This document shows positions 1-64,000 of a stretch of DNA of 64,000 nucleotides, one piece after another; the first letter of the stretch is position 1, and each line of letters begins with the position of its first letter. Both the position numbers and the translations under genes were made by a program. Source of the stretch: Spartobacteria bacterium. GTDB taxonomy: Bacteria; Verrucomicrobiota; Verrucomicrobiia; Chthoniobacterales; UBA10450. The notes under the pieces were generated by a model. It made no database searches. It worked only from the letters and a program-made list of their open reading frames with translations, and was not told the DNA's origin. The DNA is taken from the NCBI GenBank assembly GCA_003167555.1, contig PMSN01000003.1, positions 124,001-188,000 of the forward strand, given 5' to 3'.

Positions 1-159
1 CCCTTCGTCACCCACGGAAAATCGCATGGCACCGGTCTCGGAATGGCGATCGCCAAATCAGTCATCGATGCGCACAGCGGAAAAATTTCCATCTCGAGTG
101 TCCACGGCAACGGCACCACGGTGGACATCCGCCTTCCCGCGCCGCCAGCGACTGCCTAG
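1..159 (+). CDS. Sensor histidine kinase, C-terminal fragment
   Basis: The first 52 codons are open from the window edge and stop at 157-159. The peptide shows the G2 box of a HATPase_c domain (HGTGLGMAIAKSVIDAHSG) followed by the usual closing strand (GTTVDIRLP). This is the ATP-binding end of a two-component sensor kinase; the sensing and phospho-acceptor parts lie outside the window, so the signal cannot be named. The gene ends about 90 bp before the tRNA on the same strand. Confidence 0.85.
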   Translation, partial: PFVTHGKSHGTGLGMAIAKSVIDAHSGKISISSVHGNGTTVDIRLPAPPATA

Positions 160-250
160 CGGCGAAGTTGCGAATTGCAATTTGCGATCTAAGAATGTGA
201 TCGGTGGTCGCCGAAACCCAAAATCGGCAATCGAAAATCCAAAATGGATT

Positions 251-324
251 TACCCCGTGGTGTAACGGTAACACAGCGCCCTTTGGAGGCGTTATTCATG
301 GTTCGAATCCATGCGGGGTAGCCA
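251..324 (+). tRNA. tRNA-Gln (UUG anticodon)
   Basis: A full cloverleaf can be drawn: acceptor arm TACCCCG/CGGGGTA, D stem GTGT/ACAC, anticodon stem GCGCC/GGCGT with loop CTTTGGA (anticodon TTG at 283-285), T stem CATGG/CCATG with loop TTCGAAT, discriminator G321 and encoded CCA at 322-324. The weak U1-A72 first pair is a known identity feature of bacterial tRNA-Gln, which agrees with the anticodon. The 3' end is part of the hairpin listed at 320-350. Confidence 0.93.
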
Positions 325-350
325 CGTAAAAGGCTTCGCCTCACGTGGCT
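320..350 (+). terminator. Hairpin overlapping the tRNA 3' end
   Basis: An 8-bp perfect inverted repeat (AGCCACGT at 320-327, ACGTGGCT at 343-350) uses the discriminator/CCA of the tRNA as its left arm and encloses a second small hairpin (AGGC-TTC-GCCT). No T-run follows, so it may be a processing signal or a weak terminator. The rest of 351-490 shows no gene. Confidence 0.4.
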
Positions 351-490
351 GGGCTTGACGGGACGGACCGTGCGGAGCCAAAGCTGGCTGCGATTCGTCC
401 AGGGAACCGTTTTAGATAGTGACGTAACTGGGTACGCAAAAGGCGTCCCCCGGGCCCCGCTTTTTAGAAATTGCTCCCGGGCGCGTTGAC

Positions 491-1534
491 CTACTTTCCT
501 TCCGCGTAGACGAGGATTTTGAAACTTCCCGGCACCATATTCGGGCGCTGGCGCGGGGCGCCGGGAGAGGGCGTCGGAAGCGGTTCGAATTTCGCGGCGG
601 CCAGGTAGAGATTGTGAGTGACTGAATCGAGCGCCATCGTGCGCGAGCCGCGCTCGGTCGAGAGAGTTTGCACCACCGTCATTTTGTCCGGCGTCTCTTC
701 TTTCGCGATTGTGACGACGCCTTCGCCGCATGAGCTGAAGGCCAACTGGCGCTGCGCATCAAAGGCGTTCGCGTCCACGCCTCCGCCGATCGGCACGGTG
801 TTCAGAACCTTTCCCGTCTTGTCGTCCATCATGATCATCAGCTTGTTGCTGCAACCGATAAAGAGGCGGTGATGCTCGGCATCGATCGCCATTCCGGAAG
901 GCTCTTCGCCTGGGGCGAGCGGCCAGGTGTCCGCGACCTGGTGAGTTTTCGCGTCGATCGTGACGACTTCATTCTTGTCTTCGATGTTGCAATAGACGCG
1001 CCCGGTTTCCTGATCGAACGCGGCGAATTCAGGTTTGCCGGGAAGCGGCACCGTTGCGACGACGTTACCGGTTTTCGCTTCGAACACGGTCGCCGAATGG
1101 CCGCGGCCATTGAACGTGTAAACCTCCTGCTGCGCCGGGTTGTAAAGAATCGCATCCGGGTTCTCGCCCGTTTTCACCTTCGAAATTGTCTGCAACGTTT
1201 TGAGATCGACGATGCTGGCGGTCGACTCTTTGCCATTACTGGAAAAGCCGCGGCCCAAGTCGGCGGCGATCGCGAAACCGTGGATGCCCTGCGTATCGGC
1301 GATCTCGCCGGCGATCGCATCTTTCGTCAGGTCGATAACGACAATCTTCGTCGCGTGCGTGACGTAGAGCCGGTGCGCGGCCGGATCGATCGAGAGATAA
1401 TCCCAGCCGCCTTCGCCGCCGACGGGAATTTCCTTCACGAATTGATACTGACCGGCCAGGCACTCCGCAGCGCCGCAAAAGGCGAGCAGAATGAAGCTGA
1501 GTTTCGCGAGACGCGTGACGATGGGTGTTTTCAT
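491..1534 (-). CDS. Secreted YncE/YVTN-type beta-propeller protein
   Basis: This 347-residue protein starts with a Sec signal peptide (residues 1-28, hydrophobic core SFILLAFCGAA, cleavage after LAG) and continues as repeated blade units such as HRLYVTHATKIVVIDLTK, GRVYCNIEDKNEVVTIDA and HRLFIGCSNKLMIMMDDKTGKV, the pattern of YncE-like seven-bladed propellers in the periplasm. The family's ligands are mostly unknown. It lies 36 bp downstream of the RND pump gene on the same strand, so it may be the last gene of the efflux operon. The tail (about 320-347) is Pro-rich. No catalytic motif is visible. Confidence 0.75.
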   Translation of the reverse strand: MKTPIVTRLAKLSFILLAFCGAAECLAGQYQFVKEIPVGGEGGWDYLSIDPAAHRLYVTHATKIVVIDLTKDAIAGEIADTQGIHGFAIAADLGRGFSSNGKESTASIVDLKTLQTISKVKTGENPDAILYNPAQQEVYTFNGRGHSATVFEAKTGNVVATVPLPGKPEFAAFDQETGRVYCNIEDKNEVVTIDAKTHQVADTWPLAPGEEPSGMAIDAEHHRLFIGCSNKLMIMMDDKTGKVLNTVPIGGGVDANAFDAQRQLAFSSCGEGVVTIAKEETPDKMTVVQTLSTERGSRTMALDSVTHNLYLAAAKFEPLPTPSPGAPRQRPNMVPGSFKILVYAEGK

Positions 1535-1570
1535 AGAAGTAGTGAGGGGACTGTAGAACTGATCGGCGAT

Positions 1571-4500
1571 CTATCCAGTTTCGCGGCGCGCGTCGAAGAG
1601 TGAGAGCAGCGTCGGCAGGACAATCAGGACGAGCGGCAGACCGAACAGGAGCCCGGAGATGATTGCGATCGCAAGCGGCTGTTGCATCGCCGAGCCTTGA
1701 CCGATTCCCAGCGCGAGCGGCAGCAACGCGAGGATTGCCGCGAAAGTCGTCATGGCGATCGGCCGCATGCGATTGATGCCCGCCACGATGAAGCGATCGT
1801 CGCTGGGCGGCAGGTCGCGATACTCCGAGTAATAAAAAATCGCGATCTCAGTGACGATGCCGATGATCATCGTCATTCCCATGCGCGAAGTGATGTTGAA
1901 CTCAGTCCGCGTCAGCCAGAGACCGAGATAAACTCCCGCGACGGCAAAGAGCGTCGTCAACATCATGGCGATGGCGGCGCGGAATGACTCGTAAAGAATA
2001 AGCAACAAGAGAAACACGAGCACGATGGCGGCGATGAGAATGATCGTGAGTCCGCGAAACGCGATCTGCTGTTGCTCGTAAAGTCCGCCGAGTGTGTAAG
2101 GCACTGCGTTCGGTAAAAGCCCCGGTTGATCGAGAACGCGTTTCACGTCCGCCGCGGTCGATCCAAGATCGCGGCCGCTGATGCGCGCGGTCACGGCGAC
2201 CATCCGCCGCAAATCGTCGCGCGTGATTTCGGGCTGGCCGGTCACAGTGGTGAGCGATGCGACCCGATTCAGCGGGAAGAGATGGCCATCGGGCGCGCGC
2301 AAGAGCAGCCCTTCGATGTTATGCATCGTCTCGCGCGCCGGGTGCGGGATCCAAACCCGCACTCCGACGAGTTTCGGTCCACGCTGGATTTTCGTCGTCA
2401 CGTTACCGCTTAGATAATCGTTGAGTGACTTGGTGACCGCGTCCGGGTCCATACCTTCGAGCCCGGCTTTCACGCGATCAACTTCGATGTTCAAGGCGTC
2501 ACCCGCCGGGACGATGCCGCTCTTGACCTCGACGATACCGCGCACCTTTCGGATCGCCTCCGCGACGCGCGGTGCGATGGCATTGAGCGCCTTCTCGTCA
2601 TCGTTGTAAATCTTCACCTCGATGGGCTGCGGCACACTCGTTAGGTCGCCGATCAAGTCTTCCATCAATTGCAGGAGCTCGACCTGGAGCGCCGGAATGT
2701 GTTGCTCGATGTGGGTGCGGACGTCGTCCATCACTTCTTCGATATCGCGGCGCGGGAACGGCTTCAGGCGCACAAAAAAATCGCCGATGTTCGCTTCGCT
2801 CAATCCGCCGCCAAGTTGGAGGCCGGTGCGGCGCGAATAAGTTTCCACTTCTGGCGTCTCTTGCAGGATCGCTTCGATCTGGCGGAGCAAGCGGTCCGTC
2901 TCCGTAAGCGAAGTTCCCGGTGGCGCGACGTAATCGAGAATGAAACCGCCTTCGTCCATCTTCGGCATGAAGCCGGAAGCGACATTCTTGAACGCGATGA
3001 ACCCGAGCAGGAGCAAGGGCAGAACAAGAAGCAGCAGCCGCGACGGACGTGCCAGTAAAGGCGTCATGATCTTCCGATAGCGCGCGTGGATCCGGGTGGT
3101 GAAACGCCCATGTTCTTCGATGGACGCGTCTTTCGCCGTCAGCAGTCGCGCGGAAAGAATCGGCACGGCCAGCCACGCGATTAAGAACGAGATCACGAGA
3201 CTCGCGGCCATTGTGAGCGAGAGCGCTTTGAAGAACGCGCCGGTCACTCCCGTGAGAAAGGCGAGCGGCGCGAAGATCACGATCGTCGCCGCGGAGGAGC
3301 CGACGAGCGGCTGGGTGAATTCCGTCGCGGCGCGCAAGACCCGGCTGCGCGAGTTCTCCGCATGTTCCGCGCGCACGCGCCGCACGATGTGCTCCACCAT
3401 CACGATCGCGTCGTCGATGATGAGGCCGACAGCCGCGGCCATGCCGCCGAGCGTCATGATGTTGAAGCTCATCTTGAAAACGAAGAGGAGCAGAATGGTC
3501 GCGGCCAGCACGGTGGGAACAGTCAGCGCCGCGATGAGCGTCACCTTCCAGTTCCGCAAGAAGAGAATGAGAATGAGCGAGGCCAACGCAATGCCGATGA
3601 GGACGGCGTCGCGCGTGCTGTGCGCTGAGGCGACGATGAGATCGCTCTGATCGTACCAGTTCGCGATCTTCACGCCTTCGGGAATTTGCTTCGCGATCTG
3701 CGTGAGCTTCGCCTTGATTCCTTCCGCGATCCTGACCGTGTTGCCGCCGGGCTGTTGGTAAACTTGAAAGATCACGGCGTCGCGGCCGTCGGCCGTCACC
3801 CGTGTCCATTGCGGCTCGGTCGAATGCTCGATCGTCGCAACGTCGTCGAGCAACACCACGCCGTCGGGCGTCGACCGCAGCACGGTGTGTTCGATTTCCT
3901 CGAACTTTTTAAAACGCGTGTCCGAAATGACGAGGTAAAGTTTATTGTATTGCTCGAGTTTGCCGACGGCGACGAGCACGTTCGAAGCGGAGAGCGCCGT
4001 CGCCACTTCGTTCAAGGTCATGTGAAACGACTGGAGCTTGTCGGGATCGACCGTGACGCGATATTCCTCGGTGCGCCCGCCTTGGACGCCGACGCGCGCG
4101 ACGCCCTGCACCGTCGAGAGCGCGGGACGCAAGGTGTAGAGCGCGAGATCGCGCAGCTCGACGAGCGATTGCAAATTCGAGGTGAGGCTGTAGGCGATGA
4201 CCGGAAACACCGTCGGGTCCATCCGCTCGACGTTGAAAGTCGTGCCGGTCGGAAGCGTCGGCAGAATCTTGTTCACTTCCGATTGCGCCTGGAGCATCGC
4301 GGAGACCATGTCTTCGCCCCAATCGAAGTTGATGGAGATTTCGGCGCTGCCACGGTTCGTGGCCGAGCGCACGTTGCGCACACCGGGAATCGCGCGCACC
4401 GCTTCCTCGACCGGCGTCGTCACTTCGATCGCCATCCGCTCCGCGGGGCGGTCGCCGGAATCGAGATTGATGCGGACGCGCGGGAAACTCACCTGCGGAA

Positions 4501-4609
4501 AAAGCGCGACCGGCAACGAAAAAGTGGCGACGGCGCCGGCGAGCGCGAGAGCACCGAGCAAAAATAGAATCGAGCGCGCGTGCCGTTGCGCCCACGCGGT
4601 GAAGTTCAT
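1571..4609 (-). CDS. RND-family efflux pump, inner-membrane permease
   Basis: The 1012-residue length and layout fit an RND permease: an N-terminal membrane helix (14-31), a periplasmic porter domain, a block of helices around 335-490, a second porter domain, and a second helix block after about 850. The proton-relay motif GLIIDDAIVMVEHI with its paired Asp lies near residue 405. The N-terminus (LPVALFPQVSFPRVRI) is of the CzcA/AcrB-like type and does not settle whether metals or organic compounds are exported; nearby CopA and Cys-rich peptides favour metals by context only. The start overlaps the stop of the membrane-fusion gene by 4 bp (ATGA), indicating translational coupling. Confidence 0.9.
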   Translation of the reverse strand: MNFTAWAQRHARSILFLLGALALAGAVATFSLPVALFPQVSFPRVRINLDSGDRPAERMAIEVTTPVEEAVRAIPGVRNVRSATNRGSAEISINFDWGEDMVSAMLQAQSEVNKILPTLPTGTTFNVERMDPTVFPVIAYSLTSNLQSLVELRDLALYTLRPALSTVQGVARVGVQGGRTEEYRVTVDPDKLQSFHMTLNEVATALSASNVLVAVGKLEQYNKLYLVISDTRFKKFEEIEHTVLRSTPDGVVLLDDVATIEHSTEPQWTRVTADGRDAVIFQVYQQPGGNTVRIAEGIKAKLTQIAKQIPEGVKIANWYDQSDLIVASAHSTRDAVLIGIALASLILILFLRNWKVTLIAALTVPTVLAATILLLFVFKMSFNIMTLGGMAAAVGLIIDDAIVMVEHIVRRVRAEHAENSRSRVLRAATEFTQPLVGSSAATIVIFAPLAFLTGVTGAFFKALSLTMAASLVISFLIAWLAVPILSARLLTAKDASIEEHGRFTTRIHARYRKIMTPLLARPSRLLLLVLPLLLLGFIAFKNVASGFMPKMDEGGFILDYVAPPGTSLTETDRLLRQIEAILQETPEVETYSRRTGLQLGGGLSEANIGDFFVRLKPFPRRDIEEVMDDVRTHIEQHIPALQVELLQLMEDLIGDLTSVPQPIEVKIYNDDEKALNAIAPRVAEAIRKVRGIVEVKSGIVPAGDALNIEVDRVKAGLEGMDPDAVTKSLNDYLSGNVTTKIQRGPKLVGVRVWIPHPARETMHNIEGLLLRAPDGHLFPLNRVASLTTVTGQPEITRDDLRRMVAVTARISGRDLGSTAADVKRVLDQPGLLPNAVPYTLGGLYEQQQIAFRGLTIILIAAIVLVFLLLLILYESFRAAIAMMLTTLFAVAGVYLGLWLTRTEFNITSRMGMTMIIGIVTEIAIFYYSEYRDLPPSDDRFIVAGINRMRPIAMTTFAAILALLPLALGIGQGSAMQQPLAIAIISGLLFGLPLVLIVLPTLLSLFDARRETG

Positions 4610-5685
4610 TTGGCCTTCGGCAGTTCCACCGCCATGCCGTCTTCCAGTTCGTAATTGCCGACGGTCACGGCCTGGTCGCCTTCCTTCAGATCGGGCGTGA
4701 TGATCTGCACCTCTTTTTCATTCTGCACGCCGAGCTTTACCACGTGCTTCTTCGCGTGCTCCTTCTCGACGGTGAAAATCTCGAAGCCGCCTTCTTCCTC
4801 CGGCAAGGCGGCCGAACGCGGAACCACCAGCGCATTTTCGGCGGTGCGCTCAAAGTCGCCGCGGACAAAACCATCGAGCAAAAACTTCGTCCCCGCCGGC
4901 AGCGCGACGTAAACATCGACGAGTCGCGTCGTCGGCTCGATCCGGCGCGTGATCAATCGCACCGTCGCCTTCACTTCGCTTTGGTCGGGATTGTTCACGG
5001 GGAAAATCGTGATCGGCTGTTCGCTTTGCAGCGCGGACAAATCTTCCGCTTCGACGCCGAGCTTCACTTCGATTTCTTCTTCGGCGACCAACTCGACCAG
5101 TGGATTGCCCACCGCCACGATCTGCCCGTCCTGGACATTCACCTTGCCGACCACAGCCGTCATATCGGACTTGATCCGGTTGTCGCCACCCGCGCCGGCG
5201 CGTTGCAAGGCCGCGAGTTGCGCTTGCGCATCGCGCGCCGCTTTTTCGGCCGTGCTCATGTCCTGATTGGTCGCGAGCTTCAGATTGAACCGCTCCTGCG
5301 CCTGCTTTAGATCTCGCGTTGCGATTTCCGCGGCGTTCTTCGCTTGTTGCAATTGCAATTGGGCCGCGGGGCTGCCCTCCACCTCCACGAGCGGATCGCC
5401 TTCGTGCACAAGCTGTCCCGGTGCGACCAGGATGTGCCGCACGCGAACTTCAAACCCGACGGTGACGGAATGCGTTTTGCCCGGCTGCGCGATCACGCTT
5501 CCGTAGGCGGTCAGTTTTTCGGCAATCGTCTTGCGCACGATCGCCGCCACCTCCACTCGCGCCGTGGCGCCTTCTTTTTTTTCGGATCCATTCGCGCCGC
5601 TAAAATGCCGCCACGTGCAACGCGCGATCAGCCCGAGCAGAAGCGCCAGGACCGCGACGACGATGATTCGCGACGGCCGTTTCAT
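4606..5685 (-). CDS. RND periplasmic adaptor (membrane fusion protein)
   Basis: This 359-residue HlyD/AcrA-type adaptor has an N-terminal membrane anchor (residues 8-23), a lipoyl half-motif (VRHILVAPGQLVHEGDPLVEVEG), an alpha-helical hairpin (about 110-165, rich in Gln/Ala/Lys), the second lipoyl half (GKVNVQDGQIVAVGNPLVEL) and C-terminal beta-barrel and membrane-proximal domains. It would link the RND pump to the TolC-like channel. Its start overlaps the stop of the outer-membrane gene by 4 bp and its stop overlaps the pump start by 4 bp, so the three are one transcription and translation unit. Confidence 0.9.
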   Translation of the reverse strand: MKRPSRIIVVAVLALLLGLIARCTWRHFSGANGSEKKEGATARVEVAAIVRKTIAEKLTAYGSVIAQPGKTHSVTVGFEVRVRHILVAPGQLVHEGDPLVEVEGSPAAQLQLQQAKNAAEIATRDLKQAQERFNLKLATNQDMSTAEKAARDAQAQLAALQRAGAGGDNRIKSDMTAVVGKVNVQDGQIVAVGNPLVELVAEEEIEVKLGVEAEDLSALQSEQPITIFPVNNPDQSEVKATVRLITRRIEPTTRLVDVYVALPAGTKFLLDGFVRGDFERTAENALVVPRSAALPEEEGGFEIFTVEKEHAKKHVVKLGVQNEKEVQIITPDLKEGDQAVTVGNYELEDGMAVELPKAK

Positions 5686-7025
5686 TTCAAGTGCACCGCC
5701 CGGTTTGACGGAATGAATCGGCCCGACGCGATCTCGAGCGCGGTCCGCGCTTCCAGCAATTGCTCTTTGAGTTTCACCACCTGCACCCGTTTCTGAATGA
5801 GACTGCTGCGCGCGGCATAATACGCCAGAACATCGGTGTTGCCTCCTCGCATCGCGGTCTCGGCGGAACTGACCAGCCGCTCGAAAATCGGAAGCGCTTC
5901 TTCGGCCGCGGCGACCTCGCGGTTGAGCCAGCGAATGTCGGAGAGCGCGGTTGCGATGTCGGAATGCGCTTCGAAAACGCGCTGATGATATTCATCGAGC
6001 AACTTTTCTCGCGTCGCGCGTTCCGTGGCGAGCGTGCCCTGGTTGCGATCGAAGATCGGAACATCGATCGTCACGGCGAAGCCGGACGTGTGAACGTCGG
6101 TCGTGTCGCTCGCCTTCGCGAAGCTGAGCGAGATCTTTGGAAACTGCGCGAGGATGGCCGCGCGCACCGTCGCGTTCTGGCTGCGGTAACCCTGTTGCAA
6201 CGCGAGCAAATCGAGGCGCCGATTTTCCAAGCCCTCGACGCATTCGTCCTGGCTCGGAACGTTCAAATGCGACGGAAGTCCAATGCCTGCCCGCAAACGC
6301 ACTTCGGCCTCGGGCGCCACGCCCAAAATTCTTTTCAAGCCGAGCGTTTGTTTACCGTGGTCTTGCGCGAGCCCGAGCGCGGTGGCGCGCGCATCCTGGC
6401 TCGATGATTCGGCGGCCGCGTAATCGAGCATGGTTTTCTCGTGCGCTTCCACGGCGCGTTTCAAAGTCTCGGCGCTTTGCGTCAGCTCGCGATCTGCTTC
6501 CGTCGCGCTCGCCAGCTCATCGCGCAAAGCGATCACGCGATAAATGGCGAGCCGGGCCGATTCCGCGATTTGCCATTCGTTCCACGCGATGTCGAGATCC
6601 ACGGACTGGACGTTCGCGCGCGCGGCGGTGCGCTTCGGCAGCAGAGGAAGAAGCGCCGTCACTTCCCAGCCCGCGGTGAAATTGTATCCGGTGGTTGTTC
6701 CCGCCGTGTTCCCGCCCGTGACGTAATCGCGACTGTAAGTCACTTGCGGATTCGGGAGAATACCCGCCTGGATTAATTGCGCCGCGGCGAGGCCGCGTCG
6801 ATCGCGGATCGAGCGCAAGGCCGGATTCAAATACGTCGCGATGATCGCCGCTTCGTCCGGCCCGATGCCGCGGCGCAGATCGAAGGGCAGCGAGTCGAGC
6901 CCCGAGTCAGAGATGCGCGACGCAGGAATGCGCAACACTTCCGTTTGCGCGACGAGCGGCGAAACAATTCCGCTCCATACCGCGCAAAGCCCAATCAAAA
7001 TGGTCCGCCGTGCGCGATGATTCAT
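5682..7025 (-). CDS. TolC-family outer-membrane efflux channel
   Basis: A start at 7025 gives a clean signal peptide (MNHRARRTILIGLCAVWSG, cleavage near VAQ) on a 447-residue protein; the longer open frame from 7094 would run into the upstream pit gene. The mature part is a duplicated helical-hairpin protein with TolC-like stretches (YLNPALRSIRDRRG; PIFDRNQGTLATERATREKL). It supplies the outer-membrane channel of the tripartite pump. The start lies only 8 bp after the pit stop, so pit and the efflux genes are probably co-transcribed. Confidence 0.88.
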   Translation of the reverse strand: MNHRARRTILIGLCAVWSGIVSPLVAQTEVLRIPASRISDSGLDSLPFDLRRGIGPDEAAIIATYLNPALRSIRDRRGLAAAQLIQAGILPNPQVTYSRDYVTGGNTAGTTTGYNFTAGWEVTALLPLLPKRTAARANVQSVDLDIAWNEWQIAESARLAIYRVIALRDELASATEADRELTQSAETLKRAVEAHEKTMLDYAAAESSSQDARATALGLAQDHGKQTLGLKRILGVAPEAEVRLRAGIGLPSHLNVPSQDECVEGLENRRLDLLALQQGYRSQNATVRAAILAQFPKISLSFAKASDTTDVHTSGFAVTIDVPIFDRNQGTLATERATREKLLDEYHQRVFEAHSDIATALSDIRWLNREVAAAEEALPIFERLVSSAETAMRGGNTDVLAYYAARSSLIQKRVQVVKLKEQLLEARTALEIASGRFIPSNRAVHLK

Positions 7026-7033
7026 GCGCCAGG

Positions 7034-8116
7034 TCAGGCCGGCAAAAACAGGTAGAGCAACCGGAACAAAACATAAGCGAGTCCGCCGGCGCACGGGATC
7101 GTCAAGACCCAGGCCCAGACGATTCGCTCCGCGACCACTTTATCCACGCCGCCATGCGGTTTGGCCGCACCGACTCCCATGATCGAGGTCGTAATCGAAT
7201 GCGTGGTGGAAACGGGCATGCCGAGATTTCCCGCCACGAGCAAGATCGTGGCGCCGGTCGCTTCCGCGGCGAAGCCGTGAATCGGGCGCATCTGCACGAG
7301 CTTGTGCCCGAGGGTGCGGATGATGCGCCAGCCGCCCGCCCAGGTGCCGAGACCCATCACGATCGCGCACGAGATTTTGATCCAAAGATGAATCTCGAAA
7401 TTCGGCGTGTGGAGAAAGCTGAGAAAGGGCGGGAGATGCTCGAGCGTTCCGGCCTTCGTCGCCGCGAACGTAGCCAGCGCGATAATTCCCATCGTCTTCT
7501 GCGCGTCGGCGAATCCGTGGCCCCACGCCATGTAGGCCGCGCTGAATATTTGCAGCTTGCCGAAAGTCATGTTCACCATTCGCGGGGTCCATTTCTGCAC
7601 GAGAATGAGGAGCAGCGTCATGACGATGAATCCGCCCACTAATCCCGCGATGGGCGATGAAATCATCGGGATGATTACTTTCGGCCACAGTCCATCCCAC
7701 GCCGCCTTGCCGGTATGCGCATCTATTTTTGTGACCGACCATTTGATGACGTTCCAATGGTTCCCGGCCGAGGCGAACGCGGCGCCGCACAGCCCGCCGA
7801 TGAGCGCGTGACTGGAACTCGTCGGCAAGCCGGACCACCAGGTGAAGAGATTCCAACAAATGCCGGCCAGCATCGCGGCGAGGATCGTCGTCGAGGTAAC
7901 GTAGGCGGTATCCACTAGGCCGGCGCCGACGGTTTTCGCCACGGCCGTGCCGGAGAGCGCGCCGAGAAGATTGAGCGCGGCGGCCATGATCACGGCGACG
8001 CGCGGCGTCATCACCTTCGTCGAGACCACGGTCGCGATGGCATTGGCCGCATCGTGAAACCCGTTGATGTATTCGAAGATGTAGACCGAGAGAATGACGA
8101 TCAGCAGAAAGACCAT
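7034..8116 (-). CDS. pit: Pit-type inorganic phosphate (metal-phosphate) transporter
   Basis: A start at 8116 gives a 360-residue PiT-family permease. The family signature is in the first helix region (EYINGFHDAANAIATVVST) and repeated in the C-terminal half (GNLGMPVSTTHSITTSIMGVG), the known internal duplication of PiT carriers. About ten hydrophobic segments are visible. PiT proteins import neutral divalent-metal-phosphate complexes driven by protons, so placing this gene first in an operon with an RND exporter is suggestive. The longer frame to 8404 has no membrane or signal character and is not used. The 132 bp to the divergent gene at 8249 should hold both promoters. Confidence 0.9.
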   Translation of the reverse strand: MVFLLIVILSVYIFEYINGFHDAANAIATVVSTKVMTPRVAVIMAAALNLLGALSGTAVAKTVGAGLVDTAYVTSTTILAAMLAGICWNLFTWWSGLPTSSSHALIGGLCGAAFASAGNHWNVIKWSVTKIDAHTGKAAWDGLWPKVIIPMISSPIAGLVGGFIVMTLLLILVQKWTPRMVNMTFGKLQIFSAAYMAWGHGFADAQKTMGIIALATFAATKAGTLEHLPPFLSFLHTPNFEIHLWIKISCAIVMGLGTWAGGWRIIRTLGHKLVQMRPIHGFAAEATGATILLVAGNLGMPVSTTHSITTSIMGVGAAKPHGGVDKVVAERIVWAWVLTIPCAGGLAYVLFRLLYLFLPA

Positions 8117-8248
8117 ACGCGCGAACGTTTCTCTCTTTGCCTCAACTGACTTCCCGACGCGAGAACAGAATGGCGCGGAGTCGCGCACCCTCCGGGAATC
8201 GATGGGCACTGTTGTAACGGCATGACAAAAGCTGTACGATGACCCCGC

Positions 8249-8593
8249 ATGCAACCGGCCTTGCGATTGGTTTTCAGCTTCGCGATCTGCGTTTCGATAC
8301 CGCTCGCCATCTTGCCCGCCCAATCCGCGATTCCGCAGATCGAGAAGGCGGACTGCTGCGCGAAGGCGAAAGCGGCCACGCCGGCAAACAATTGCGATCA
8401 GCACGCGCCCAAGTCCGAGCAGGACAAACAGTGTTGCGCCGCGTGCATCTATGGCCTCGGCCTTTTCTTATCCACGGCAACGCCGTTTGTTTACCCGCCG
8501 ACCGGTGAGGAATCTTTCGCCACGCTTTCTGTTCGCGAGCAGGTCCGCTCGCATCGCCCGCCCGTCCCGCCGCCGCGATTCTCGGAGGTTTGA
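8249..8593 (+). CDS. Small secreted Cys-rich protein, unknown function
   Basis: This 114-residue protein has a good Sec signal peptide (MQPALRLVFSFAICVSIPLA, cleavage near AQSA), then a short Cys-rich segment with CCAK, NNC and CCAAC groups and a Lys/Ala-rich spacer, and a Pro-rich tail. The family is not recognised. Paired cysteines after export suggest metal binding or disulfides. It lies between pit and a second Cys-rich peptide with the same orientation, 62 bp apart. No strong Shine-Dalgarno sequence is seen before the ATG. Confidence 0.6.
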   Translation: MQPALRLVFSFAICVSIPLAILPAQSAIPQIEKADCCAKAKAATPANNCDQHAPKSEQDKQCCAACIYGLGLFLSTATPFVYPPTGEESFATLSVREQVRSHRPPVPPPRFSEV

Positions 8594-8655
8594 TCGCGTC
8601 GGCTCGTCCCGCGACTGCGGGGCGAGAGGAAAGGAAATTCAACAGGAGGAATCTG

Positions 8656-8784
8656 ATGAAATACCTATTGATGATCGTGGCGGCCCTGGCCTTCGTCGGC
8701 ACAGCAAACGCGACTTCGCGTTCGGCTGATTGCTGCGGCGGCGGCGGGTGCTGCCTGGTCAAGACCAGTTGCTGCGCGAAGTAA
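8656..8784 (+). CDS. 42-residue secreted Cys-rich peptide
   Basis: The ATG at 8656 is preceded by CAGGAGG at 8644-8650, a strong ribosome-binding site with 5-nt spacing, which decides this start over the longer frame from 8590. The product has a signal peptide (MKYLLMIVAALAFVGTANA) and a mature part of about 23 residues with six cysteines (DCCGGGGCCLVKTSCCAK), five or six of them as adjacent pairs. That density resembles metal-binding peptides, but no family is recognised. The gene is followed by a textbook terminator at 8807-8840, so it is probably well expressed. Confidence 0.75.
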   Translation: MKYLLMIVAALAFVGTANATSRSADCCGGGGCCLVKTSCCAK

Positions 8785-8806
8785 GCGCAGCCGATAGTTC
8801 AACGAG

Positions 8807-8840
8807 CCCCCGCCGGAGAAATCCGGCGGGGGTTTTGTTT
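8807..8840 (+). terminator. Rho-independent terminator
   Basis: A perfect 11-bp GC-rich stem (CCCCCGCCGGA at 8807-8817, its complement at 8822-8832) closes a GAAA tetraloop and is followed by TTTTGTTTC. It ends the Cys-rich peptide transcript, and lies just before the convergent TPR gene. Confidence 0.93.
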
Positions 8841-8866
8841 CAGAATCGTTATCGATGCTGACTCTT

Positions 8867-11299
8867 TCATCGTCTGGCGTGGTATGCTTCCTTTCGTTGA
8901 AAGAGCGCAAGGTGTTCCTCAATTTCCTTACGGTACTCGGGGTGTGATTCGATATGGGCGATTGTCATGTTCATGTATTTGATGGCTTGGTCGAAGTCGC
9001 CCACCTCGGCGAAAGCGGCAGCCAAAGTGTCGAGGTACATGGGATCCTTCCATTGTGTTAATTCGCAGGCAGACTTCGCATGCACGACCGCTTCCAGCCC
9101 GTTCCGGTAGGCGGCATCGGGACAGGTGGCGAGAAACCACGCGAAGGCATTCTGCGCAGTGGCGGACCGAGGGAAACGCTCCGCCGTTTCGCGAAATTCC
9201 ATGTGCGCCAGTTTGAAATTGTTCTTTGCGTTGAAGGCGTGGGCGCTGGCAAGAGCGGCTTCGATGTAATTTGGATCTAGCCGATCTGCTTCGCTAAATT
9301 CTGTGGCCGCTTTCTCGTATTCCTGTTTGCCGGTGTAGGCGCGGCCCAGCGCGTAATGCGCGTCGGCGAGCCTTGGATCGAGACGAATCGCGATCGTGGC
9401 AGCCTCGACCGCGGCGTCCCACTGTTTCGTCAGTTGAAGCGAATCGGCGCGAAGCGCGTAAGCCAGCGCATCATTCGGCTTCAATCGAATGATTTCATCA
9501 AAGTCGCGCAGGGCCCGGTCCGTTTTATTCTGGTGCCCGTAAGAGATTCCGCGCTCGGCGAGGGCGAGCGTCGATTGCGGCTCGCGGTGAACCGCCGCGG
9601 TGAAATCCGCGATGGCATGATCCCATTCGCGTTTTTTTTCGTAGGAGAGTCCACGGTAATAGAAGGCATTGCTGAGGGGCTGGCTGGCCGACGCGGCCCA
9701 TGGCACGCGGCTCTTCTCATCATGTGTGCCATCAAAAAAATGAAACAACGCAGCGGTGACCGAGCCGCCCGGATTTGGAGGCAGGACGGCGTTGAAGCAC
9801 TGGATTGCGCGGTCGTAATTCTGTCGAGCGTAGGCCCGGATCCCTTCCTCGATGACATTGCGACTCCCGCCCGAAGCTCCCACATCGCGGACGGCGATGC
9901 GATGTTCGTAGAGCGACAACCGTCGTTCCATGAAGATCCGTTCCTTTGGAGACGCGCCCGGCATCTTCAGCGCGAGTGTTACGTAGCGGACGGCCGCGTC
10001 GAAATCCCCATATTCCGCATAAGCCGCGGCCAGGGCATCGACGCCATACCAGGTGGTCCAATGAGATAAGTCGCAGCCTTTCATGGCTTCCGCGATCGCT
10101 TCCGTGCCGTTGCGATACGCGTCATGCGGACAGGTCGCCCGGAACCACGCGAGGGCCAGATGAGGCGCTTCCGAACGCGGGAAATTGGCGAGAGAGCGCC
10201 TCAACTCTTGCAGAGCGCGCGAATATTCACGGCGGTAGCCATAATTTTCGGCCCGCCGGATCACAGCCCATTGGAAGGAAGAATCGAGCCGAAGAGCTTC
10301 ATTGAATTCTTCGATAGCCCGGTCGAAATCGCCTCGGAAAGTAAACGCTCGGCCGCGCAGAAAGTGAGCGGTGGGAAGTTTCGGATACAGCGCGAGCGCG
10401 GCCGCCGTGTCGCTCAGCACTTTGTCCCAATCTTCCAGCTGAGCTTCCGCCCTGGCGCGGGCCTCATAACCGAGATCGTAATCGGGAGCAATGCGAAGAG
10501 CCTCATTACAATCGGCGATCGCTTCTTCGATGGTGCCCCTGTCCAGATGGATCAGCGCGCGGGCATACCAGAGTTGCCGTGCTTCAGGTCGTTGCCGGAT
10601 CGCCTCGGTCACATCCGCGAGTCCTTTCGGGACATTTCCTTCAAGGCTGTAGGCGGCCGCGCGCTGGATATACGCTCCGGCGTGCACCGGATTGAACTCA
10701 AGGGCTGCGTCAAAATTCGCAATGGCAGGGTCCAGCTCGTTATTGGCGGCGAAGGCCATGCCGCGATCGACAAAAAATTGCGCGTTCGTGGGATCGCAGC
10801 GGATCGCCTCGCTCAGGTCCGCGATGGCTTTCGCCCAATCGCCTCTGCCGGCAAAGATCAGCCCGCGGCTGTGATACGCATCCGGCAGGTTCGGGTCCTT
10901 GAAGATGGCGGTGTCATAATCGCTCATCGCTTTTTCAAATTCTCCTTTGCGATGGTAGGCGAGTCCGCGGTCCAGTACCGCGTAAACGGGTCTCGGATCG
11001 AGCCGGATCGATTCAGAAAAGTCCCGGATCGCTCGATCATCGAGACCTTTGTTGGTGTAGGTCCAGCCACGATTGCCGTAAACAAGAGCGAGGGTCGTTC
11101 GATCCAGCTTTTTGTGCGATGCGGCATCGAACAGCGCGATGGCCGCATCGTAATGGCCGGCGTCAACTTCACTGTACGCTCGCCGGTACAGGTCCATGCC
11201 TTCGGTATAACTGACGAAGTAAGATACGGACGTCAGTAAGGTAGCGATCACCAGGACGCCGCCGACCGCTACGATGTATAACCTGGTTCTAGGAGACAT
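8867..11299 (-). CDS. Large TPR protein with N-terminal membrane anchor
   Basis: This 810-residue protein has one N-terminal membrane helix (residues 8-28) followed by at least 18 tetratricopeptide units (repeats of the A-Y-x-x-R-G/A pattern with D-x-x-Y/F-x-x-A-I at about 34-residue spacing). It is two similar halves: each ends in a cap containing AWFRATCPHDAYRNG (near residue 390) or AWFLATCPDAAYRNG (near 745), followed by DALAAAYAEYGDFD or DTLAAAFAEVGDFD. TPR proteins act as binding scaffolds; the partner here is unknown. It stands alone between convergent and divergent genes. Confidence 0.85.
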   Translation of the reverse strand: MSPRTRLYIVAVGGVLVIATLLTSVSYFVSYTEGMDLYRRAYSEVDAGHYDAAIALFDAASHKKLDRTTLALVYGNRGWTYTNKGLDDRAIRDFSESIRLDPRPVYAVLDRGLAYHRKGEFEKAMSDYDTAIFKDPNLPDAYHSRGLIFAGRGDWAKAIADLSEAIRCDPTNAQFFVDRGMAFAANNELDPAIANFDAALEFNPVHAGAYIQRAAAYSLEGNVPKGLADVTEAIRQRPEARQLWYARALIHLDRGTIEEAIADCNEALRIAPDYDLGYEARARAEAQLEDWDKVLSDTAAALALYPKLPTAHFLRGRAFTFRGDFDRAIEEFNEALRLDSSFQWAVIRRAENYGYRREYSRALQELRRSLANFPRSEAPHLALAWFRATCPHDAYRNGTEAIAEAMKGCDLSHWTTWYGVDALAAAYAEYGDFDAAVRYVTLALKMPGASPKERIFMERRLSLYEHRIAVRDVGASGGSRNVIEEGIRAYARQNYDRAIQCFNAVLPPNPGGSVTAALFHFFDGTHDEKSRVPWAASASQPLSNAFYYRGLSYEKKREWDHAIADFTAAVHREPQSTLALAERGISYGHQNKTDRALRDFDEIIRLKPNDALAYALRADSLQLTKQWDAAVEAATIAIRLDPRLADAHYALGRAYTGKQEYEKAATEFSEADRLDPNYIEAALASAHAFNAKNNFKLAHMEFRETAERFPRSATAQNAFAWFLATCPDAAYRNGLEAVVHAKSACELTQWKDPMYLDTLAAAFAEVGDFDQAIKYMNMTIAHIESHPEYRKEIEEHLALFQRKEAYHARR

Positions 11300-11464
11300 G
11301 TGCCGGGAGATGGATTTGCACCATTACGCGGGTGTGTTCTTACATCTGGCGTGCGCCCTCGCAAGTCGCGCCGGCGGGCATAGTGAAACGATTGGTCGTG
11401 AATATGCCTGCCGCGGTGCAAAAATGGTTCCTCGATTTCGAGCTGGGATGACGGAAACTTGGGC

Positions 11465-11833
11465 GTGAAGATTCTCTGCGTCGTCGCCGCTTTGATTCTT
11501 GGCGGAGCAGCTCTTCACGCGCAGGAGACCATGGTCGATCTGCCTGGAGTAGTCGTGACCGGCTCATTTGAGCTGGGACGAACGCCGTCGCCGGCTGATT
11601 CGTTTATGAAATATCTCGACAAACAAATCGACGTTAAGCGCGCGGCTGAAGAGGCAATCACGCGCGCCCCCTTTTGGAATGCGCGCTTCTGGAGTTACAT
11701 CCCGATACGCTTGGGTTCCTCTTCCATCGACCCGACGCAATTTTTCACTCCGAGCTATCTCACCCTGGATTATAGGAATGCCGCGCGGTCGCTTGAAGAA
11801 TCGCGCAAGCAGTCGCTCTTCGAAAAGCGCTAG
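11465..11833 (+). CDS. Small secreted protein, unknown function
   Basis: The GTG at 11465 gives MKILCVVAALILGGAALHAQ, a clean signal peptide; a TTG at 11459 in the same frame is the other option. The 122-residue product then has a short segment (VDLPGVVVTGSFE) that resembles the plug start of TonB-dependent receptors, but the protein is far too short to be one. The rest (NARFWSYIPIRLGSS, DPTQFFTPSYLTLDYRNA) is not recognised. It is 90 bp upstream of the Cu ATPase on the same strand and could share its transcript. Confidence 0.55.
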   Translation: MKILCVVAALILGGAALHAQETMVDLPGVVVTGSFELGRTPSPADSFMKYLDKQIDVKRAAEEAITRAPFWNARFWSYIPIRLGSSSIDPTQFFTPSYLTLDYRNAARSLEESRKQSLFEKR

Positions 11834-11923
11834 CGGAATCCCTTACTCGCGATCCGCTTTCGCGCGAAGGAGTGTGACGACGCGCTTCACCGCGACCAGG
11901 TTGTCAAAGAACCTGACGTAACC

Positions 11924-14077
11924 GTGATTGCAAGAGCTGTGACCTACACCTGCCCAATGCATCCGGAGATCCGGCGCGATTCTCCGGGCGAATGCCCGAT
12001 CTGCGGGATGGCCCTCGAGCTTGAAACGATTTCCGCGGATCGCGAAGAGGACAATTCTGAATTGATCGACATGAGCCGGCGTTTCTGGGTGGGCGCCGCG
12101 CTGGCGCTCCCGGTGTTTCTCTTGGCGATGTCCCATCTGATTCCGAATGCGCCGCCGTGGCTCTCGGGTGACGCATCGCGCTGGATTCAATTTGCGCTTA
12201 GCACGCCGGTCGTTTTGTGGGCGGGCTGGCCATTCTTCAAACGCGGCGCGCGGTCGATCCGGACGCGGAATCTCAATATGTTCACGCTCATCGCGATCGG
12301 CGTCGGCGTGGCGTACTTCTACAGCGCCGTCGTGATGTTATTGCCGGGCGCGTTTCCAGAGTCGCTCTCGCACCACGGAAAGATCGGGATTTATTTTGAA
12401 GCGGCGGCCATGATCACCGTCCTGGTTCTGCTCGGCCAGGTGCTCGAACTCCGCGCGCGCGGACGAACCGGCCACGCCATTCGGGGCTTGCTCGATCTCA
12501 CGCCGCCCACCGCTCGACTCGTCGTAAATGGCGACGAAAACGAAGTGCCTCTCTCCCACGTGAAGGCGGGTGATCACTTGCGCGTGCGGCCCGGCGAGAA
12601 AGTTCCGGTCGATGGCCGGGTGATCGACGGACGGACGACGATCGACGAATCCATGATCACGGGCGAAGCATTGCCCGTCGAAAAAAATCCCGGCGAGAAA
12701 GTGATTGGTGGCACGCTGAACAACACCGGCAGCGTTGTCATGGAAGCTGAACGAGTCGGCAGCGACACCGTGCTCTCGCAAATCGTGCGGATGGTTTCGG
12801 AAGCGCAACGCAGCCGCGCGCCGATCCAGCGACTCGCCGATAAAGTCGCCGGTTACTTTGTGCCCGCGGTGTTGCTGGCAGCGCTCGTAACATTCGTTGC
12901 CTGGGTATGGATCGGTCCCGAGCCGCGCCTCGCGCACGCAATCGTAAATGCAGTCGCCGTCCTCATCATTGCGTGCCCCTGCGCGCTCGGACTCGCGACA
13001 CCGATGTCGATCATGGTCGGCGTCGGCCGCGGCGCGCACTCCGGCATTCTCATCAAGAACGCGGGCGCGATCGAGCTGATGGAAAAGGTGACCACGCTCG
13101 TGGTTGATAAAACGGGGACGCTCACCGAAGGCAAACCGCGCGTCACCAAGATCGTCACCGCTGGCGGGATGAGCGAAGAAGACCTGCTCGCCGCCGCGGC
13201 CGCGGCGGAGCAGCAAAGCGAACATCCGCTGGCGTCCGCCATTGTCGCGGAAGCGAGCGAGAGAAATCTCGTGCTGGAAAAAGTCAGCGACTTCATTTCG
13301 GCCACGGGCGGTGGAGTGACTGCGACAACCGCGCGCGACCGGATCCTTGTCGGCAAACTGGTGTTCCTGCGCGAGAACGGCATCGCGGGCTTGGAAGATT
13401 TGGAAACGCAAGCGACGTCTCTTCAGGACGAAGGGCAAACCGTGATGTTCGTTGCAATCGGTGATCGCGCCGCTGGAATGATTGCGGTGGCGGACCCGAT
13501 CAAGAAGTCGACGCCGAAAGCCGTGCGCGAACTGCAACGCCTCGGATTGAAAGTGATCATGCTGACCGGCGACAACGAACGCACCGCGCGCGGCGTCGCA
13601 AAGAAATTGGGCATCGACCAGGTGGAGGCGGGCGTCGCGCCAAAGGACAAACACGAGCGGATCAAAGAACTGCGCGCCGCGAGATCCGTCGTCGCGATGG
13701 CGGGCGATGGAATCAACGACGCGCCCGCGCTCGCCGCCGCCGACGTGGGAATCGCGATGGGAACCGGCGCCGACGTGGCGATGGAAAGCGCCGGGATTAC
13801 CCTCGTGAAAGGCGATCTCAACGGCATCGTGAACGCGATCCATTTGAGCCGCGCCGTCATGCGCAACATTCGCCAGAACCTTTTCTTCGCGTTCCTCTAC
13901 AACACCCTCGGCATTCCGATTGCCGCCGGCGTGCTCTATCCTTTCTTCGGACTGCTCCTCAGCCCGATCATTGCCGGCGCCGCGATGAGTCTCAGCTCGG
14001 TATCGGTCATCGGGAACGCGCTCCGGTTGCAAAGATTTCGTTTTGGTGGATCGAGCGCTCCGTCGCTCGATGTTTGA
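11924..14077 (+). CDS. copA: Cu+-exporting P1B-type ATPase
   Basis: This 717-residue ATPase starts at a GTG. The N-terminus lacks a classic HMA domain and carries a heavy-metal-binding zinc-ribbon-like segment (TCPMHPEI ... GECPICGM, residues 8-30). Core motifs are in order: TGEA (about 245), the intramembrane CPC of [13 protein letters not shown] (about 350), [11 protein letters not shown] with the phosphorylated Asp (about 395), the HP nucleotide-binding motif ([10 protein letters not shown]), [10 protein letters not shown], and the helix-8 motif [15 protein letters not shown] typical of the Cu+ (P1B-1) class. It pumps Cu+ or Ag+ out of the cytoplasm. The last ten residues are encoded by an interspersed repeat (see 14045-14131). 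Confidence 0.93.
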
Positions 14078-14131
14078 GTAACGGGCTTCGCCGCAATAAT
14101 TGGAATCGCGCGGCGGAGCGCGCGATCCACC
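14045..14131. repeat. Interspersed inverted repeat, family C (GGTGGATCG...CGATCCACC), copy 1
   Basis: The left arm (14045-14072) reads GGTGGATCGAGCGCTCCGTC and onwards; the right arm ends CGCGATCCACC at 14131. The left arm lies within the copA reading frame and supplies its final codons and stop. Related copies lie at 17262-17339 and, degraded, at 26081-26165. Confidence 0.8.
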
Positions 14132-14183
14132 TGTGGACTTTCGGCGGCGCTCGAACGAAATCTGTCGGCGTTAACTTTCGATA

Positions 14184-14942
14184 ATGCTGATTTTTTTCCT
14201 CTGCGCGTTTTCGCTTCTGGCCGGATTCATCGATTCGGTCGTGGGCGGCGGCGGCCTCATCCAAATTCCCGCGATGCTCATCTTGCTGCCGGGAACGCCG
14301 GTCGCCACGATTCTCGGCACGAACAAATTCGCTTCGTGCGCCGGTACCGCCATCGCCGTCCAACGTTATGCGCGGCAAGTCCCGATCGATTGGCCCACGG
14401 TCGCGCCCGCCGCGCTTTGCGCATTCGCTTTCGCCTTTCTCGGAGCGGCCGCGGTCACGCTTCTCAACACGGAATTCCTTCGCCCGATCGTTCTCGTACT
14501 CCTGATCGTGGTGGCGGTCTATGTCTTCTTCGTCAAAGACCTCGGGCTCATTCATCAGCCCAAACACGCGCAGAAAAAAGCGCAGTGGCTCGGCATCCTC
14601 ATCGGCGCCGGGCTTGGTTTCTACGATGGATTCTTCGGCCCGGGCACGGGCAGCTTTCTCATCTTTCTTTTTGTCGGCGTCTTCGGATTCGATTTCCTCT
14701 CCGCTTCGGCCTCAGCCAAGGTCATCAATCTGGCGACGAACATCGCGTCGGTCATTTATTTCGCCGGGAGCGGCCACATCATCTATCAGTACGCCGCGCC
14801 AATGGCGCTCTGCAACTTGCTCGGCGCGGCCATCGGCACGCGGCTCGCCATCGCCAAGGGCAGCCGGTTCGTCCGAATTTTTTTCCTCGTCATCGTTTGC
14901 GCGTTGATCGCGAAACTGGCGCAGTCGATCATCGCGCCGTAA
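14184..14942 (+). CDS. TSUP (TauE/SafE, YfcA-like) family permease
   Basis: This 252-residue protein has about eight membrane helices and the TSUP signature near its start (GFIDSVVGGGGLIQIPAM) and in its second half (GFYDGFFGPGTGSFLIF), the two-repeat layout of this family. TSUP carriers move sulfite, sulfoacetate or other sulfur-containing or organic anions; the substrate cannot be told from sequence. The stop codon shares bases with the ATG of the DUF1223 gene (TAATG), so the two are co-translated. Confidence 0.88.
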   Translation: MLIFFLCAFSLLAGFIDSVVGGGGLIQIPAMLILLPGTPVATILGTNKFASCAGTAIAVQRYARQVPIDWPTVAPAALCAFAFAFLGAAAVTLLNTEFLRPIVLVLLIVVAVYVFFVKDLGLIHQPKHAQKKAQWLGILIGAGLGFYDGFFGPGTGSFLIFLFVGVFGFDFLSASASAKVINLATNIASVIYFAGSGHIIYQYAAPMALCNLLGAAIGTRLAIAKGSRFVRIFFLVIVCALIAKLAQSIIAP

Positions 14943-15673
14943 TGCCAGGCATGATGAGATCGGCGGCGCTTCTCCTTGCGGTTTTGCTGCCCATCACCGC
15001 CAGCGGCGGCGAGATCGTTTTCGAAAGCAAACCGGCGCGCACGCATTTGCTGGAGCTGTTCACTTCGGAAGGTTGCAGCAGTTGTCTGCCCGCGGAAGCG
15101 TGGCTGAGCAATTTAAAACACGAGCCGCGGCTCTGGCAGGATTTTGTTCCGGTCGCGTTTCACGTCGATTACTGGGATCACCTCGGCTGGCGCGATCCGT
15201 TCGCCTCGAAGACGTGGACGGAGCGGCAAGCCGATTATTCCGCGCGCTGGAAACAAGAAACCGTCTACACGCCGGCCTTTGTTCTTGATGGGAAGGAATG
15301 GCATTACGGCGCGCTCCCGCCCTCGGCCACAGAGACGCCGGGCGTTTTGAAAATCACGATTAATGGCGAGCGCGTCACGGCTCTCTTCAAACCCGCGACG
15401 AATGCGGGGCGGCACTACGAAATCCATGTCGCGCGGCTCGGCTTCGCGCTCGGCGCGGACGTGACGGCGGGAGAAAACAACGGGCTGAAATTGGTGCACG
15501 ATTTCGTCGTGCTCGGGTTGACGAACGAGGGAATAAAATCTGGCGCGAAGGAACTGCGGTTGCCCGCCGGCTCGACGCAGCCGGTTGCCAATTCGCGGAT
15601 AGCGATTGCGGCGTGGGTGACGCAGGCTGGGCAGATCGAGTCGATTCAGGCGGTCGGTGGCTGGTTGCAGTGA
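14942..15673 (+). CDS. DUF1223 secreted thioredoxin-fold protein
   Basis: The ATG overlaps the TSUP stop by one base. The 243-residue product has a signal peptide (about 1-22) and the DUF1223 hallmark LELFTSEGCSSCLPAEAW, in which CSSC is a thioredoxin-like redox pair, followed by VAFHVDYWDHLGW. DUF1223 proteins are exported and suspected to act in redox handling. Coupling with a sulfur-type permease and the MsrB gene 24 bp downstream suggests a small sulfur/oxidative-stress operon (inference). Confidence 0.85.
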   Translation: MPGMMRSAALLLAVLLPITASGGEIVFESKPARTHLLELFTSEGCSSCLPAEAWLSNLKHEPRLWQDFVPVAFHVDYWDHLGWRDPFASKTWTERQADYSARWKQETVYTPAFVLDGKEWHYGALPPSATETPGVLKITINGERVTALFKPATNAGRHYEIHVARLGFALGADVTAGENNGLKLVHDFVVLGLTNEGIKSGAKELRLPAGSTQPVANSRIAIAAWVTQAGQIESIQAVGGWLQ

Positions 15674-15697
15674 CGCGCGTTGACTCGAGAATTGGAT

Positions 15698-16096
15698 ATG
15701 AGCGAGAAGATCGAAAAGACGGAGGCCGAATGGAAGAAGACGCTGACGCCGGAGCAGTATCACGTCTTGCGCGAGAAGGGGACGGAGCGCGCGTTTACCG
15801 GCGAGTATGCCGACACCCATGACGCCGGCGTTTACAAATGCGCGGGCTGCGGAAATCCACTCTTCAGTTCGGAGACGAAGTTCGAATCCGGGAGCGGCTG
15901 GCCGAGTTTCTACGAACCGCTCGCGAAGGACGCCGTCGCCACGGAGACTGATCGCAAATTCATGATGACGCGGACCGAAGCGCTGTGCGCGAGCTGCGGC
16001 GGTCATCTCGGCCATGTTTTTCCCGACGGGCCCAAGCCGACCGGTCTTCGCTATTGCATGAACTCGGCCGCGCTGAAGCTAGAGAAAGAAGAATAA
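15698..16096 (+). CDS. msrB: Peptide-methionine (R)-S-oxide reductase
   Basis: This 132-residue MsrB contains the structural zinc cysteines in two CxxC pairs (C48/C51 in KCAGCGNP, C97/C100 in LCASCGGH), the substrate motif SGWPSF (66-71), GGHLGHVF and the catalytic cysteine C120 in RYCMNSAAL. It reduces methionine-R-sulfoxide in proteins. The ATG at 15698 is preferred over the longer frame from 15680 because it matches the family's N-terminus. No signal peptide, so it is cytoplasmic. Confidence 0.95.
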
Positions 16097-16125
16097 CGTT
16101 CTGTGGGAACAGCCCCTCGTTCACG

Positions 16126-16280
16126 TGTCATCCCGAGCCGCGCAGACGGCGAGGGACCTCACCCATGCAAATTTTGCAATCGCAAGCCATGACCCTTCAC
16201 CTGACGTGAACGCTTTCCATAGCGCGAAAGCGGAGAAGCGCTTGCGAGGTCCCTCGCCGTCTGCGCGGCTCGGGATGACA
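16126..16280. repeat. Interspersed inverted repeat, family A, with perfect 35-bp arms
   Basis: The 35 bases at 16126-16160 (starting TGTCATCCCGAGCCGCGCAG) are the exact reverse complement of 16246-16280, around an 85-bp centre. It lies between the convergent msrB and VOC genes. A diverged relative is at 18490-18604. Confidence 0.93.
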
Positions 16281-16283
16281 ACG

Positions 16284-16703
16284 CTATTTGCGCTTTCTTT
16301 TTGCGGTCGCGACTTTTGCCGGCTTCATCGCGGTTCGTTTAACCGTCTTCTTCACCGTCATCGCTTTCGGCCGCGCGTGGCGTGCCTGATAGACACCGAG
16401 TTTCCCGCCGCCCGGGAGCGTGAGCTGACTGAGCAACCCCCAGCGCATATCCCGCACCGGCTCGCACGTGATGCGCTTCTTCTTCATCTGCGTGACGAAC
16501 GCTTCGATGTCGTCACACATCAGATAGAACTCGTGCACGTCGTTTTTATCCGAAGGGTGGACGGCAATTTCCGCGGGCGGCAATCCGAAGATCAGCCAGC
16601 CATGGCCCACGTCGACATGTGTGAGCTGAAGCACGTCGCGCAGGAAATCGCGGTCGGCCTCCGGCTTGTTGCTGTAGATGATGGAATGGGCTCCGGTGAT
16701 CAT
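16284..16703 (-). CDS. VOC (glyoxalase/bleomycin-resistance fold) protein with basic tail
   Basis: Residues 1-110 have the vicinal-oxygen-chelate pattern: a beta-alpha-beta-beta-beta unit starting GAHSIIYSNKPEADRDFLRD, then DVHEFYLMCDDIEAFVTQM, and LTLPGGGKLGVYQARH. These proteins bind a metal and small ligands; the substrate is unknown. The last 30 residues (KAMTVKKTVKRTAMKPAKV and onwards) are Lys/Arg-rich, not part of the fold, and unusual for the family. They could be a nucleic-acid-binding extension or neutral drift. Confidence 0.75.
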   Translation of the reverse strand: MITGAHSIIYSNKPEADRDFLRDVLQLTHVDVGHGWLIFGLPPAEIAVHPSDKNDVHEFYLMCDDIEAFVTQMKKKRITCEPVRDMRWGLLSQLTLPGGGKLGVYQARHARPKAMTVKKTVKRTAMKPAKVATAKRKRK

Positions 16704-16745
16704 GCCGGAATCCTATTACCATTTCATGACGGATCGCAAACCGGT

Positions 16746-17195
16746 CTATGGCAATCGCGCGACAAAGATGCCTTCAAATTCCGCGGCCGTCTCGCCTTCT
16801 TCCACGACGTTCACGCGAAGAGTCACGCGCGCCTTGCCCTTCTCGGCGAATCGAGTTTGAAACGCTGACCACTCATCCCGACCCGGGCGCGAACAAATCG
16901 CGTGAATCACCGTGCGCACCGGCCGCAGAAATCGAATGGAACTTTCCGCGACGACGACGTGAACCGCCGGATCGCGCAGTTCCACCCAGAGCAATCCGTA
17001 CGCAGCCAGGGTCGCGACCGCATTAATGCTTCCGCCGAATCCGGTGCGCAGGTGATTCGAGTTCAACGCCACCGGCGCTTCGATCGCGAATCCACTCTCG
17101 TCGTGAGCCACCACCCGCACGCCCATGGCCCGCGTGATCGGGATCTGCTCGTGAAAATATTGCTCCGCGTCACGGAGCGCAATCGCGTCGGTCAC
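16746..17195 (-). CDS. YiiD-C-type thioesterase (hotdog fold)
   Basis: This 149-residue protein matches the putative thioesterase domain at the C-terminus of YiiD: EQIPITRAMGVRV, LNSNHLRTGFGGSINA with the substrate-helix glycine cluster, AYGLLWVEL, and SSIRFLRPV. Members are predicted acyl-CoA thioesterases; the acyl group is unknown. It lies 42 bp upstream of the VOC gene on the same strand. Confidence 0.78.
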   Translation of the reverse strand: MTDAIALRDAEQYFHEQIPITRAMGVRVVAHDESGFAIEAPVALNSNHLRTGFGGSINAVATLAAYGLLWVELRDPAVHVVVAESSIRFLRPVRTVIHAICSRPGRDEWSAFQTRFAEKGKARVTLRVNVVEEGETAAEFEGIFVARLP

Positions 17196-17261
17196 GATCA
17201 GACTTTGGCGCAGCGTGTCGCGACGGTCGAATGCAAGTTAGGAGGGCGAAGCTCGGGCAGG

Positions 17262-17339
17262 GGTGGATCGGGCGCTCCGTCGCGCGATGCTGATTCTTTC
17301 CCGGCATCTTGTCATCGAGCGCGGAGCGCTCGATCCACC
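17262..17339. repeat. Interspersed inverted repeat, family C, copy 2
   Basis: GGTGGATCGGGCGCTCCGTC begins at 17262 and its near-perfect complement ends GATCCACC at 17339. The element lies just past the stop of the hydrolase gene at 17368 and upstream of the thioesterase gene, with nothing else in the gap. Confidence 0.85.
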
Positions 17340-17367
17340 AACGTCTGCTGAAACGTTATGTATCTGT

Positions 17368-18438
17368 CTACTTCTCCGATTGTTTTAGCAGCACCTCGAG
17401 GTCGCCCTTCCACAACGTCGCGATGGTGTGGCTGCCGTGACCGCGCGTCTTGTCGCTTAACGGAAGCACCACCGCGCGTCCTTTCGCCACGCGTTTGATT
17501 TCACGTTCGAGAATTCCCAACTCGGGTGGATTGATCAGATCGTCGGCGGAATTCAGCGCGAGCAGCGGCGCGCGGATTTTTTCCAGACCCGGCCCCGGGT
17601 CGTAATCGCGCGATGCTTCGAGAGCGTAGAGCATATCGTTGGCGTCCCCGGTCTTGAGATAATCCGCGACGAATTTGTCGAGCGCCTCATCAGTCTTCGC
17701 GAGCGTGGGAGAATCCTTCTGGCGCAGGATCGGGTTGCTGCTCATGAACCAGAGCATTTGCGCGGCGGTGCGGAGACTTTGCGGCTGCGCGGAATAATCG
17801 CCGCGGCGCCATTCCGAATCGTTCCGGATCGCGTCGATGATCATCCGGCGCCAGGCGCGATTGCGCCCGGAAATTTGCGTCGGCAAACTCGCCAGCGGCA
17901 TGAGCGCGTCCATGAAATCCGGATGCGCCGCGCCCCAAAGCCACGTGTGCATTCCGCCCATCGAAGTCCCCATCACCAGCCGCGCGTGATTCATCCCGAG
18001 CCCGTCGGTGAGCAAACGATACTGCGCCTCGACCATGTCGACGTAGCCGTAACGCGGAAACTTCGCGTGCAGGCCGTCGCTCGGCTTGCTCGATTTCCCG
18101 TGACCGATTCCGTCCGGCAACACGATGAAAAATTTCGTGGCATCGAGCGGCTGGCCCGCGCCGAAAAGTTCTCCGGCAAATTCCGGCCGGATGAATTGCG
18201 CGCCGCTGCCGGTCGTCCCGTGCGTAATGAGCACCGCGTTTCGCACGACGCCTTTCTCATCTTTCGCCGCCTTCCCGATCGTCCGGTAATGGACCTTCAG
18301 TTCCGGCATCGTCTCGCCCGAGGTGAATTTGAAATCGCGCAGGACATAATCGCCCTCGGTCGGCGGCGGATAATCGGCAGCGCGCAATCCCGCCGTGGCA
18401 ACGATCAGCAAACTAAGAGCGAAGAATCGAGAATTCAT
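17368..18438 (-). CDS. Secreted alpha/beta hydrolase of the homoserine O-acetyltransferase (MetX) type
   Basis: A start at 18438 gives a signal peptide (MNSRFFALSLLIVATAGLRA) on a 356-residue protein; the longer frame to 18558 would translate an interspersed repeat. The fold is MetX-like: VLITHGTTGSGAQF (oxyanion region), the nucleophile elbow MGTSMGGMHTWLW with catalytic Ser, a catalytic Asp in LNSADDLINPPE and His in RGHGSHT. The signal peptide argues against cytoplasmic methionine synthesis, so this is probably an exported hydrolase or acyltransferase of unknown substrate. Confidence 0.82.
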   Translation of the reverse strand: MNSRFFALSLLIVATAGLRAADYPPPTEGDYVLRDFKFTSGETMPELKVHYRTIGKAAKDEKGVVRNAVLITHGTTGSGAQFIRPEFAGELFGAGQPLDATKFFIVLPDGIGHGKSSKPSDGLHAKFPRYGYVDMVEAQYRLLTDGLGMNHARLVMGTSMGGMHTWLWGAAHPDFMDALMPLASLPTQISGRNRAWRRMIIDAIRNDSEWRRGDYSAQPQSLRTAAQMLWFMSSNPILRQKDSPTLAKTDEALDKFVADYLKTGDANDMLYALEASRDYDPGPGLEKIRAPLLALNSADDLINPPELGILEREIKRVAKGRAVVLPLSDKTRGHGSHTIATLWKGDLEVLLKQSEK

Positions 18439-18489
18439 GATGTTCGAACGTAGCGGCAACTTCGCGGAGCGCGAACGCGCCCTTTCATT

Positions 18490-18604
18490 GTCATTCTGAG
18501 CGAAGTGAAGCGGAGCGGAACGCAGTCGAAGAACCTCTAACTTTTTCGGTGGTCTCACCGCGCGGAAATATTTAGAGATGCTTCCACTTCGCTCAGCATG
18601 ACAA
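18490..18604. repeat. Interspersed inverted repeat, family A relative (TGTCATTCTGAGCGAAG...)
   Basis: The left arm (18490-18540) reads TGTCATTCTGAGCGAAGTGA and onwards; the right arm (18574-18604) reads TAGAGATGCTTCCACTTCGC to ATGACA. It separates the divergent hydrolase and PhzF genes, so both promoters must lie in or around it. Confidence 0.85.
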
Positions 18605-18631
18605 AAATGAAAATGCAGCGACGCTTTCGCG

Positions 18632-19423
18632 ATGACGATTCCCTATTACGAAGTGCTGGCTTTCACGAACCGGCAGTTTGCCGGGAATCCCGCGGGTGTT
18701 TGCATCCTCAACGAATGGCTGCCGGACGCGCTCCTGCAGGCGATCGCGGCGGAAAATAATCTGGCCGAGACCGCGTTCTTCATCGACCGCGGAAACTTCT
18801 ACGATATTCGGTGGATGACGCCGACGGTGGAGATGGATCTTTGCGGACACGCCACCCTCGCTTCCGCGCACGTGCTCTTTCAACATCTCGGCCGCCCTGG
18901 CGACAGCATCCGTTTTCAATCGCACACCGGCGGCGAACTGAAGGTGGACCGAAGCGGCGATCGGCTCGTGCTGGATTTTCCATCGCGACCAGCCGCCGCG
19001 TGCGAGGCGCCGTCGAGACTCGCGGAAGGATTGCGCGCGCAACCGCGCGAGGTTTTCAAGGGACGCGATTATCTCGCCGTTTTCGAGAGCGAAACGGATG
19101 TCGTGGCGCTCGCGCCGGTCTTTGACATTGTGGCCGAGATCGATGCCCACGGCGTCATCGTCACCGCGCCGGGCGATGATTGTGATTTTGTTTCGCGCTA
19201 CTTCGCGCCGCGCGTGGGCGTTCCAGAAGATCCGGTGACGGGCTCAGCGCATTGCGCGCTCATTCCCTATTGGGCGAATCGCCTCGGAAAGCGTGAGATG
19301 CGTGCGAGGCAGCTTTCAAAACGCGGCGGCGAATTGTTCTGCGAAGACCGCGGCGCCCGCGTCGGGATCGGTGGAGCCGCCGTCACTTATATTGAGGGAA
19401 CCATGCACGTCCCGAATGAGTGA
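18632..19423 (+). CDS. PhzF-family isomerase/epimerase-like protein
   Basis: This 263-residue protein has the PhzF two-domain layout: FAGNPAGVCIL at the start, the catalytic Glu46 in NLAETAFF, the substrate loop RWMTPTVEMDLCGHATLASA, and the second-domain motif DPVTGSAHCALIPYW. PhzF itself isomerises dihydro-hydroxyanthranilate in phenazine synthesis, but most homologues have other unknown substrates and no phenazine genes are nearby. It ends just before the perfect inverted repeat at 19425. Confidence 0.9.
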   Translation: MTIPYYEVLAFTNRQFAGNPAGVCILNEWLPDALLQAIAAENNLAETAFFIDRGNFYDIRWMTPTVEMDLCGHATLASAHVLFQHLGRPGDSIRFQSHTGGELKVDRSGDRLVLDFPSRPAAACEAPSRLAEGLRAQPREVFKGRDYLAVFESETDVVALAPVFDIVAEIDAHGVIVTAPGDDCDFVSRYFAPRVGVPEDPVTGSAHCALIPYWANRLGKREMRARQLSKRGGELFCEDRGARVGIGGAAVTYIEGTMHVPNE

Positions 19424-19424
19424 A

Positions 19425-19499
19425 TGGTAGGGCGAGACTCTGTCGAGCCGAAACGACTAGCCCACCAGCTCGGAGGCTCGACAGAGTCTCGCCCTACCA
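19425..19499. repeat. Perfect 25-bp inverted repeat, family D (TGGTAGGGCGAGACTCTGTC...)
   Basis: Positions 19425-19449 are the exact reverse complement of 19475-19499, around a 25-bp centre. It lies between the convergent phzF and 19516 genes and could terminate both. Confidence 0.9.
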
Positions 19500-19515
19500 A
19501 AAAACTTCCGCTCGA

Positions 19516-19965
19516 TCACCAATCGACGGTGGCGTTGCCCGCCGGATCGAGCGTGACGTTGCGGCCGAGCAAACGGATGTAGAGAAAGTTCGCTTCCGAA
19601 TCGCGCGCGACCTGGCCGTAAACGACAATCTCCTGCGCCGACCTGAAGTCGCTCGGGATCGATTTGAAAGCAGGGAGGTCCTTCTTCGCCACGTAAACTC
19701 GCAGAAAGGTGAACTTCGATTTTTCGTCGGGCGCGGAATGCCAGATGGAACTTTCATACCAGTTTGGTTTCCGGTGGCTGATGCGATCGCTCCGGTAATT
19801 GATCCGCACGCCGACGACTTGCCCGATCATCGTGCCCTGGATTTTTTGCAAAGCGGGAATGTCGTAGGTCTGAATATCCCGCCACGCCGCCGCATCGAAA
19901 CGTTGGCCGGAGAAAGCGCTCAGCGCGGCGGCGAAACTGAGAATGACAGTGAGAATTGTTTTCAT
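19516..19965 (-). CDS. Secreted hypothetical protein
   Basis: This 149-residue protein has a signal peptide (MKTILTVILSFAAALSAFSG). The mature part has alternating beta-like stretches (GTMIGQVVGVRINYRSD, FTFLRVYVAKKDLPAFKSIP, AQEIVVYGQVARDSEANFLYIRLLG) that read like an OB-fold or small beta-barrel with a strand-to-strand binding role. No family is recognised. It lies about 120 bp downstream of the ADOP permease on the same strand. Confidence 0.65.
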   Translation of the reverse strand: MKTILTVILSFAAALSAFSGQRFDAAAWRDIQTYDIPALQKIQGTMIGQVVGVRINYRSDRISHRKPNWYESSIWHSAPDEKSKFTFLRVYVAKKDLPAFKSIPSDFRSAQEIVVYGQVARDSEANFLYIRLLGRNVTLDPAGNATVDW

Positions 19966-20085
19966 GGGATTTGGATTGGTCGTTAGGTCTGAAGATTGTC
20001 GGTTGTTTTGCCAGTTTTGTTTGAATCCGAAATCAAATCAACCAAGGAGGGCGGTTTACAAATCGCCCCTCCTTTTAAAGACAAA

Positions 20086-22539
20086 TCACTCGCAGCGCAA
20101 CGCGACCATCGGATTCACGCGAATCGCGCGCCACGCCGGCAGGAGACATGCCACCAGCGCGATGCTCATCATCAGGAGCGCGACCTGAAAATAAGTGCCG
20201 GGACTCGCCGGACTCACCCCGAAGAACAGACTCGCGAGATACCGGCTCAGCGCGACCCCCGCCGCCACGCCAATGACCACGCCCAGCGCGACCATCCGAA
20301 ATCCTTCACCGAGGACCAGCCCCAGCACGTCTTTCGTCTGGGCGCCGAGCGCCATGCGAATCCCAATTTCATGGGTGCGCTGGCTGACCAGCGAAGCGAG
20401 CACACCGAAAAGTCCGATCGATGCGAGCACGAGCGCGAGTCCGGCAAAAACGCTCATGACGAACGATTGAAATTTTCTCTGACTCGTATCTTCGTCGAGG
20501 ATTTGCTCCATCGTTCGCACTTCGAAAACCGGCAGATTTTTGTCCACCGACCAAACCTGGCTCTTTACGCTCGTGATGAGCGACTCGGGGTCGGCATTGC
20601 CGCGCACCCCCAGAGTCAACTGCGTGTAATCCACCATCGGTTTCGTGATCTCGGGCCGCGTCCGGCTCTCCAACGATTCCTGGTGCGTGTCGGCGACGAC
20701 CCCAATCACGGTTGAAACAATCGGCGGCGTGTCGGGTTTCGACGGCACATTACGCAGATGCTGACCGACCGCGTCTTCGTTAGGCCAAAGGCGTTTGGCC
20801 AGAGTCTGGTTGATCACGAGCACCGGCGCTTTGTTCGCGAGTTCTTCCGCCGTGAAATTACGTCCGGCGATCAGACGCATTCCGACCGTGTCGAAATAGG
20901 TCGCCGAAAAGATGCCGCGCATGTCCGCCGTCGGCTCGCTCCCGCGGGGCGGCGGCGCCTGACCTTCCAGGACAAATCGCGTGAGGCGAATGCGCGTGAG
21001 CGGCAGGCCGTCGGAAAAACTCGCGCTCTTTACGCCGGCCATCGCGGAGATTTTCTCCTGGACCTGCCGGCAGAAGGCGGCGATCTGCGCGTCGTTCGCG
21101 TAACGCGAAGCCGGCATGCTGAACTTCATCGTCAGCAAATGATCGGGGCGGAATCCGGGATCGACGCTCAAAACGGCGAGCAAACTTTTCATCATGAATC
21201 CGGCGCCCACGAGCAGAACGCAGGCGAGCGCGACCTCCACCACGACGAGCAGTTTCCGCATGCGGCTCGACGACGAAGCCGCCTGCGCGCCGCGGGTTTG
21301 ATTGAGGAAAGCGTTTACGTCCGTCCGCGCCGCCTGCAGCGCCGGGACAATTCCGAAGAAAACGCCGGCGAGGATGGAAACCAGCATCGTGAAAGCGAGC
21401 ACGGTGATATTGAGCTGAATGTCCTCGGGCCGCGTGATCCCGGCCGGCCGGAGAGCGACGAGCGCTTTGATTCCGAAGTGCGCCAGCCCGAGACCGAGCA
21501 CGGCTCCCGCGCCGCTGAGCAACAAACTTTCCGCCAGCAACTGCGAGACGAGCCGGCCGCGGCCCGCTCCGAGCGCTTTGCGAATGGCCATTTCTTTTTG
21601 GCGCGCGGCCGCGCGCGTGAGCATGAGGTTGGCGATGTTCGCGCCGCCGATCAGCAAGACGAAGCCGACCGCCGCCAGCATCACGAGCAAATTGCACCGC
21701 AAATCCTGACCGAGGTTTTCCACCGAAACGGGAAAGACGTTGATGCCGAAGCCGGCGTTTTGGGTCGGATCCTGTTCGGCCAGATGTTTGGCGATCCCAT
21801 CCATCTCGGCGCGCGCTTGCGCGAGCGTGACATTGTCGCGCAGCCGGCCGTAAACCTGCATCTTGCGGCGGTTCGCCTCGACCGGGTTCTGCGTCGCGGA
21901 AGAATCGTACGGCACCCAGAGTTTCGGCGAATGCTGGTCCTGTCCTTCGCGCGCGGCGGGCAAATGAAATTCCGACGGGAGCACGCCGACGATGGTGTAA
22001 ACGACGTCGTTGAGGGTGAGCGTCTGGCCGAGCGCGCTGCGCTGGCCGCCGAAATGACTTCTGAAAAAGGCGTCGGTCAAGACAGCGACGTGACTGTTGG
22101 CTGGATCGGCAGCTGCGGCGTCGAAGCTCGTGCCCAGCGCGGGCGTCACGCCGAAGAGAGTGAAGATATTCGCGGAAGCGCGCGCGCCCTCGATCCGTTC
22201 CGGCTCCGGACCACTCGTTAGGTTGAAGTTCGCGTCTTCAAATCCGGCGATCACTTCAAACTGTGTGGCCTGCCGGGTCCATTCGAGGAAATTCGTGTAG
22301 GCGGCCGGAACCCGCTCGCCAATGGAACCGCCCAACGCCGGATTTTTTTCCCATAACATCACGACCCGTTCCGGAGCGCGCAGCGGAAGCGACCGGAGCA
22401 AGACCGCGTCGATCACGCTGAAGACCGCGGCGTTCGCGCCGATTCCCAGCGCGAGCACCGCGATGGTGGTGAGCGCGAATCCCGGCGACTTCCGCAACAT
22501 GCGCAGACCAAAACGGAGATCAGCCAGGAAATTTCTCAC
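20086..22539 (-). CDS. ADOP-type fused ABC transporter permease (MacB-like)
   Basis: This 817-residue protein has the duplicated FtsX/MacB permease plan: an N-terminal RFGLRMLRKSPGFALTTIAV leader and helix, a MacB periplasmic core, three helices with TRAAARQKEMAIRKALGAGRG (an FtsX coupling motif), a second periplasmic core, and a final helix block with SQRTHEIGIRMALGAQTKDVL and RVNPMVALRCE at the end. Such acidobacterial/verrucomicrobial permeases act with a separate ATPase, absent here, in export of unknown substrates. Confidence 0.9.
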   Translation of the reverse strand: MRNFLADLRFGLRMLRKSPGFALTTIAVLALGIGANAAVFSVIDAVLLRSLPLRAPERVVMLWEKNPALGGSIGERVPAAYTNFLEWTRQATQFEVIAGFEDANFNLTSGPEPERIEGARASANIFTLFGVTPALGTSFDAAAADPANSHVAVLTDAFFRSHFGGQRSALGQTLTLNDVVYTIVGVLPSEFHLPAAREGQDQHSPKLWVPYDSSATQNPVEANRRKMQVYGRLRDNVTLAQARAEMDGIAKHLAEQDPTQNAGFGINVFPVSVENLGQDLRCNLLVMLAAVGFVLLIGGANIANLMLTRAAARQKEMAIRKALGAGRGRLVSQLLAESLLLSGAGAVLGLGLAHFGIKALVALRPAGITRPEDIQLNITVLAFTMLVSILAGVFFGIVPALQAARTDVNAFLNQTRGAQAASSSSRMRKLLVVVEVALACVLLVGAGFMMKSLLAVLSVDPGFRPDHLLTMKFSMPASRYANDAQIAAFCRQVQEKISAMAGVKSASFSDGLPLTRIRLTRFVLEGQAPPPRGSEPTADMRGIFSATYFDTVGMRLIAGRNFTAEELANKAPVLVINQTLAKRLWPNEDAVGQHLRNVPSKPDTPPIVSTVIGVVADTHQESLESRTRPEITKPMVDYTQLTLGVRGNADPESLITSVKSQVWSVDKNLPVFEVRTMEQILDEDTSQRKFQSFVMSVFAGLALVLASIGLFGVLASLVSQRTHEIGIRMALGAQTKDVLGLVLGEGFRMVALGVVIGVAAGVALSRYLASLFFGVSPASPGTYFQVALLMMSIALVACLLPAWRAIRVNPMVALRCE

Positions 22540-22865
22540 CGTTTCAATTTAGGCGCGGCCCTTAGAAAAAATCGAGAACCTTTGGTAGAGACGCCGCGCT
22601 GCGGCGTCCGCCGTGAGCCGGCCCCCAGTTCCAAGAGGCGTCGCCGGGTCAAAAAGCTAAAAGGAAGAACCAAGGCTTCACCTGGTTCCATCGCTTTGGA
22701 TTAGATAGGATTCAGCCGAAGCGAACAAACACGAAGTTTAGCAGTCAAGGAGTTGAGGATTGATGGTTGAGAGCTGAGAGAAAAGGATGATTTGAACGTT
22801 TAACACTCAACCACGAACCCAAAACCACCCGACATGTCCCGCTTCATGCAAAGCCCTTCACTGGC
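22540..22865. other. Gene-free stretch upstream of the ADOP gene and the IS remnant
   Basis: No gene is seen. It contains a short perfect palindrome (GACGCCGCGCTGCGGCGTC near 22588-22606) and, towards its right end, lower-complexity GAGAGCTGAGAG-type sequence where the accessory island begins. The left end of the IS element cannot be identified. Confidence 0.6.
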
Positions 22866-23340
22866 GTGGGCGATGCGGGAATCAAGAAAACAGCAGTGCA
22901 GGGCATTCTTGAGCGTGCCAAGGGCAAGAAATCGTCTCGCGTGGTTCTGAAAGTAGTTCCCAACACGCGACGGCCTGAACTGTGCGGTAACGTGCGCGAA
23001 TACGTTCTGGAAGGTTCGACCGTTTGCACCGACGCGTTCATGTCGTACGACGCCCTGGAGGACGATTACGACCGCCAGGTTGTTAATCATCTGGAATGCA
23101 ATGCACGCGGCAACGTCCACACGAACGGGCTTGAGAACTTCTGGAGCCTGTTCAAGCGGTCTCTCAAGGGAACGTATGTGAACGTCGAACCGTTCCATCT
23201 TTTCCGCTATTGCGATGAGCAGGCGTTCGGTTTAACGAGCGGAAATTGACAGATTTAGAGCGTTTCTTGGGGGCCGTTCCGTCGATTGTGGGACGGCGCT
23301 TGACATATGCAGGGCTGACCGGCAATGTGAGCATCAACTG
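22866..23340 (+). pseudogene. IS1595-family transposase, 5'-truncated and frameshifted
   Basis: Residues encoded from 22866 (GDAGIKKTAVQGILERAKGK; TVCTDAFMSYDAL; HTNGLENFWSLFKRSLKGTY; EPFHLFRYCDEQAF) match the C-terminal half of the ISXO2-like DDE transposase domain. The frame then stops at 23247-23249. One base inserted near 23228 restores it, giving AFRFNERKLTDLERFLGAVP and continuing to GRRLTYAGLTGNVSIN with a stop at 23338. The N-terminal zinc-ribbon part is missing. It is a dead insertion sequence. Confidence 0.82.
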
Positions 23341-23440
23341 AATGCAACGGCAACGCCGTGGCGTGCGAAAACCCCAAATTCAAAGACACACGCAGTCCGG
23401 TGAATAAATCGCGATCACTGACGCTTCTTGCTGAAGAATT

Positions 23441-24106
23441 ATGCCGCTCGTATCTGTAGACATTCCCGAACAGGCTTTGCCAGACCTGAAAAGAGTTGTT
23501 GACCTTGACGATGCACATTTCAGCTCGTTGATGGCTGCAATCGGTGAAACGGCGCCGAGTTTGACGCGAGACCAATTTTTCAAGAAACTCTCCGTGCAAA
23601 TTGATTTACCGGCCGAGGATATTCTTGCAATCCTGCGAGCCGCATTTGCTCTGTACAATGCGAAAGAGCGAGCGGAATGCTCCAGCCAAGAGATGGCGGA
23701 AGCGGTTACAAATTCACCGACGATATCAGCAGCGGCAGACTTTCCTCCAGAGAAGAAAGACATGCTGCGAAGTCGGCTGACGCTATTGCTGGGCATTGAC
23801 CATTCGCTAGGTATAACCGTGAAGGCGCTCGACGTAATGACCGAACACGAGCGAATTTTCTGTAAGGCGAGAATTTTATCCGACATACGCCCAGTTTTTA
23901 CAGACAAACTTGAATCGGCAGCTGCGATGATAATTCACATGTTGCAAATCGGATTTCACACCGGCGGAGAGCATCGTGAATACTATTTTGCTTTGGATGC
24001 AGACGACATCCGCAAACTCAAAGGCGTTATAGAGCGTGCCGAAAAGAAGACGACTGCTTTGCAGGCCATTTTGAAAAAGGCAGAAGTGAATTACCTTGAG
24101 GTCTAG
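23441..24106 (+). CDS. Hypothetical protein, first gene of accessory island
   Basis: This 221-residue, mostly helical soluble protein has no signal peptide or membrane helix. The N-terminal part (LPDLKRVVDLDDAHFSSLM; LTRDQFFKKLSVQI; DLPAEDILAILRAAFALYNA) reads like a helical array and the C-terminal part carries HMLQIGFHTGGEHREYYFAL. No family is recognised. Base composition is visibly less GC-rich than the surrounding genes. The next gene begins 2 bp after its stop, so the two are one operon. Confidence 0.65.
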   Translation: MPLVSVDIPEQALPDLKRVVDLDDAHFSSLMAAIGETAPSLTRDQFFKKLSVQIDLPAEDILAILRAAFALYNAKERAECSSQEMAEAVTNSPTISAAADFPPEKKDMLRSRLTLLLGIDHSLGITVKALDVMTEHERIFCKARILSDIRPVFTDKLESAAAMIIHMLQIGFHTGGEHREYYFALDADDIRKLKGVIERAEKKTTALQAILKKAEVNYLEV

Positions 24107-24108
24107 GT

Positions 24109-24720
24109 ATGGAGGCACAAGCATTCAAAGAAGAAATTGGCAACTGGGTAGTCGAGGATCGGGAGAGCAAGTTTACGCACGAGCTAAAAGCGGAAGCGGG
24201 AGCAGACAGCATTTCCTTGTGTCTCTTTGACGAACGGCAAAAACGCAAGCCGGACAGAGTATTTTTTCAGGCGAAAAGCCGCGCGTCAAATTGTGCATCC
24301 ATAGGCTCATGGGCCGAGTTAAAGCGAGAACTGGAATCTCATAAGTCTGAACAATTCTCGGCATTTATTTTCGAAAACACTTGGGGTGACTTTCATGTCT
24401 CTGCCAAGCGGGTTGAACGCTCTTCGTCCGCTGAATTAGAGCTAATCTTTAGCGGACTTGTAAAGCACTGGCAGGATGCGACCGGTGGTTATTCTGTAAC
24501 AACCCGTCGCTATGCTCATCCATCGTATCACGCCATCTTGGTTCTAAAAGAGGATGTGGTGCCGTTGATTCTGCGAGAATTGGAGACACGGCCTGATTGG
24601 TGGTTTGAGGCGCTACAGGTGCTCACTAAGTCAAATCCGGTGAAATCGAATGCTTCGTTCGAAGAAGCCGTGAACTCTTGGATTGAATGGGGAAAGGCTA
24701 ATAACAAAATTCCGAAATAA
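24109..24720 (+). CDS. Hypothetical protein with conserved DWWFEAL domain, accessory island
   Basis: This 203-residue protein is soluble. The N-terminal part (residues 1-105) is not recognised. The C-terminal part has HPSYHAILVLKEDVVPLILR followed by ELETRPDWWFEALQVLT and NPV ... WIEWGKAN, a short helical module often found beside DUF7689-type genes, as here. The gene starts 2 bp after its upstream neighbour and ends 15 bp before the DUF7689 gene. Function unknown; accessory conflict or immunity roles are possible but not shown. Confidence 0.65.
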   Translation: MEAQAFKEEIGNWVVEDRESKFTHELKAEAGADSISLCLFDERQKRKPDRVFFQAKSRASNCASIGSWAELKRELESHKSEQFSAFIFENTWGDFHVSAKRVERSSSAELELIFSGLVKHWQDATGGYSVTTRRYAHPSYHAILVLKEDVVPLILRELETRPDWWFEALQVLTKSNPVKSNASFEEAVNSWIEWGKANNKIPK

Positions 24721-24735
24721 TACAAATCCCCCTAA

Positions 24736-25278
24736 ATGTTTCTCCAGTCTGACCGCGAACAACTGTATCCAAACCTGCGGACCCACGGGTACGAAGTGAC
24801 GAGCGAACAGACGCTTTTTAAGAAGATCAGATATAACTGTGTGGCGTGGGCGGCAATCGGTGATGCAGGGAAGTGGTGGCAGGCGGGAATTAGTCCTGAT
24901 TTCTTTTGGCCTGTCGGCGTTCTTGATGATGGCTCGTTTAAGAGTTATGTTGAGCTCTTTGAGTGGTTAGGATACGAGCGTACACCAAGCAGGCGGCTCG
25001 AACCGTTTCACGAGAAAATCGCGTTGTTTGAATCTTTAGCGGGCGATTTTGAGCACGTGTCCTACCAGCTCTTTTACGGGTGGACTAGCAAACTTGGTGG
25101 TTGGGAAGATATATGGCACAGGACACTTGAAGCAATGGAAGGGGGAGACTACGGAAACGCCACAGTAATAATGAAAAGGCGCTCCAGACTACGAGGCTTC
25201 CTGGCGCGAACATGGTTCTCGCCTACCGCTAAATGGTGGCCTATTCAGCGAGAGAAATTATCAAATGCAAAAAAATAG
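24736..25278 (+). CDS. DUF7689-like protein, accessory island
   Basis: This 180-residue protein shows the DUF7689 pattern: YNCVAWAAIGDAGKWW, a Trp-rich FFWPVG segment, FEWLGYERTPSR, EKIALFES and YGWTSKLGGWEDIWH. The Cys in NCVAW and the later His in DIWH could form a papain/NlpC-like active site (inference). It ends the three-gene cluster behind the IS remnant. Its GC content and codon use are lower than the flanking core genes. Confidence 0.7.
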   Translation: MFLQSDREQLYPNLRTHGYEVTSEQTLFKKIRYNCVAWAAIGDAGKWWQAGISPDFFWPVGVLDDGSFKSYVELFEWLGYERTPSRRLEPFHEKIALFESLAGDFEHVSYQLFYGWTSKLGGWEDIWHRTLEAMEGGDYGNATVIMKRRSRLRGFLARTWFSPTAKWWPIQREKLSNAKK

Positions 25279-25607
25279 GTCTGCAAGCGAGATATCGCTC
25301 ATTTCTTTCAGCGAATTTAGCAAGGGTGGCCGGTGAATTGAGTAAGACGAGAAACGGTGCGGCGAAATGCCACACCGGCTCAAACAAGGTGGGAAAAGCC
25401 AGGCTCAATGCCAACGTGAAAGCTAAGAGCATCCGGTTGTCATAGATCGCCACGAGTCTGAATCGCCCCGGCAAAGTCGGGCCCAGCGAAAAACGTCGGT
25501 CAAATGGCTTGGAGAGTGAGGTGAATGATTTCCGCCGGGCCTCTCGTTCTCAAATGGAAACCAGTTGCCGACGGCGTTGGAGACGATGAGTTCGCGGTCG
25601 CCGCGCG
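25279..25607. other. Gap at the right edge of the accessory island, possible gene remnant
   Basis: No complete gene is seen. On the minus strand 25241-25474 is an open frame with a TTG start whose product contains a hydrophobic stretch (MLLAFTLALSLAFPTLFEPV). It overlaps the end of the DUF7689 gene and has no clear start, so it may be the leftover of a membrane-protein gene cut by the island. Confidence 0.3.
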
Positions 25608-25991
25608 TTATGGGCTGGTGGCGTCCGAAAGGTATTTTTTCAGCACTTCAGTTCTTTGATTGATCAACTTCGTTTGGGCGTTTGCGAAATCGACGCGAAA
25701 CCCGCTGCCGTGTCCAATACCGCCTCCTAGGCGCGCGATAAGATCCGCTTCGGTGTCGCGCCACTTGATCCAGGCACGTTGCGCTTCTTGCAGGCTTTTG
25801 CTCTCTTCCGGCCCTAATTTGTTTCGGAGCTGGGCGTAGACGGCGTCGATGGTCGCGTTTGCCCGCTCCACCGCAGCGAGCTCTTCGGTCCCGGGCGGAG
25901 TAAAATTGGGATCTTTCTGACCAAAAGAAGAAGCGGTAAATGCGATTACAAGAGCAACGGCAAGAGCAGCGATGGATGAGGAAGTTTTCAT
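25608..25991 (-). CDS. LprI/DUF1311-like secreted protein
   Basis: This 127-residue protein has a signal peptide (residues 1-24, ending SSFGQ) and the helical DUF1311/LprI N-terminal pattern: TIDAVYAQLRNKL, SLQEAQRAWIKWRDTEADLI, and a closing QRTEVLKKYL. Related mycobacterial LprI inhibits lysozyme; most homologues are uncharacterised exported proteins. It stands alone, divergent from the ADOP permease. Confidence 0.8.
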   Translation of the reverse strand: MKTSSSIAALAVALVIAFTASSFGQKDPNFTPPGTEELAAVERANATIDAVYAQLRNKLGPEESKSLQEAQRAWIKWRDTEADLIARLGGGIGHGSGFRVDFANAQTKLINQRTEVLKKYLSDATSP

Positions 25992-26080
25992 AGAATTCGA
26001 TTAGCATTTCGGATTGTGAGTGTCCGGGAAACGAAGTCGAGGCCATTTCGGCCATAGGTGGACACGCGCGCACTTTTAAA

Positions 26081-26165
26081 GGTGGATCGGCCGCTCCGTC
26101 GGGCGATGCGAAATCCACTCGGCTTTGCCGACATTATTTCACCATCGAGCCGCGCGGATGGAGGA
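26081..26165. repeat. Interspersed inverted repeat, family C, degraded copy 3
   Basis: The left arm GGTGGATCGGCCGCTCCGTC is intact at 26081 onwards; the right side (CATCGAGCCGCGCGGATGGA, 26143-26162) has lost most of the pairing. It lies in the divergent intergenic region upstream of the second ADOP permease. Confidence 0.6.
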
Positions 26166-26209
26166 TTGTTCACACTTGTTGAATCCAAATGTCCCCCGCG
26201 AGGCATCAT

Positions 26210-28765
26210 ATGGATATGCTTCACGACTTCAGATTTGCGTTTCGGCAGCTCGGGAAGGCGCGGGCTTTCACGGCGGCGGCAATCATTGTGCTCGCGCTCG
26301 GGATTGGGGCGAACACCGCCATCTTCAGTCTCATGAACACGCTGCTGTTCCAGCCGCCCCATTACGCGAAGGCGAACGAGATCGTGCAGGTCTTTTCGCA
26401 GGATAAGAAAAATCCGAAGACGTTCCGCGGGTTTTCGTATCCGACCTACCTCGATATCCGCGATCAGAACAGCGTCTTCTCCGGTGTAATGGCGCACAAC
26501 CTCGCCATGGTCGGCGTGGGCGACAAGGGCAGCACACGGCGCGCGTTCACCGACGTGGTGAGTTCCAATTATTTCTCGGTCATGGGAGTGATGCCGATAC
26601 AAGGCCGCGCGTTCCGGGCGGAAGAGGAAACACCCGGCCGCGACGCGGCGGTCGCGATCCTGAGCTACAACTATTGGAAGAAGGAAGGGCTCAATCCCGC
26701 CATGCTGGGCTCGACCATCCTGATCGATAGCCGCCCCTTCACCGTGATCGGAATTATGCCGCAAGGATTCACCGGCACGACGCAGGTTTTCGCGCCGGAA
26801 ATCTGGCTGCCGCTCGGGGTTTACGATCAGGTTGCGAACGATTTTGAAACCGGGAATAAGGACAAACTCGATAATCGCGGAGGCCGGCAATTCATGATCG
26901 TCGGCCGCTTGAAGCCTGGTATGACGGCCGCGGCGGCAGCTCCGGCATTGAAGACGTTGGCGGCGAATCTCGAACAAGCCTGGCCAGTCGAGCAGAAAGA
27001 TCAGACGTTCATGATCGAAACGCTTTCGCGTTTTTCGCTAAGCACCAGCCCGAGCAGCGGTAATAATATCAAACGACTCGCGCCACTGCTTTTCGGAATG
27101 TCGGGTGTCGTGCTCCTGGTCGCGTGCCTGAACCTCGCCAACATGCTGCTCGCGCGCGGCGCGGCGCGGCGAAAGGAAATCGCGATCCGGCTCGCGCTCG
27201 GCGCCAGTCGCTGGCGGATCGTGCGTCAGTTACTCATCGAAGGTTTTGTCCTTGCGCTGGCCGGCGGAGTCTTTGGGTTATTGCTCGGCCTTTGGTCGTC
27301 GGATCTTCTTGTCGCCTCGTTAGGAAAGAAATTGCCGATCGATATCGTTTGGCAAAGTGGCCTGAGCACGCCGGTTCTTATGGCAACCTTCGCCTTTTGT
27401 CTGCTCGGGACGTTTGCCTTCGCGCTCGGTCCGGCGCTGAAGTTGTCGAAATCCGCGGTCATCGGCGATCTGAAGGAACAGGCGGGCGAAGACACATTCG
27501 TCAGGCGCTGGAAGTTTTTGCCGCGCAATCCACTGGTCGTGGTGCAGATCGCATTTTCGCTCGCGCTGCTCACGGCGGCCGCGCTTTTCATTCGCGGCGC
27601 GGGCAAGGCGGCAAACGTCGATACCGGTTTGCAGACGAGTTCGAATTACCTCCTGGAAGTCGACGCGAGTCTCGCGACCTACGACCAGACGCGCTCGCAG
27701 GATCTGTATCGCACACTCGAGGAACGGCTCGCGGCCTTGCCCGGCGTCGAACGCGCCAGCATCTCCTCCACGGTCCCGTTCGGGATGATCGAGCTCGACA
27801 AGTCAGTGCAGCGTGGCGGAGCAAATCCAGCGCCGGACGCGAAGCCCGCGACCGCTGCGGAAGGTCTCGCGTTTAAAGCGAACCTGAACAGCATCGGTGC
27901 GGATTATTTCAAGACCGTGGGATTGCCGTTGCTGCGCGGCCGCGCGTTCAACGTAGCGGAAGCGATGCATCAAACTTCGCCGACGGTCGCCATCATCGAC
28001 GAAGTGCTGGCGAAAAAGCTCTGGCCCGATGGCGATGCGCTGGGCCAGCGAATTCAATTTGCGGAAAAGGATCTGACGCAGGCCAAGAGTAGCGGGGAGA
28101 CGAGAGCGCAGATCGAAGTCGTCGGCATCGTGCCTTACACGCGCGACAATTTGTTCGAGAAAGATCCCAGCGGCACGCTCTATCTTCCTTTTGCCGGCGG
28201 TTTCCAGAGCAACGTGTTCTTCCACATCAGATTCGCGCCCAACGCCGGCCGCGATCCCGGAGCGACCGCGGATCTCATTCGCCGGACGGTGCGCGAAGTC
28301 GATGCCGCCGTTCCCATCCTGAGCCTGAAAACGTTCGCGCAACATCTCGATGGCAATATCGAGCTTTGGATTGTGCGGGCGGGCGCGGCGTTGTTCAGCA
28401 TCTTCGGCGGTCTGGCCTTAGCGCTCGCGACGGTCGGCGTGTATGGCGTGAAGGCCTACTCGGTCGCGCGTCGCACCCGGGAAATTGGTATTCGCATGGC
28501 TCTCGGCGCGCGCCGCGAGACGGTGCAATGGATGATCCTGCGTGAAGGCGCGGTGATGCTGACGAGTGGAGTGGCGCTCGGTTTACTGCTAGCGGCTGGG
28601 ACCGGCAAACTCATTAGCGGAATGCTCTATAACGTCGGCGCGCTCGATCCGCTTGCGTTCACGATTGCACCGGTAGTGCTCGCGGCGGCGGCGTTACTCG
28701 CGACCTGGCTGCCCGCGCGGCGCGCGACGCGGATCAGCCCAATGGCCGCGCTCCGCACGGAATAG
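26210..28765 (+). CDS. ADOP-type fused ABC transporter permease, second copy
   Basis: The ATG at 26210 has GCGAGG 7 nt upstream and gives MDMLHDFRFAFRQLGKARAF, the usual ADOP leader; the frame extends back to 26189. The 851-residue protein has the same layout as the copy at 20086: helix, MacB core, three helices with RGAARRKEIAIRLALGASRW, second core, final helices with ARRTREIGIRMALGARRETV and RISPMAALRTE at the C-terminus. The two copies are clearly diverged, so this is not a recent duplication. No ATPase subunit is adjacent. Confidence 0.9.
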   Translation: MDMLHDFRFAFRQLGKARAFTAAAIIVLALGIGANTAIFSLMNTLLFQPPHYAKANEIVQVFSQDKKNPKTFRGFSYPTYLDIRDQNSVFSGVMAHNLAMVGVGDKGSTRRAFTDVVSSNYFSVMGVMPIQGRAFRAEEETPGRDAAVAILSYNYWKKEGLNPAMLGSTILIDSRPFTVIGIMPQGFTGTTQVFAPEIWLPLGVYDQVANDFETGNKDKLDNRGGRQFMIVGRLKPGMTAAAAAPALKTLAANLEQAWPVEQKDQTFMIETLSRFSLSTSPSSGNNIKRLAPLLFGMSGVVLLVACLNLANMLLARGAARRKEIAIRLALGASRWRIVRQLLIEGFVLALAGGVFGLLLGLWSSDLLVASLGKKLPIDIVWQSGLSTPVLMATFAFCLLGTFAFALGPALKLSKSAVIGDLKEQAGEDTFVRRWKFLPRNPLVVVQIAFSLALLTAAALFIRGAGKAANVDTGLQTSSNYLLEVDASLATYDQTRSQDLYRTLEERLAALPGVERASISSTVPFGMIELDKSVQRGGANPAPDAKPATAAEGLAFKANLNSIGADYFKTVGLPLLRGRAFNVAEAMHQTSPTVAIIDEVLAKKLWPDGDALGQRIQFAEKDLTQAKSSGETRAQIEVVGIVPYTRDNLFEKDPSGTLYLPFAGGFQSNVFFHIRFAPNAGRDPGATADLIRRTVREVDAAVPILSLKTFAQHLDGNIELWIVRAGAALFSIFGGLALALATVGVYGVKAYSVARRTREIGIRMALGARRETVQWMILREGAVMLTSGVALGLLLAAGTGKLISGMLYNVGALDPLAFTIAPVVLAAAALLATWLPARRATRISPMAALRTE

Positions 28766-28969
28766 GCGCGAATTTTTTTAGCTTGCCTCGGAAAGGCGTT
28801 CCCACCTGCGGCTATTTGACCATGCCGAAGCGCTTGTTTCGCGCGGTCATTTTCAAGAAGTAGCGCAGCCGCCACGCTTTCCGCGCCGTCACCTGAAGAG
28901 TCTTTCCTACTTCCATGTGAAGATGAGCGGAGCAGGATCGATATCGATACGCCCGCTGATTTCGAGCAA

Positions 28970-31867
28970 CTAACGAGCTGAGGTGGTGGCGGGCGCTCTG
29001 GTGGAAACGATTTTGAATTTCCAGTTTTCGATCGGCGTGCCCGAGGTCTTGAGGTTGGACGTCAAGTAGTAGAGCCTTTTCGTGGCCGGATAATTGGGCG
29101 CTTCATCAAAACGCATCTTCAAATAGTAGGGTGGAATGCTCTGGTGATAGATCGTTGCCTTTAGCGTCAGGGACTTGGGATCCATTCCATTCAAAGGCAC
29201 CTCGTAAGTCACCACGCTTGTCCCGCTGCCATCCTTGTAATGAGCGTCATCTCCCACGGCGTGCGGGTGGGTAGCTTCGAGGAAAATACCGGAGAGCGAA
29301 GGATCAGGTCCTTTGGCCGACCAGCCGAGCGGCAGTAACCGGTTATCTTTTACCGGCGTATCGCGCCGGATAAAACTGGTGGTGAAGTTGCCGTCGGCAT
29401 CCTGGATCAACTCCTCGTAAATCTGCACCTGGTCCTGGCGCGTGATCGCATGTCCCGGCTGGTCGTAGTAATGCGGCTGGTAATGCTGACGCGGCTTGCC
29501 CGACTCATCCTGGTAGCGCTCGAAAAATTCCGATGGCAATCGCTTGTTATTTTCATCCACGATGATGCCCAGTTCATCAGTGCGACCGGAAGCCCACACG
29601 GTCTTTTCGTGATTGTCCAGTACTTGAAACTCGATGAAGGCCCGGCGAAAGCCGACTCCGCTGGGAAAGCGATGTCCGGTCTTATTCGTCACGGTCACGT
29701 TCGCAACCAGCTTGTCGTTCTTGGTTGAAACCGAAGTAACTGCGATCGTGGCCGTGGAATTTTGTGCCTGTTCGACGAAGGCGTCGATCGCGTTCGGGAG
29801 ATCGGCGTTCACCGTGAGCATGTAGTCATTCTGCCGGACACCTAGAACTTCGTTATACGGAAAGCTTTTTTCCGGCGTGGCTTTGGGATCCTTCATGAAC
29901 TGGGAAAACATCTCGAGGAGCGGAACGTTGAGTCCCTGAAACTGGTGCCGGACGAATCCACTGTCCCGGAAGCGCACCTGGATCTTGTCCGCCGCGGCGC
30001 GATGTTCGACGGCGGGGTAGGTGTCGTCCTCCACCGTGGCAATCGGCTGTTGGATCAGCGACACAGTCAAAGTGCCGGCGGCGTTGCGGTAGCTATTGCG
30101 CATGTGACAATCCTGGCAGGTCTGCGGGTTGGGATTGTGGCCGAACTCATTCTGGTAACTGCTATTGAGCCACTCCAGATAAGTTAGTTGCTCCAGGTTA
30201 TGCCCGATCGGTTTCTGGTCGACGACTGGCAGATTAATCGTGTGACAACTGCCGCACATCCGCGAGGACTTAATGAAGGGATCGTGCTTCGGCTTGATTC
30301 CCAGAGCATTGTTCATCGGATCGGTGACAATGACATTGTCTTCGAAAGGCCCGGCCAGCTCGTCGGCTTTGCAGGTTTGGAACAAGCCCGTGATCGAATG
30401 ATCGAGGAAATACTTCAACGGCGGCACGCCCGGCGGCGTCTTGTCTTCCGCGAGGTGGTGGCAGGCCGCGCAACTGACTCCATCGCGCGCTAGAGCGCCA
30501 TACTTAAAGTTTGGGTCCTTCATCTCGGTGAGGTAAACGATCTCGCGATTGAAGTCCGCGCTACCGCCATGGTCCAGGTCGAACTGGCGCTTTCCCATCA
30601 CGCCATGACAGCGGAAACAGGTGTTAACTACTTCACGAGCCAGCTTCTCTCCTTCCGCCTTGTCCTTGAAAGTTTTCAGGTAAGCCAGCTCACTGTCCAG
30701 TTGGGAATAGAAAATCGGATCGCGTCCCGCCAGACCCATCGGCGACCAGCGCCACTCACCAAAGGGCGAGACATTCATCAAGGGCGTCTTGCCGTTCGGT
30801 TGGAGCTGGCCGGTGTAGACCATGGGGTTGCCGTAATACATGGCGCTGTGGCAACCCATGCACGAATCCGAGGTGAGGAACTGCTGCGGGCCCTTGTGGT
30901 CGGCGACAATATGATCGTAGGTCTCCGGCGGTAGCTTCTGGACGTCGGTCAGCGGCACGGGAGGGATTGAGTGGTAGAATTCAACAAAGGCCGGGTTAGG
31001 ACTCGACGCGGGAGGTATCTCGGTAGTTTCTTTCGCAGGTGCCAGTAGCGCCATCTCGTCGTGATGGCTCATGGTAGGTTGTCCTAAATGGATCTCGGAA
31101 GGCGAAGGTCCAGGAGTCACGGGCTGCTTTCCTACCCGCACCGGCTCCGGTGTTGGGGAAGGCTGCGGCGTTGGTGAAAGCTGTGGTACCCACGAAAGAT
31201 CCACGAAATAGGACAAGGGTTGCCCCGGAAAACCTTTGATGTTGCTCAAAGAAACGAAGGTGAAGTCTTTCTCAGCGGAAGTATGGCACCTCGTGCAGTA
31301 CAATCCGAAACCTGCGTTGGGGACGGAGTAAGGCGGGTTGTTGTTGTCGATAGTCTGGCCGTCCCAGATCTCAGCCCAGTACCATCCGTCTTTCGAACCC
31401 TTGGAATCCTTGATCATCACGGTCCAATCGCTCACCTTCGGCGGCGGCTTGAGTTTATATTGCGCGGCGGGCGCTGTGTACTGCTCTTTGATGATCATCG
31501 CTCCGTCGGGAATCGTCCCGTCCCGTCCTTCCATCAGCCACTTCATGATTCCGGGTGAGTAATAGATCTTTACCGTCGGATGGACTCCGTAAAGTTTTCC
31601 GTTGATGTAAGGTCCGGTGTCGCGCAGACCTTTGTCTTCGCACCAACCAAGCTCCAGGTAGTAACGCTTCTCGAGGAACTCGGTCAGGCGTTCTTGGAAT
31701 TTCGGCAATCGGTCGGGCAGAAAGGTGCTGGGCAAAGGCAGGTTAGCGTTTTTTCCTGTAGAAGGAAGAGGCGCCGGCAATTGAGCCGTGACGGAAGAAG
31801 CATGGCCCAGGATCAACGCGCAGCCAGTAGCGAGGATCAACAACCAGAGCTTAATTCGTGGAAGCAT
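28970..31867 (-). CDS. Hexaheme c-type cytochrome with P460-like N-terminal domain
   Basis: This 965-residue exported protein has a signal peptide (1-28) and six CxxCH haem sites: CTRCH, CMGCH, CFRCH, CAACH, CGSCH and CQDCH. The N-terminal 230 residues resemble cytochrome P460 (LMEGRDGTIPDGAMIIKEQY; WTVMIKDSKG; WYWAEIWDG). A Pro-rich linker (about 232-300) leads to the multihaem region, and the C-terminal third is beta-rich. It should be periplasmic or surface-attached and move electrons; the substrate is unknown. No partner quinone-oxidoreductase gene is adjacent. Confidence 0.85.
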   Translation of the reverse strand: MLPRIKLWLLILATGCALILGHASSVTAQLPAPLPSTGKNANLPLPSTFLPDRLPKFQERLTEFLEKRYYLELGWCEDKGLRDTGPYINGKLYGVHPTVKIYYSPGIMKWLMEGRDGTIPDGAMIIKEQYTAPAAQYKLKPPPKVSDWTVMIKDSKGSKDGWYWAEIWDGQTIDNNNPPYSVPNAGFGLYCTRCHTSAEKDFTFVSLSNIKGFPGQPLSYFVDLSWVPQLSPTPQPSPTPEPVRVGKQPVTPGPSPSEIHLGQPTMSHHDEMALLAPAKETTEIPPASSPNPAFVEFYHSIPPVPLTDVQKLPPETYDHIVADHKGPQQFLTSDSCMGCHSAMYYGNPMVYTGQLQPNGKTPLMNVSPFGEWRWSPMGLAGRDPIFYSQLDSELAYLKTFKDKAEGEKLAREVVNTCFRCHGVMGKRQFDLDHGGSADFNREIVYLTEMKDPNFKYGALARDGVSCAACHHLAEDKTPPGVPPLKYFLDHSITGLFQTCKADELAGPFEDNVIVTDPMNNALGIKPKHDPFIKSSRMCGSCHTINLPVVDQKPIGHNLEQLTYLEWLNSSYQNEFGHNPNPQTCQDCHMRNSYRNAAGTLTVSLIQQPIATVEDDTYPAVEHRAAADKIQVRFRDSGFVRHQFQGLNVPLLEMFSQFMKDPKATPEKSFPYNEVLGVRQNDYMLTVNADLPNAIDAFVEQAQNSTATIAVTSVSTKNDKLVANVTVTNKTGHRFPSGVGFRRAFIEFQVLDNHEKTVWASGRTDELGIIVDENNKRLPSEFFERYQDESGKPRQHYQPHYYDQPGHAITRQDQVQIYEELIQDADGNFTTSFIRRDTPVKDNRLLPLGWSAKGPDPSLSGIFLEATHPHAVGDDAHYKDGSGTSVVTYEVPLNGMDPKSLTLKATIYHQSIPPYYLKMRFDEAPNYPATKRLYYLTSNLKTSGTPIENWKFKIVSTRAPATTSAR

Positions 31868-31982
31868 CTTAGGGGGACTCCTTGGATAGTTAAGGAACGG
31901 CCGTGGACGCTTTTGTCTTAAGCAGGGGGAATAGTCAATACTTTTGGGCGTTGTCAGGCGCGCGCTCGCTCTCTCAGTGTCT

Positions 31983-32124
31983 GGGGGAGCACAGGCTGCC
32001 AGCCTGTTCGTCTCGGCAGCTTGCCGAGACGCTGCTGGTTTAGGTCGCGCTCAACACTGGCGTAGCGTCATCAGGTGTCGCCGGCAAGCTGCCGGCAACT
32101 GCAGGCTGGCAGCCTGCGCTCCCC
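31983..32124. repeat. Interspersed inverted repeat, family B (AGGCTGCCAGCCTG core), copy 1
   Basis: The left arm GGGGGAGCACAGGCTGCCAG (31983) pairs with GCAGGCTGGCAGCCTGCGCT ending CCCC at 32124; inner hairpins CGGCAGCTTGCCG and CCGGCAAGCTGCCGG lie between. The same architecture recurs at 34403-34535. Confidence 0.88.
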
Positions 32125-32128
32125 AGAA

Positions 32129-32365
32129 TTACCTCAGCAACAACAGTTGGCTTCCACCGGCAACTTGCTGGATGCGTCGATCGCGCGCCTTGCAAGTCGT
32201 GGTTGGTCGCGTGAGCAGCACGGGTGATATTCCCGCCCCACTGTGGTAGAGCGACGGGAAGAAATTCTCGTCGCCATATTCCACTCGGATCTCCGCCTTT
32301 TCTTTCAGCGGTATCATCGCCCTGACTTTGTCGACGATGCTCAGGAATCTTCCCTCCGGGTGCAA
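32129..32365 (-). CDS. Possible small hypothetical protein or gene remnant
   Basis: This 78-codon frame opens with TTG; an in-frame stop lies shortly upstream. The product (RAMIPLKEKAEIRVEYGDEN; FFPSLYHSGAGISPVLLTRP) reads like protein rather than shadow sequence, and its stop lies 4 bp from the family-B repeat, a position these repeats often take after genes. No family, no ribosome-binding site and no convincing start, so it could be the tail of a truncated gene. Confidence 0.3.
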   Translation of the reverse strand: MHPEGRFLSIVDKVRAMIPLKEKAEIRVEYGDENFFPSLYHSGAGISPVLLTRPTTTCKARDRRIQQVAGGSQLLLLR

Positions 32366-32424
32366 CCTCGCGTTTCCAACCTTGCTTCCAGTGCCGAGTC
32401 GGCGCTAAAACATGGGACATCGCC

Positions 32425-33150
32425 ATGAACTACTCCGCCGCCATCTCCGATTTCTTCAAAAGCCCGAAGTGGACGATGAACATGCTCCTGGGCGGCGCTT
32501 GCGCGCTGATTCCATTCGTGGGCCAGATCGTGGTCCTCGGTTGGGCCGTCACGGGGTTTTGGGGGCGAGACGAGGAGAACTACGAGACGTTCCCTGATTT
32601 CGATTTTTCCCACTTCGGCAAATACCTCGAGCGCGGCCTCTGGCCATTCCTGGTCACGTTCGTCGCGAGCCTGGTGATGGTGCCGGTGATCTGGGTGGTG
32701 ACCATACCCACCATGCTGATCGGCACGCTGGCCGCGGGGAGCAACGAGAAAGCCGGCGGTTGTTTCGCGGTCGTCATGCCGGTGGTGATGATGTTTCTCA
32801 TCATGCTCATTGTCTTCGCCATGATGTTGCTCATAACGCCGCTCAAGATCCGGGCGTCGATCACACAGGATTTTGCCAAGTCATTTAATTTCGCCTGGGT
32901 GAAACGGTTCGTAAGCCTGATGTGGAAGGAGATTTTTCTGGCTTCGCTTTTCCTCCTGGTAGCCGGCACTGCACTCGCGATCGTCGGCATGGTTCTCTTC
33001 TGCGTCGGCATGTATGCCGCCACCGTGGTGATCTATTTCGCGTGGACCCATCTGCACAAGCAGCTCTACCGCCTTTATCTCAGCCGCGGTGGAGAACCGG
33101 TGCCATTCAGTCCGAAACTGCGCGACACGCCGCCGCCAATGCCGGCTTAA
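32425..33150 (+). CDS. DUF4013-type membrane protein
   Basis: This 241-residue protein opens with the DUF4013 pattern (FFKSPKWTMNMLLGGACALI, then GWAVTGFWGRDE ... LPDFD-like FPDFDF) and has about five membrane helices, with WPFLVTFVASLVMVPVIWVV and a long hydrophobic block at 110-150. The role of the family is unknown. The C-terminus is Pro-rich. A short gap leads to the DUF2891 gene. Confidence 0.82.
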   Translation: MNYSAAISDFFKSPKWTMNMLLGGACALIPFVGQIVVLGWAVTGFWGRDEENYETFPDFDFSHFGKYLERGLWPFLVTFVASLVMVPVIWVVTIPTMLIGTLAAGSNEKAGGCFAVVMPVVMMFLIMLIVFAMMLLITPLKIRASITQDFAKSFNFAWVKRFVSLMWKEIFLASLFLLVAGTALAIVGMVLFCVGMYAATVVIYFAWTHLHKQLYRLYLSRGGEPVPFSPKLRDTPPPMPA

Positions 33151-33312
33151 ACAGTTCCTAACGCTGGCTCGAAGGAAATCTGTGTTGAAACTCGTTCGGC
33201 TCCCGCCTCTCTCGCCGCTACCCATCGCGGCTTTACCTTCTATGTCGCTCATCCCATTCGCTCCATTCATCTGTGGCTCCTTTTTCTTCGGTGCTCTCCA
33301 TTTGAAAGTACG

Positions 33313-34401
33313 ATGAAGTCTTTCCTGTCCGCTCTCCTGTTGCTGCTGCCCGTCGCGGTCACGGCGGCTGAGGCGCCTCCGAAATTCGACGCGGCGGCGG
33401 CGGAACGATTCGCGCGCCTCGCTCTCGCCTGCGTCGACAAGGAGTATCCGAACAAGATCAGCCACTTCATGAACAGCGACGCCGACGTGGCGCCGCCGCG
33501 CAAATTGACTCCCGCCTTCTACGGTTGCTACGACTGGCACTCGTCCGTGCACGGCCATTGGCTCCTCGCCCGGCTGGTGCGCACATTTCCCGATGCGTCG
33601 TTCGCCAAACCGGCCCGCGCCGCGCTCCGCAAAAGTCTCACCGCCGATAACCTGAAACAGGAAGCCGCGTATCTGCGCGAAAAAGGCCGATCCAGTTTCG
33701 AGCGGCCGTACGGTCTGGCCTGGCTGCTTCAACTCTGCGCCGAGCTGCGCGCATGGGATGATCCCGAGGCGAAAGAGATGTCGGCGAATTTGCGTCCACT
33801 CGAGGACGCCGCTGTCGAGCGGCTCACCGCCTGGTTACCGAAGCTCTCGCATCCGGTCCGCATCGGCGAGCACGATCAAACCGCGTTCGGGCTCGGCCTC
33901 ATGCTCGATTACGCGCGCGCAGCCGGGAACGAGAGCTTCGCCAAACTCATCATCGAACAAGCGCGCAAATTTTACCTCGCCGACAAAGACTGCCCGCTCA
34001 CCTACGAACCTTCCGGCGAAGATTTTCTCTCGCCGGTTCTCGGTGAAGCAGACGTAATGCGCCGCGTGCTTACCCCCGCCGAGTTCGCCGCGTGGTTGCA
34101 AGACTTCATGCCGCAAATTCCAACCAAGGCGAACACGAACTGGCTTCCCGTTGTCGTTTCACCCGACCCGAGCGACCCGAAGCTCGCGCACCTCGATGGC
34201 TTGAACCTGAGCCGCGCCTGGATGCTCGAAGGCATTCTCTCAGCGCTTCCGGCCGACGATACGCGCCGCCCCGCGCTCAGCGCTGCCGCCGAAGCCCATC
34301 GTCGCGCCGGTCTCGCCGCTGTGACCGGCGAACATTACGAAGGCGGACATTGGCTCGGCAGCTTCGCCGTTTATCTCGTCACGCAGCGCGGTATTAAGTG
34401 A
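33313..34401 (+). CDS. DUF2891 exported protein
   Basis: This 362-residue protein has a signal peptide (MKSFLSALLLLLPVAVTAAE) and the DUF2891 features: ERFARLALACVDKEYPNKI, FYGCYDWHSSVHGHWLLARL with a likely active-site cluster (Asp, His, His), SSFERPYGLAWLLQLC, DCPLTYEPSGEDFLSP and EGGHWLGSFAVYL at the end. It looks like an alpha/alpha-toroid enzyme; the activity is not known. A family-B repeat follows 2 bp after the stop. Confidence 0.87.
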   Translation: MKSFLSALLLLLPVAVTAAEAPPKFDAAAAERFARLALACVDKEYPNKISHFMNSDADVAPPRKLTPAFYGCYDWHSSVHGHWLLARLVRTFPDASFAKPARAALRKSLTADNLKQEAAYLREKGRSSFERPYGLAWLLQLCAELRAWDDPEAKEMSANLRPLEDAAVERLTAWLPKLSHPVRIGEHDQTAFGLGLMLDYARAAGNESFAKLIIEQARKFYLADKDCPLTYEPSGEDFLSPVLGEADVMRRVLTPAEFAAWLQDFMPQIPTKANTNWLPVVVSPDPSDPKLAHLDGLNLSRAWMLEGILSALPADDTRRPALSAAAEAHRRAGLAAVTGEHYEGGHWLGSFAVYLVTQRGIK

Positions 34402-34402
34402 T

Positions 34403-34535
34403 GGGGAGCGCAGGCTGCCAGCCTGCACCGCCCGGCAGCCTGCCGGGCGGAATCTTCAACGCGTCTCGGATAATTTTCGTTTTGGGTGTTTGCGGCAAGC
34501 TGCCGCAAACTGCAGGCTGGCAGCCTGCGCTCCCC
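34403..34535. repeat. Interspersed inverted repeat, family B, copy 2
   Basis: The arm GGGGAGCGCAGGCTGCCAGC (34403-34426) is the exact complement of 34512-34535. Two nested palindromes lie inside (CCCGGCAGCCTGCCGGG and TGCGGCAAGCTGCCGCA). It fills the gap between the DUF2891 and metallo-hydrolase genes. Confidence 0.93.
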
Positions 34536-34557
34536 ATAGCGTTCAATCTTTGAAGCT

Positions 34558-35472
34558 GTGATCCACATTCTCGACACGCGTCATCTCGGCCGCGCCGGCA
34601 TCATCGCCAGCACCGCGCTCGAGACAGATGAAGGCTTGGTCCTCTTCGATACCGGGCCCGAGTCGACCTTCGAAAATCTCGCGACGGAACTCCGCACGAT
34701 TCATTTCAGCGCGGAAGACGTGCGCCATGTCTTCCTCAGCCACATCCATTTCGATCATGCCGGCGCCGCGTGGCGATTCGCGGAACTCGGCGCCACGATT
34801 TACGTTCATCCGCGCGGCGCGCCGCACCTTATCGATCCCGCGAAGCTCATCGCTTCCGCTACGCGCCTCTACGGCGACGACATGGAAAGACTCTGGGGCC
34901 GGCTCGCACCGGTCCCCGAGGAGCGCGTCAGAATTTTGCAGGACAACGATATCGTCCGCGTCGCTCCGTTCGAAGTGCGCGCGATCGCAACGCCTGGGCA
35001 CGCCGGCCATCACCACGTTTATCACTGGGACGACAACGTTTTCGGCGGCGACGTCGCCGGGGTGCGTTTGGGCGGAGGCCCGCCTACGCCTCCCTTCGTT
35101 CCGCCCGAGCTCGACATCGAGTCGTGGCTAGAATCGATCGCAAAAATCCGGGCGCTCAATCCCGCAAAACTTTTTCTGCCGCACTTCGGATTGGTGAAAG
35201 GCCCAGTCCCTGTGCATCTCGATGCGCTCGACGAACGTGTGCGCCGCTGGTCACTCTGGTTCCGCGACCGCATTCGCGCCGGCCACGACGAACCGCAAAT
35301 GACGCCAGCCTTCGCCGCCTATATCGCCGAAGAATTGCGAGCCGCTGGCGCCACCGAAGACGAAACGCTCGATTACGAATGCGCCGACCCCAGCTTCATG
35401 GCCGTCAGCGCAGCCGTGCGCTATTGGCGGAAGCATCATCCGGAGCAACTGAGCTCTCTCCGGTCAGACTAA
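34558..35472 (+). CDS. Metallo-beta-lactamase-fold hydrolase
   Basis: This 304-residue protein begins at a GTG (MIHILDTRHLGRAGIIASTA). It has the MBL zinc motif SHIHFDHAGAAW (HxHxDH), the second-site His in GHAGHHHVYHW, an Asp in GGDVAGVRLGG and the last His in LFLPHFG. No signal peptide, so it is cytoplasmic. The substrate cannot be told; glyoxalase-II-like and lactonase-like proteins share these features. The C-terminal 80 residues are helical. Confidence 0.88.
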   Translation: MIHILDTRHLGRAGIIASTALETDEGLVLFDTGPESTFENLATELRTIHFSAEDVRHVFLSHIHFDHAGAAWRFAELGATIYVHPRGAPHLIDPAKLIASATRLYGDDMERLWGRLAPVPEERVRILQDNDIVRVAPFEVRAIATPGHAGHHHVYHWDDNVFGGDVAGVRLGGGPPTPPFVPPELDIESWLESIAKIRALNPAKLFLPHFGLVKGPVPVHLDALDERVRRWSLWFRDRIRAGHDEPQMTPAFAAYIAEELRAAGATEDETLDYECADPSFMAVSAAVRYWRKHHPEQLSSLRSD

Positions 35473-36185
35473 GTTTTCTTGTCGCGCGACTTGTAATTGA
35501 GCTGGCGGGAGAGGAGCCAGCGGACGCCGAACATGTCGACAGTGGCGCGGAGCGCGCGGTTGCCGAGGCCGTATTTGCTCTGGCCGAATTTGCGCGCGCG
35601 ATGATTCACCGGGATCTCGACGAGGCGATAGCCGGCGCCTTTCACGAGCGCGGGAATGAAGCGATGCATGCCTTTGAAGGGAATGAGCGCGCTGATGCAT
35701 TCGCGGCGCATGGCTTTCAAGGTGCAGCCGGTGTCACGAACGCCGTCTTTCGTGAAACGGCTCCGGACGAAATTTGCGACGCGGCTGGTGACGCGCTTCA
35801 CAAGAGTGTCTTTGCGTTCGGCGCGATAACCGCAGACGAGATCGGCGCCGCGCTCGATCTCGGCGAGTAACTTCGGAATATCGGCGGGATCGTTTTGCAG
35901 ATCGCCGTCAATCAACACCGCCGTCGCGCCGCGCGCGTTTTTTAATCCGGCGTAGAGCGCGGCACTCTGGCCCGCGTTTTTTTCGAAGCGCAGAACCTCA
36001 ATGCGCGGTCCGGGCTCGATCTGGTCGGCGGTGCGATCCGTCGACCCGTCATCGACGAAAACGATTTCGTAATCGAGATCGCTCAGGGCGCGGGTCAGCT
36101 CGGATTGGAGGAGCGGGACGTTCTCTTCTTCATTGTAGAGCGGCACGACCACCGAGACCGCGGGCGAATCGTTTCCCTGATTCAT
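35469..36185 (-). CDS. Family-2 glycosyltransferase (polyprenyl-phosphate sugar type)
   Basis: A start at 36185 is chosen because it overlaps the stop of the upstream transferase by 4 bp (ATGA). The 238-residue protein has the GT2 nucleotide-sugar pattern VSVVVPLYNEEENVPLL, FVDDGSTD with the first Asp pair, AVLIDGDLQNDPADIP (DxD-like) and the lipid-phosphate transferase end FIPALVKGAGYRLVEIPVNH. It lacks the C-terminal membrane helices of ArnC, so it resembles dolichol-phosphate-mannose synthase-like enzymes that load a sugar on a lipid carrier for the upstream GT39 enzyme. Confidence 0.9.
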   Translation of the reverse strand: MNQGNDSPAVSVVVPLYNEEENVPLLQSELTRALSDLDYEIVFVDDGSTDRTADQIEPGPRIEVLRFEKNAGQSAALYAGLKNARGATAVLIDGDLQNDPADIPKLLAEIERGADLVCGYRAERKDTLVKRVTSRVANFVRSRFTKDGVRDTGCTLKAMRRECISALIPFKGMHRFIPALVKGAGYRLVEIPVNHRARKFGQSKYGLGNRALRATVDMFGVRWLLSRQLNYKSRDKKT

Positions 36186-37759
36186 AACGGGAGCGTGTGA
36201 TAATTCCGGCAGAGGAAGACTTGCCATTGCCGCATGGGAACACCGAAGCGGCGGACTTCGATGCTCGCAACTTTCTCGGTGGATTGAAACGCGGCGGTGA
36301 TGTTGTGCGGCAGAAGGTCCGTGCGCGCGCTTTGAATGTAAAGCGCGCTCCGGCCCGTGAACGGATTGATGCCGCCTTCCTCGGTGTAAACTTCTCCGTC
36401 CGGTCGCGGCGCATCGGGCGGCGCTTCGACGAATTCATCGTAGCGCGGCCAGAAGGAAAATTGATTCACGATGTCCTGTGATTCGACGATGTAAACGGGC
36501 GGATGGCCCGGGCCTTCCACTCTTTTGTTTCGAAGATAAAAGGACAACTCGGAAGCGCGGTCGCGCTGATCGGCGATGAGGAAGAGCGGCTCGCCGATTT
36601 TTTTCTCGAGATCGGCGCGCAAATTCTCCACCGCGCTCGCGGACGATTTCCAGCCGCGCATGCGATCGGCCGGATCGCGCCGGGGAAAGTGAACACCGGC
36701 GCTGCGGAGAATATCGGTATCGAGCGCGAGGACACTCATGGCGAGACCGAGGAGGATCGCGACCGCCGCCGTCAGCCTAACGAGTGCATTTGACGCGAGG
36801 CGTTCCTGCCAATACGCGCTGGCCAGAATGCCGAGGCTGACAAACGCGAGCACGTCCCAGTTCGGCGCCGCCTGTTTGTTGAAGGAGAGGAAGAAATAGA
36901 ACGCGAAGACGGGCAGACCGAACCAGACCAGATAAAGCACCTTGAACTGCTGCCGGGCGCGCCGCCAATTCGCCACGACCGCCCAGGCGATTCCGAGAAA
37001 GAGGAGCGGCGAGAAAAAAAGAAAATGCGCGGCGAGAAATCCGAGCGTCTCGGTGGGATGCAGGCCGGACGTTTCGTCAAGGCCTCCGCGCGAGCGCAAA
37101 TGGCCCATGGTGGCCCAGGCATGTTGCGAGTTCCAGATGATGGGCGGAAGCGTGCAGAGCGCAAACGCCGCGAGGAGCAAATAGAGGCCGCGCCGTTTGA
37201 ATTCGCGGCGCAACCGCGGGACGAGCGCGAGCACGAGCACGATCGAGATCAGCTCGAACGCGTTGGTGTATTTGCAAAGAAACCCGAGCCCGACGAGCAG
37301 ACCCGTCGCGGGCCAGAGCCACGAAAAATTCGGGCTGCGCTCGAGGGCGAGCCAGAAGGTGTAGAGGGCCGCCATCCAAAAAAAAGCGGAGAGCGGATCG
37401 ATCGTCATGAGTAAATTGCCGACGTTGCAGAGCGGGATCGCGTTCATGGCGAGCACGGCCCAGAAGGCGGTCGTCGCGTTGAAAAGGCGGCGAGTGAAAT
37501 AATAAACGAGCAGACTTGTGCCCGCGCCGAGAATTGGACTCCAGAAGCGCACGCCGAATTCCGTCGCGCCGAACAGCGCGGTGCTGGCGTGGATCGCGAA
37601 GGCGATTCCGGGTCCCTTGCTGAAATACGCGGGTGCGAGGCGCTCCGACCACATCCAGTAATGCGCTTCATCGAACTCGAGATCGCTCGTGCCCAGGAGC
37701 GCGAGACGAATCGCGGTGAGACCAAGAATGAAAAACCAGACTGCGCGCGTGTTGCTCAT
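36182..37759 (-). CDS. GT39/ArnT-like membrane glycosyltransferase
   Basis: A start at 37759 overlaps the stop of the PAP2 gene by 4 bp. The 525-residue protein has about 11 membrane helices and the PMT/ArnT catalytic loop SDLEFDEAHYWMWSERL (essential acidic pair in FDEAHYW), YFSKGPGIAFAIHA, and DPLSAFFWMAAL. Such enzymes move a sugar from a polyprenyl-phosphate carrier onto lipid A, protein or other acceptors on the periplasmic face; the acceptor here is unknown. The C-terminal 140 residues form a periplasmic domain. Confidence 0.9.
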   Translation of the reverse strand: MSNTRAVWFFILGLTAIRLALLGTSDLEFDEAHYWMWSERLAPAYFSKGPGIAFAIHASTALFGATEFGVRFWSPILGAGTSLLVYYFTRRLFNATTAFWAVLAMNAIPLCNVGNLLMTIDPLSAFFWMAALYTFWLALERSPNFSWLWPATGLLVGLGFLCKYTNAFELISIVLVLALVPRLRREFKRRGLYLLLAAFALCTLPPIIWNSQHAWATMGHLRSRGGLDETSGLHPTETLGFLAAHFLFFSPLLFLGIAWAVVANWRRARQQFKVLYLVWFGLPVFAFYFFLSFNKQAAPNWDVLAFVSLGILASAYWQERLASNALVRLTAAVAILLGLAMSVLALDTDILRSAGVHFPRRDPADRMRGWKSSASAVENLRADLEKKIGEPLFLIADQRDRASELSFYLRNKRVEGPGHPPVYIVESQDIVNQFSFWPRYDEFVEAPPDAPRPDGEVYTEEGGINPFTGRSALYIQSARTDLLPHNITAAFQSTEKVASIEVRRFGVPMRQWQVFLCRNYHTLPL

Positions 37760-38418
37760 GAAGTCTGAGTTACATTCTCGCCGAGCAAGCGCGGATGACG
37801 CGCGTAAAGGCCGGGCGCCCAGCGCCGCGCGGTCCAACGCCAGAGCGCTTCCAGCAACGCCATCATCAAGAGCGCCGCCGCCGCCGCCATGAAAGCAGTC
37901 GCGATCACGTCACTCGGCCAGTGCGCTCCCAAATACATTCGCGACCAGGCGATGGCGGCGGTGAGAATGAAATAGAGCCAGCCCCAGCGCCGGAAAAAAA
38001 GCGCACACATCGTCCCGATGATCATGTTATCCGTCACGTGCCCGGAGGGAAACGACGGCCCGGATTTGCTGCGATCGGTCTGGTCGGAATAACGAATGGT
38101 CGGTTTCCGGAAGAGCGTCAAAAACTCCGGATGCGTCCGTTCCAGTTGCACCATCCGCACGGTTTGCACCTGCTTGGGACGCCGCCGCTCGATCGCGCTC
38201 TTCAACGGCCGGACGAGCGCTTGCTCCGAAATGAGCAGCGTCACCACCAGGCAAAAAACAAAGGCGCGCCCCTTGAATCCCATGAAAATGAGCGCATACA
38301 CCCCGAGCGCGATGAGAAGCGGCTTCCAGATTTCCACGTTGCTGATCGCGGCCATGAACAAGTCGAGCGCGGGACTCGTCCATCGTTCGTTGATGAGATG
38401 AAAAATCGCCTGATCCAT
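37756..38418 (-). CDS. PAP2-family membrane phosphatase
   Basis: This 220-residue protein has five to six membrane helices and the three PAP2 phosphatase motifs: KSAIERRRP, PSFPSGH and SRMYLGAHWPSD. It probably removes phosphate from a lipid such as undecaprenyl pyrophosphate or lipid A. It is the first gene of a tightly overlapped PAP2 - GT39 - GT2 operon, pointing to recycling or preparation of the lipid carrier used by the two transferases. Confidence 0.92.
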   Translation of the reverse strand: MDQAIFHLINERWTSPALDLFMAAISNVEIWKPLLIALGVYALIFMGFKGRAFVFCLVVTLLISEQALVRPLKSAIERRRPKQVQTVRMVQLERTHPEFLTLFRKPTIRYSDQTDRSKSGPSFPSGHVTDNMIIGTMCALFFRRWGWLYFILTAAIAWSRMYLGAHWPSDVIATAFMAAAAALLMMALLEALWRWTARRWAPGLYARHPRLLGENVTQTS

Positions 38419-38454
38419 GCCGGAAAGTTGTAAGCTTACCTAACGCTTCCTGTT

Positions 38455-39132
38455 ATGCAGAAACAAATCACGCTGATCTTGCTTTCCGGTCTTGTGGCGC
38501 TCGCGCTCACCGCGGCAGCGCCGCCGCCGTCCGCGAAGGAAATCCTGGAGTCGGTCCGCCTGCAACGGGCCCAACAGCAAACCGATCTCAACGGACAACT
38601 GCGCGAGGACGAAAAAGTGATTCCGTTCCGTCTCAGCCAGAACGGGCCGGTCATTCGCTACAGCTTCTCGAATCCAGACGAGGCGCTGCAATTGCGCTTG
38701 GGCGACAACGATTCGCGCCTCGAGGAAGTGACCCGCGCCGGGGTCGAGAAAATTTCGCCGGCGCAGTTCGACAAGAAAGTGCGCGGCACCGGTGTGACCT
38801 ACGAAGATCTCGCGATGAAATTTCTTTACTGGCCGAATGCGCGCGTCGGCGGCGAGAACTCGATCGAGATGCGCAATTGCTGGAAACTGGAATTGAAGGC
38901 GCCGTCGCGGCAATCGGCCTATTCGAATATTTATCTCTGGGTGGACAAAGAGGGCGGCGCGCTCATGCGGATGGATGCGTTCGATTGGAGCGGGCAACTG
39001 GCCAAACGTTTCAGGGTCGTCTCCGCGCAAAAGATCGAGGGCCGCTGGTTCTTGAAACAAATGCGAATCGAAGAGTTCATCCCCGGCACGCAGAAAGTGC
39101 GGACGCGCACTTATCTCGAAATCAAAAAGTGA
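38455..39132 (+). CDS. Outer-membrane lipoprotein-sorting (LolA-like) protein
   Basis: This 225-residue exported protein (signal peptide 1-22, MQKQITLILLSGLVALALTA) has the LolA/LolB-like half-barrel pattern: AKEILESVRLQRAQQQTDLN, VIRYSFSNPDEALQLRL, WKLELKAP ... YSNIYLWVDKEGGALMRMDAFD and GRWFLKQMRIEEF. This subgroup is often annotated as outer-membrane lipoprotein-sorting protein but may have other lipid-binding roles. It is followed by a cupin and a START-like gene on the same strand, the last two overlapping. Confidence 0.82.
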   Translation: MQKQITLILLSGLVALALTAAAPPPSAKEILESVRLQRAQQQTDLNGQLREDEKVIPFRLSQNGPVIRYSFSNPDEALQLRLGDNDSRLEEVTRAGVEKISPAQFDKKVRGTGVTYEDLAMKFLYWPNARVGGENSIEMRNCWKLELKAPSRQSAYSNIYLWVDKEGGALMRMDAFDWSGQLAKRFRVVSAQKIEGRWFLKQMRIEEFIPGTQKVRTRTYLEIKK

Positions 39133-39149
39133 GCAGGAGCGGAAGCGAT

Positions 39150-39551
39150 ATGAACGGCGAAAAATCCGAGACGGCATCCGATTATCCCTACGAGACGCAT
39201 CTCAATGTCTTGCATCCGGCGCTTGAAGTGATCGATGTGCCGGGGCTGGTCGCTGCCTGCACGCATCCTTGGTACAACCAGACGCTTTGCCAGGTGGACG
39301 AATCGGTCGTGCGGCTCGGCGTCGTGCAGGGGGAATATCACTGGCACAAGCACGAGAAGGAGGACGAGTTCTTCTACGTCGTGAGCGGCCATTTTCTGAT
39401 CGATCTCCCGGATCGCACGATCGATCTGACACCGGGCAAGGGCGTCGTCATTCCGAAAGGCGTCATGCATCGTCCGCGTGCGCCCGAGAAAACAGTCATC
39501 CTGATGGTGGAACGCGCGGGCATCGTCCCCACCGGCACGACCGCGACGTGA
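39150..39551 (+). CDS. Small cupin-domain protein
   Basis: The ATG at 39150 has AGGAGCGGAAG just upstream. The 133-residue product is a single cupin: motif 1 GEYHWHKHEKEDEFFYVVSG (two His, Glu and a distal Gly) and motif 2 PKGVMHRPRAP with the metal-binding His. A bound metal is expected, the ligand unknown. The stop overlaps the GTG of the next gene. Confidence 0.88.
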   Translation: MNGEKSETASDYPYETHLNVLHPALEVIDVPGLVAACTHPWYNQTLCQVDESVVRLGVVQGEYHWHKHEKEDEFFYVVSGHFLIDLPDRTIDLTPGKGVVIPKGVMHRPRAPEKTVILMVERAGIVPTGTTAT

Positions 39552-40201
39552 AATTGCTTCGCCTTCTTCTGGCCCTGGCGAGCTGCTGGGTTTGCACGAA
39601 TCTTCCGGCCGCGGAGCCCGACACGCCTTTGGGCGATTGGAAATTCATTTCGGGAAACGACAACGTCACGCTTTATCGGCGTCCACGGTCCGGCCCGGGT
39701 CATTATGAATCCAAGGCCATCGGGGAAATCGCCGCGAGCACGGAAGTGGTCCATGCGGTCATCGACGATGTGGAATCGTACATGAGTTTCATGCCGTACA
39801 CCGCGGAATGCCGGGTCTTGAAACGCGAGAGCGATTCCGTGCTGACCTACCAAAGAATAACCGCGCCATTTGTGAGCGATCGCGATTACACCCTGCGGGT
39901 GCGCGTGAGCTCGAAGGCGGTCGAGGGAGGAACAAGTTACCTCAGCCGCTGGGAAACCGAGAACGCGAACGGGCCGCCGGAAAAGCACGGCGTGGTGCGC
40001 GTGAGTTTGTGTGAAGGCAGTTGGTTGCTCGAGCCGACGGGTCCGCAGACAACGCGGGCAACTTACACGATTTACACCGACAGCGGTTCGGCGATTCCCG
40101 GATTCATCAAGAACGTCGGCAGCCAGATCGGGATCCGGAAAATCTTCGCGGCGCTTCGCAAACAAGTGCGCGAGCCGAAATATAATTCGCCCAAGAATTG
40201 A
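39548..40201 (+). CDS. Exported START/SRPBCC lipid-binding-like protein
   Basis: The GTG at 39548 overlaps the cupin stop (GTGA). The 217-residue product has a signal peptide (1-22) and a START-like fold: GDWKFISGNDNVTLYRRPRS, STEVVHAVIDDVESYMSFMP, PFVSDRDYTLRVRVSSK, RVSLCEGSWLLEPTG and AIPGFIKNVGSQIGIRKIF. START domains bind lipids or similar hydrophobic ligands. With a LolA-like protein in the same cluster, envelope lipid handling is a reasonable inference. Confidence 0.85.
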   Translation: MKLLRLLLALASCWVCTNLPAAEPDTPLGDWKFISGNDNVTLYRRPRSGPGHYESKAIGEIAASTEVVHAVIDDVESYMSFMPYTAECRVLKRESDSVLTYQRITAPFVSDRDYTLRVRVSSKAVEGGTSYLSRWETENANGPPEKHGVVRVSLCEGSWLLEPTGPQTTRATYTIYTDSGSAIPGFIKNVGSQIGIRKIFAALRKQVREPKYNSPKN

Positions 40202-40313
40202 GTTCGCGTTTTTCTAGCTGAGCGCTGTAGCCGCTTCGCTGTGCGAAGCGCAGTCGTAGCCGACGCGATACTCGCGCCGCCCACAGGGCGGCGGCGCGCT
40301 CAACCACAATTCA
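40202..40313. repeat. Palindrome-rich spacer between convergent genes
   Basis: Contains CGCTTCGCTGTGCGAAGCG and CGCCGCCCACAGGGCGGCG, two GC-rich hairpins around 40230-40295. They could terminate both convergent transcripts. No gene. Confidence 0.6.
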
Positions 40314-41891
40314 CTACTTGGAATCGAACGAGCCGTTTCCTTCGTCGATGTAGGTGAAGTCTCCGACATGCGACAGCCGCAGATGTTGGCGCCATTCGCC
40401 GGCGGGAAATTTGCGCGTTGCTTCCACGGTTTCCGTTTTCGTCGCCGATGGAGCGGACTCGGCATTCATCGCTTCGGATAAAACACGACCGTCGAATTTC
40501 CCGGGCGCGTTCACAGCGAGCAGGCGCAGAACCGTCGGAGCGATATCGACATTCGCGCTTGGAAGATCGCTGGCGAAGTCGCGGCGAAAATCGGGCCCGG
40601 CGGCGATCAACGTGTTATGGACGTCGAACTCACTCAGCGAGGCGTGGCTGCCTTCACCGGCGGGCCGCGCGGAATCTGTCGTGATTTCGCCGGCGATGCC
40701 GAAGCGATTCGCTTTATTGTTCCAGCGCAATGCGACCAGCACATCGGGCGCGTCCGCCGTGTTCGCGTGAACGGATTCGAGCGGGAATGTGCCTTCGAAT
40801 TTTTCCCGTGCGAAAATCACGCCGGCGAAATCGGAGTGCTGAAGCCACTCGACTAATCGAGTGACGACGGCCTGCTCGTGTTCGACCACGTAGAAAAGAA
40901 TCGAGCCGCCATTTCCCACGATCATGACCTGGCCGGCTTTGGGCGCGCTCTCGAATTCAGTTACCGCGTCGAAACTGGCCGCGCGCAGGACGGCGGGAAA
41001 ATCAATCGAGCGCCCGATCGTGGAAAAGCCGTGATCGGAAACCACGAGGATGTCGGTGTTCGCGCGCGCTTTTTTCTTCGCGAGGACGTCGAGCACCGTG
41101 GCGAGATTGCGATCGGAGCTCCGCACGGCTGCCAGCGAGGCCTCGGAGCCGGGCGAAGTCTCGTGCTGAGTGAGATCGGGTTCGCTCAGCCACAAGAGCG
41201 AAAACGCCGGGAGATCCGCCCGCCACAAAATTTCGGTGAGCGCGCTGGTGGCGAAGGCGTTGCGGTCTGCGCCCGAATGTGCCGGCTCTTTGAGAAAGGG
41301 CCCGAGCAATTCTTCCATCTCGTTGCGCAGACTTGCCGGCATCGGCGCGGCCGCGAAAATCGTGAGCGATTTCTTTGAAGTGGCGGTGGCCCATTCGGCG
41401 TGACGGTCGTGAAGAAACGCGACGGACTTGGTCCCGGCGATCGCGGCGGGCCGATCGGCGGCACGAAGGATTTCGGCGACGGTCGGCAACGCGAGATATT
41501 TTCCGCCGCTGGTTTCATCGCCTTTCTTGATGACGTCGGGCTCGCCATTTTCGATCGCTTTGCGCGGATTGATCAGCGGCCGGTATTCGCGGTTGGCGAG
41601 CAGGCTGTTGTGATTCGGGTAGGCGCCTGTCGCGATGGCCGCGCCGTTCACGTTCGTCGCGGTGGGATAGACGGAGTGATGATGGCGGAAGGTCACGCCT
41701 TCGCGCGCGAGTTTCCAAAGCGCCGGCGTGTTGCGCTCCGTGACGAAATCGGGGCGCATGCCATCCCAGACGAGCACGACGACGTGGCGGTCGTTTGGCG
41801 CGGGCTTGGTTTCGCAAAGGATGGTTGCCGGAAGGAAGCAGGCGAGGAGAGCGAGGAAGCGCGTGGGGATAAATGACGATTTCAATTCCAT
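40314..41891 (-). CDS. Exported type I phosphodiesterase / nucleotide pyrophosphatase (alkaline phosphatase superfamily)
   Basis: A start at 41891 gives a signal peptide (about 1-26, RFLALLACFLPATILC) on a 525-residue protein; the frame further up to 41987 is a translated spacer repeat. Superfamily metal sites: VVVLVWDGMRPDFV (first Asp), the catalytic Thr region (YPTATNVNGAAIATGAYPNH), SEPDLTQHE (Asp/His) and VVSDHGFSTIGRSIDF (DH pair). It hydrolyses phosphodiester or pyrophosphate bonds outside the cytoplasm; the substrate is unknown. Confidence 0.88.
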   Translation of the reverse strand: MELKSSFIPTRFLALLACFLPATILCETKPAPNDRHVVVLVWDGMRPDFVTERNTPALWKLAREGVTFRHHHSVYPTATNVNGAAIATGAYPNHNSLLANREYRPLINPRKAIENGEPDVIKKGDETSGGKYLALPTVAEILRAADRPAAIAGTKSVAFLHDRHAEWATATSKKSLTIFAAAPMPASLRNEMEELLGPFLKEPAHSGADRNAFATSALTEILWRADLPAFSLLWLSEPDLTQHETSPGSEASLAAVRSSDRNLATVLDVLAKKKARANTDILVVSDHGFSTIGRSIDFPAVLRAASFDAVTEFESAPKAGQVMIVGNGGSILFYVVEHEQAVVTRLVEWLQHSDFAGVIFAREKFEGTFPLESVHANTADAPDVLVALRWNNKANRFGIAGEITTDSARPAGEGSHASLSEFDVHNTLIAAGPDFRRDFASDLPSANVDIAPTVLRLLAVNAPGKFDGRVLSEAMNAESAPSATKTETVEATRKFPAGEWRQHLRLSHVGDFTYIDEGNGSFDSK

Positions 41892-41906
41892 GGCTCGAAA
41901 GGGGAA

Positions 41907-41943
41907 AACGTCCAACGTCCAACACTCAACGTCCAACGCCCAA
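41907..41943. repeat. AACGTCCAAC-type short tandem repeat
   Basis: Four imperfect units (AACGTCC AACGTCC AACACTC AACGTCC AACGCCC) form a short tandem immediately upstream of the phosphodiesterase gene. A 5' extension of the reading frame through it would give WALDVECWTLDV-like peptide, which is why that extension is rejected. Confidence 0.75.
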
Positions 41944-41973
41944 TTACGGAAAGAGAGAGATCGCCGGCTGGAA

Positions 41974-42432
41974 TTATTCTTTGGCAAATTTCGGCGGGAC
42001 GAGCCAGCGCAGTTCGCCTTTCATGGATGAGATGTCCAGGTCGACAAGCGCCACGCCGGCTTTCGGGAGTTTCGTGTTGCCGCCAGTCAATTGGAAAATG
42101 GTGCGGGTGAAGTCGGGCTCGTGTCCGACAATCATCAGGCTATCGCCGGAAAAATCCTGGAGGATTTTTTTCAGTTTGCCGGCGTCGAAGCCGGGCCGGA
42201 GCAGCGGTTCGACGCGAATTTTCTCGCGCAAATGTTTGCCGGCAATTTCGGCGGTCTGACTCGCACGCGGGAGCGGGCTCGTCAGGATGACCGGCGCAAT
42301 CTCGAGGCGCGCCAGCATCTTCGCGACCGCGGCGAGCTGCTTCCTGCCCTCGTCGGTAAGCGGCCGGTCGTCGTCGGGCTTGTCCCAATTCGGCCAATCG
42401 GCCTTTCCGTGACGAAGAAGATAAAGTTTCAC
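41974..42432 (-). CDS. sixA: Phosphohistidine phosphatase SixA-like
   Basis: This 152-residue protein is a small histidine phosphatase: catalytic LRHGKAD at residues 6-12, LTDEGRKQ, SPLPRASQTAEI, and the second catalytic His in MIVGHEPDFT. SixA removes phosphate from phosphohistidine in signalling and PTS proteins. It is divergent from ppk2, with about 95 bp between them. Confidence 0.9.
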   Translation of the reverse strand: MKLYLLRHGKADWPNWDKPDDDRPLTDEGRKQLAAVAKMLARLEIAPVILTSPLPRASQTAEIAGKHLREKIRVEPLLRPGFDAGKLKKILQDFSGDSLMIVGHEPDFTRTIFQLTGGNTKLPKAGVALVDLDISSMKGELRWLVPPKFAKE

Positions 42433-42527
42433 CGGGGTAAGATGAAGTTTCGCAATTAAAGAAGCAACCGCCGGGGCGGGCCAAAAGCGTTGCGGCCTCG
42501 GGCTGCCGCCGATAGCGTGGAACCGCT

Positions 42528-43370
42528 TTGACCGAGAAGAAGAAAAAATCCCGCAAACCAGCGCCGCACGAGGAGGGCATTGTGCTCGTTAGGCCGGGGG
42601 AGGAAATCCGTCTGGCGAAGGTCGACCCGGCGGCGACGGCGGGATATTCCAAGACGGACGCGGCCGAAAAGATAGATGGATTGCGGGCGCGCCTAGCGAA
42701 ATTGCAGGAAGCGCTTTACGCGGAGCATCAACGGAGCCTGCTCATCGTGATCCAGGCGATGGACACCGGCGGCAAGGATGGCGCGATCAAGAATCTTTGC
42801 CTGGGGCTCGACCCGAATGGCGTGCAATTGACGAACTTCAAGTATCCCACCGCGGAAGAACGCGACCACGATTTTCTTTGGCGCGTGCACCGGGCTGCGC
42901 CGCGGAAGGGCGCGATCGGGCTGTGGAACCGATCGCATTACGAAGACGTTCTGGTGCCTCTGGTGCACGGCGAAATCACGAAGGAGGTCTGGCGCCGCCG
43001 TTGCGAAGACATCAACGCGTTCGAAAAATTATTGAGCCACAACGGCGTCACGATCCTGAAGTTCTTCCTGCACATTTCGAAAGAGGAACAAAAATGCCGG
43101 CTGGAAGCTCGGCTGAAGGAACCGGACAAACTTTGGAAATTCAATCCGGGCGATCTCGCGGAGCGGAAGGTTTGGGATGATTACCAGAACGCCTATGAAG
43201 ATGTGATCAACAGTTGCACGACCGCGCACGCGCCTTGGTGGATCGTTCCCGCCGATCGCAAATGGATGCGCAATCTCGTTATGCTCGAGACGGTGGTGGC
43301 GGCCCTCGAGAAGATGAAGCCGAAATATCCGGCGCCCGCGGTTGATCCGAAAAAGATCGAGATTGAGTAG
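42528..43370 (+). CDS. ppk2: Polyphosphate kinase 2 family protein
   Basis: Starts at TTG 42528. The 280-residue product is a one-domain PPK2: Walker A IQAMDTGGKDGAIK (about 75-88), LGLDPNGVQLTNFKYPT, lid-region FLWRVHRAAPRKGAIG, NRSHYEDVLV with the Walker-B neighbourhood, and FFLHISKEEQKCRLEARL. It uses polyphosphate to phosphorylate nucleotides (class uncertain; most like the class III group acting on AMP/ADP). Together with ppk1 at 55104 the genome can both build and spend polyphosphate. Confidence 0.92.
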   Translation: MTEKKKKSRKPAPHEEGIVLVRPGEEIRLAKVDPAATAGYSKTDAAEKIDGLRARLAKLQEALYAEHQRSLLIVIQAMDTGGKDGAIKNLCLGLDPNGVQLTNFKYPTAEERDHDFLWRVHRAAPRKGAIGLWNRSHYEDVLVPLVHGEITKEVWRRRCEDINAFEKLLSHNGVTILKFFLHISKEEQKCRLEARLKEPDKLWKFNPGDLAERKVWDDYQNAYEDVINSCTTAHAPWWIVPADRKWMRNLVMLETVVAALEKMKPKYPAPAVDPKKIEIE

Positions 43371-43451
43371 CTAGGTGGATCGCGGGTAAAACCACGGATT
43401 ACACTGCGTCGCATTGGTGACGGCCCACAGGGCCGTGGCTACAAGGCCACC

Positions 43452-43697
43452 TTATGAGATGGGCCTTTCCAGTTCGATCACCTCGAAGGAAACGAGATCG
43501 CTCCACGATGCTATCCACTTTTCGAAAAGATCGGGTGAATCGGTTTCCATGAGCTGGAAGCAACGGTCTCCATCCTTCTCGAGCCAGCTATCGATGTAGC
43601 GCAGACCATCCGGCAGCATTCTCCCCTTCTGCCGGAATCGCTCATAGACCAGCGCCTTAGATCCCGGCCGAAATGTTTCAACGACGATATACTTCAT
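43452..43697 (-). CDS. DUF3303 small protein
   Basis: This 81-residue protein has the DUF3303 pattern: MKYIVVETFRPGSKALVYER, GRMLPDGLRYIDSWLEKDGD, RCFQLMETDSPDLFEKWIAS, DLVSFEVIEL. These are small ferredoxin-like-fold (dimeric alpha/beta barrel-type) proteins of unknown function. It is 34 bp after the DUF1801 gene, separated by a GTCTGACCTCTGG-type short repeat, and probably belongs to the same operon. Confidence 0.8.
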   Translation of the reverse strand: MKYIVVETFRPGSKALVYERFRQKGRMLPDGLRYIDSWLEKDGDRCFQLMETDSPDLFEKWIASWSDLVSFEVIELERPIS

Positions 43698-43731
43698 TGG
43701 CGTCAGGCCTTCGCTCGTCTGACCTCTGGCC

Positions 43732-44091
43732 TCAGGCTTCTGACCTCCTCTGCTCGATCCGAGTCTTTACTAGCTTCCGCACTAGCTTAGCCGGCAGAGG
43801 ACTGTCCGCTGGGAAGCGGATCGTGCCCTTGCTGATGTCGTAGCTCTTTAGTTCGGCCTTGAGAGTTTCCACAACGGAACCGGCATAAAAGGCGCAATGC
43901 TTCGCGGCGGCGCCATAGGCCACCAGGAACTTTCCGTTCAGACGGAAAGCGGGGAGTCCGTAGCTGATGCACTCTTCCGCCTTGGGCGCGGCGGACTTGA
44001 TCGCTTTTCGCAGCTTTTCCAGCGCGCTTCGCTTGTCAGCGCTTAATGTAGCGAGGTAATCGTCGGTGTTTTTTGGCGTTTTTGGTTTCAT
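43732..44091 (-). CDS. DUF1801 (YdhG-like) protein
   Basis: This 119-residue protein carries the DUF1801 features: DDYLATLSADKRSALEKLRK, IKSAAPKAEECISYGLPAFR, LVAYGAAAKHCAFYAGS and the closing GTIRFPADSPLPAKLVRKLV. Members have an iron-chaperone-like fold, function mostly unknown. Its start overlaps the upstream stop by 4 bp. Confidence 0.88.
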   Translation of the reverse strand: MKPKTPKNTDDYLATLSADKRSALEKLRKAIKSAAPKAEECISYGLPAFRLNGKFLVAYGAAAKHCAFYAGSVVETLKAELKSYDISKGTIRFPADSPLPAKLVRKLVKTRIEQRRSEA

Positions 44092-44528
44092 CTCATTGTT
44101 GTGTTCAGTGGATCATTCCGGCGTTTACGCGCCACGAACGCGGCTATCGAGACAGCTATCGTCATAAGCAGCCATGACCCCAGGGGAACGACAAGGAACA
44201 CGAAAGCGGGCTTCGGCCGCGGTGGCCCAAAAGCAACATTCCCGTAAATGGCCAAAGAGCCCACCGTCAGAAACAGGATCACGCTATAAAGTGTCGCCCG
44301 GGTAATAAACGACCAACGCTTCGAAACTACATTGGCCACTAGGAGAGCTACGAACGGCGAGAGCACCCAGATTGCGAAAAGAACTCGCAGGAAAAGGGGC
44401 GGATGACCCGCACGGAGCATCAAGCCGAGCGAGCCCACGGCCCCAGCCACCACCGCGACCAGGGCGACTCCGCGTAGGAGGTGAAGCAACCCACTATCGC
44501 GTCCTTCCGGGTTCGCTTCAGGTTGCAT
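44088..44528 (-). CDS. Four-helix membrane protein, unknown function
   Basis: This 146-residue protein has four hydrophobic segments (around 16-37, 44-67, 75-97 and 110-132). No family is recognised. It begins immediately after the stop of the next upstream membrane-protein gene with no gap, and its stop overlaps the DUF1801 start, so the three are translationally linked. Confidence 0.65.
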   Translation of the reverse strand: MQPEANPEGRDSGLLHLLRGVALVAVVAGAVGSLGLMLRAGHPPLFLRVLFAIWVLSPFVALLVANVVSKRWSFITRATLYSVILFLTVGSLAIYGNVAFGPPRPKPAFVFLVVPLGSWLLMTIAVSIAAFVARKRRNDPLNTTMR

Positions 44529-44948
44529 TTAGGTTCGCGGCTTGCTGAATGCTACAAGTAACAACGCCACGGCCGCGGCTGAAACCAGGGCAGCGCCCAG
44601 GACGAAGAGCGGCGCGTCAAAATAGCGGAAGCCCATCAAGGCAAGCAATGTCACGGGGAGCGTCGCAACCGTGACTGCTGTAGTGCGTACGACCATTTTC
44701 GCCCATGGCATGCCAGCCGCCGAATGCGGCGCCGCATAAAGCATTAGCCAGCCAAGCGGGAAGAGCAGCACTCCCACAAGCACGTGATTTAGCAGCATGG
44801 GAGGTATAAGCTCGTTGGCCGCTTCAACTGAGGCAGAATGCCGAATCAAGCTGGAGATGTGGGGCGTCGCCACCAGGTGCACAATGCCGAGCAGAATAAG
44901 CAGGATTCCACTCCCGCGAATGATCCGAGTGTGAGTAGAAGCCGACAT
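44529..44948 (-). CDS. Four-helix membrane protein, unknown function
   Basis: This 139-residue protein has four hydrophobic segments; it opens IIRGSGILLILLGIVHLVATP and has NHVLVGVLLFPLGWLMLYAA in the second. It resembles small uncharacterised membrane proteins in which the His after the first helix is conserved, but no family is named with confidence. It is the first gene of the four-gene cluster; the ATG lies 34 bp after a sequence resembling an attC core (GTTAGAT, 44982-44988). Confidence 0.6.
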   Translation of the reverse strand: MSASTHTRIIRGSGILLILLGIVHLVATPHISSLIRHSASVEAANELIPPMLLNHVLVGVLLFPLGWLMLYAAPHSAAGMPWAKMVVRTTAVTVATLPVTLLALMGFRYFDAPLFVLGAALVSAAAVALLLVAFSKPRT

Positions 44949-44981
44949 AAACTAACTTAATAACGAATGCCGTGAGATTGT

Positions 44982-45040
44982 ATCTAACGCCAGAGGTCGC
45001 AATTGCCAACAACGTCTAGCGATTGTCAAAATATTTAGAC
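44982..45040 (-). other. Candidate degenerate attC-like site
   Basis: Read on the minus strand it starts GTCTAAATATTTT and ends CTGGCGTTAGAT, close to the RYYYAAC ... GTTRRRY plan and 59 bp long, but the first core lacks its final C and the inner arms pair poorly. It lies between the lactate permease stop and the four-gene cluster. An overlapping hairpin (GAGGTCG/CGACCTC with CGTCTA/TAGACG) could instead be a terminator. Confidence 0.35.
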
Positions 45041-45063
45041 GCGACCTCATAACCCCACCGCCA

Positions 45064-46773
45064 TTAGCGGATGAAGTTCAATCCATTGGGAATGTATTGC
45101 GGAAAAACGTAGGCATACAACATCACGATAATCCCGACGATGGCCGCAAGCGCCACGGAGTGCCAGAACAGGAAGCGGAAAATGGAGCCTTCGTTCCCTA
45201 CTTGATTGGTGGCGGCCGTGGCAATGCAAATGGATTGCGCGTCAACCATCTTGCCCATCACGCCCCCGGCGCTATTCGTGGCGCACATGAGGATAGGACT
45301 AAGATGGAGCTGCTGCGCGGTGATTCTTTGCAGATTTCCAAAGAGAGCGTTCGACGAAGTGTCGCTGCCGGTCAGCGCGACGCCGAGCCATCCGATGTAA
45401 GCGCCGAAGAACGGAAAGAGCCAGCCAGTCCGCGTGAAGGCCAGCCCTAACACGGCGTCCATGCCCGAGTAGCGCGTCACGTAACCTATCCCAAGCATGC
45501 AAGTCATCGCGATGATGGCGAATCGCAATCGCACGAGAGTTTTGCCCAAGATGCCGAACATCCGGCTGAAACTGAGCCTGAGAAGAAGTCCGGCAAGGAT
45601 GGCGGCCAGGAAACAGCCAGTGCCCGTAGCAGTCAGCCAGTTGAAATCGAAGCGGGCGGCTTCAGGTGTTGGCTTGGCGACGACAGGGGCCGTGCGCGAA
45701 ACTTTTCCGTGGAGCCCGGGCCAGTCCCAGCCGGCTGGACCGGGGCGCGCCTTGCCATCGGCCATTACTACTTTGAACGAAGGAGTCGTGGCTTGGTTCA
45801 GGGCGTTCTTAATCGAGGGAAGTCCCCAGCACAGAACGAAGATCGACAGGATCAGGAAAGGCATCCACGCCTTTGCGGTTTGTCCGGCGGAGTAACGTTC
45901 GCCGGAGCTTGTCGCGGAGGATTCACTCACGGCGGCCTCGTCGGGGAACCGCCATATTTTTTTCGGTTGCCAGACGCGCAGAAAAAGCATCGTCACGACG
46001 AGCGACACTATTCCCGCGGAAATATCCACGAGGTTACTGTCCATATGATTGGACCAGAACCATTGCGTCGCGGCGAAAGAACCCCCGACGACCAGGATCG
46101 CGGGAAAGACCTGGAGTGTTTCCTTCCAGCTTACCATCGACCGCACGAGCCAGATGGGAACGACCACGGCGGTGATCGGAAGGATGCGCCCAATCATCGC
46201 GTTGAGATCGCTCTCGTTCAGCGCGGTGACAGCCGCCAGGGTGTGCACTGGCGTGCCGATGGCGCCCCAGGCCACCGGCGAAGTGTTGGCAATCAAATTG
46301 AGGGCCGCGGCCTGGAACGGCTTGAAACCAAGTCCGATCATGAATGCGCCGGCGATGGCCACCGGCGCGCCGAACCCGGCGCAACCTTCAATGAACGCGC
46401 CGAAGCAGAACGCCACGAGCAAGAGCTGCAAACGCCGGTCCGGCGTGATGGCCGCGACCGACTGCTTCATGATTTCGAACTGGCCGGTCTCGACCGAAAT
46501 GTCGTAGAGAAACACCGCCGCAATCACGATCCAGACGATTTTGAGCAGACCGAAAGCCGCGCCGTAAAAGAAACTGCTGACTGCGAGAACGGCCGGCATC
46601 TGGAAAACGATGATGGCCACGAGCACGGCGGTCGCCGCCCCCGCGATAGCACAAAGGTGTGGCCGCACCTTCAACCCCGCCAACAGCCCTAAGAGGACAA
46701 CGATCGGCAAGGCGGCCAGCAGCGTCGAAAGCCACCAATGCCCGAGAGGATCATAAACTTGTGTCCAGGTCAC
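45064..46773 (-). CDS. lctP: L-lactate permease (LctP/LldP family)
   Basis: Starts at GTG 46773 with the family N-terminus (MTWTQVYDPLGHWWLSTLLA). The 569-residue protein has about 13 helices, the conserved FCFGAFIEGCAGFGAPVAIA and LNLIANTSPVAWGAIGTPVH motifs, and the C-terminal GVALTGSDTSSNALFGNLQ and CATNSAGGVMGKMVDAQSI motifs of LctP. It takes up lactate or glycolate with protons. No lactate dehydrogenase is adjacent. Hairpin TGCCAG/CTGGCA lies 5' of it near 46815-46833. Confidence 0.93.
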   Translation of the reverse strand: MTWTQVYDPLGHWWLSTLLAALPIVVLLGLLAGLKVRPHLCAIAGAATAVLVAIIVFQMPAVLAVSSFFYGAAFGLLKIVWIVIAAVFLYDISVETGQFEIMKQSVAAITPDRRLQLLLVAFCFGAFIEGCAGFGAPVAIAGAFMIGLGFKPFQAAALNLIANTSPVAWGAIGTPVHTLAAVTALNESDLNAMIGRILPITAVVVPIWLVRSMVSWKETLQVFPAILVVGGSFAATQWFWSNHMDSNLVDISAGIVSLVVTMLFLRVWQPKKIWRFPDEAAVSESSATSSGERYSAGQTAKAWMPFLILSIFVLCWGLPSIKNALNQATTPSFKVVMADGKARPGPAGWDWPGLHGKVSRTAPVVAKPTPEAARFDFNWLTATGTGCFLAAILAGLLLRLSFSRMFGILGKTLVRLRFAIIAMTCMLGIGYVTRYSGMDAVLGLAFTRTGWLFPFFGAYIGWLGVALTGSDTSSNALFGNLQRITAQQLHLSPILMCATNSAGGVMGKMVDAQSICIATAATNQVGNEGSIFRFLFWHSVALAAIVGIIVMLYAYVFPQYIPNGLNFIR

Positions 46774-46837
46774 AGGAACGAGAAATCTGTTTTCTACTTT
46801 CTAATTCTCGATGCTGCCAGCCGTTCGCTGGCATAGT

Positions 46838-47587
46838 TCATGGCGTTTTAGGTGCCGGGTAAATCGCCTCTTCCGTCCATTTTTTGATTTCAGTTTCGGG
46901 CGGATCAAACTCAGTGTTCGTGACAACAAACTTACCTTCGATTTTGTAAAAGGTCTCTACGACGCTGCTCTTCTTTCCCATAGTGTTGTAGAAAAGCACA
47001 TATACCCTGATACCTATCTTCGCATCGTTAATTTGATTCACGACTGCTTTCGGATCGCCATTTGCCGTCAAAAAACTGGCGCGCAGATTCACTGTTTGAT
47101 GCGGCATCAACGCACGATCATTGGTATCGTCCAGCTCCCGGTCAAACGCGCCTCTGATGTTGGTCAAAAAACACTCGGAATAAATTCGCGGAGTAGCCGA
47201 CTCCGAATGGTTTTGCAGCGAATAACTAACTTCAATCGTATTCTTAAATACTCGGCCCTTGCTGTCGGTAATTCCCAGAACACCATTTACCGGAGGCAAA
47301 TCATTCTCCGCATCGAAACGGTCGCCCGAACGGGAAGTTACTGCACTGATATTAGCGTCTATCCAAGGGGTGTTTGCGGCGTCCACGGTTTTCCGCGTAA
47401 GGGCAAGAGCATCTCTTGTGAGGCTGTTGGAAGCCTCGTATGCCTTTAACTGATAGATCAATACAACGCCTATGCCAATCTGAGAAATCGCTCCTATCGC
47501 CACAACAATATCTAGAATCCAGGTCGCCCAATGCTTCTGCTTTGTGTTATTAGCTTCGTTGTTAATCACGGCACTCGCGTCACTCAT
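46838..47587 (-). CDS. Cassette gene: single-helix membrane protein, unknown function
   Basis: This 249-residue protein has a short polar N-terminus, one membrane helix (WATWILDIVVAIGAISQIGI, about 20-42), a short helical linker and a beta-rich extracytoplasmic-type domain (SYSLQNHSESATPRIYSECF; NLRASFLTANGD; IGIRVYVLFYNTMGKKSSVV). No family is recognised; the layout is common for integron cassette products. GC content is lower than the neighbouring lactate permease. Confidence 0.65.
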   Translation of the reverse strand: MSDASAVINNEANNTKQKHWATWILDIVVAIGAISQIGIGVVLIYQLKAYEASNSLTRDALALTRKTVDAANTPWIDANISAVTSRSGDRFDAENDLPPVNGVLGITDSKGRVFKNTIEVSYSLQNHSESATPRIYSECFLTNIRGAFDRELDDTNDRALMPHQTVNLRASFLTANGDPKAVVNQINDAKIGIRVYVLFYNTMGKKSSVVETFYKIEGKFVVTNTEFDPPETEIKKWTEEAIYPAPKTP

Positions 47588-47671
47588 GTTGTTTCTATGG
47601 AAGGCTGCCGGATTAGGTTTTTACCACGTCGCCGCTGTAGGGACCATCACTGCTGCATCGTCTGGCTAGGT
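47588..47671 (-). other. Degenerate attC-like site (between cassette genes 47666 and 46838)
   Basis: The first core on the minus strand is ACCTAGCC (47665-47671), identical in its centre to the core after the gene at 49068, and it contains the TAG stop of the upstream gene. The second core cannot be identified near the ATG at 47587; AACCTAATC at about 47613-47621 is the nearest resemblance. Probably a decayed site. Confidence 0.4.
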
Positions 47672-48400
47672 GTCCTCATCTTGCGCCTTCTTCGGTGCTT
47701 TCCGCATTCCGTAAAGAGACAGCAACTCCATAGCAAGCTGCGCTCGAAACTTGTCTGTGTCTGGAGACTTCATGGTGTCAAGTATCTGAATGGACATGCC
47801 GACGGCGTTGATCTTCTCCAGCATGGTAACATACGAACGAGCCTGCTCCATTGTGGACCTATAAATCAGTAAGAATGTGGCGGCGATGAACTCGATGAGA
47901 ACACCGGAAACCGTCACAACAATAGACGGCTTGAAGCTTTCTGGTGACTGGTAAACGTGAATGACCCCGTATCCAATAATGACGAAGCCGGCTATCATGA
48001 CTATCAGTGTCAAAACGAAAATCCACTGCACCTGTCTTAGATTGCGATTCAAATAACTCTCAAGCTTGACTCGCGCGAGATCCCAAGCAGCCTGGGGCTC
48101 ATTCGGGTGCTTCCGGGCTCTTTCCTCGACTGCTTCGATTACCTTTTCTCGTGCGGTGCTCGCCAATGCCCGTCGATAAGCCCCAATCCCTAAAATGCAC
48201 ATCGTCCCAACGATTGCCAGTCCAGCTGCCAGCGGTTGCTGCCAACTTTTTTGCAGGCCATAAAACTCGGCAAACGCCGCAAGGCCAATCGCAATAAGGA
48301 TTAATGTGAACCCACCGAAGAAAACAAGCCGGATGCGCCGTCCGCCGGCAAGAACCGCTTTGATGGCGTCTAAAAGAAGCGATGTGATTTCTTCCATCAT
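47666..48400 (-). CDS. Cassette gene: membrane protein with paired helix hairpins
   Basis: This 244-residue protein has two pairs of membrane helices (about 26-45 and 52-72; 127-150 and 160-182) with an amphipathic helix rich in charged residues between them and the phrase LNRNLRQVQWIFVLTLIVMI before the third. After helix four comes STMEQARSYVTMLEKI. The second hairpin with its Q-x-x-F entry resembles two-helix membrane modules of bacterial conflict systems (SLATT or TRADD-N-associated), an impression not a proven match. Its TAG stop lies inside an attC-like core. Confidence 0.65.
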   Translation of the reverse strand: MMEEITSLLLDAIKAVLAGGRRIRLVFFGGFTLILIAIGLAAFAEFYGLQKSWQQPLAAGLAIVGTMCILGIGAYRRALASTAREKVIEAVEERARKHPNEPQAAWDLARVKLESYLNRNLRQVQWIFVLTLIVMIAGFVIIGYGVIHVYQSPESFKPSIVVTVSGVLIEFIAATFLLIYRSTMEQARSYVTMLEKINAVGMSIQILDTMKSPDTDKFRAQLAMELLSLYGMRKAPKKAQDEDT

Positions 48401-48409
48401 GGGGCAGTC

Positions 48410-48459
48410 ATCTAACGAGACACAAGATCAGCGACCGCGCGAGCATCAGTCGGTTGGTA
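48410..48459 (-). other. attC-like site (short, 50 bp)
   Basis: On the plus strand it begins ATCTAACGAGACACAAGATC and ends CGGTTGGTA. CTAAC at the left can pair with GTTGG at the right. The left arm is the same as in the sites at 52652 and 53104. The right core lies in the last codons of the upstream cassette gene, whose stop is within the site. Confidence 0.65.
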
Positions 48460-48850
48460 GCGCATCGATCTTGTCTTGTAGTTTCTTCTTTTCTGCCTCG
48501 AGCGTTTTTTCATTTTCCTCCGCGTCTTTTATGATCTGCATGGCAGCCGCCTTCTGATCGGCTGGCGCGAACATAAGCCCTGCGCCACCTCTACGCTTCT
48601 CCATCTCCATCGTCTCAATCTGCTGATCGACTTCGTGCAGCCTCGCTTCCAGTTCGCCTCTCTTTCTAGTTCGACTCGCCTCGCGTAGGCGGATTTCGTT
48701 CGATGCTGCATCCAACTTCTCCTGAGACTGTTGCAGTTCGGTTTTCTTTGCAGCGAGCGATTGATACTGAATCCAATTGCCGAACAGTGAGACGGCGAGT
48801 CCGGCAATTGCCATTACGGTTTGCCATGAAAACGATTTACTTTCACTCAT
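48446..48850 (-). CDS. Cassette gene: membrane-anchored coiled-coil protein
   Basis: This 134-residue protein has one N-terminal membrane helix (residues 9-27, SWQTVMAIAGLAVSLFGNWI) and then a long heptad-patterned coiled coil from about residue 30 to 128, broken once by RRGGAGLMFAPADQK. No family is recognised. The stop TGA overlaps the attC-like site at 48410-48459. The ATG is 39 bp past the core of the next upstream site. Confidence 0.65.
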   Translation of the reverse strand: MSESKSFSWQTVMAIAGLAVSLFGNWIQYQSLAAKKTELQQSQEKLDAASNEIRLREASRTRKRGELEARLHEVDQQIETMEMEKRRGGAGLMFAPADQKAAAMQIIKDAEENEKTLEAEKKKLQDKIDALPTD

Positions 48851-48889
48851 ATATTGACCTTTGCATTACCTTTGCAAGACGTAGCTCCG

Positions 48890-49073
48890 GCCTAACGAGA
48901 ATGAGACCAGCGACGGATGGCGGGCTGCGCGGAATGCTTCGCGTAGCGATGCGGGCGTGGGTGGCGCATCGTTGCGGATTGGGAGTGGAATTTCATAGAA
49001 AGCGAAGAAGCAAGGCTGCCAGCCAGCCTGCTCGCGAATGCTTTCGTAAGTTCACTGCATCGCATGGCTAGGT
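48890..49073 (-). other. attC-like site (long, 184 bp)
   Basis: The left core is GCCTAAC (48890-48896) with the arm CTAACGAGAATGAGACCAGC; the right core is GCTAGGT (49067-49073), a T-to-C variant of GTTRRRY. The interior holds GTTGCGGATTGGGAGTGGAA then TTTCATAGAA, closely matching the interior of the site at 52652-52743. It is long for an attC and may be a fusion of two. Confidence 0.6.
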
Positions 49074-49508
49074 TTTTCGTCGGAGTTCTTCAAGTTCGTG
49101 TCGAGCCGCATCGATGAAGGATTGATACGGAGGTGCCGCTTTCGACTCATCTTCCTCCTTCGGTTCCTTTGCGTGAGCATCCGCAACATCCTTTGCGAGT
49201 TTTTCGGCAGCCTTGATGACGCCTGGACTCGCGACAAGACGAACGCGCGCTAACAGCGAGAAATGCACTGAGAACCCTGCGACATCGGCGGCCTTCTGGT
49301 CGATCGCTGAAAGTAGAAGCCTGCCTGACTCTGCTAAGAATTCGCCGTAGAGCTGCTCTCGTGATGCGGCTAGCCTCTCTGTTTGTTCTAACTCCCACTT
49401 GTGTCGATTAAGATTCTTGTTGGTAAGGTAAGAAATCAAACCGCCCATCAGTGTGCCCACCACTGCAGAAACCGCAGCGAGGAGAGCGATCTGGAGTTGA
49501 GGAGACAT
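49068..49508 (-). CDS. Cassette gene (first of array 2): membrane-anchored helical protein
   Basis: This 146-residue protein has an N-terminal membrane helix (IALLAAVSAVVGTLMGGLIS, residues 7-27), then a charged helical domain (RHKWELEQTERLAASREQLY; LLSAIDQKAADVAG; AAEKLAKDVADAHA). No family is named, though small anchored helical proteins of this type are frequent in cassette arrays. It is read from the promoter module at 49519-49625: the ATG is about 90 bp downstream of the -10 box. The TAG stop is within the following core (ACCTAGCC). Confidence 0.68.
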   Translation of the reverse strand: MSPQLQIALLAAVSAVVGTLMGGLISYLTNKNLNRHKWELEQTERLAASREQLYGEFLAESGRLLLSAIDQKAADVAGFSVHFSLLARVRLVASPGVIKAAEKLAKDVADAHAKEPKEEDESKAAPPYQSFIDAARHELEELRRKT

Positions 49509-49828
49509 GTGGCTTAAGGCCTAGCGAGAATTAAACGGAAAAGTTTCGTCTAACTCGGAATTGGGGTAGGGCGGAATGGGAGGGTGCATCCGTCGCAGGA
49601 TAGCGGATCGGGGCGCGGCCGGCAATGCGGAAATGGGGGGATGGAGGACCCGCCTACGCCAAGGCTACGGCGTGGCAGGCCCGACTACTCCGAGGCTACG
49701 GCGTGGCAGGCGGAGGTCAGAGGTCGGAAAGATCGCAGCCAGATGTTGAACGACGAAATTCGCTAGCGCGACAGCGGATTTGCATTGAGCGAATTGGGAA
49801 CTTTTGTTCCGGTGGACCGCAGGCCTGA
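49509..49828. other. Intergenic region between array 2 and the DUF6883 gene
   Basis: Besides the promoter module, this holds a short sequence also found beside copy 2 (GGAGGACCCGCCTACGCC, 49643-49660, then AGGCTACGGCGTGGCAGGC, given twice here at about 49662-49680 and 49693-49711) and a GGTCAGAGGTCGG repeat at 49714-49726. No gene and no integrase are found. Confidence 0.6.
49519..49625 (-). promoter_or_regulatory. Pc/attI-like promoter module, copy 1
   Basis: On the minus strand: -35 TTGCCG (49620-49625), 17-bp spacer, -10 TATCCT (49597-49602), then a leader with an imperfect hairpin and a core-like CGCTAGGC (49519-49525) just before the first cassette. Positions 49525-49625 match 54141-54241 at 94 of 101 bases. 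It would drive the cassettes at 49508 and below. The core has C in place of the first T of GTT. Confidence 0.7.
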
Positions 49829-50170
49829 ATGAAATTGCCCAATGCCGAAGCAGCGGTGGTCGAGCGCGCAAAGATCGAGGGGTATTTGCTCAACGTGGCA
49901 CATCGCTTCGGCGCGAGTAAGGCACGCTTCTTCACGCATTTTGGCTTTCGCCGGGAGGCATGGGAGCAATTGGCGCAGGCTTTGCTCGAACACGGGCAGA
50001 AGCATGAACTGAAGAGAACGCGCAAGACGGGTTTCGGTCCGCGCTATGAGGTGGAAGGAAAACTCAATTGTCCGAATGGCCGCCGCCCGCTGGTGCGCAG
50101 TGTGTGGCAGATGGATGACGGCGAGATTGCGCCTCGTCTGATTACCGCATACCCTTTGGAGGACGAATGA
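49829..50170 (+). CDS. DUF6883 protein
   Basis: This 113-residue protein matches DUF6883: it opens LPNAEAAVVERAKIEGYLLN, has GASKARFFTHFGF and closes with VRSVWQMDDGEIAPRLITAY. The domain also occurs in predicted toxins. It is transcribed away from array 2 and overlaps the DUF4926 gene by 4 bp (ATGA), a pairing that recurs in many bacteria and resembles a toxin-antitoxin or effector-immunity pair (inference). Confidence 0.82.
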   Translation: MKLPNAEAAVVERAKIEGYLLNVAHRFGASKARFFTHFGFRREAWEQLAQALLEHGQKHELKRTRKTGFGPRYEVEGKLNCPNGRRPLVRSVWQMDDGEIAPRLITAYPLEDE

Positions 50171-50400
50171 AGATCAAAGAACATGATTGCGTGGTCCTGA
50201 CGGCCGATTTACCCGACGAAAAACTCAAGTCGGGTGATGTCGGCACCGTCGTCCACGTCCACAAAGGCGGAGCGGCCTATGAAGTGGAATTCATGACCCT
50301 GGATGGTCACACCGTGGCGGTGGCAACCGTCGCGAACAATCAGCTTCGTCCTGTCTCGCGCCGAGACATCTCGCATGTGCGCGAGTTGCAGGCGGTCTAG
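50167..50400 (+). CDS. DUF4926 protein
   Basis: This 77-residue protein is a small SH3-like beta barrel: IKEHDCVVLTADLPDEKLKS, GDVGTVVHVHKGGAAYEVEF, VATVANNQLRPVS. DUF4926 proteins are usually the second gene behind DUF6883 or similar partners. Translation is coupled to the upstream gene. The cassette region has no others on this strand. Confidence 0.85.
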   Translation: MKIKEHDCVVLTADLPDEKLKSGDVGTVVHVHKGGAAYEVEFMTLDGHTVAVATVANNQLRPVSRRDISHVRELQAV

Positions 50401-50555
50401 GCAAGCACAGAAGTCAGAGGACAGAGGACAGAGGAAGCACAGCTTCCAAGACAATGGCATTCCCAAGTGCAACTTGGGAACGAGGCGGGGCGCGCGGAGG
50501 CCAGGGGAAGGGAAAGTGGAAAGTCGGGGAGGTCAGAGATCCTTCGTCCGCATCA
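50401..50555. repeat. Repeat-rich spacer with AACTTGGGAA hairpin
   Basis: Contains GTCAGAGGACAGAGGACAGAGG (50412-50433) and a perfect 9-bp hairpin TTCCCAAGT-GCA-ACTTGGGAA (50460-50480). No gene. It separates the convergent DUF4926 and symporter genes. Confidence 0.7.
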
Positions 50556-50581
50556 CGGATCACACAAGATCAGCAGATCCG
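50556..50581 (-). other. attC remnant at the symporter stop
   Basis: CACAAGATCAGC (50563-50574) is identical to the inner arm of the sites at 48410, 52652 and 53104, but both cores are gone. It is enclosed by CGGATC/GATCCG, which may act as a hairpin. The last codons and stop of the symporter gene are read from it. Confidence 0.5.
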
Positions 50582-51828
50582 AGCGGAGCCGGGTCGACGC
50601 GGTCATCACAGCTTCGCGCGACGAGCGCGGCTGCAACAAGATGGCCAGTTGTGTTCAGCACCGTGGCGAAGACATCGGGGAGCGCGTCGACTGCGATCAG
50701 GATCCCGATTCCCTGGGTCGGCAGACCGATGGCAAGAAAGAGTGGTGTCAGCATGATGAACGCGCCGCGCGGAATGCCCGGCACGGCGAACGCAAGGAAC
50801 ACTGCAGCGAAAGCGATCGTCGCTACGCTGTCGGCGTGGAGCGGCACGCCGTAGAACCAGCCGACAAAGAGCGCGCCGATCGTCCATGACACCGGCGCTG
50901 CAATCTTGAACGTGGAGACGGCAAGAGGCAGGACAAATCCGGTGACCCGCTCGGGCAATTGCAAGTTCTTCTCGGCCGTCTCGACGAGCGCCGGCAGCGA
51001 CGCGATCGACGAGCTCGAGCTGAAGGCAATGAGCTGCGGCGGCAAGGCGGCACGCGCGAAGCGGCGCAGCGGGATCCGGCCTGCGATTGCCACAACGGGG
51101 TAGAGCAGCAGCGTTACGGCGATGCTCGCGGCCGAGTAGGCAGCGACATAAAAGCCGATCGCGCCCGCCAGCGTGGCGCCGGCATGGACGGCCAGTGGAA
51201 GGACGAGCGCGAATACGCCGAGCGGCGCAGCGAGGATGATCCAGCGGACGAGGATGAGCATCGCGTCGCTCAGAGCGCGGAAGAAGCGCGTCAGCGTCTG
51301 ACGCGATGCCTCGGGGGACCGCGCAATTGCCAGCGCGAGGAGCAGCGTGAAAAGGATCAGTGGCATCATCGCCCCACTCGCGGCGGCGGCGATCGGGTTC
51401 GCCGGGAGGAGCGAGACAAGCCACGCCGAGAACGTCTGCGCCTGTCCTTCCGTAGAGATTTGATTCGCCGCTTCGACCGCGCCGGCTGGGAGTTCCAGGG
51501 CACTGTGAGGCGGAAGGAGCGCGAACATCGCCAGCGCGACCGGAATGGCGATGGTCGCGACTCCAATGAGAAGCAGCACAAAAGTAGCGAGCGTCCGTCC
51601 GCCGAGCCGGCCGATCGACTTGATGTCCGACACCGATGCGACTCCGGTGATCAGCAGCGAAACGACGAGAGGGATTACTGTCATGCGAATGCCGTTGATC
51701 CAGAGCGTGCCGATCGGCGCGATCGCGTCGGCGGCGCGGATTAGTGAGGCGTTATGCGATGCCGCGATGAGGACGCCGAGGAGGATCGCGGCGACGAGAG
51801 CGAGAAGGAGGCGCGTGCTCTCTTTCAT
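50560..51828 (-). CDS. Dicarboxylate/amino acid:cation symporter (SDF family)
   Basis: A start at 51828 (MKESTRLLLALVAAILLGVL) shares its A with the SDR stop (TGATG). The 422-residue protein has SDF-family features: GTLWINGIRMTVIPLVVSLL, the Ser-rich re-entrant loop IAFSSSSSIASLPALVETAE, VLPLAVSTFKIAAPVSWTIG and ALPDVFATVLNTTGHLVAAAL (substrate-binding region). Family members import C4-dicarboxylates, glutamate or related anions with Na+ or H+. It is co-translated with the SDR enzyme, suggesting transport and oxidation of one substrate. Confidence 0.88.
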   Translation of the reverse strand: MKESTRLLLALVAAILLGVLIAASHNASLIRAADAIAPIGTLWINGIRMTVIPLVVSLLITGVASVSDIKSIGRLGGRTLATFVLLLIGVATIAIPVALAMFALLPPHSALELPAGAVEAANQISTEGQAQTFSAWLVSLLPANPIAAAASGAMMPLILFTLLLALAIARSPEASRQTLTRFFRALSDAMLILVRWIILAAPLGVFALVLPLAVHAGATLAGAIGFYVAAYSAASIAVTLLLYPVVAIAGRIPLRRFARAALPPQLIAFSSSSSIASLPALVETAEKNLQLPERVTGFVLPLAVSTFKIAAPVSWTIGALFVGWFYGVPLHADSVATIAFAAVFLAFAVPGIPRGAFIMLTPLFLAIGLPTQGIGILIAVDALPDVFATVLNTTGHLVAAALVARSCDDRVDPAPLGSADLV

Positions 51829-52610
51829 CACATCATCAAGTCGCCACCGTTGATATCGAATGATGCGCCGGTGATGTAGCCGGCGGCCTCCGAGGCAGCG
51901 AAGCAAATCAAGTCGGCGACTTCGCGTGCGGTGCCGATGCGCGGGATCGGGTAACTTGCTGCGAGGCGTTGCAGCGTTTCGTCGTTGGCGTGCTCGCGCG
52001 TCAGCTCCGTGTCAATCATCCCGGGGCAGACGGCGTTCACGGTAATCCCGAACTTGCCGAGTTCCTTCGCTGCGGCGCGCGTGAGTCCGAGCAGGCCCGC
52101 CTTTGATGCGGTGTAGTGCGCGCCGCCCAGGGTGCTGACCATTCGGCCGGCGGACGAGGAGATATTAATAATGCGGCCGTAGCGCTGCGCCTGCATCGCC
52201 GGAAGTGCCGCCTTCGTGAGCAGGAATGGCGCGGTGAGATTGACCTCAAGTGCGGTGCGCCATTCCTCCGCAGTCAGATCAGGAAACCGCGTGGAGCGCG
52301 CGAGCGCGGCGTTGTTAACGATAACGTCGACGCGGCCAAAGCGCTCAAGTGTCATTCGCACGATCTCCTCCGCCGCACCGGGCGCGGCGATGTCACCCGG
52401 TACAGCTAGCGTGCGTTCGCCGATCGACGCGGCGAGACTTTCGGCACGTGCGCGGTCACGCACATTCACTGCCACCGCAGCGCCGCGTTCGTGGAAACGC
52501 TCCGCCGCGGCCCGCCCGAGACCGCGCCAGGCGCCGGTGACGATGACAACGCGCCCGGCAAAGTCCTGCGCTGAACGCTGCCCGCTCATCTCAATATCAG
52601 AGCTTCCCAT
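51828..52610 (-). CDS. Short-chain dehydrogenase/reductase (FabG-like)
   Basis: An ATG at 52610 is chosen; 52589 is another option, while the frame to 52667 begins inside the attC-like site. The 260-residue SDR has the NAD(P) motif VTGAWRGLGRAAAERF (TGxxxGxG), IVNNAALARS (NNA), catalytic Ser in IINISSSAGRM, YTASKAGLLGLTR (YxxxK) and PG in VCPGMIDTELT. Substrate unknown; the joined symporter suggests a hydroxy-acid or sugar acid. The pair lies in a cassette bounded by 52652-52743 upstream and the remnant at 50556-50581 downstream. Confidence 0.9.
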   Translation of the reverse strand: MGSSDIEMSGQRSAQDFAGRVVIVTGAWRGLGRAAAERFHERGAAVAVNVRDRARAESLAASIGERTLAVPGDIAAPGAAEEIVRMTLERFGRVDVIVNNAALARSTRFPDLTAEEWRTALEVNLTAPFLLTKAALPAMQAQRYGRIINISSSAGRMVSTLGGAHYTASKAGLLGLTRAAAKELGKFGITVNAVCPGMIDTELTREHANDETLQRLAASYPIPRIGTAREVADLICFAASEAAGYITGASFDINGGDLMM

Positions 52611-52651
52611 TTGCTCCAACGCAACTAGCTTTTCACGACCGATGGAGATGG

Positions 52652-52743
52652 GCCTAACGAGACACAAGATCAGCGACTGCTGGCGAGGGCGCGTGTCGCT
52701 GCGGATTGAGTGTGAAACTTCATGGAATGTCGCCTGGTTAGAC
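52652..52743 (-). other. attC-like site (92 bp)
   Basis: The plus strand begins GCCTAACGAGACACAAGATC and ends GCCTGGTTAGAC. CTAAC pairs with GTTAG, and CAGCGAC pairs with GTCGCTG inside; GCGAC can also pair with GTCGC next to the right core. Length and cores fit an attC. It follows the stop of the lipoprotein cassette gene (52766) by 23 bp. Confidence 0.78.
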
Positions 52744-52765
52744 TATTGGTGATCTAAACCTTCAT

Positions 52766-53101
52766 TTATCGAGCCGGCATCGGAGGATTGAAGCGTTGGT
52801 CGGCGGGGTACGGAGGCATTCCCGATATAACCTTTACGTGCCGCGGAACCGGAAGATTCACCCGCTCGCGGTCGAATGGGTATGCCAGCTTCAGTCTGAC
52901 GTCGTACCGGCCGGTGAACTTTGAATCGATCAATGCCCATGTCCAATAGGTTGTCCCTGGAACCTGATGCAGCTCGTAATCCGCAATACCGTCACGGTTG
53001 CGATCGTAGTAGGTGACGACACTGCGATCCTCCGGCGAACCGGGAGCGATGGTGCAGCTCGCGAGAAACGCAACAAGCGAAGCGATAATTTGGAAGCGCA
53101 T
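52766..53101 (-). CDS. Cassette gene: small lipoprotein, unknown function
   Basis: A start at 53101 (MRFQIIASLVAFLASCTIAP) gives a signal peptide with lipobox LASC; the frame to 53119 begins in the attC-like site and is rejected. The 111-residue product then has RSVVTYYDRNRDGIADYELH, an EF-like acidic loop (DRNRDGIADYE), and TYWTWALIDSKFTGRYDVRL. No family is recognised. One gene in its cassette, no ribosome-binding site evident. Confidence 0.7.
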   Translation of the reverse strand: MRFQIIASLVAFLASCTIAPGSPEDRSVVTYYDRNRDGIADYELHQVPGTTYWTWALIDSKFTGRYDVRLKLAYPFDRERVNLPVPRHVKVISGMPPYPADQRFNPPMPAR

Positions 53102-53103
53102 AG

Positions 53104-53179
53104 GTCTAAGGAGACACAAGATCAGCGACCGCGTCCGACGGTGCGCGCGGCTGCAAGCTGGACGAACTCTTGGTTAGAT
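53104..53179 (-). other. attC-like site (76 bp, one core mutated)
   Basis: The plus strand begins GTCTAAGGAGACACAAGATC and ends CTTGGTTAGAT. The left core has AAG where AAC is expected, while the remaining arm is identical to that of 52652. An inner hairpin CGTCC/GGACG is present. The mutated triplet may make it inactive. Confidence 0.7.
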
Positions 53180-53181
53180 GT

Positions 53182-53634
53182 CTATTCGAGTTTCAGTGAC
53201 TGCATCATCTGCTCCATGTACTGGGCGCGAGACGACTCCTGCCGCTCCACTTCTCCAGGGGTGTTGGTGGAAATGCCGGTATCGAAATAAATGTGCCGTT
53301 TGCCGCGCGGTGTCCTAACCATCCAGTAGCTACACCACTGCCCTGCGTGCTCAAGCGTGGCGTGCTGCCAAGGCGTAGGAGCGTGGACAGCCTTCTTCGT
53401 TGCCTTCGCTCTGCGGACGGCGTCAACCATAACATCGCGTGTGGCGAGCAGAGGAGTGTAATGGAACACCTTCATCATCCACGCCATCTCCTCTTCGATT
53501 GCTTTCGGTCCGCGCTGCTTTAGAGGTATGGCTCTTTCCTTGGTCGATCCGTCTTGGACGGTCGACTTTTCCGCGTGACAGGGTGCCACGGTCAGGAGGG
53601 CGGCGACAGCGAGGATGGCAGCGCGTGCTAGCAT
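53182..53634 (-). CDS. Cassette gene: secreted hypothetical protein
   Basis: This 150-residue protein has a signal peptide (MLARAAILAVAALLTVAPCHA, cleavage after CHA) and an alpha/beta domain with IEEEMAWMMKVFHYTPLLAT, HATLEHAGQWCSYWMVRTPR and GKRHIYFDTGISTNTP. No family is recognised. Its ATG is part of the core box GTTAGATG at 53633-53639, so the cassette starts at its own start codon. The stop lies 2 bp before the next attC-like site. Confidence 0.72.
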   Translation of the reverse strand: MLARAAILAVAALLTVAPCHAEKSTVQDGSTKERAIPLKQRGPKAIEEEMAWMMKVFHYTPLLATRDVMVDAVRRAKATKKAVHAPTPWQHATLEHAGQWCSYWMVRTPRGKRHIYFDTGISTNTPGEVERQESSRAQYMEQMMQSLKLE

Positions 53635-53756
53635 CTAACGAGAATAAGATCAGCGACGCCTGCCAAGGGCGAGCTTCGATCGGATATTGAATGGTTTAGT
53701 CATGGGAATTCCCAGGCGAACGACGGGTAGACGTTCGCTGCATCGGCTGGTTAGAT
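53633..53756 (-). other. attC-like site (124 bp, best formed)
   Basis: The plus strand begins ATCTAACGAGAATAAGATCA and ends CGGCTGGTTAGAT. CTAAC pairs with GTTAG; after an 8-nt and a 5-nt spacer, GATCAGCGACG pairs with CGT(t)CGCTG(c)ATC, leaving two unpaired bases on one side. Such extrahelical bases, an R stem, an L stem and unequal spacers are the defining structure of folded attC sites. Confidence 0.82.
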
Positions 53757-54136
53757 GCGTTCCGGAACGCATCGACTGCCTGCTCACACCTCGGACAATA
53801 AGTGATCGAGGTAGGCGCCGCAAAGGGGCCGCGCCGCTGCAATGAGTAATGCGGTTGAACACAGTTGGGGTTGCATGCGAACACCGTTCCTTCGTACTGC
53901 CGAAATGCTTCTCTTGTCATTTCATTGCGCTGGAAACCATCCACATGCGCAAATCGCGGTTCAGTGAAACCCGTGACGGTGAGAAGCGGGATGCGGTGGT
54001 GCGTGCAAAACAGCTGTTCCCCAGTCTCTGGCATGATGTAGCGCGTATTCTGTAGATATTGGCTGCACGACATACAGCCGCTCATGAAAAGCACGGTTCC
54101 TGTGCTGGAAATAATGAGGCCGAGAAGCTTTAGCAT
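53696..54136 (-). CDS. Cassette gene (first of array 1): Cys-rich lipoprotein-like protein
   Basis: The ATG is in GTTAGATG at 54135-54141, directly after the promoter module. The 146-residue product has a hydrophobic N-terminus (LLGLIISSTGTVLFMSGCMS) that may be a lipoprotein signal, then CMSCSQYLQNTRYIMPET, FCTHHRIPL, FACNPNCVQPHY and TYCPRCEQAVDAFRN, so paired Cys and His suggest a small metal-binding domain. The frame runs about 60 bp into the attC-like site; its last 18 to 20 residues (NQPMQRTSTRRSPGNSHD) are translated recombination-site sequence. Confidence 0.72.
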   Translation of the reverse strand: MLKLLGLIISSTGTVLFMSGCMSCSQYLQNTRYIMPETGEQLFCTHHRIPLLTVTGFTEPRFAHVDGFQRNEMTREAFRQYEGTVFACNPNCVQPHYSLQRRGPFAAPTSITYCPRCEQAVDAFRNASNQPMQRTSTRRSPGNSHD

Positions 54137-54241
54137 CTAACGAGAATTAGACGAAAAAGTTTCGTCTAACTCGGAATTGGGGTAAGACGGAATGGGAGGG
54201 TGCATCCTTCGAAGTATAGCGGATCGGGGCGCGGCCGGCAA
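54135..54241 (-). promoter_or_regulatory. Pc/attI-like promoter module, copy 2
   Basis: On the minus strand: -35 TTGCCG (54236-54241), 17-bp spacer, -10 TATACT (54213-54218), a leader with a perfect 10-bp hairpin TTAGACGAAA-CTT-TTTCGTCTAA (54147-54169) and CGTTAGATG (54134-54142) at the first cassette. The region from 54141 to 54241 matches copy 1 at 94 of 101 bases. -10 is closer to consensus than in copy 1, so array 1 may be the better expressed. Confidence 0.75.
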
Positions 54242-54423
54242 CGGGAAACGGAGGACCCGCCTACGCCGAGGCTACGGCGTGGCAGGCAGAGGGCGGAGGG
54301 CAGGTTTCTTTCGTCCCTGCCGGGACTCTTTGGAAGATCACGAACCGTTATCCCCAGCGCTGAAGCGCTGGGCTATTGTCGGGGAGCGCGCCGACCTCCG
54401 ACTTCCGACCTCTGACTTCCGAA
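54242..54423. repeat. Spacer between array 1 and the polyphosphate operon
   Basis: Holds CGGAGGACCCGCCTACGCC then GAGGCTACGGCGTGGCAGGC, also present beside copy 1 of the promoter module, and CCGACCTCCGACTTCCGACC-type short repeats at 54389-54420. No integrase or other gene is seen. Confidence 0.6.
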
Positions 54424-55107
54424 TCAGATCACATTCCACTTGGGACGGCGCGTCTTGGGATCGGTTTCCCACATGCGAAGGCCGCCTTGGTAGGCGTTGC
54501 GGTTGTGGCCGGGCTCGACGCCTTTGGGTAAGGTTACGAATTGCTTGGCGTTGCCGCCGCCCAGGACAATGTAATCGGCGATGAAGGAGAGCTTCAGTTG
54601 CGCCAGACAGAAGAGGACGTGACGCATCCATTCTTTCTTGCCTAGCCGCTCCAGGCCGGGCTTGCCTAACACGTCTTCTATGATGCCGCCTTCGTAAGGC
54701 AGGTCGCCTAGCTCGAGTGGCATGAGGTTCTTCGCCCACACTAACGCGGAGCCTAATCCGGTGCCGAGACCCAGGAAGAGCATCCGGCCGCCGCGATAAC
54801 TCCCGAGCGCTTGCATGGCGGCGTCGTTCAGGACTCGGGTAGGTTTACCTAACGACTTGTTGAAGTTCCAGCCGACCCAGCCCGGCGCGAGATGTTTCGG
54901 GTCCTTCATGATCCGGCCTTTGTGGACCGGGGCGGGGAAGCCGATCGAGATGGCGTCATACTTCCAGCCTTCCGCGGTGCTCTTGATCTGCGCGACCAAT
55001 TGCCTGGGCGAAAGCTTCGTGCCGGAATCGAATTTGCGCTTTTCGCTGCGGGAGATCATCAGCTTCACGTGGGTTCCGCCGATGTCGATGACGAGGATCT
55101 TTTTCAT
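54424..55107 (-). CDS. ppgK: Polyphosphate glucokinase-like ROK protein
   Basis: This 227-residue protein is a ROK-fold kinase: phosphate-binding MKKILVIDIGGTHVKLMISR, AISIGFPAPVHKGRI, VLNDAAMQALGSYRGG (catalytic Asp in NDA) and MLFLGLGTGLGSALV. The spacing and short length match polyphosphate glucokinases, which use polyphosphate instead of or besides ATP. It overlaps the ppk1 stop by 4 bp, which supports a polyphosphate-linked role. The C-terminal part (DYIVLGGGNAKQFVTLPKGV) includes the family's GGGNAK motif. Confidence 0.85.
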   Translation of the reverse strand: MKKILVIDIGGTHVKLMISRSEKRKFDSGTKLSPRQLVAQIKSTAEGWKYDAISIGFPAPVHKGRIMKDPKHLAPGWVGWNFNKSLGKPTRVLNDAAMQALGSYRGGRMLFLGLGTGLGSALVWAKNLMPLELGDLPYEGGIIEDVLGKPGLERLGKKEWMRHVLFCLAQLKLSFIADYIVLGGGNAKQFVTLPKGVEPGHNRNAYQGGLRMWETDPKTRRPKWNVI

Positions 55108-57332
55108 AAGGATTCTTTTTTCCGGGCAATGCTGACGGGAGTGAGCTTGAGGCTGGGAGCTTTTTGCGATTCGGCCAGTTTGCGGGCCTGGCCGCGGGAA
55201 CGTTCGCGGAAATGGAGCTGGGCCTGCAAACGCGGCGCGCCTTCTTCCGGCTTCAGGCGCACGTAGGTGCCGTCGGGCTGGAGCTCGCGCGCTTTGATGC
55301 GGTCGTTCAGGAAACGCGGGAGGACTTCGTTGATGATCTCATCGCGGAGGACGGGGTCTTCGATGGGAAAAGCGATCTCGACGCGCCGGATGAAATTGCG
55401 CGGCATCCAATCGGCGCTGGCCAGGAAGACCTCTGGCTTCGCGTCGTTCTCGAAATAATAAATGCGGCTGTGTTCGAGAAAGCGGCCCACGATGCTGATG
55501 ACGCGGATGTTCTCGCTCAGGTTCGGGAGGCGCGGGCGCAGGCAACAGATGCCGCGCACGATGAGATCGATTTTCACGCCGGCGCAGGAAGCTTCGTAAA
55601 GTTTCTCGATGATCTGCTGGTCGACGAGCGAGTTGAGTTTCACGACGATGCGGCCGGTCTTGCCGGCGAGGGCGAGGTCGCGTTCGCGCTCGATCATGGC
55701 GATGACGCGCTTGCTCAAGTCGAACGGCGCCACCAGCAGCTTCTCGAGGCCGGGATAACTGGCCAGGCCGGTGAGGGTGTTGAAGACAATCGCGACTTCG
55801 TCGGTGATTTTCGGATTCGTCGTGAGCAAACTGAAGTCGGTGTAAGTGCGGGCGGTGCGCGGATGGTAATTGCCGGTGCCGAGGTGGACGTATTGCCGGA
55901 GGCGGTCGGCGTCACGGCGGACGATGAGGAGCGCTTTGCAATGCGTCTTCAAACCGACCACGCCGTAGACGACGTGCGCGCCGGCTTCTTCGAGCTGGCG
56001 GGCCCATTGGATGTTGGCGGCTTCATCGAAACGCGCGCGCAATTCGACGAGCGCGGTGACTTGTTTGCCCGCGCTCGCGGCGTGAATGAGCGCCTCGATG
56101 ATCGGTGAATCGCCGCTGGTACGGTAAAGCGTGATCTTGAGGGCGAGCACTTGCGGATCCTGCGCCGCGCCCTCGATCAACTCGACGATGGGATCGAAGC
56201 TCTCGTAGGGATGATGCAGGAGCACGTCCTGTTTGCGCATCACCTCGAAGATGTTGGCGTGCGGCGGCAGAGCGGGATCGCGCGCCGGCTGAAAGACGCG
56301 GTCCTTGAGTTTTGCGAAAGCGTCATTCGAAACGAGCGGCGCCAGGTGCGTCAACGAAAGCGGGCCATCGACCTTGTAGAGATCCATTTCACCCAGATCG
56401 AAAAATTCGAGAAGCAATTCGCGGAAATCTTTCGGGCAATCGGCTTCCACCTCGAGCCGGACGGCGTCGCCGCGACTCGAACGCCGCAGTTCCTGCTCGA
56501 TGCTGCGGAGAAGGTTGTCGGCTTCTTCCTCGTCGATGTAGAGATCGCTGTTGCGCGTGACGCGGAAAGCGTGCGCGCCATCGAGGAGGAGGCCGGGGAA
56601 AAGATCGGCAATGTGATGTTTGATGAGCGACGAGAGGTAGATGTAATCCCACGGCTCGTCCTCACCCTTGCCTCGCGGCATCAGGATCAATCTCGGCAAA
56701 ACGCGCGGCACCTGGACGATGGCATGGAGGAGTTCGCCGCCGCGTTCGTTCCGCGCGCGCACCAGGAGGTTGTGACTCTTGTTCAGGAGCTGGGGGAACG
56801 GATGGCTCGCGTCGACGGCGAGCGGGGTGAGCAGCGGGAAAACTTCCTCCCGGAAATACCGCTGCGCCCACGCGGTCCGTTTTGCGTTCAAGGCCGCGAC
56901 GTCATGCACGCGGATGCCGTTTTTCGCGAGGAGCGGTGAGAGATCGTCTTTCCAGAGCGCGTATTCCGTGGCGACCAATTCGTTTACGGTGCGCTGGATC
57001 GCGTTGAAGATTTCCGTCGGGCTCAAACCGTCGGGCCCGACATCGCTCGTCTCGCTTTCGATCTGTTGCTTGATGCCGGCGACGCGAATCTCGAAGAACT
57101 CGTCGAGGTTCCCGCTGAAGATGGTAAGGAATTTTACGCGCTCGATCAGCGGCTGGGTCGGGTCCTGCGCTTCCTCGAGAACGCGCCGGTTGAATTCGAG
57201 CCAGCTCAGCTCGCGGTTGATGAAATTTTCCGGCGCGGAAAAGCGCGCCGCCGGCGTGCTTTCAGCGGCGTTCGGAAGCGCGACGATATTCGACGGTTCT
57301 TCTTGCGGCGACTGTTCCGGTTTCGACTGCAT
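55104..57332 (-). CDS. ppk1: Polyphosphate kinase 1
   Basis: This 742-residue PPK1 has a short variable N-terminus (about 35 residues, Pro/Glu-rich), then NFINRELSWLEFNRRVLEEA and FLTIFSGNLDEFFEIRVAGI. The catalytic C domains contain GLKTHCKALLIVRR (HxK), LGTGNYHPRTARTYTDFSLL with the phosphorylated His, and LIVRGICCLRP. The end region has VFLASADWMPRNFIRRVEIA. It makes polyphosphate from ATP. It is 21 bp downstream of the REC/DUF4388 regulator and overlaps ppgK. Confidence 0.96.
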   Translation of the reverse strand: MQSKPEQSPQEEPSNIVALPNAAESTPAARFSAPENFINRELSWLEFNRRVLEEAQDPTQPLIERVKFLTIFSGNLDEFFEIRVAGIKQQIESETSDVGPDGLSPTEIFNAIQRTVNELVATEYALWKDDLSPLLAKNGIRVHDVAALNAKRTAWAQRYFREEVFPLLTPLAVDASHPFPQLLNKSHNLLVRARNERGGELLHAIVQVPRVLPRLILMPRGKGEDEPWDYIYLSSLIKHHIADLFPGLLLDGAHAFRVTRNSDLYIDEEEADNLLRSIEQELRRSSRGDAVRLEVEADCPKDFRELLLEFFDLGEMDLYKVDGPLSLTHLAPLVSNDAFAKLKDRVFQPARDPALPPHANIFEVMRKQDVLLHHPYESFDPIVELIEGAAQDPQVLALKITLYRTSGDSPIIEALIHAASAGKQVTALVELRARFDEAANIQWARQLEEAGAHVVYGVVGLKTHCKALLIVRRDADRLRQYVHLGTGNYHPRTARTYTDFSLLTTNPKITDEVAIVFNTLTGLASYPGLEKLLVAPFDLSKRVIAMIERERDLALAGKTGRIVVKLNSLVDQQIIEKLYEASCAGVKIDLIVRGICCLRPRLPNLSENIRVISIVGRFLEHSRIYYFENDAKPEVFLASADWMPRNFIRRVEIAFPIEDPVLRDEIINEVLPRFLNDRIKARELQPDGTYVRLKPEEGAPRLQAQLHFRERSRGQARKLAESQKAPSLKLTPVSIARKKESL

Positions 57333-57353
57333 CGCGCATCAAGCCGCGGCGAG

Positions 57354-59657
57354 CTATTCGCCGAATCCTATCCGTTGAAAGAACCCGCGCTTCTCCGTCT
57401 TCGCCGCGACCACGGGTGGCCAGCACTCCACGATTTCGAGCGCGAGGAAACGGAAGAGCGTCAAGCGCGCGAACTTGAAATCGAGCCGGAGATTTTTCGC
57501 GATCTGCGCGATCGAGCGCTGACCGTTGAACTGCGAGGCAAACTGCGCCTCGGCGACGGTGAGCCGCAATTTCTGGACGCGCTCGAATCCGTCGCGCGTG
57601 TAAGCCGGGATGCAGCCGGATTCAAGGTCCGCCGTGTCGCGGAGTTCCTGAAATTGGAGGCCGCGCAGCGTGCTCAGGACCCAGTGATCGATGTCCGGCT
57701 CGCCCGGGACGTCGGCCACAAAATCCGGCAGCGCTTCGCCTTGCTCGAAAACGAACCGCACTTTTTTCGCCGTCCAGAGCTGCGCGAAAAGCTTCTGGCC
57801 ATAATGCTGGACCAATTGCACGGCCGGCTCGTGCAGAATCAATCCCTGGCGCGCGAGCGAGAGGAAAAGCGGGCAGCCGGTCTGGCGTTGCTCGGCGCGG
57901 CCTTGCTCGGTTTGTTCCGCATCGACGTTGACGAGCGTGATCGGCGCCTCCGGGCAATACAGCTGGGGATCGCGCGTGGTCACGAGAATGATCTCGCCGT
58001 TTTTCGCGAGCAACTCGACGGTCGCTTTCGTCCACAAGCAGCGGAGCGTTCCGGTCAGCTTTTCTTTTCCGATCGTGTGGAGCGCGCCGTTGAGGGAGAA
58101 GAATGTCGTGTCGCCGGAGAAGAAGGAACCGTTCAGCGGAATTTCTTCTTCCTCGTGCGCCTCGGCGAACGAAGCAGCGGGCGTGGATTCGGCGATCGCA
58201 GTGGAAGCCGCCGGTTGAGATTGGGGCGACGCGCTGGAGACCGGTGCGCTCCACCAGGCGTCGTTCGTTCCGCCCGCGGCCGCGGCGATATCAGCGGTTT
58301 CCGCGACTTCGAATTTTTCCTCCGTGCTTGTCTCTTTCCAGGCAGACTCCCTGGCGATCGCTTCGGGCTCGCGCCCCACTGGTTCTTTCGAAACGAAAGG
58401 CTCGGGTTCCGGCCAAACCGGTTGGCTCGAAACCTCAGGCTCCGGTTCCGTCCAGGACTCAGTCGCGGGTGGAGTCGGCTCGTCTTCCATCGGCTTGGGC
58501 TCTGATTCGCTCGGTTCCTTTGGCATGTGATTCTCCACGGTTTTTAGTAACAGATCAGAAGTGAACGGTTTATTCAATGCTCCGATCACATTCGCGCTCT
58601 TGATCTGATCGGGCTCCAGGTCCGTGCCGAAACCCGACATGTAGATGATCGGCACTTTCGCCGTCGAGGAATCCTGCGCGAGCCGCTGGCAGACTTCGTC
58701 GCCTTTCATGTCCGGCAGGACGTAATCGAGCAGGACGAGATCGGGAACGTCGTCCGTGGCGGAAGCGATGCCTTCCTCCGCCGTCGCGGCCATGTTTACG
58801 CGATAATTCGCCTCGGACAAAATCTCCTTCACGAAACTGAGCAGCATCAGGCTGTCGTCGATCACGAGAACGGTGCGGCCGTGGGAAGTCGATCGCGCCG
58901 CCGCGGTCGATTTCGCGTCGCGCGTCTCATCGATCTCGCGCACGGCGTCCATGAGAAGGATTTGCCAGTCGAGATCGATGGTCTTCGGGACTGACCCCGC
59001 GCCGGACACTTCGGAGATCTGCCCGCCTTTCCAGTTCACGATTTCGTTGAACGCGGCGATGCCTTCCTTGTCGGGCGCGGTGGCGTGGCGCACCTGTCCG
59101 CTCTCGAAATAAACGCGCGCTTTCTCGCCCTGCGGCCCGGTGAATTGCAACGCGGCCGACGATCCACTCATGCATTTCAATTGAATGATGTCGGCGAGGT
59201 GAAGGTCACTGAGCGTTCCCTGAAATTTTTCGCTCTCGGGCGCGGTCGCTGGTGAAAGGAGCGCCTGGACCAGATCGACGAAATCGCCGTGCGGAAAAGG
59301 TTTCTCGAGAAAATGAATCGCGCCCAGGCCGGCGGCGTGCTCGCGATGCGCGGCGAAATGCACGCCGGTCAAGACGATGGCGCGCGCGTTCGGATGGCTC
59401 GTGCGCAAATCATAAAGGAATTCCTGGCCGAGATCGGGAACGGCGTCGACGTCGAGCACGAAGAGATCCGGCCGATCGTTCAGGACAAGGCGTTGCGCCT
59501 CCTCCAGGTTATGGGCCACGTCCACCTGCGCGGCAGGCGCGGCTTCGCGCAGGGCCGCGAGAATCTTTGACGCAAGATTCTCCTCGGGCTCGAGCACAAG
59601 AATGCGTCCGCCTTGCTCGACGGAATTTCCGGGATCGGTTGGTTCGTTCACGTTCAA
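57354..59657 (-). CDS. Multidomain regulator: REC - DUF4388 - REC - DUF4388-like
   Basis: This 767-residue protein has a first receiver-like domain (18-135; LFVLDVDAVPDLG, weak acidic pocket), a PATAN/DUF4388 domain (about 143-250; FQGTLSDLHLADIIQLKCMS), a second, intact receiver (about 262-375; TVLVIDDSLMLLSFV, LVLLDYVLPDMKG with the phospho-acceptor Asp, MSGFG, LNKPF), a Pro/Glu/Ser-rich linker (385-520) and a C-terminal DUF4388-like part with a helical end. No DNA-binding domain is evident. It heads the ppk1-ppgK operon. Confidence 0.85.
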   Translation of the reverse strand: MNVNEPTDPGNSVEQGGRILVLEPEENLASKILAALREAAPAAQVDVAHNLEEAQRLVLNDRPDLFVLDVDAVPDLGQEFLYDLRTSHPNARAIVLTGVHFAAHREHAAGLGAIHFLEKPFPHGDFVDLVQALLSPATAPESEKFQGTLSDLHLADIIQLKCMSGSSAALQFTGPQGEKARVYFESGQVRHATAPDKEGIAAFNEIVNWKGGQISEVSGAGSVPKTIDLDWQILLMDAVREIDETRDAKSTAAARSTSHGRTVLVIDDSLMLLSFVKEILSEANYRVNMAATAEEGIASATDDVPDLVLLDYVLPDMKGDEVCQRLAQDSSTAKVPIIYMSGFGTDLEPDQIKSANVIGALNKPFTSDLLLKTVENHMPKEPSESEPKPMEDEPTPPATESWTEPEPEVSSQPVWPEPEPFVSKEPVGREPEAIARESAWKETSTEEKFEVAETADIAAAAGGTNDAWWSAPVSSASPQSQPAASTAIAESTPAASFAEAHEEEEIPLNGSFFSGDTTFFSLNGALHTIGKEKLTGTLRCLWTKATVELLAKNGEIILVTTRDPQLYCPEAPITLVNVDAEQTEQGRAEQRQTGCPLFLSLARQGLILHEPAVQLVQHYGQKLFAQLWTAKKVRFVFEQGEALPDFVADVPGEPDIDHWVLSTLRGLQFQELRDTADLESGCIPAYTRDGFERVQKLRLTVAEAQFASQFNGQRSIAQIAKNLRLDFKFARLTLFRFLALEIVECWPPVVAAKTEKRGFFQRIGFGE

Positions 59658-59749
59658 ACGCGAGAAGACTAACGACAGTTCGCGCCGCCAGCCATGCTCT
59701 CATTAGACATGCCTGCTTCCCCACAAATGGAAAGCGTTTTTCTTTCTCA

Positions 59750-59802
59750 AGGAGTGGCGGTTTTCAACCGCCGAATTTGGAGACGGCGGTTTCAAACCGC
59801 CC
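59750..59802. repeat. Tandem palindromes GGCGGTTT..AACCGCC
   Basis: TGGCGGTTTTCAACCGCC (about 59757-59773) and GGCGGTTTCAAACCGCC (about 59785-59801) are each self-complementary and are 12 bp apart. They lie just past the stop of the small lipoprotein gene and may end its transcript. Confidence 0.75.
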
Positions 59803-59809
59803 TGCTTGT

Positions 59810-59926
59810 CTAGTGCACGCCGGCGGTGACGCCGTGGCCGCTGTCGGTTTTCACCGTGGTGGAGCAGCTGCTGAACGCGCCGAGAAGGATGATTGCCGCA
59901 AGACAGGAGAATAAAATTGTTCGCAT
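59810..59926 (-). CDS. 38-residue lipoprotein (entericidin-like size)
   Basis: The ATG at 59926 is preceded by AAAGGAAACATC, so AGGA lies 6 nt upstream. The product is a signal peptide with lipobox (MRTILFSCLAAIILLGAFSS then Cys at residue 21) and a mature tail of 18 residues (CSTTVKTDSGHGVTAGVH). It resembles entericidin-type tiny lipoproteins in size and layout but not clearly in sequence. Confidence 0.7.
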   Translation of the reverse strand: MRTILFSCLAAIILLGAFSSCSTTVKTDSGHGVTAGVH

Positions 59927-60006
59927 GATGTTTCCTTTAGTTACTTCTAATTCGAAAACGCCGCCACAGTTGAGCGTCTGCCGCGCTTCCTTTCCGCGAA
60001 TAAGAT

Positions 60007-61398
60007 TCAGGAACGAAATTTGAGCGCCAGCTCGCGCCGGTTGACCTTGCCGCGTTCGTTCACCGGAATTTCATCGACGAAAAAAATCCGCTTCGGCACC
60101 TGCCATCCGCTCAGCCGTCCGCGGCAGAACTCGAGCAGATCGGACTCGCGGACGCCGTCTCCCGCCACGATGCACGCGGCCACCTCTTCGTTGCGCAAGA
60201 CCGATTCGCGCGCGAACACCACTGCCGCGCGGACGCCGCCGAAGCGCAACAACTCCGCTTCCACTTCCGCCGGGTTTACCTTTTTCCCCGCGACATTGAT
60301 GAGGTCGGAGATGCGGCCGACGATTCGAAAGCCGTTCTCGCCGGCGCGCAACAAATCATCCGGGACGAAAATGCCGCGCCCGAGTTTTTCTTCATCCGGC
60401 TCCGGGAAATAACCGTCGCCCGCGGCCGCGCTTCGCACTCGCACGCGCGTGGCGGCTGCGTTCGGTTCGAGCAAGTCCAGCTTTGCGCCGAGCAGCGGTT
60501 GTCCGACAAATCCTTCGTCCAGAAGCGGCGCGTCGCGGTCGTAACAGATGCCGCCGCATTCGGACGAACCGTAAAAGGAATGGATCGAGCGCTTGAATCT
60601 CTCACGAAATTTCCGCGCGACTTCGAGCGGCAATGGCGCGCCCGCTGAGATGCAGAGCCGCAACTGCGGCAGTACCGGCACGTCGTCCATCTCCGAGAAC
60701 GCCTGATAAAAAACCGGCATGCCGGGAAAGACGGTGGCGTTCGTGTGCGCGAGATCGTTCAGCAGCGCGCGGGGCATTCGGTCGCGGCTCAGGACCATGG
60801 GCACACCGCGCGTGAGGAGCGGCGTAAGCAAATTGCTGGACCCATAAGAATGCGAAAGCGGGATGACGGCGAAGTTGAGATCGCGGCTCGTGATTCCCAT
60901 CGTCTCGCAAATCTGGGTGCAATCTGCCAGGAGCTGTTCGCTGCGAAAACGGATCGCGCGCGGAGCCGCGGTCGTGCCGGACGTAAGCTTCAACAGGACC
61001 GGCTGATTCGCGCCCCAATCAATTTTCTCATGCGCCAATTTGCGGAGCGCGACCGTTTTCTCGGCATCGATGATTGCCGCCGCGTGACAAATCTCGAGCG
61101 CGACATCCCGCTCGCGCGCGGCAATCGTCCGCTCGAGCGGCAGCGCAACCAGGCATTTGCGCAAACAGGCCAGCCGCAACGCCGGCGACGCCGCGTGATT
61201 GCCGATCTGGATCGCGATTACATCGCCGCTGCGAAATTCACCGAGCAATTCGCGTTCGTAGCCCTGCGCCTCTTCTTCGATGTCGCGGAAACTGCGCAGG
61301 ATCTCGCCGCTAGTGTCGTAAATTGCAGGCCCGTCCGCGACGCGCGCGAGCGTGCCATTCCATGCCCCCAGCAGGCTATCGGAAGAAGCGGATTTCAT
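60007..61398 (-). CDS. AMP-dependent acyl-CoA synthetase/ligase-like enzyme
   Basis: A start at 61398 (MKSASSDSLLGAW) avoids overlap with rpmE; frames to 61449 and 61461 are possible. The 463-residue ANL enzyme has LLKLTSGTTAAPRAIRF (P-loop-like A3), FYGSSECGGICYDRD (A5), IFVPDDLLRAG (A7), GRISDLINVAGKKVNPAEVE (A8) and the catalytic Lys in NERGKVNRREL (A10). It adenylates an acid; the acyl group is unknown. It is shorter than typical acyl-CoA synthetases, closer to small benzoate/acyl-ligase types. Confidence 0.85.
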   Translation of the reverse strand: MKSASSDSLLGAWNGTLARVADGPAIYDTSGEILRSFRDIEEEAQGYERELLGEFRSGDVIAIQIGNHAASPALRLACLRKCLVALPLERTIAARERDVALEICHAAAIIDAEKTVALRKLAHEKIDWGANQPVLLKLTSGTTAAPRAIRFRSEQLLADCTQICETMGITSRDLNFAVIPLSHSYGSSNLLTPLLTRGVPMVLSRDRMPRALLNDLAHTNATVFPGMPVFYQAFSEMDDVPVLPQLRLCISAGAPLPLEVARKFRERFKRSIHSFYGSSECGGICYDRDAPLLDEGFVGQPLLGAKLDLLEPNAAATRVRVRSAAAGDGYFPEPDEEKLGRGIFVPDDLLRAGENGFRIVGRISDLINVAGKKVNPAEVEAELLRFGGVRAAVVFARESVLRNEEVAACIVAGDGVRESDLLEFCRGRLSGWQVPKRIFFVDEIPVNERGKVNRRELALKFRS

Positions 61399-61447
61399 CC
61401 CTTGCGCGCGGCCATGAGCGCGCCTAAGTTCGCCGTTCGTTTCCAAC

Positions 61448-61681
61448 ATGAAAGCGGACATTCATCCAGAGTATTTCGAGACCGACATCGCCTGCGCGTG
61501 CGGTGCTGTCTACCACACACGCTCGACCAAGCGGGACATTAAAATCGGCATCTGCGCCGCCTGCCATCCGTTTTTCACCGGCGAACAAAAATTCGTCGAC
61601 ACCGCCGGACGCGTGGAAAAATTCGCGCGCCGCTACGGCAGCACCAAGGCCACCCGCGCGGGCGTGGCAAAGAAGGCTTAG
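61448..61681 (+). CDS. rpmE: 50S ribosomal protein L31
   Basis: This 77-residue protein is a zinc-type (C+) L31: it starts [20 protein letters not shown] and has [15 protein letters not shown] with CxxC/H and the closing EKFARRYG. Zinc is bound by the Cys set. It directly precedes prfA, a common bacterial order. Confidence 0.95.
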
Positions 61682-61688
61682 CTCTCTT

Positions 61689-61732
61689 CTGTAGCGGTCG
61701 CATTCTTTCCCCGAAAGCTTTCGGGGCTACAG
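61689..61732 (+). repeat. Hairpin between rpmE and prfA
   Basis: CTGTAGC (61689-61695) pairs with GCTACAG (61726-61732) around an 18-nt perfect palindrome CCCCGAAAGCTTTCGGGG (61709-61726). It lies in the 55-bp gap and could attenuate read-through or stabilise mRNA. The right arm abuts the prfA start. Confidence 0.7.
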
Positions 61733-61736
61733 GACC

Positions 61737-62816
61737 ATGGACTTCAATTCGTTAATCGAACGCAAACGCGAGCGCTTCGAGCAGCTCGAACGCGAGATCG
61801 CGGACCCGAGCCTGTTCGAGAATCGGAAACGCGCGAGCGACATCATGCGGGAACATTCCAGCGTGAAGCAACTCCTCGCGCGCTGGAACGAGCTGGAAAT
61901 CGCGCGCGAGCAGTTGGACCAGAATCGCGAGCTGGCGGCTTCGAGCGACGTCGAGATCGCGGCCATGGCCGACGATGAAATTCCCGATTTGCAAAAACGC
62001 GTCACCGATCTCGAACGCGAATTCCAGATCGCGCTCCTGCCGCCGGACGAAAATGAGAACCGCGACGCGATCGTGGAAATTCGCGCCGGGACCGGCGGAA
62101 GCGAAGCAGCCATTTTCGCCGCCGATCTCTACCGGATGTATAACCGCTACGCGGAATCGGCCGGGCTCAAAATTGAAGATCTCGAGTCGAGCCCATCAGA
62201 GTTGGGCGGATTGAAGGAATCGATCTTCAAAGTGTCGGGCGAAAACGTTTTCAAGACGCTGCGTTTCGAAAGCGGCGTGCATCGGGTGCAACGAGTTCCG
62301 GCCACCGAAGCGCAGGGACGCATTCATACTTCCACCGCGACCGTCGCGGTCCTGCCCGAAGCGGAGGAAATCGATCTCGAATTAAAACCGGAAGATTTGC
62401 GAATCGAAGTTTGCCGCTCGGGTGGTCCAGGCGGACAGGGCGTGAACACCACCGATTCCGCCGTGCAGATCCTGCATATTCCCACGGGCCGGATCGTCCG
62501 TTGCCAGGACGGGCGCAGCCAGCAGAAGAACAAGGAGAAGGCGCTCAAGATCATGCGCGCGCGGTTGCTCGAAGAAAAGCAGCGCGAAGAAGAAGCGAAA
62601 TATTCCGCGCATCGCAAGAACCAGATTGGTTCCGGCGGGCGCGAAGAGAAAATCCGCACCTACAACTACGCGCAAAACCGCGTGACCGATCACCGCATCG
62701 GCTTGACGTTGTATAATCTGGACCAGTTTATGGAAGGCGATTTGCAAGAGATGATCCAATCGCTCCAAGCGGCCGATTTGCAGGAACGATTGAAGGAATC
62801 TTCGCTGACCGCCTGA
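61737..62816 (+). CDS. prfA: Peptide chain release factor 1
   Basis: This 359-residue RF1 has an N-terminal helical domain, EIRAGTGGSEAAIFAADLYR, the GGQ loop SGGPGGQGVNTTDSAVQI (about residue 230), and the RF1-type helical C-terminus with KIRTYNYAQNRVTDHRIGLT. Recognition of UAG and UAA is expected from the family (RF1). It follows rpmE on the same strand. Confidence 0.96.
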   Translation: MDFNSLIERKRERFEQLEREIADPSLFENRKRASDIMREHSSVKQLLARWNELEIAREQLDQNRELAASSDVEIAAMADDEIPDLQKRVTDLEREFQIALLPPDENENRDAIVEIRAGTGGSEAAIFAADLYRMYNRYAESAGLKIEDLESSPSELGGLKESIFKVSGENVFKTLRFESGVHRVQRVPATEAQGRIHTSTATVAVLPEAEEIDLELKPEDLRIEVCRSGGPGGQGVNTTDSAVQILHIPTGRIVRCQDGRSQQKNKEKALKIMRARLLEEKQREEEAKYSAHRKNQIGSGGREEKIRTYNYAQNRVTDHRIGLTLYNLDQFMEGDLQEMIQSLQAADLQERLKESSLTA

Positions 62817-62856
62817 TAACTGGCGCTCGTCTCGGCGACCATTTCTACCTTAACAT

Positions 62857-64000
62857 CTACTGGTCGAGATTGTAGAATTCCACCAGCGCCAGCCCGGTGG
62901 CGCCGTTTTTGCCCCTCACAATGGCCGTGAAGTTTCCGGGGAAGAGATCAGCTACGAGCGCTGAATCTCGATCATCGCCTGGAGGAATCTGGGTGGCCTG
63001 GATTTGTTGTTCTTGCGTGCGCCAGTCGTCATTCGAGGCCACGAGCACCCCATTTTGGTTGCGCAACTCGAGCGTCGGGTCCTGCAATGCCCCCGGCACG
63101 CCAGCCGCCGTGAGATCGGGCCCGATGGCACGAACCATCACCCCCCGGTCGCTAAATCCGCTCATGATGAATCCGCCGATGAGGACGTTGTCATCCAGAC
63201 CAACGAAACCGCGTGTGGAAATGTTCACCAATCGTCCGGCATCGGCCGGAAACTGACCGAGTTCGTAAACCTCCACAACGCCTATGCCGGTCTCTCCGTT
63301 AGCGCCGCGCACTCGCGCCGTATAATTTCCGTTAGGTAACGACGTCACGATCGCCGATTCACGGTCGTTGGCCGGAGGCACGCCGCTGTCGATTACTTCC
63401 TGTTGCTGGCCATTCTTCCAGTCGTCGTTTTTCGCGAGAAGCATCCCGGCTTCGTCGTAAATCTCCAGATACGGGTCGGCCAGGCGACCGGGGATATTCA
63501 GCGAGGGACCGAGCGCGCGAATAATCAATTTCTTGGAGGAATCAGATCGGATAATGAAACCTCCGATCATCGCGTTATCGCCAGTCCCCACCGCGGCACG
63601 CGTAGAGATGTTCGCGAATCGAGTGGGCGGACTCATCGGCCGAGATTCAGAAGTGTTGCCCTCCGCATCCGTCGCGGTCGCCGTAAAACTTAGGACAACT
63701 ATTTTTCCTGGATAGGAAAACTGCCAGTTAGCGAAACCACTGGTGTCTGTCGTTACACTTTGTGTATTCAGCAGCTTCTGGTGTGGATTGCCTTCGAGGT
63801 CGCCGAAAAACTGGAGCGTGAATGTGCTCGAGGCCGCGCTATGCAGCTCTCCATTGATGACCGTGTTCCCGCCGGCAGTCTGGAAGCTGGTGACTTCCGG
63901 GAAATTCTGAAGATTGTTCGGACCAGTGTCAGTATCGCCAAAGTCATTGGCCGTTGGCCCGTCTCCACCCAGATCGATTGGGGGCTCCGAATCGTCGATC
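62857..64000 (-). CDS. Large surface/secreted protein, C-terminal part (truncated by window)
   Basis: The frame is open to the window edge; 381 residues are visible. The visible start has DTDTGPNNLQNFPEVTSFQT and TATATDAEGNTSESRP, an Ig/CSLREA-type repeat common in verrucomicrobial and acidobacterial surface proteins. Two related C-terminal repeats follow: NISTRAAVGTGDNAMIGGFI and NISTRGFVGLDDNVLIGGFI, each ending in GIGVVEVYEL or GLALVEFYNL. Probably exported; the N-terminus and signal peptide are outside the window. Confidence 0.85.
   Translation of the reverse strand, partial: IDDSEPPIDLGGDGPTANDFGDTDTGPNNLQNFPEVTSFQTAGGNTVINGELHSAASSTFTLQFFGDLEGNPHQKLLNTQSVTTDTSGFANWQFSYPGKIVVLSFTATATDAEGNTSESRPMSPPTRFANISTRAAVGTGDNAMIGGFIIRSDSSKKLIIRALGPSLNIPGRLADPYLEIYDEAGMLLAKNDDWKNGQQQEVIDSGVPPANDRESAIVTSLPNGNYTARVRGANGETGIGVVEVYELGQFPADAGRLVNISTRGFVGLDDNVLIGGFIMSGFSDRGVMVRAIGPDLTAAGVPGALQDPTLELRNQNGVLVASNDDWRTQEQQIQATQIPPGDDRDSALVADLFPGNFTAIVRGKNGATGLALVEFYNLDQ

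Follow-up and report, generated by a model that had tools for sequence, protein, structure and literature searches.

The analysed window, a 64-kb stretch of contig C26 from a soil bacterium related to Ca. Udaeobacter (Verrucomicrobiota, Chthoniobacterales), contains two integron gene-cassette arrays, each without an integrase gene of its own (Table 1). Array A extends leftward from position 54177 and array B leftward from position 49561, with two non-cassette genes separating them. An earlier note on this DNA had described a single array of minus-strand genes, but there are two, each with an attI-type site and a near-identical leader (49521–49632 for array B versus 54137–54248 for array A, 90% identity). 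The minus-strand orientation applies to the cassettes and not to the two plus-strand genes between the arrays, and the genes that the note called mostly unrelated to known families include an SDR oxidoreductase and a dicarboxylate symporter, which together form cassette A4. For most cassettes, PADLOC and Pfam pointed to neither a defence role nor any other clear function, and a comparison with 82 further genomes of the family turned up no close relative of the B3 gene. Dispersed genomic repeats (CCTACGCCGAGGCTACGGCGTGGCAGGC) adjoin the leaders.

Table 1. Features of arrays A and B and their flanks (window coordinates)
Feature	Position	Strand	Remarks
Array A, putative cassette promoter Pc	54213..54241	-	-35 TTGCCG (54241-54236), 17-nt spacer, -10 TATACT (54218-54213); consensus match only
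Array A, attI-type site	54135..54177	-	Hairpin GTTAGACGAAAC..TTTCGTCTAA, then TTCTCG|TTAG; 65.5 bits, site in the model's training set
Cassette A1 gene	53696..54136	-	146 aa; signal peptide/lipoprotein-like start; no confident family
attC of cassette A1	53633..53756	-	Full length, 124 nt; 83.5 bits, E=1.5e-21, model trained outside window
Cassette A2 gene	53182..53634	-	150 aa, secreted-like, no family
attC of cassette A2	53104..53179	-	Shortened, 76 nt, core CTTAG; 15.7 bits, E=0.03
Cassette A3 gene	52766..53101	-	111 aa, lipoprotein-like
attC of cassette A3	52652..52743	-	92 nt; 19.8 bits, E=0.002
Two-gene cassette A4	50560..52655	-	SDR oxidoreductase 51828-52589 and SDF dicarboxylate symporter 50560-51828 (PF00375)
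Possible relic of A4-closing attC arm (CACAAGATCAGC)	50555..50580	-	Inferred, read by eye; no model match
Array B right flank, non-cassette DUF6883 and DUF4926 genes	49829..50400	+	93.7% nt identity in G007:C23
Array B, leader	49562..49640	-	Promoter-like TTGCCG-N17-TATCCT; 90% identity to leader A and G007:C23:2805-2924
Array B, attI-type site	49519..49561	-	Mismatched hairpin, core GCTAG; 56.9 bits, site in training set
Cassette B1 gene	49068..49508	-	146 aa, membrane-anchored, no family
attC of cassette B1	48890..49073	-	Long form, 184 nt; 37.3 bits, E=2e-8
Cassette B2 gene	48446..48850	-	134 aa, membrane anchor and coiled coil
attC of cassette B2	48410..48459	-	Truncated, 50 nt; 13.6 bits, E=0.13; arm same as in full sites
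Cassette B3 gene	47666..48400	-	244 aa, several TM segments; PF20712 (TRADD-N associated 2-TM domain), E=4e-21
Degenerate attC-like stretch between B3 and B4	47600..47680	-	Only GCTAGG-type end recognisable; no model score
Cassette B4 gene or array tail	46838..47587	-	249 aa, no family; missing from the G007 orthologous array
Array B left flank, L-lactate permease-like transporter, non-cassette	45064..46773	-	92.7% nt identity in G007:C23

To locate attC sites, a covariance model was trained on 12 of them, all from outside the window. Its training alignment displays the standard attC fold (an R''/R' stem, unpaired spacers, and an L''/L' stem in which L'' carries an additional base), and 12 of 24 base pairs are compensated. 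The model revealed five attC sites, all on the minus strand and all within the studied stretch; the remainder of the 64 kb gave none. A sixth, weak match (11 bits) corresponded to the attI-like site at 54135. This was the check that the earlier note had proposed, and the sites scored far above background (best E=1.5e-21), so that its assignment of the stretch to an integron-like attC cluster lacking an integrase turned out to be of the right class. The modelled structure was matched over its full length by the site of cassette A1, and the sites at 53104, 52652, 48410 and ca. 47600–47680 are degenerate or truncated. The common arms and GTTRRRY cores that had been noticed earlier are indeed present on the minus strand, and the statement that start and stop codons fall inside the cores stood for the start codons, with an ATG overlapping the core (GTTAGATG) at both 53639 and 54141. 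A search of Rfam gave no matching family. By this purpose-built model, which is not that of IntegronFinder, array A holds three attC sites (E=1.5e-21, 0.002 and 0.03) and array B two (2e-8 and 0.13). Because attC sites and cassettes are present and the window has no integrase, both arrays are by definition CALINs, a class with at least two cassette-associated attC sites but without a neighbouring intI (IntegronFinder, PMC9024848).

The ends of the cassettes carry a further signature. Among 97 cassettes outside the window, the 5' boundary complemented the cassette's own R'' at 3.90 of 5 nt, versus 2.23 of 5 nt for that of the neighbour (best of 2000 shuffles, 2.58), and the two ends thus stem from one circular cassette, joined at G|TT. 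Within the window this signature is clear in A1, the 5' boundary of which (GTTAGATGC) complements its own R'' across 9 nt, and weaker in the remaining cassettes; in B1, R'' (ACCTAGC) complements a variant core, GCTAGGC, at its own 5' end.

The site at the head of each array resembles the attI of this lineage and consists of a short hairpin followed by TTCTCGTTAG. Such attI-type sites were defined in this analysis by likeness to sites beside intI; attI is poorly described and is not detected by standard software (PMC9024848), and the resulting model is offered for sites outside the well-studied mobile integrons. In other genera, matches to the model adjoin intI at a fixed spacing. Matches either ~30 bp behind or ~108 bp before intI occur in a dozen separate places. 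The host genome has 14 attI-type sites, genomes across the genus have 5 to 21 each, and more occur in related genera. About 85% of the sites lack any intI trace within 1.1 kb upstream. An attC on the same strand follows 50 of 69 sites, and one on the opposite strand follows none of the 69. The –35/–10 box of the putative Pc, as read from the sequence, recurs at array B (TTGCCG/TATCCT) and on contig C21, and a promoter search that covered every attI-type site showed a small excess only (4.83 vs 4.64 in shuffled sequence). The arrays are scattered over the genome, as they might be if an IntI acting off-target had placed cassettes at chance genomic sites where arrays then grew; off-target IntI action in other bacteria is among what PMC10127599 describes, and such attG sites are discussed in PMC12444791. 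The left ends of the arrays are not random, however, but share a conserved 43-nt attI-type site with dozens of arrays and with intI-linked integrons, and we already regard chance insertion as very improbable.

The absence of a visible integrase, as reported in the earlier note, extends to the whole of contig C26, on which a TIGR02249 profile search found no integron integrase. The genome-wide search that it had recommended revealed two full-length IntI, encoded elsewhere on contigs C18 and C14, so that intI is not adjacent to either array as in a complete integron. The C18 enzyme aligns with VchIntIA (2a3v) along its length and retains the active-site motifs. Several intI of this family read toward attI, with the attI-type site ~30 bp behind, a layout shared with Treponema integrons (PMC3607928); unlike those, the window arrays have no intI, and other intI of the genus show the classical divergent layout.

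Comparison with related genomes, also suggested at the outset, yielded whole-cassette differences and likewise favoured the reading of the earlier note. In the sister species G007, both flanks of array B are conserved (~93% DNA identity; 90–94% with the leader) and intI is likewise missing, yet every cassette is different. Because the same intI-less flanks enclose different cassettes, the content of array B changed after the shared platform was already without intI. No intI was detectable in G007, so that its exchange either dates from earlier or the gene is absent from the assembly. Homologous recombination between the conserved flanks could also have replaced the content of array B. The transporter of the left flank adjoins cassette-like DNA in G003 and G005 as well. 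At the glucokinase locus, G004 carries a different array in the same position, which has kept a 23-residue intI relic, and G003, G005, G006 and G007 have none. Moreover, the SDR/symporter block is also found in G007:C52 (93.8% nt identity) and G180:C121 (85.9%; with an apparent intI tail relic), there too behind an attC or attI-type site. This places the cassette at three different arrays or platforms, the others being intI-less as well. Together with the replacement of array B, this sequence comparison indicates that cassettes are mobile between arrays. A relative of cassette A3 (55% identity) directly follows an orphan attI-type site in G007:C40. The idea of a plain gene cluster whose intergenic regions carry REP-like repeats, with no recombination system, for which the dispersed repeats beside the leaders might speak, is refuted by the attC fold, the cassette-end signature, the orientation rule, the intI genes in the genome and the cassette replacement.

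The best explanation, to which we assign a probability of roughly 80%, is that these integron arrays either lost their intI or never had one locally, and were last served in trans. What the data directly support are the attC sites and the cassette-end signature, the conservation of the attI-type site, the lack of intI, and the turnover of the array B cassettes between two species. An IntI from another locus, acting now or in the recent past, would cut and join at the window sites, and the local intI would have been lost (leaving relics at some sister sites) or the platform would have moved without it. Each array opens with an attI-type site, made up of a promoter-like leader, a short DNA hairpin and then TTCTCG|TTAG, at which cassettes would join, as they would to each other at the G|TT of attC. 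Given about a dozen docking sites and two recombinase genes elsewhere in the genome, the cassettes are probably shuffled from a distance.

It is rather unlikely that the arrays are instead the dead remnants of two former complete integrons, with intI deleted, the cassettes frozen and decaying, and nothing acting in trans. Such decay would fit the mostly shortened window attC sites, the GCTAG core and mismatched hairpin of array B, and the intI sequence upstream of 11 of 71 sister attI-type sites, some of it fragments only, as well as the relics of G004 and G180:C121. However, array A has a cassette, A1, with an intact attC and matching ends, and array B has wholly different cassettes between the same intI-less flanks in G007, both of which argue against such remnants. 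The arrays may nevertheless be dying, since only two of the five attC sites in the window are neither weak nor shortened, and both the core and the hairpin of the array B attI-type site have changed.

In the usual description an integron has one integrase, one attI and one array, and clusters without an integrase are mostly deemed wreckage. The integrase-less arrays here retain an attI-type site that can still be recognised, and in at least one of them all cassettes were replaced between species with no integrase alongside. If the platforms are served in trans, attI sites can increase in number without intI doing so, and the cassettes near a promoter are no longer limited to one per genome. 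More tentatively, and at slightly less than even odds, one or two IntI may serve at least a dozen dispersed hairpin-type attI platforms, each with a leader and a short array, in a distributed integron that would put many cassettes first in line for expression simultaneously. The arrays also open the question of CALIN activity to direct testing in a group of soil bacteria.

CALINs are already known, and CALIN-type arrays with intI elsewhere in the genome occur in Xanthomonas (PMC12444791), as here; unlike these, each window array is headed by a promoter-like leader and a recognisable attI-type site, and many orphan platforms exist per genome. The latter appear unreported, as literature searches on orphan or multiple attI sites and on Udaeobacter integrons yielded nothing beyond a Shewanella prophage. 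There, too, an attI heads an integrase-less array in a genome with intI, but it is a single second copy in one prophage versus 5–21 sites per genome across the genus here. Sedentary chromosomal integrons share the lineage-specific, similar attC sites (~123 nt), the mostly unknown small genes and the presence of intI in the genome, whereas their usual plan has one intI, one attI and one long array in place of short arrays over many platforms.

A motif shared by contig ends, CCTAGGCTCAACTTTGTAGTG, may be a repeated attC variant. It was first read as an IS end, a reading that was set aside after its occurrence on contig C23, where it makes up the 5' end of an attC-like site.

The source genome (4.2 Mb in 29 contigs, with the window at 124001-188000 of contig C26) carries here a run of genes from 54136 down to 46838 that, apart from one pair, all lie on the minus strand, and the sites between them share a common arm. 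The earlier note had read this run as a single integron-like array. Its minus-strand cassettes and arm-sharing sites stand, but the cassettes split into two arrays, A and B, parted by two plus-strand genes that are not cassettes. The leaders of both arrays are 90% identical across 112 nt and terminate in a hairpin followed by TTCTCGTTAG. Immediately upstream of leaders B and A lies a REP-like repeat, GGACCCGCCTACGCCGAGGCTACGGCGTGGCAGGC (49636-49711 and 54243-54287, respectively), which is also present on contig C23 of the related genome G007. The B3 protein carries PF20712, a transmembrane domain linked to cyanobacterial TRADD-N proteins, and no close relative of it was found among 82 genomes of the family.

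Features of the two cassette arrays in the window
Feature	Position	Strand	Detail
Array A	start 54177, leftward	-	cassettes A1, A2, A3, A4
A1	53696-54136	-	
A2	53182-53634	-	
A3	52766-53101	-	
A4 (two genes)	51828-52589; 50560-51828	-	SDR; dicarboxylate symporter
DUF6883, DUF4926	between A and B	+	non-cassette
Array B	start 49561, leftward, up to lactate permease	-	cassettes B1, B2, B3, B4
B1	49068-49508	-	
B2	48446-48850	-	
B3	47666-48400	-	
B4	46838-47587	-	
attC	53633-53756	-	model, 83.5 bits, E=1.5e-21
attC	48890-49073	-	model, E=2e-8
attC	52652-52743	-	model, E=0.002
attC	53104-53179	-	model, E=0.03
attC	48410-48459	-	model, E=0.13

The attC candidates were borne out by a covariance model trained on 12 sites, all outside the window, from the arrays behind both integrase (intI) genes of the genome (C18, C14), from arrays on C4, C22 and C23, and from two other species of the genus. 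Aligned with two more sites, these adopt the standard attC fold (paired R''/R', unpaired spacers, paired L''/L', L'' carrying one extra base), with compensating changes in 12 of 24 pairs. Among the five sites matched, the best is genuine beyond doubt, the second is strong, and the remaining three are shortened versions with almost the same arm as full sites; up to E=10, the only further match in the window was the attI-like site at 54135. At E<=0.01 the model found 26 sites on many contigs of the source genome, and 13-125 in each of the eight genomes of the genus. A motif, CCTAGGCTCAACTTTGTAGTG, stands at the start or end of four contigs within cassette arrays (C18, C14, C4, C21) and on C23 (9651-9672) makes up the 5' end of a site resembling attC; it is probably a repeated variant of attC at which the assembly breaks. 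On C6 (8830-10110), a roughly 130-nt repeat (GACATATATCAATCGTCATTTTGTCG..) occurs in three copies between short genes, some starting immediately 3' of a GTTAGG core, and is possibly another cassette-associated element.

If a cassette arose as a circle joined at G|TT, the bases past the upstream G should complement the cassette's own R'' and not its neighbour's. Across 97 cassettes outside the window, own-end complementarity was 3.90 of 5 nt, versus 2.23 for the neighbour's (best of 2000 shuffles, 2.58). In the window, A1 matches its own end over 9 nt and the variant core of B1, GCTAGG, is mirrored by its own R'' ACCTAGC; A2 and A3 match over barely more than the core itself, and B2 has decayed too far for comparison.

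The hairpin and core heading both arrays were modelled as an attI-type site (model R3, trained on a set including both window sites, whose own scores carry no weight). R3 found 14 such sites in the source genome and 5-21 per genome of the genus. Sites next to an intI lie ~30 bp behind it (G005:C24, G002:C43, G002:C54, G020:C8, G134:C99, G185:C63 and others), an intI reading toward attI being known from Treponema (PMC3607928), or ~108 bp before its start (G001:C151, G002:C10, G017:C2, G151:C81 and G061:C27, the last from another family). Of the 69 sites with room, 50 had a same-strand attC 150-1600 bp downstream, none an opposite-strand attC downstream, and one an attC upstream. The hairpin arms covary (87.8% of cells paired; 59 altered on both sides versus 15 in shuffles), a count biased toward structure since the sites were gathered with a model containing that hairpin. 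The intI spacing, the downstream attC and the covarying arms support the hairpin and core as the likely attI of this lineage. Only 11 of 71 sites had intI sequence within 1.1 kb upstream, near full length in only three or four; most are orphans, and not because a contig stops there, as the upstream DNA is present.

The earlier note saw no integrase. None is indeed local to the arrays, but C18 and C14 each encode a full-length IntI that passes the curated cut-off and lies divergent from a short array. That of C18 aligns with the solved Vibrio cholerae integron integrase (2a3v) over 311 residues (E=1e-94), with active-site motifs intact; the closest named IntI are from Ca. Udaeobacter and other Chthoniobacterales. 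On C4 (1267-1839), a broken intI has a GIY-YIG nuclease-like frame, so labelled from sequence, inserted in its 3' part and is followed in the same direction by an attI-type site and cassettes. No integron integrase was detectable in the related genomes G006 (33 attC and 9 attI-type sites) and G007 (38 attC and 21 attI-type sites), which are 95-97% complete.

Cassette content differs between related genomes, as the earlier note had proposed to check. Array B is the clearest case: its flanks are kept in G007:C23 (permease 92.7% DNA identity, leader 90%, DUF6883/DUF4926 region 93.7%), while its interior is unrelated (four genes in the window, three cassettes in G007) and intI is absent from both arrays. 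Core genes such as glucokinase are less similar (80%) than these flanks, and therefore the island was probably exchanged between species and its cassettes replaced since. In G007:C23 a lone attC (3046-3139) lies right upstream of the attI-type leader, where the window has none. To the right of array A lies glucokinase (54424); in G003, G005, G006 and G007 this place is taken up by 0.8-2.4 kb or by unrelated DNA, with no array, while G004 carries an array unlike that of the window, at least five cassettes long and with an attI-type site and a 23-residue intI relic at its head. The A4 cassette recurs in G007:C52 (93.8%), where it follows an attC, and in another genus (G180:C121, 85.9%), where it comes directly after an attI-type site, with homology starting at or near the GTTAG core.

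By definition, arrays A and B are CALINs, attC clusters without integrase, which are already known (PMC9024848). Those of Xanthomonas are spread over several loci and reportedly can be mobilised in trans (PMC12444791). One Shewanella prophage CALIN is likewise attI-headed (PMC9892861), a single prophage compared with about a dozen orphan platforms in the source genome here. The literature searched was open-access only, and there, as weak evidence of absence, we found no description of so many orphan platforms (about a dozen) in one genome, nor of an attI of hairpin type that keeps its form and spacing throughout a family. In the probable mechanism, an IntI encoded elsewhere would join circular cassettes to the platforms' attI-type sites in trans and excise them again, and a putative leader promoter (TTGCCG-N17-TATACT in array A) would transcribe the first cassettes. 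Judging by the relics, some orphan platforms are integrons whose intI was lost; others were apparently copied or moved together with neighbouring DNA, as A, B, C21 and G007:C23 share almost the same short leader. Array B looks worn.
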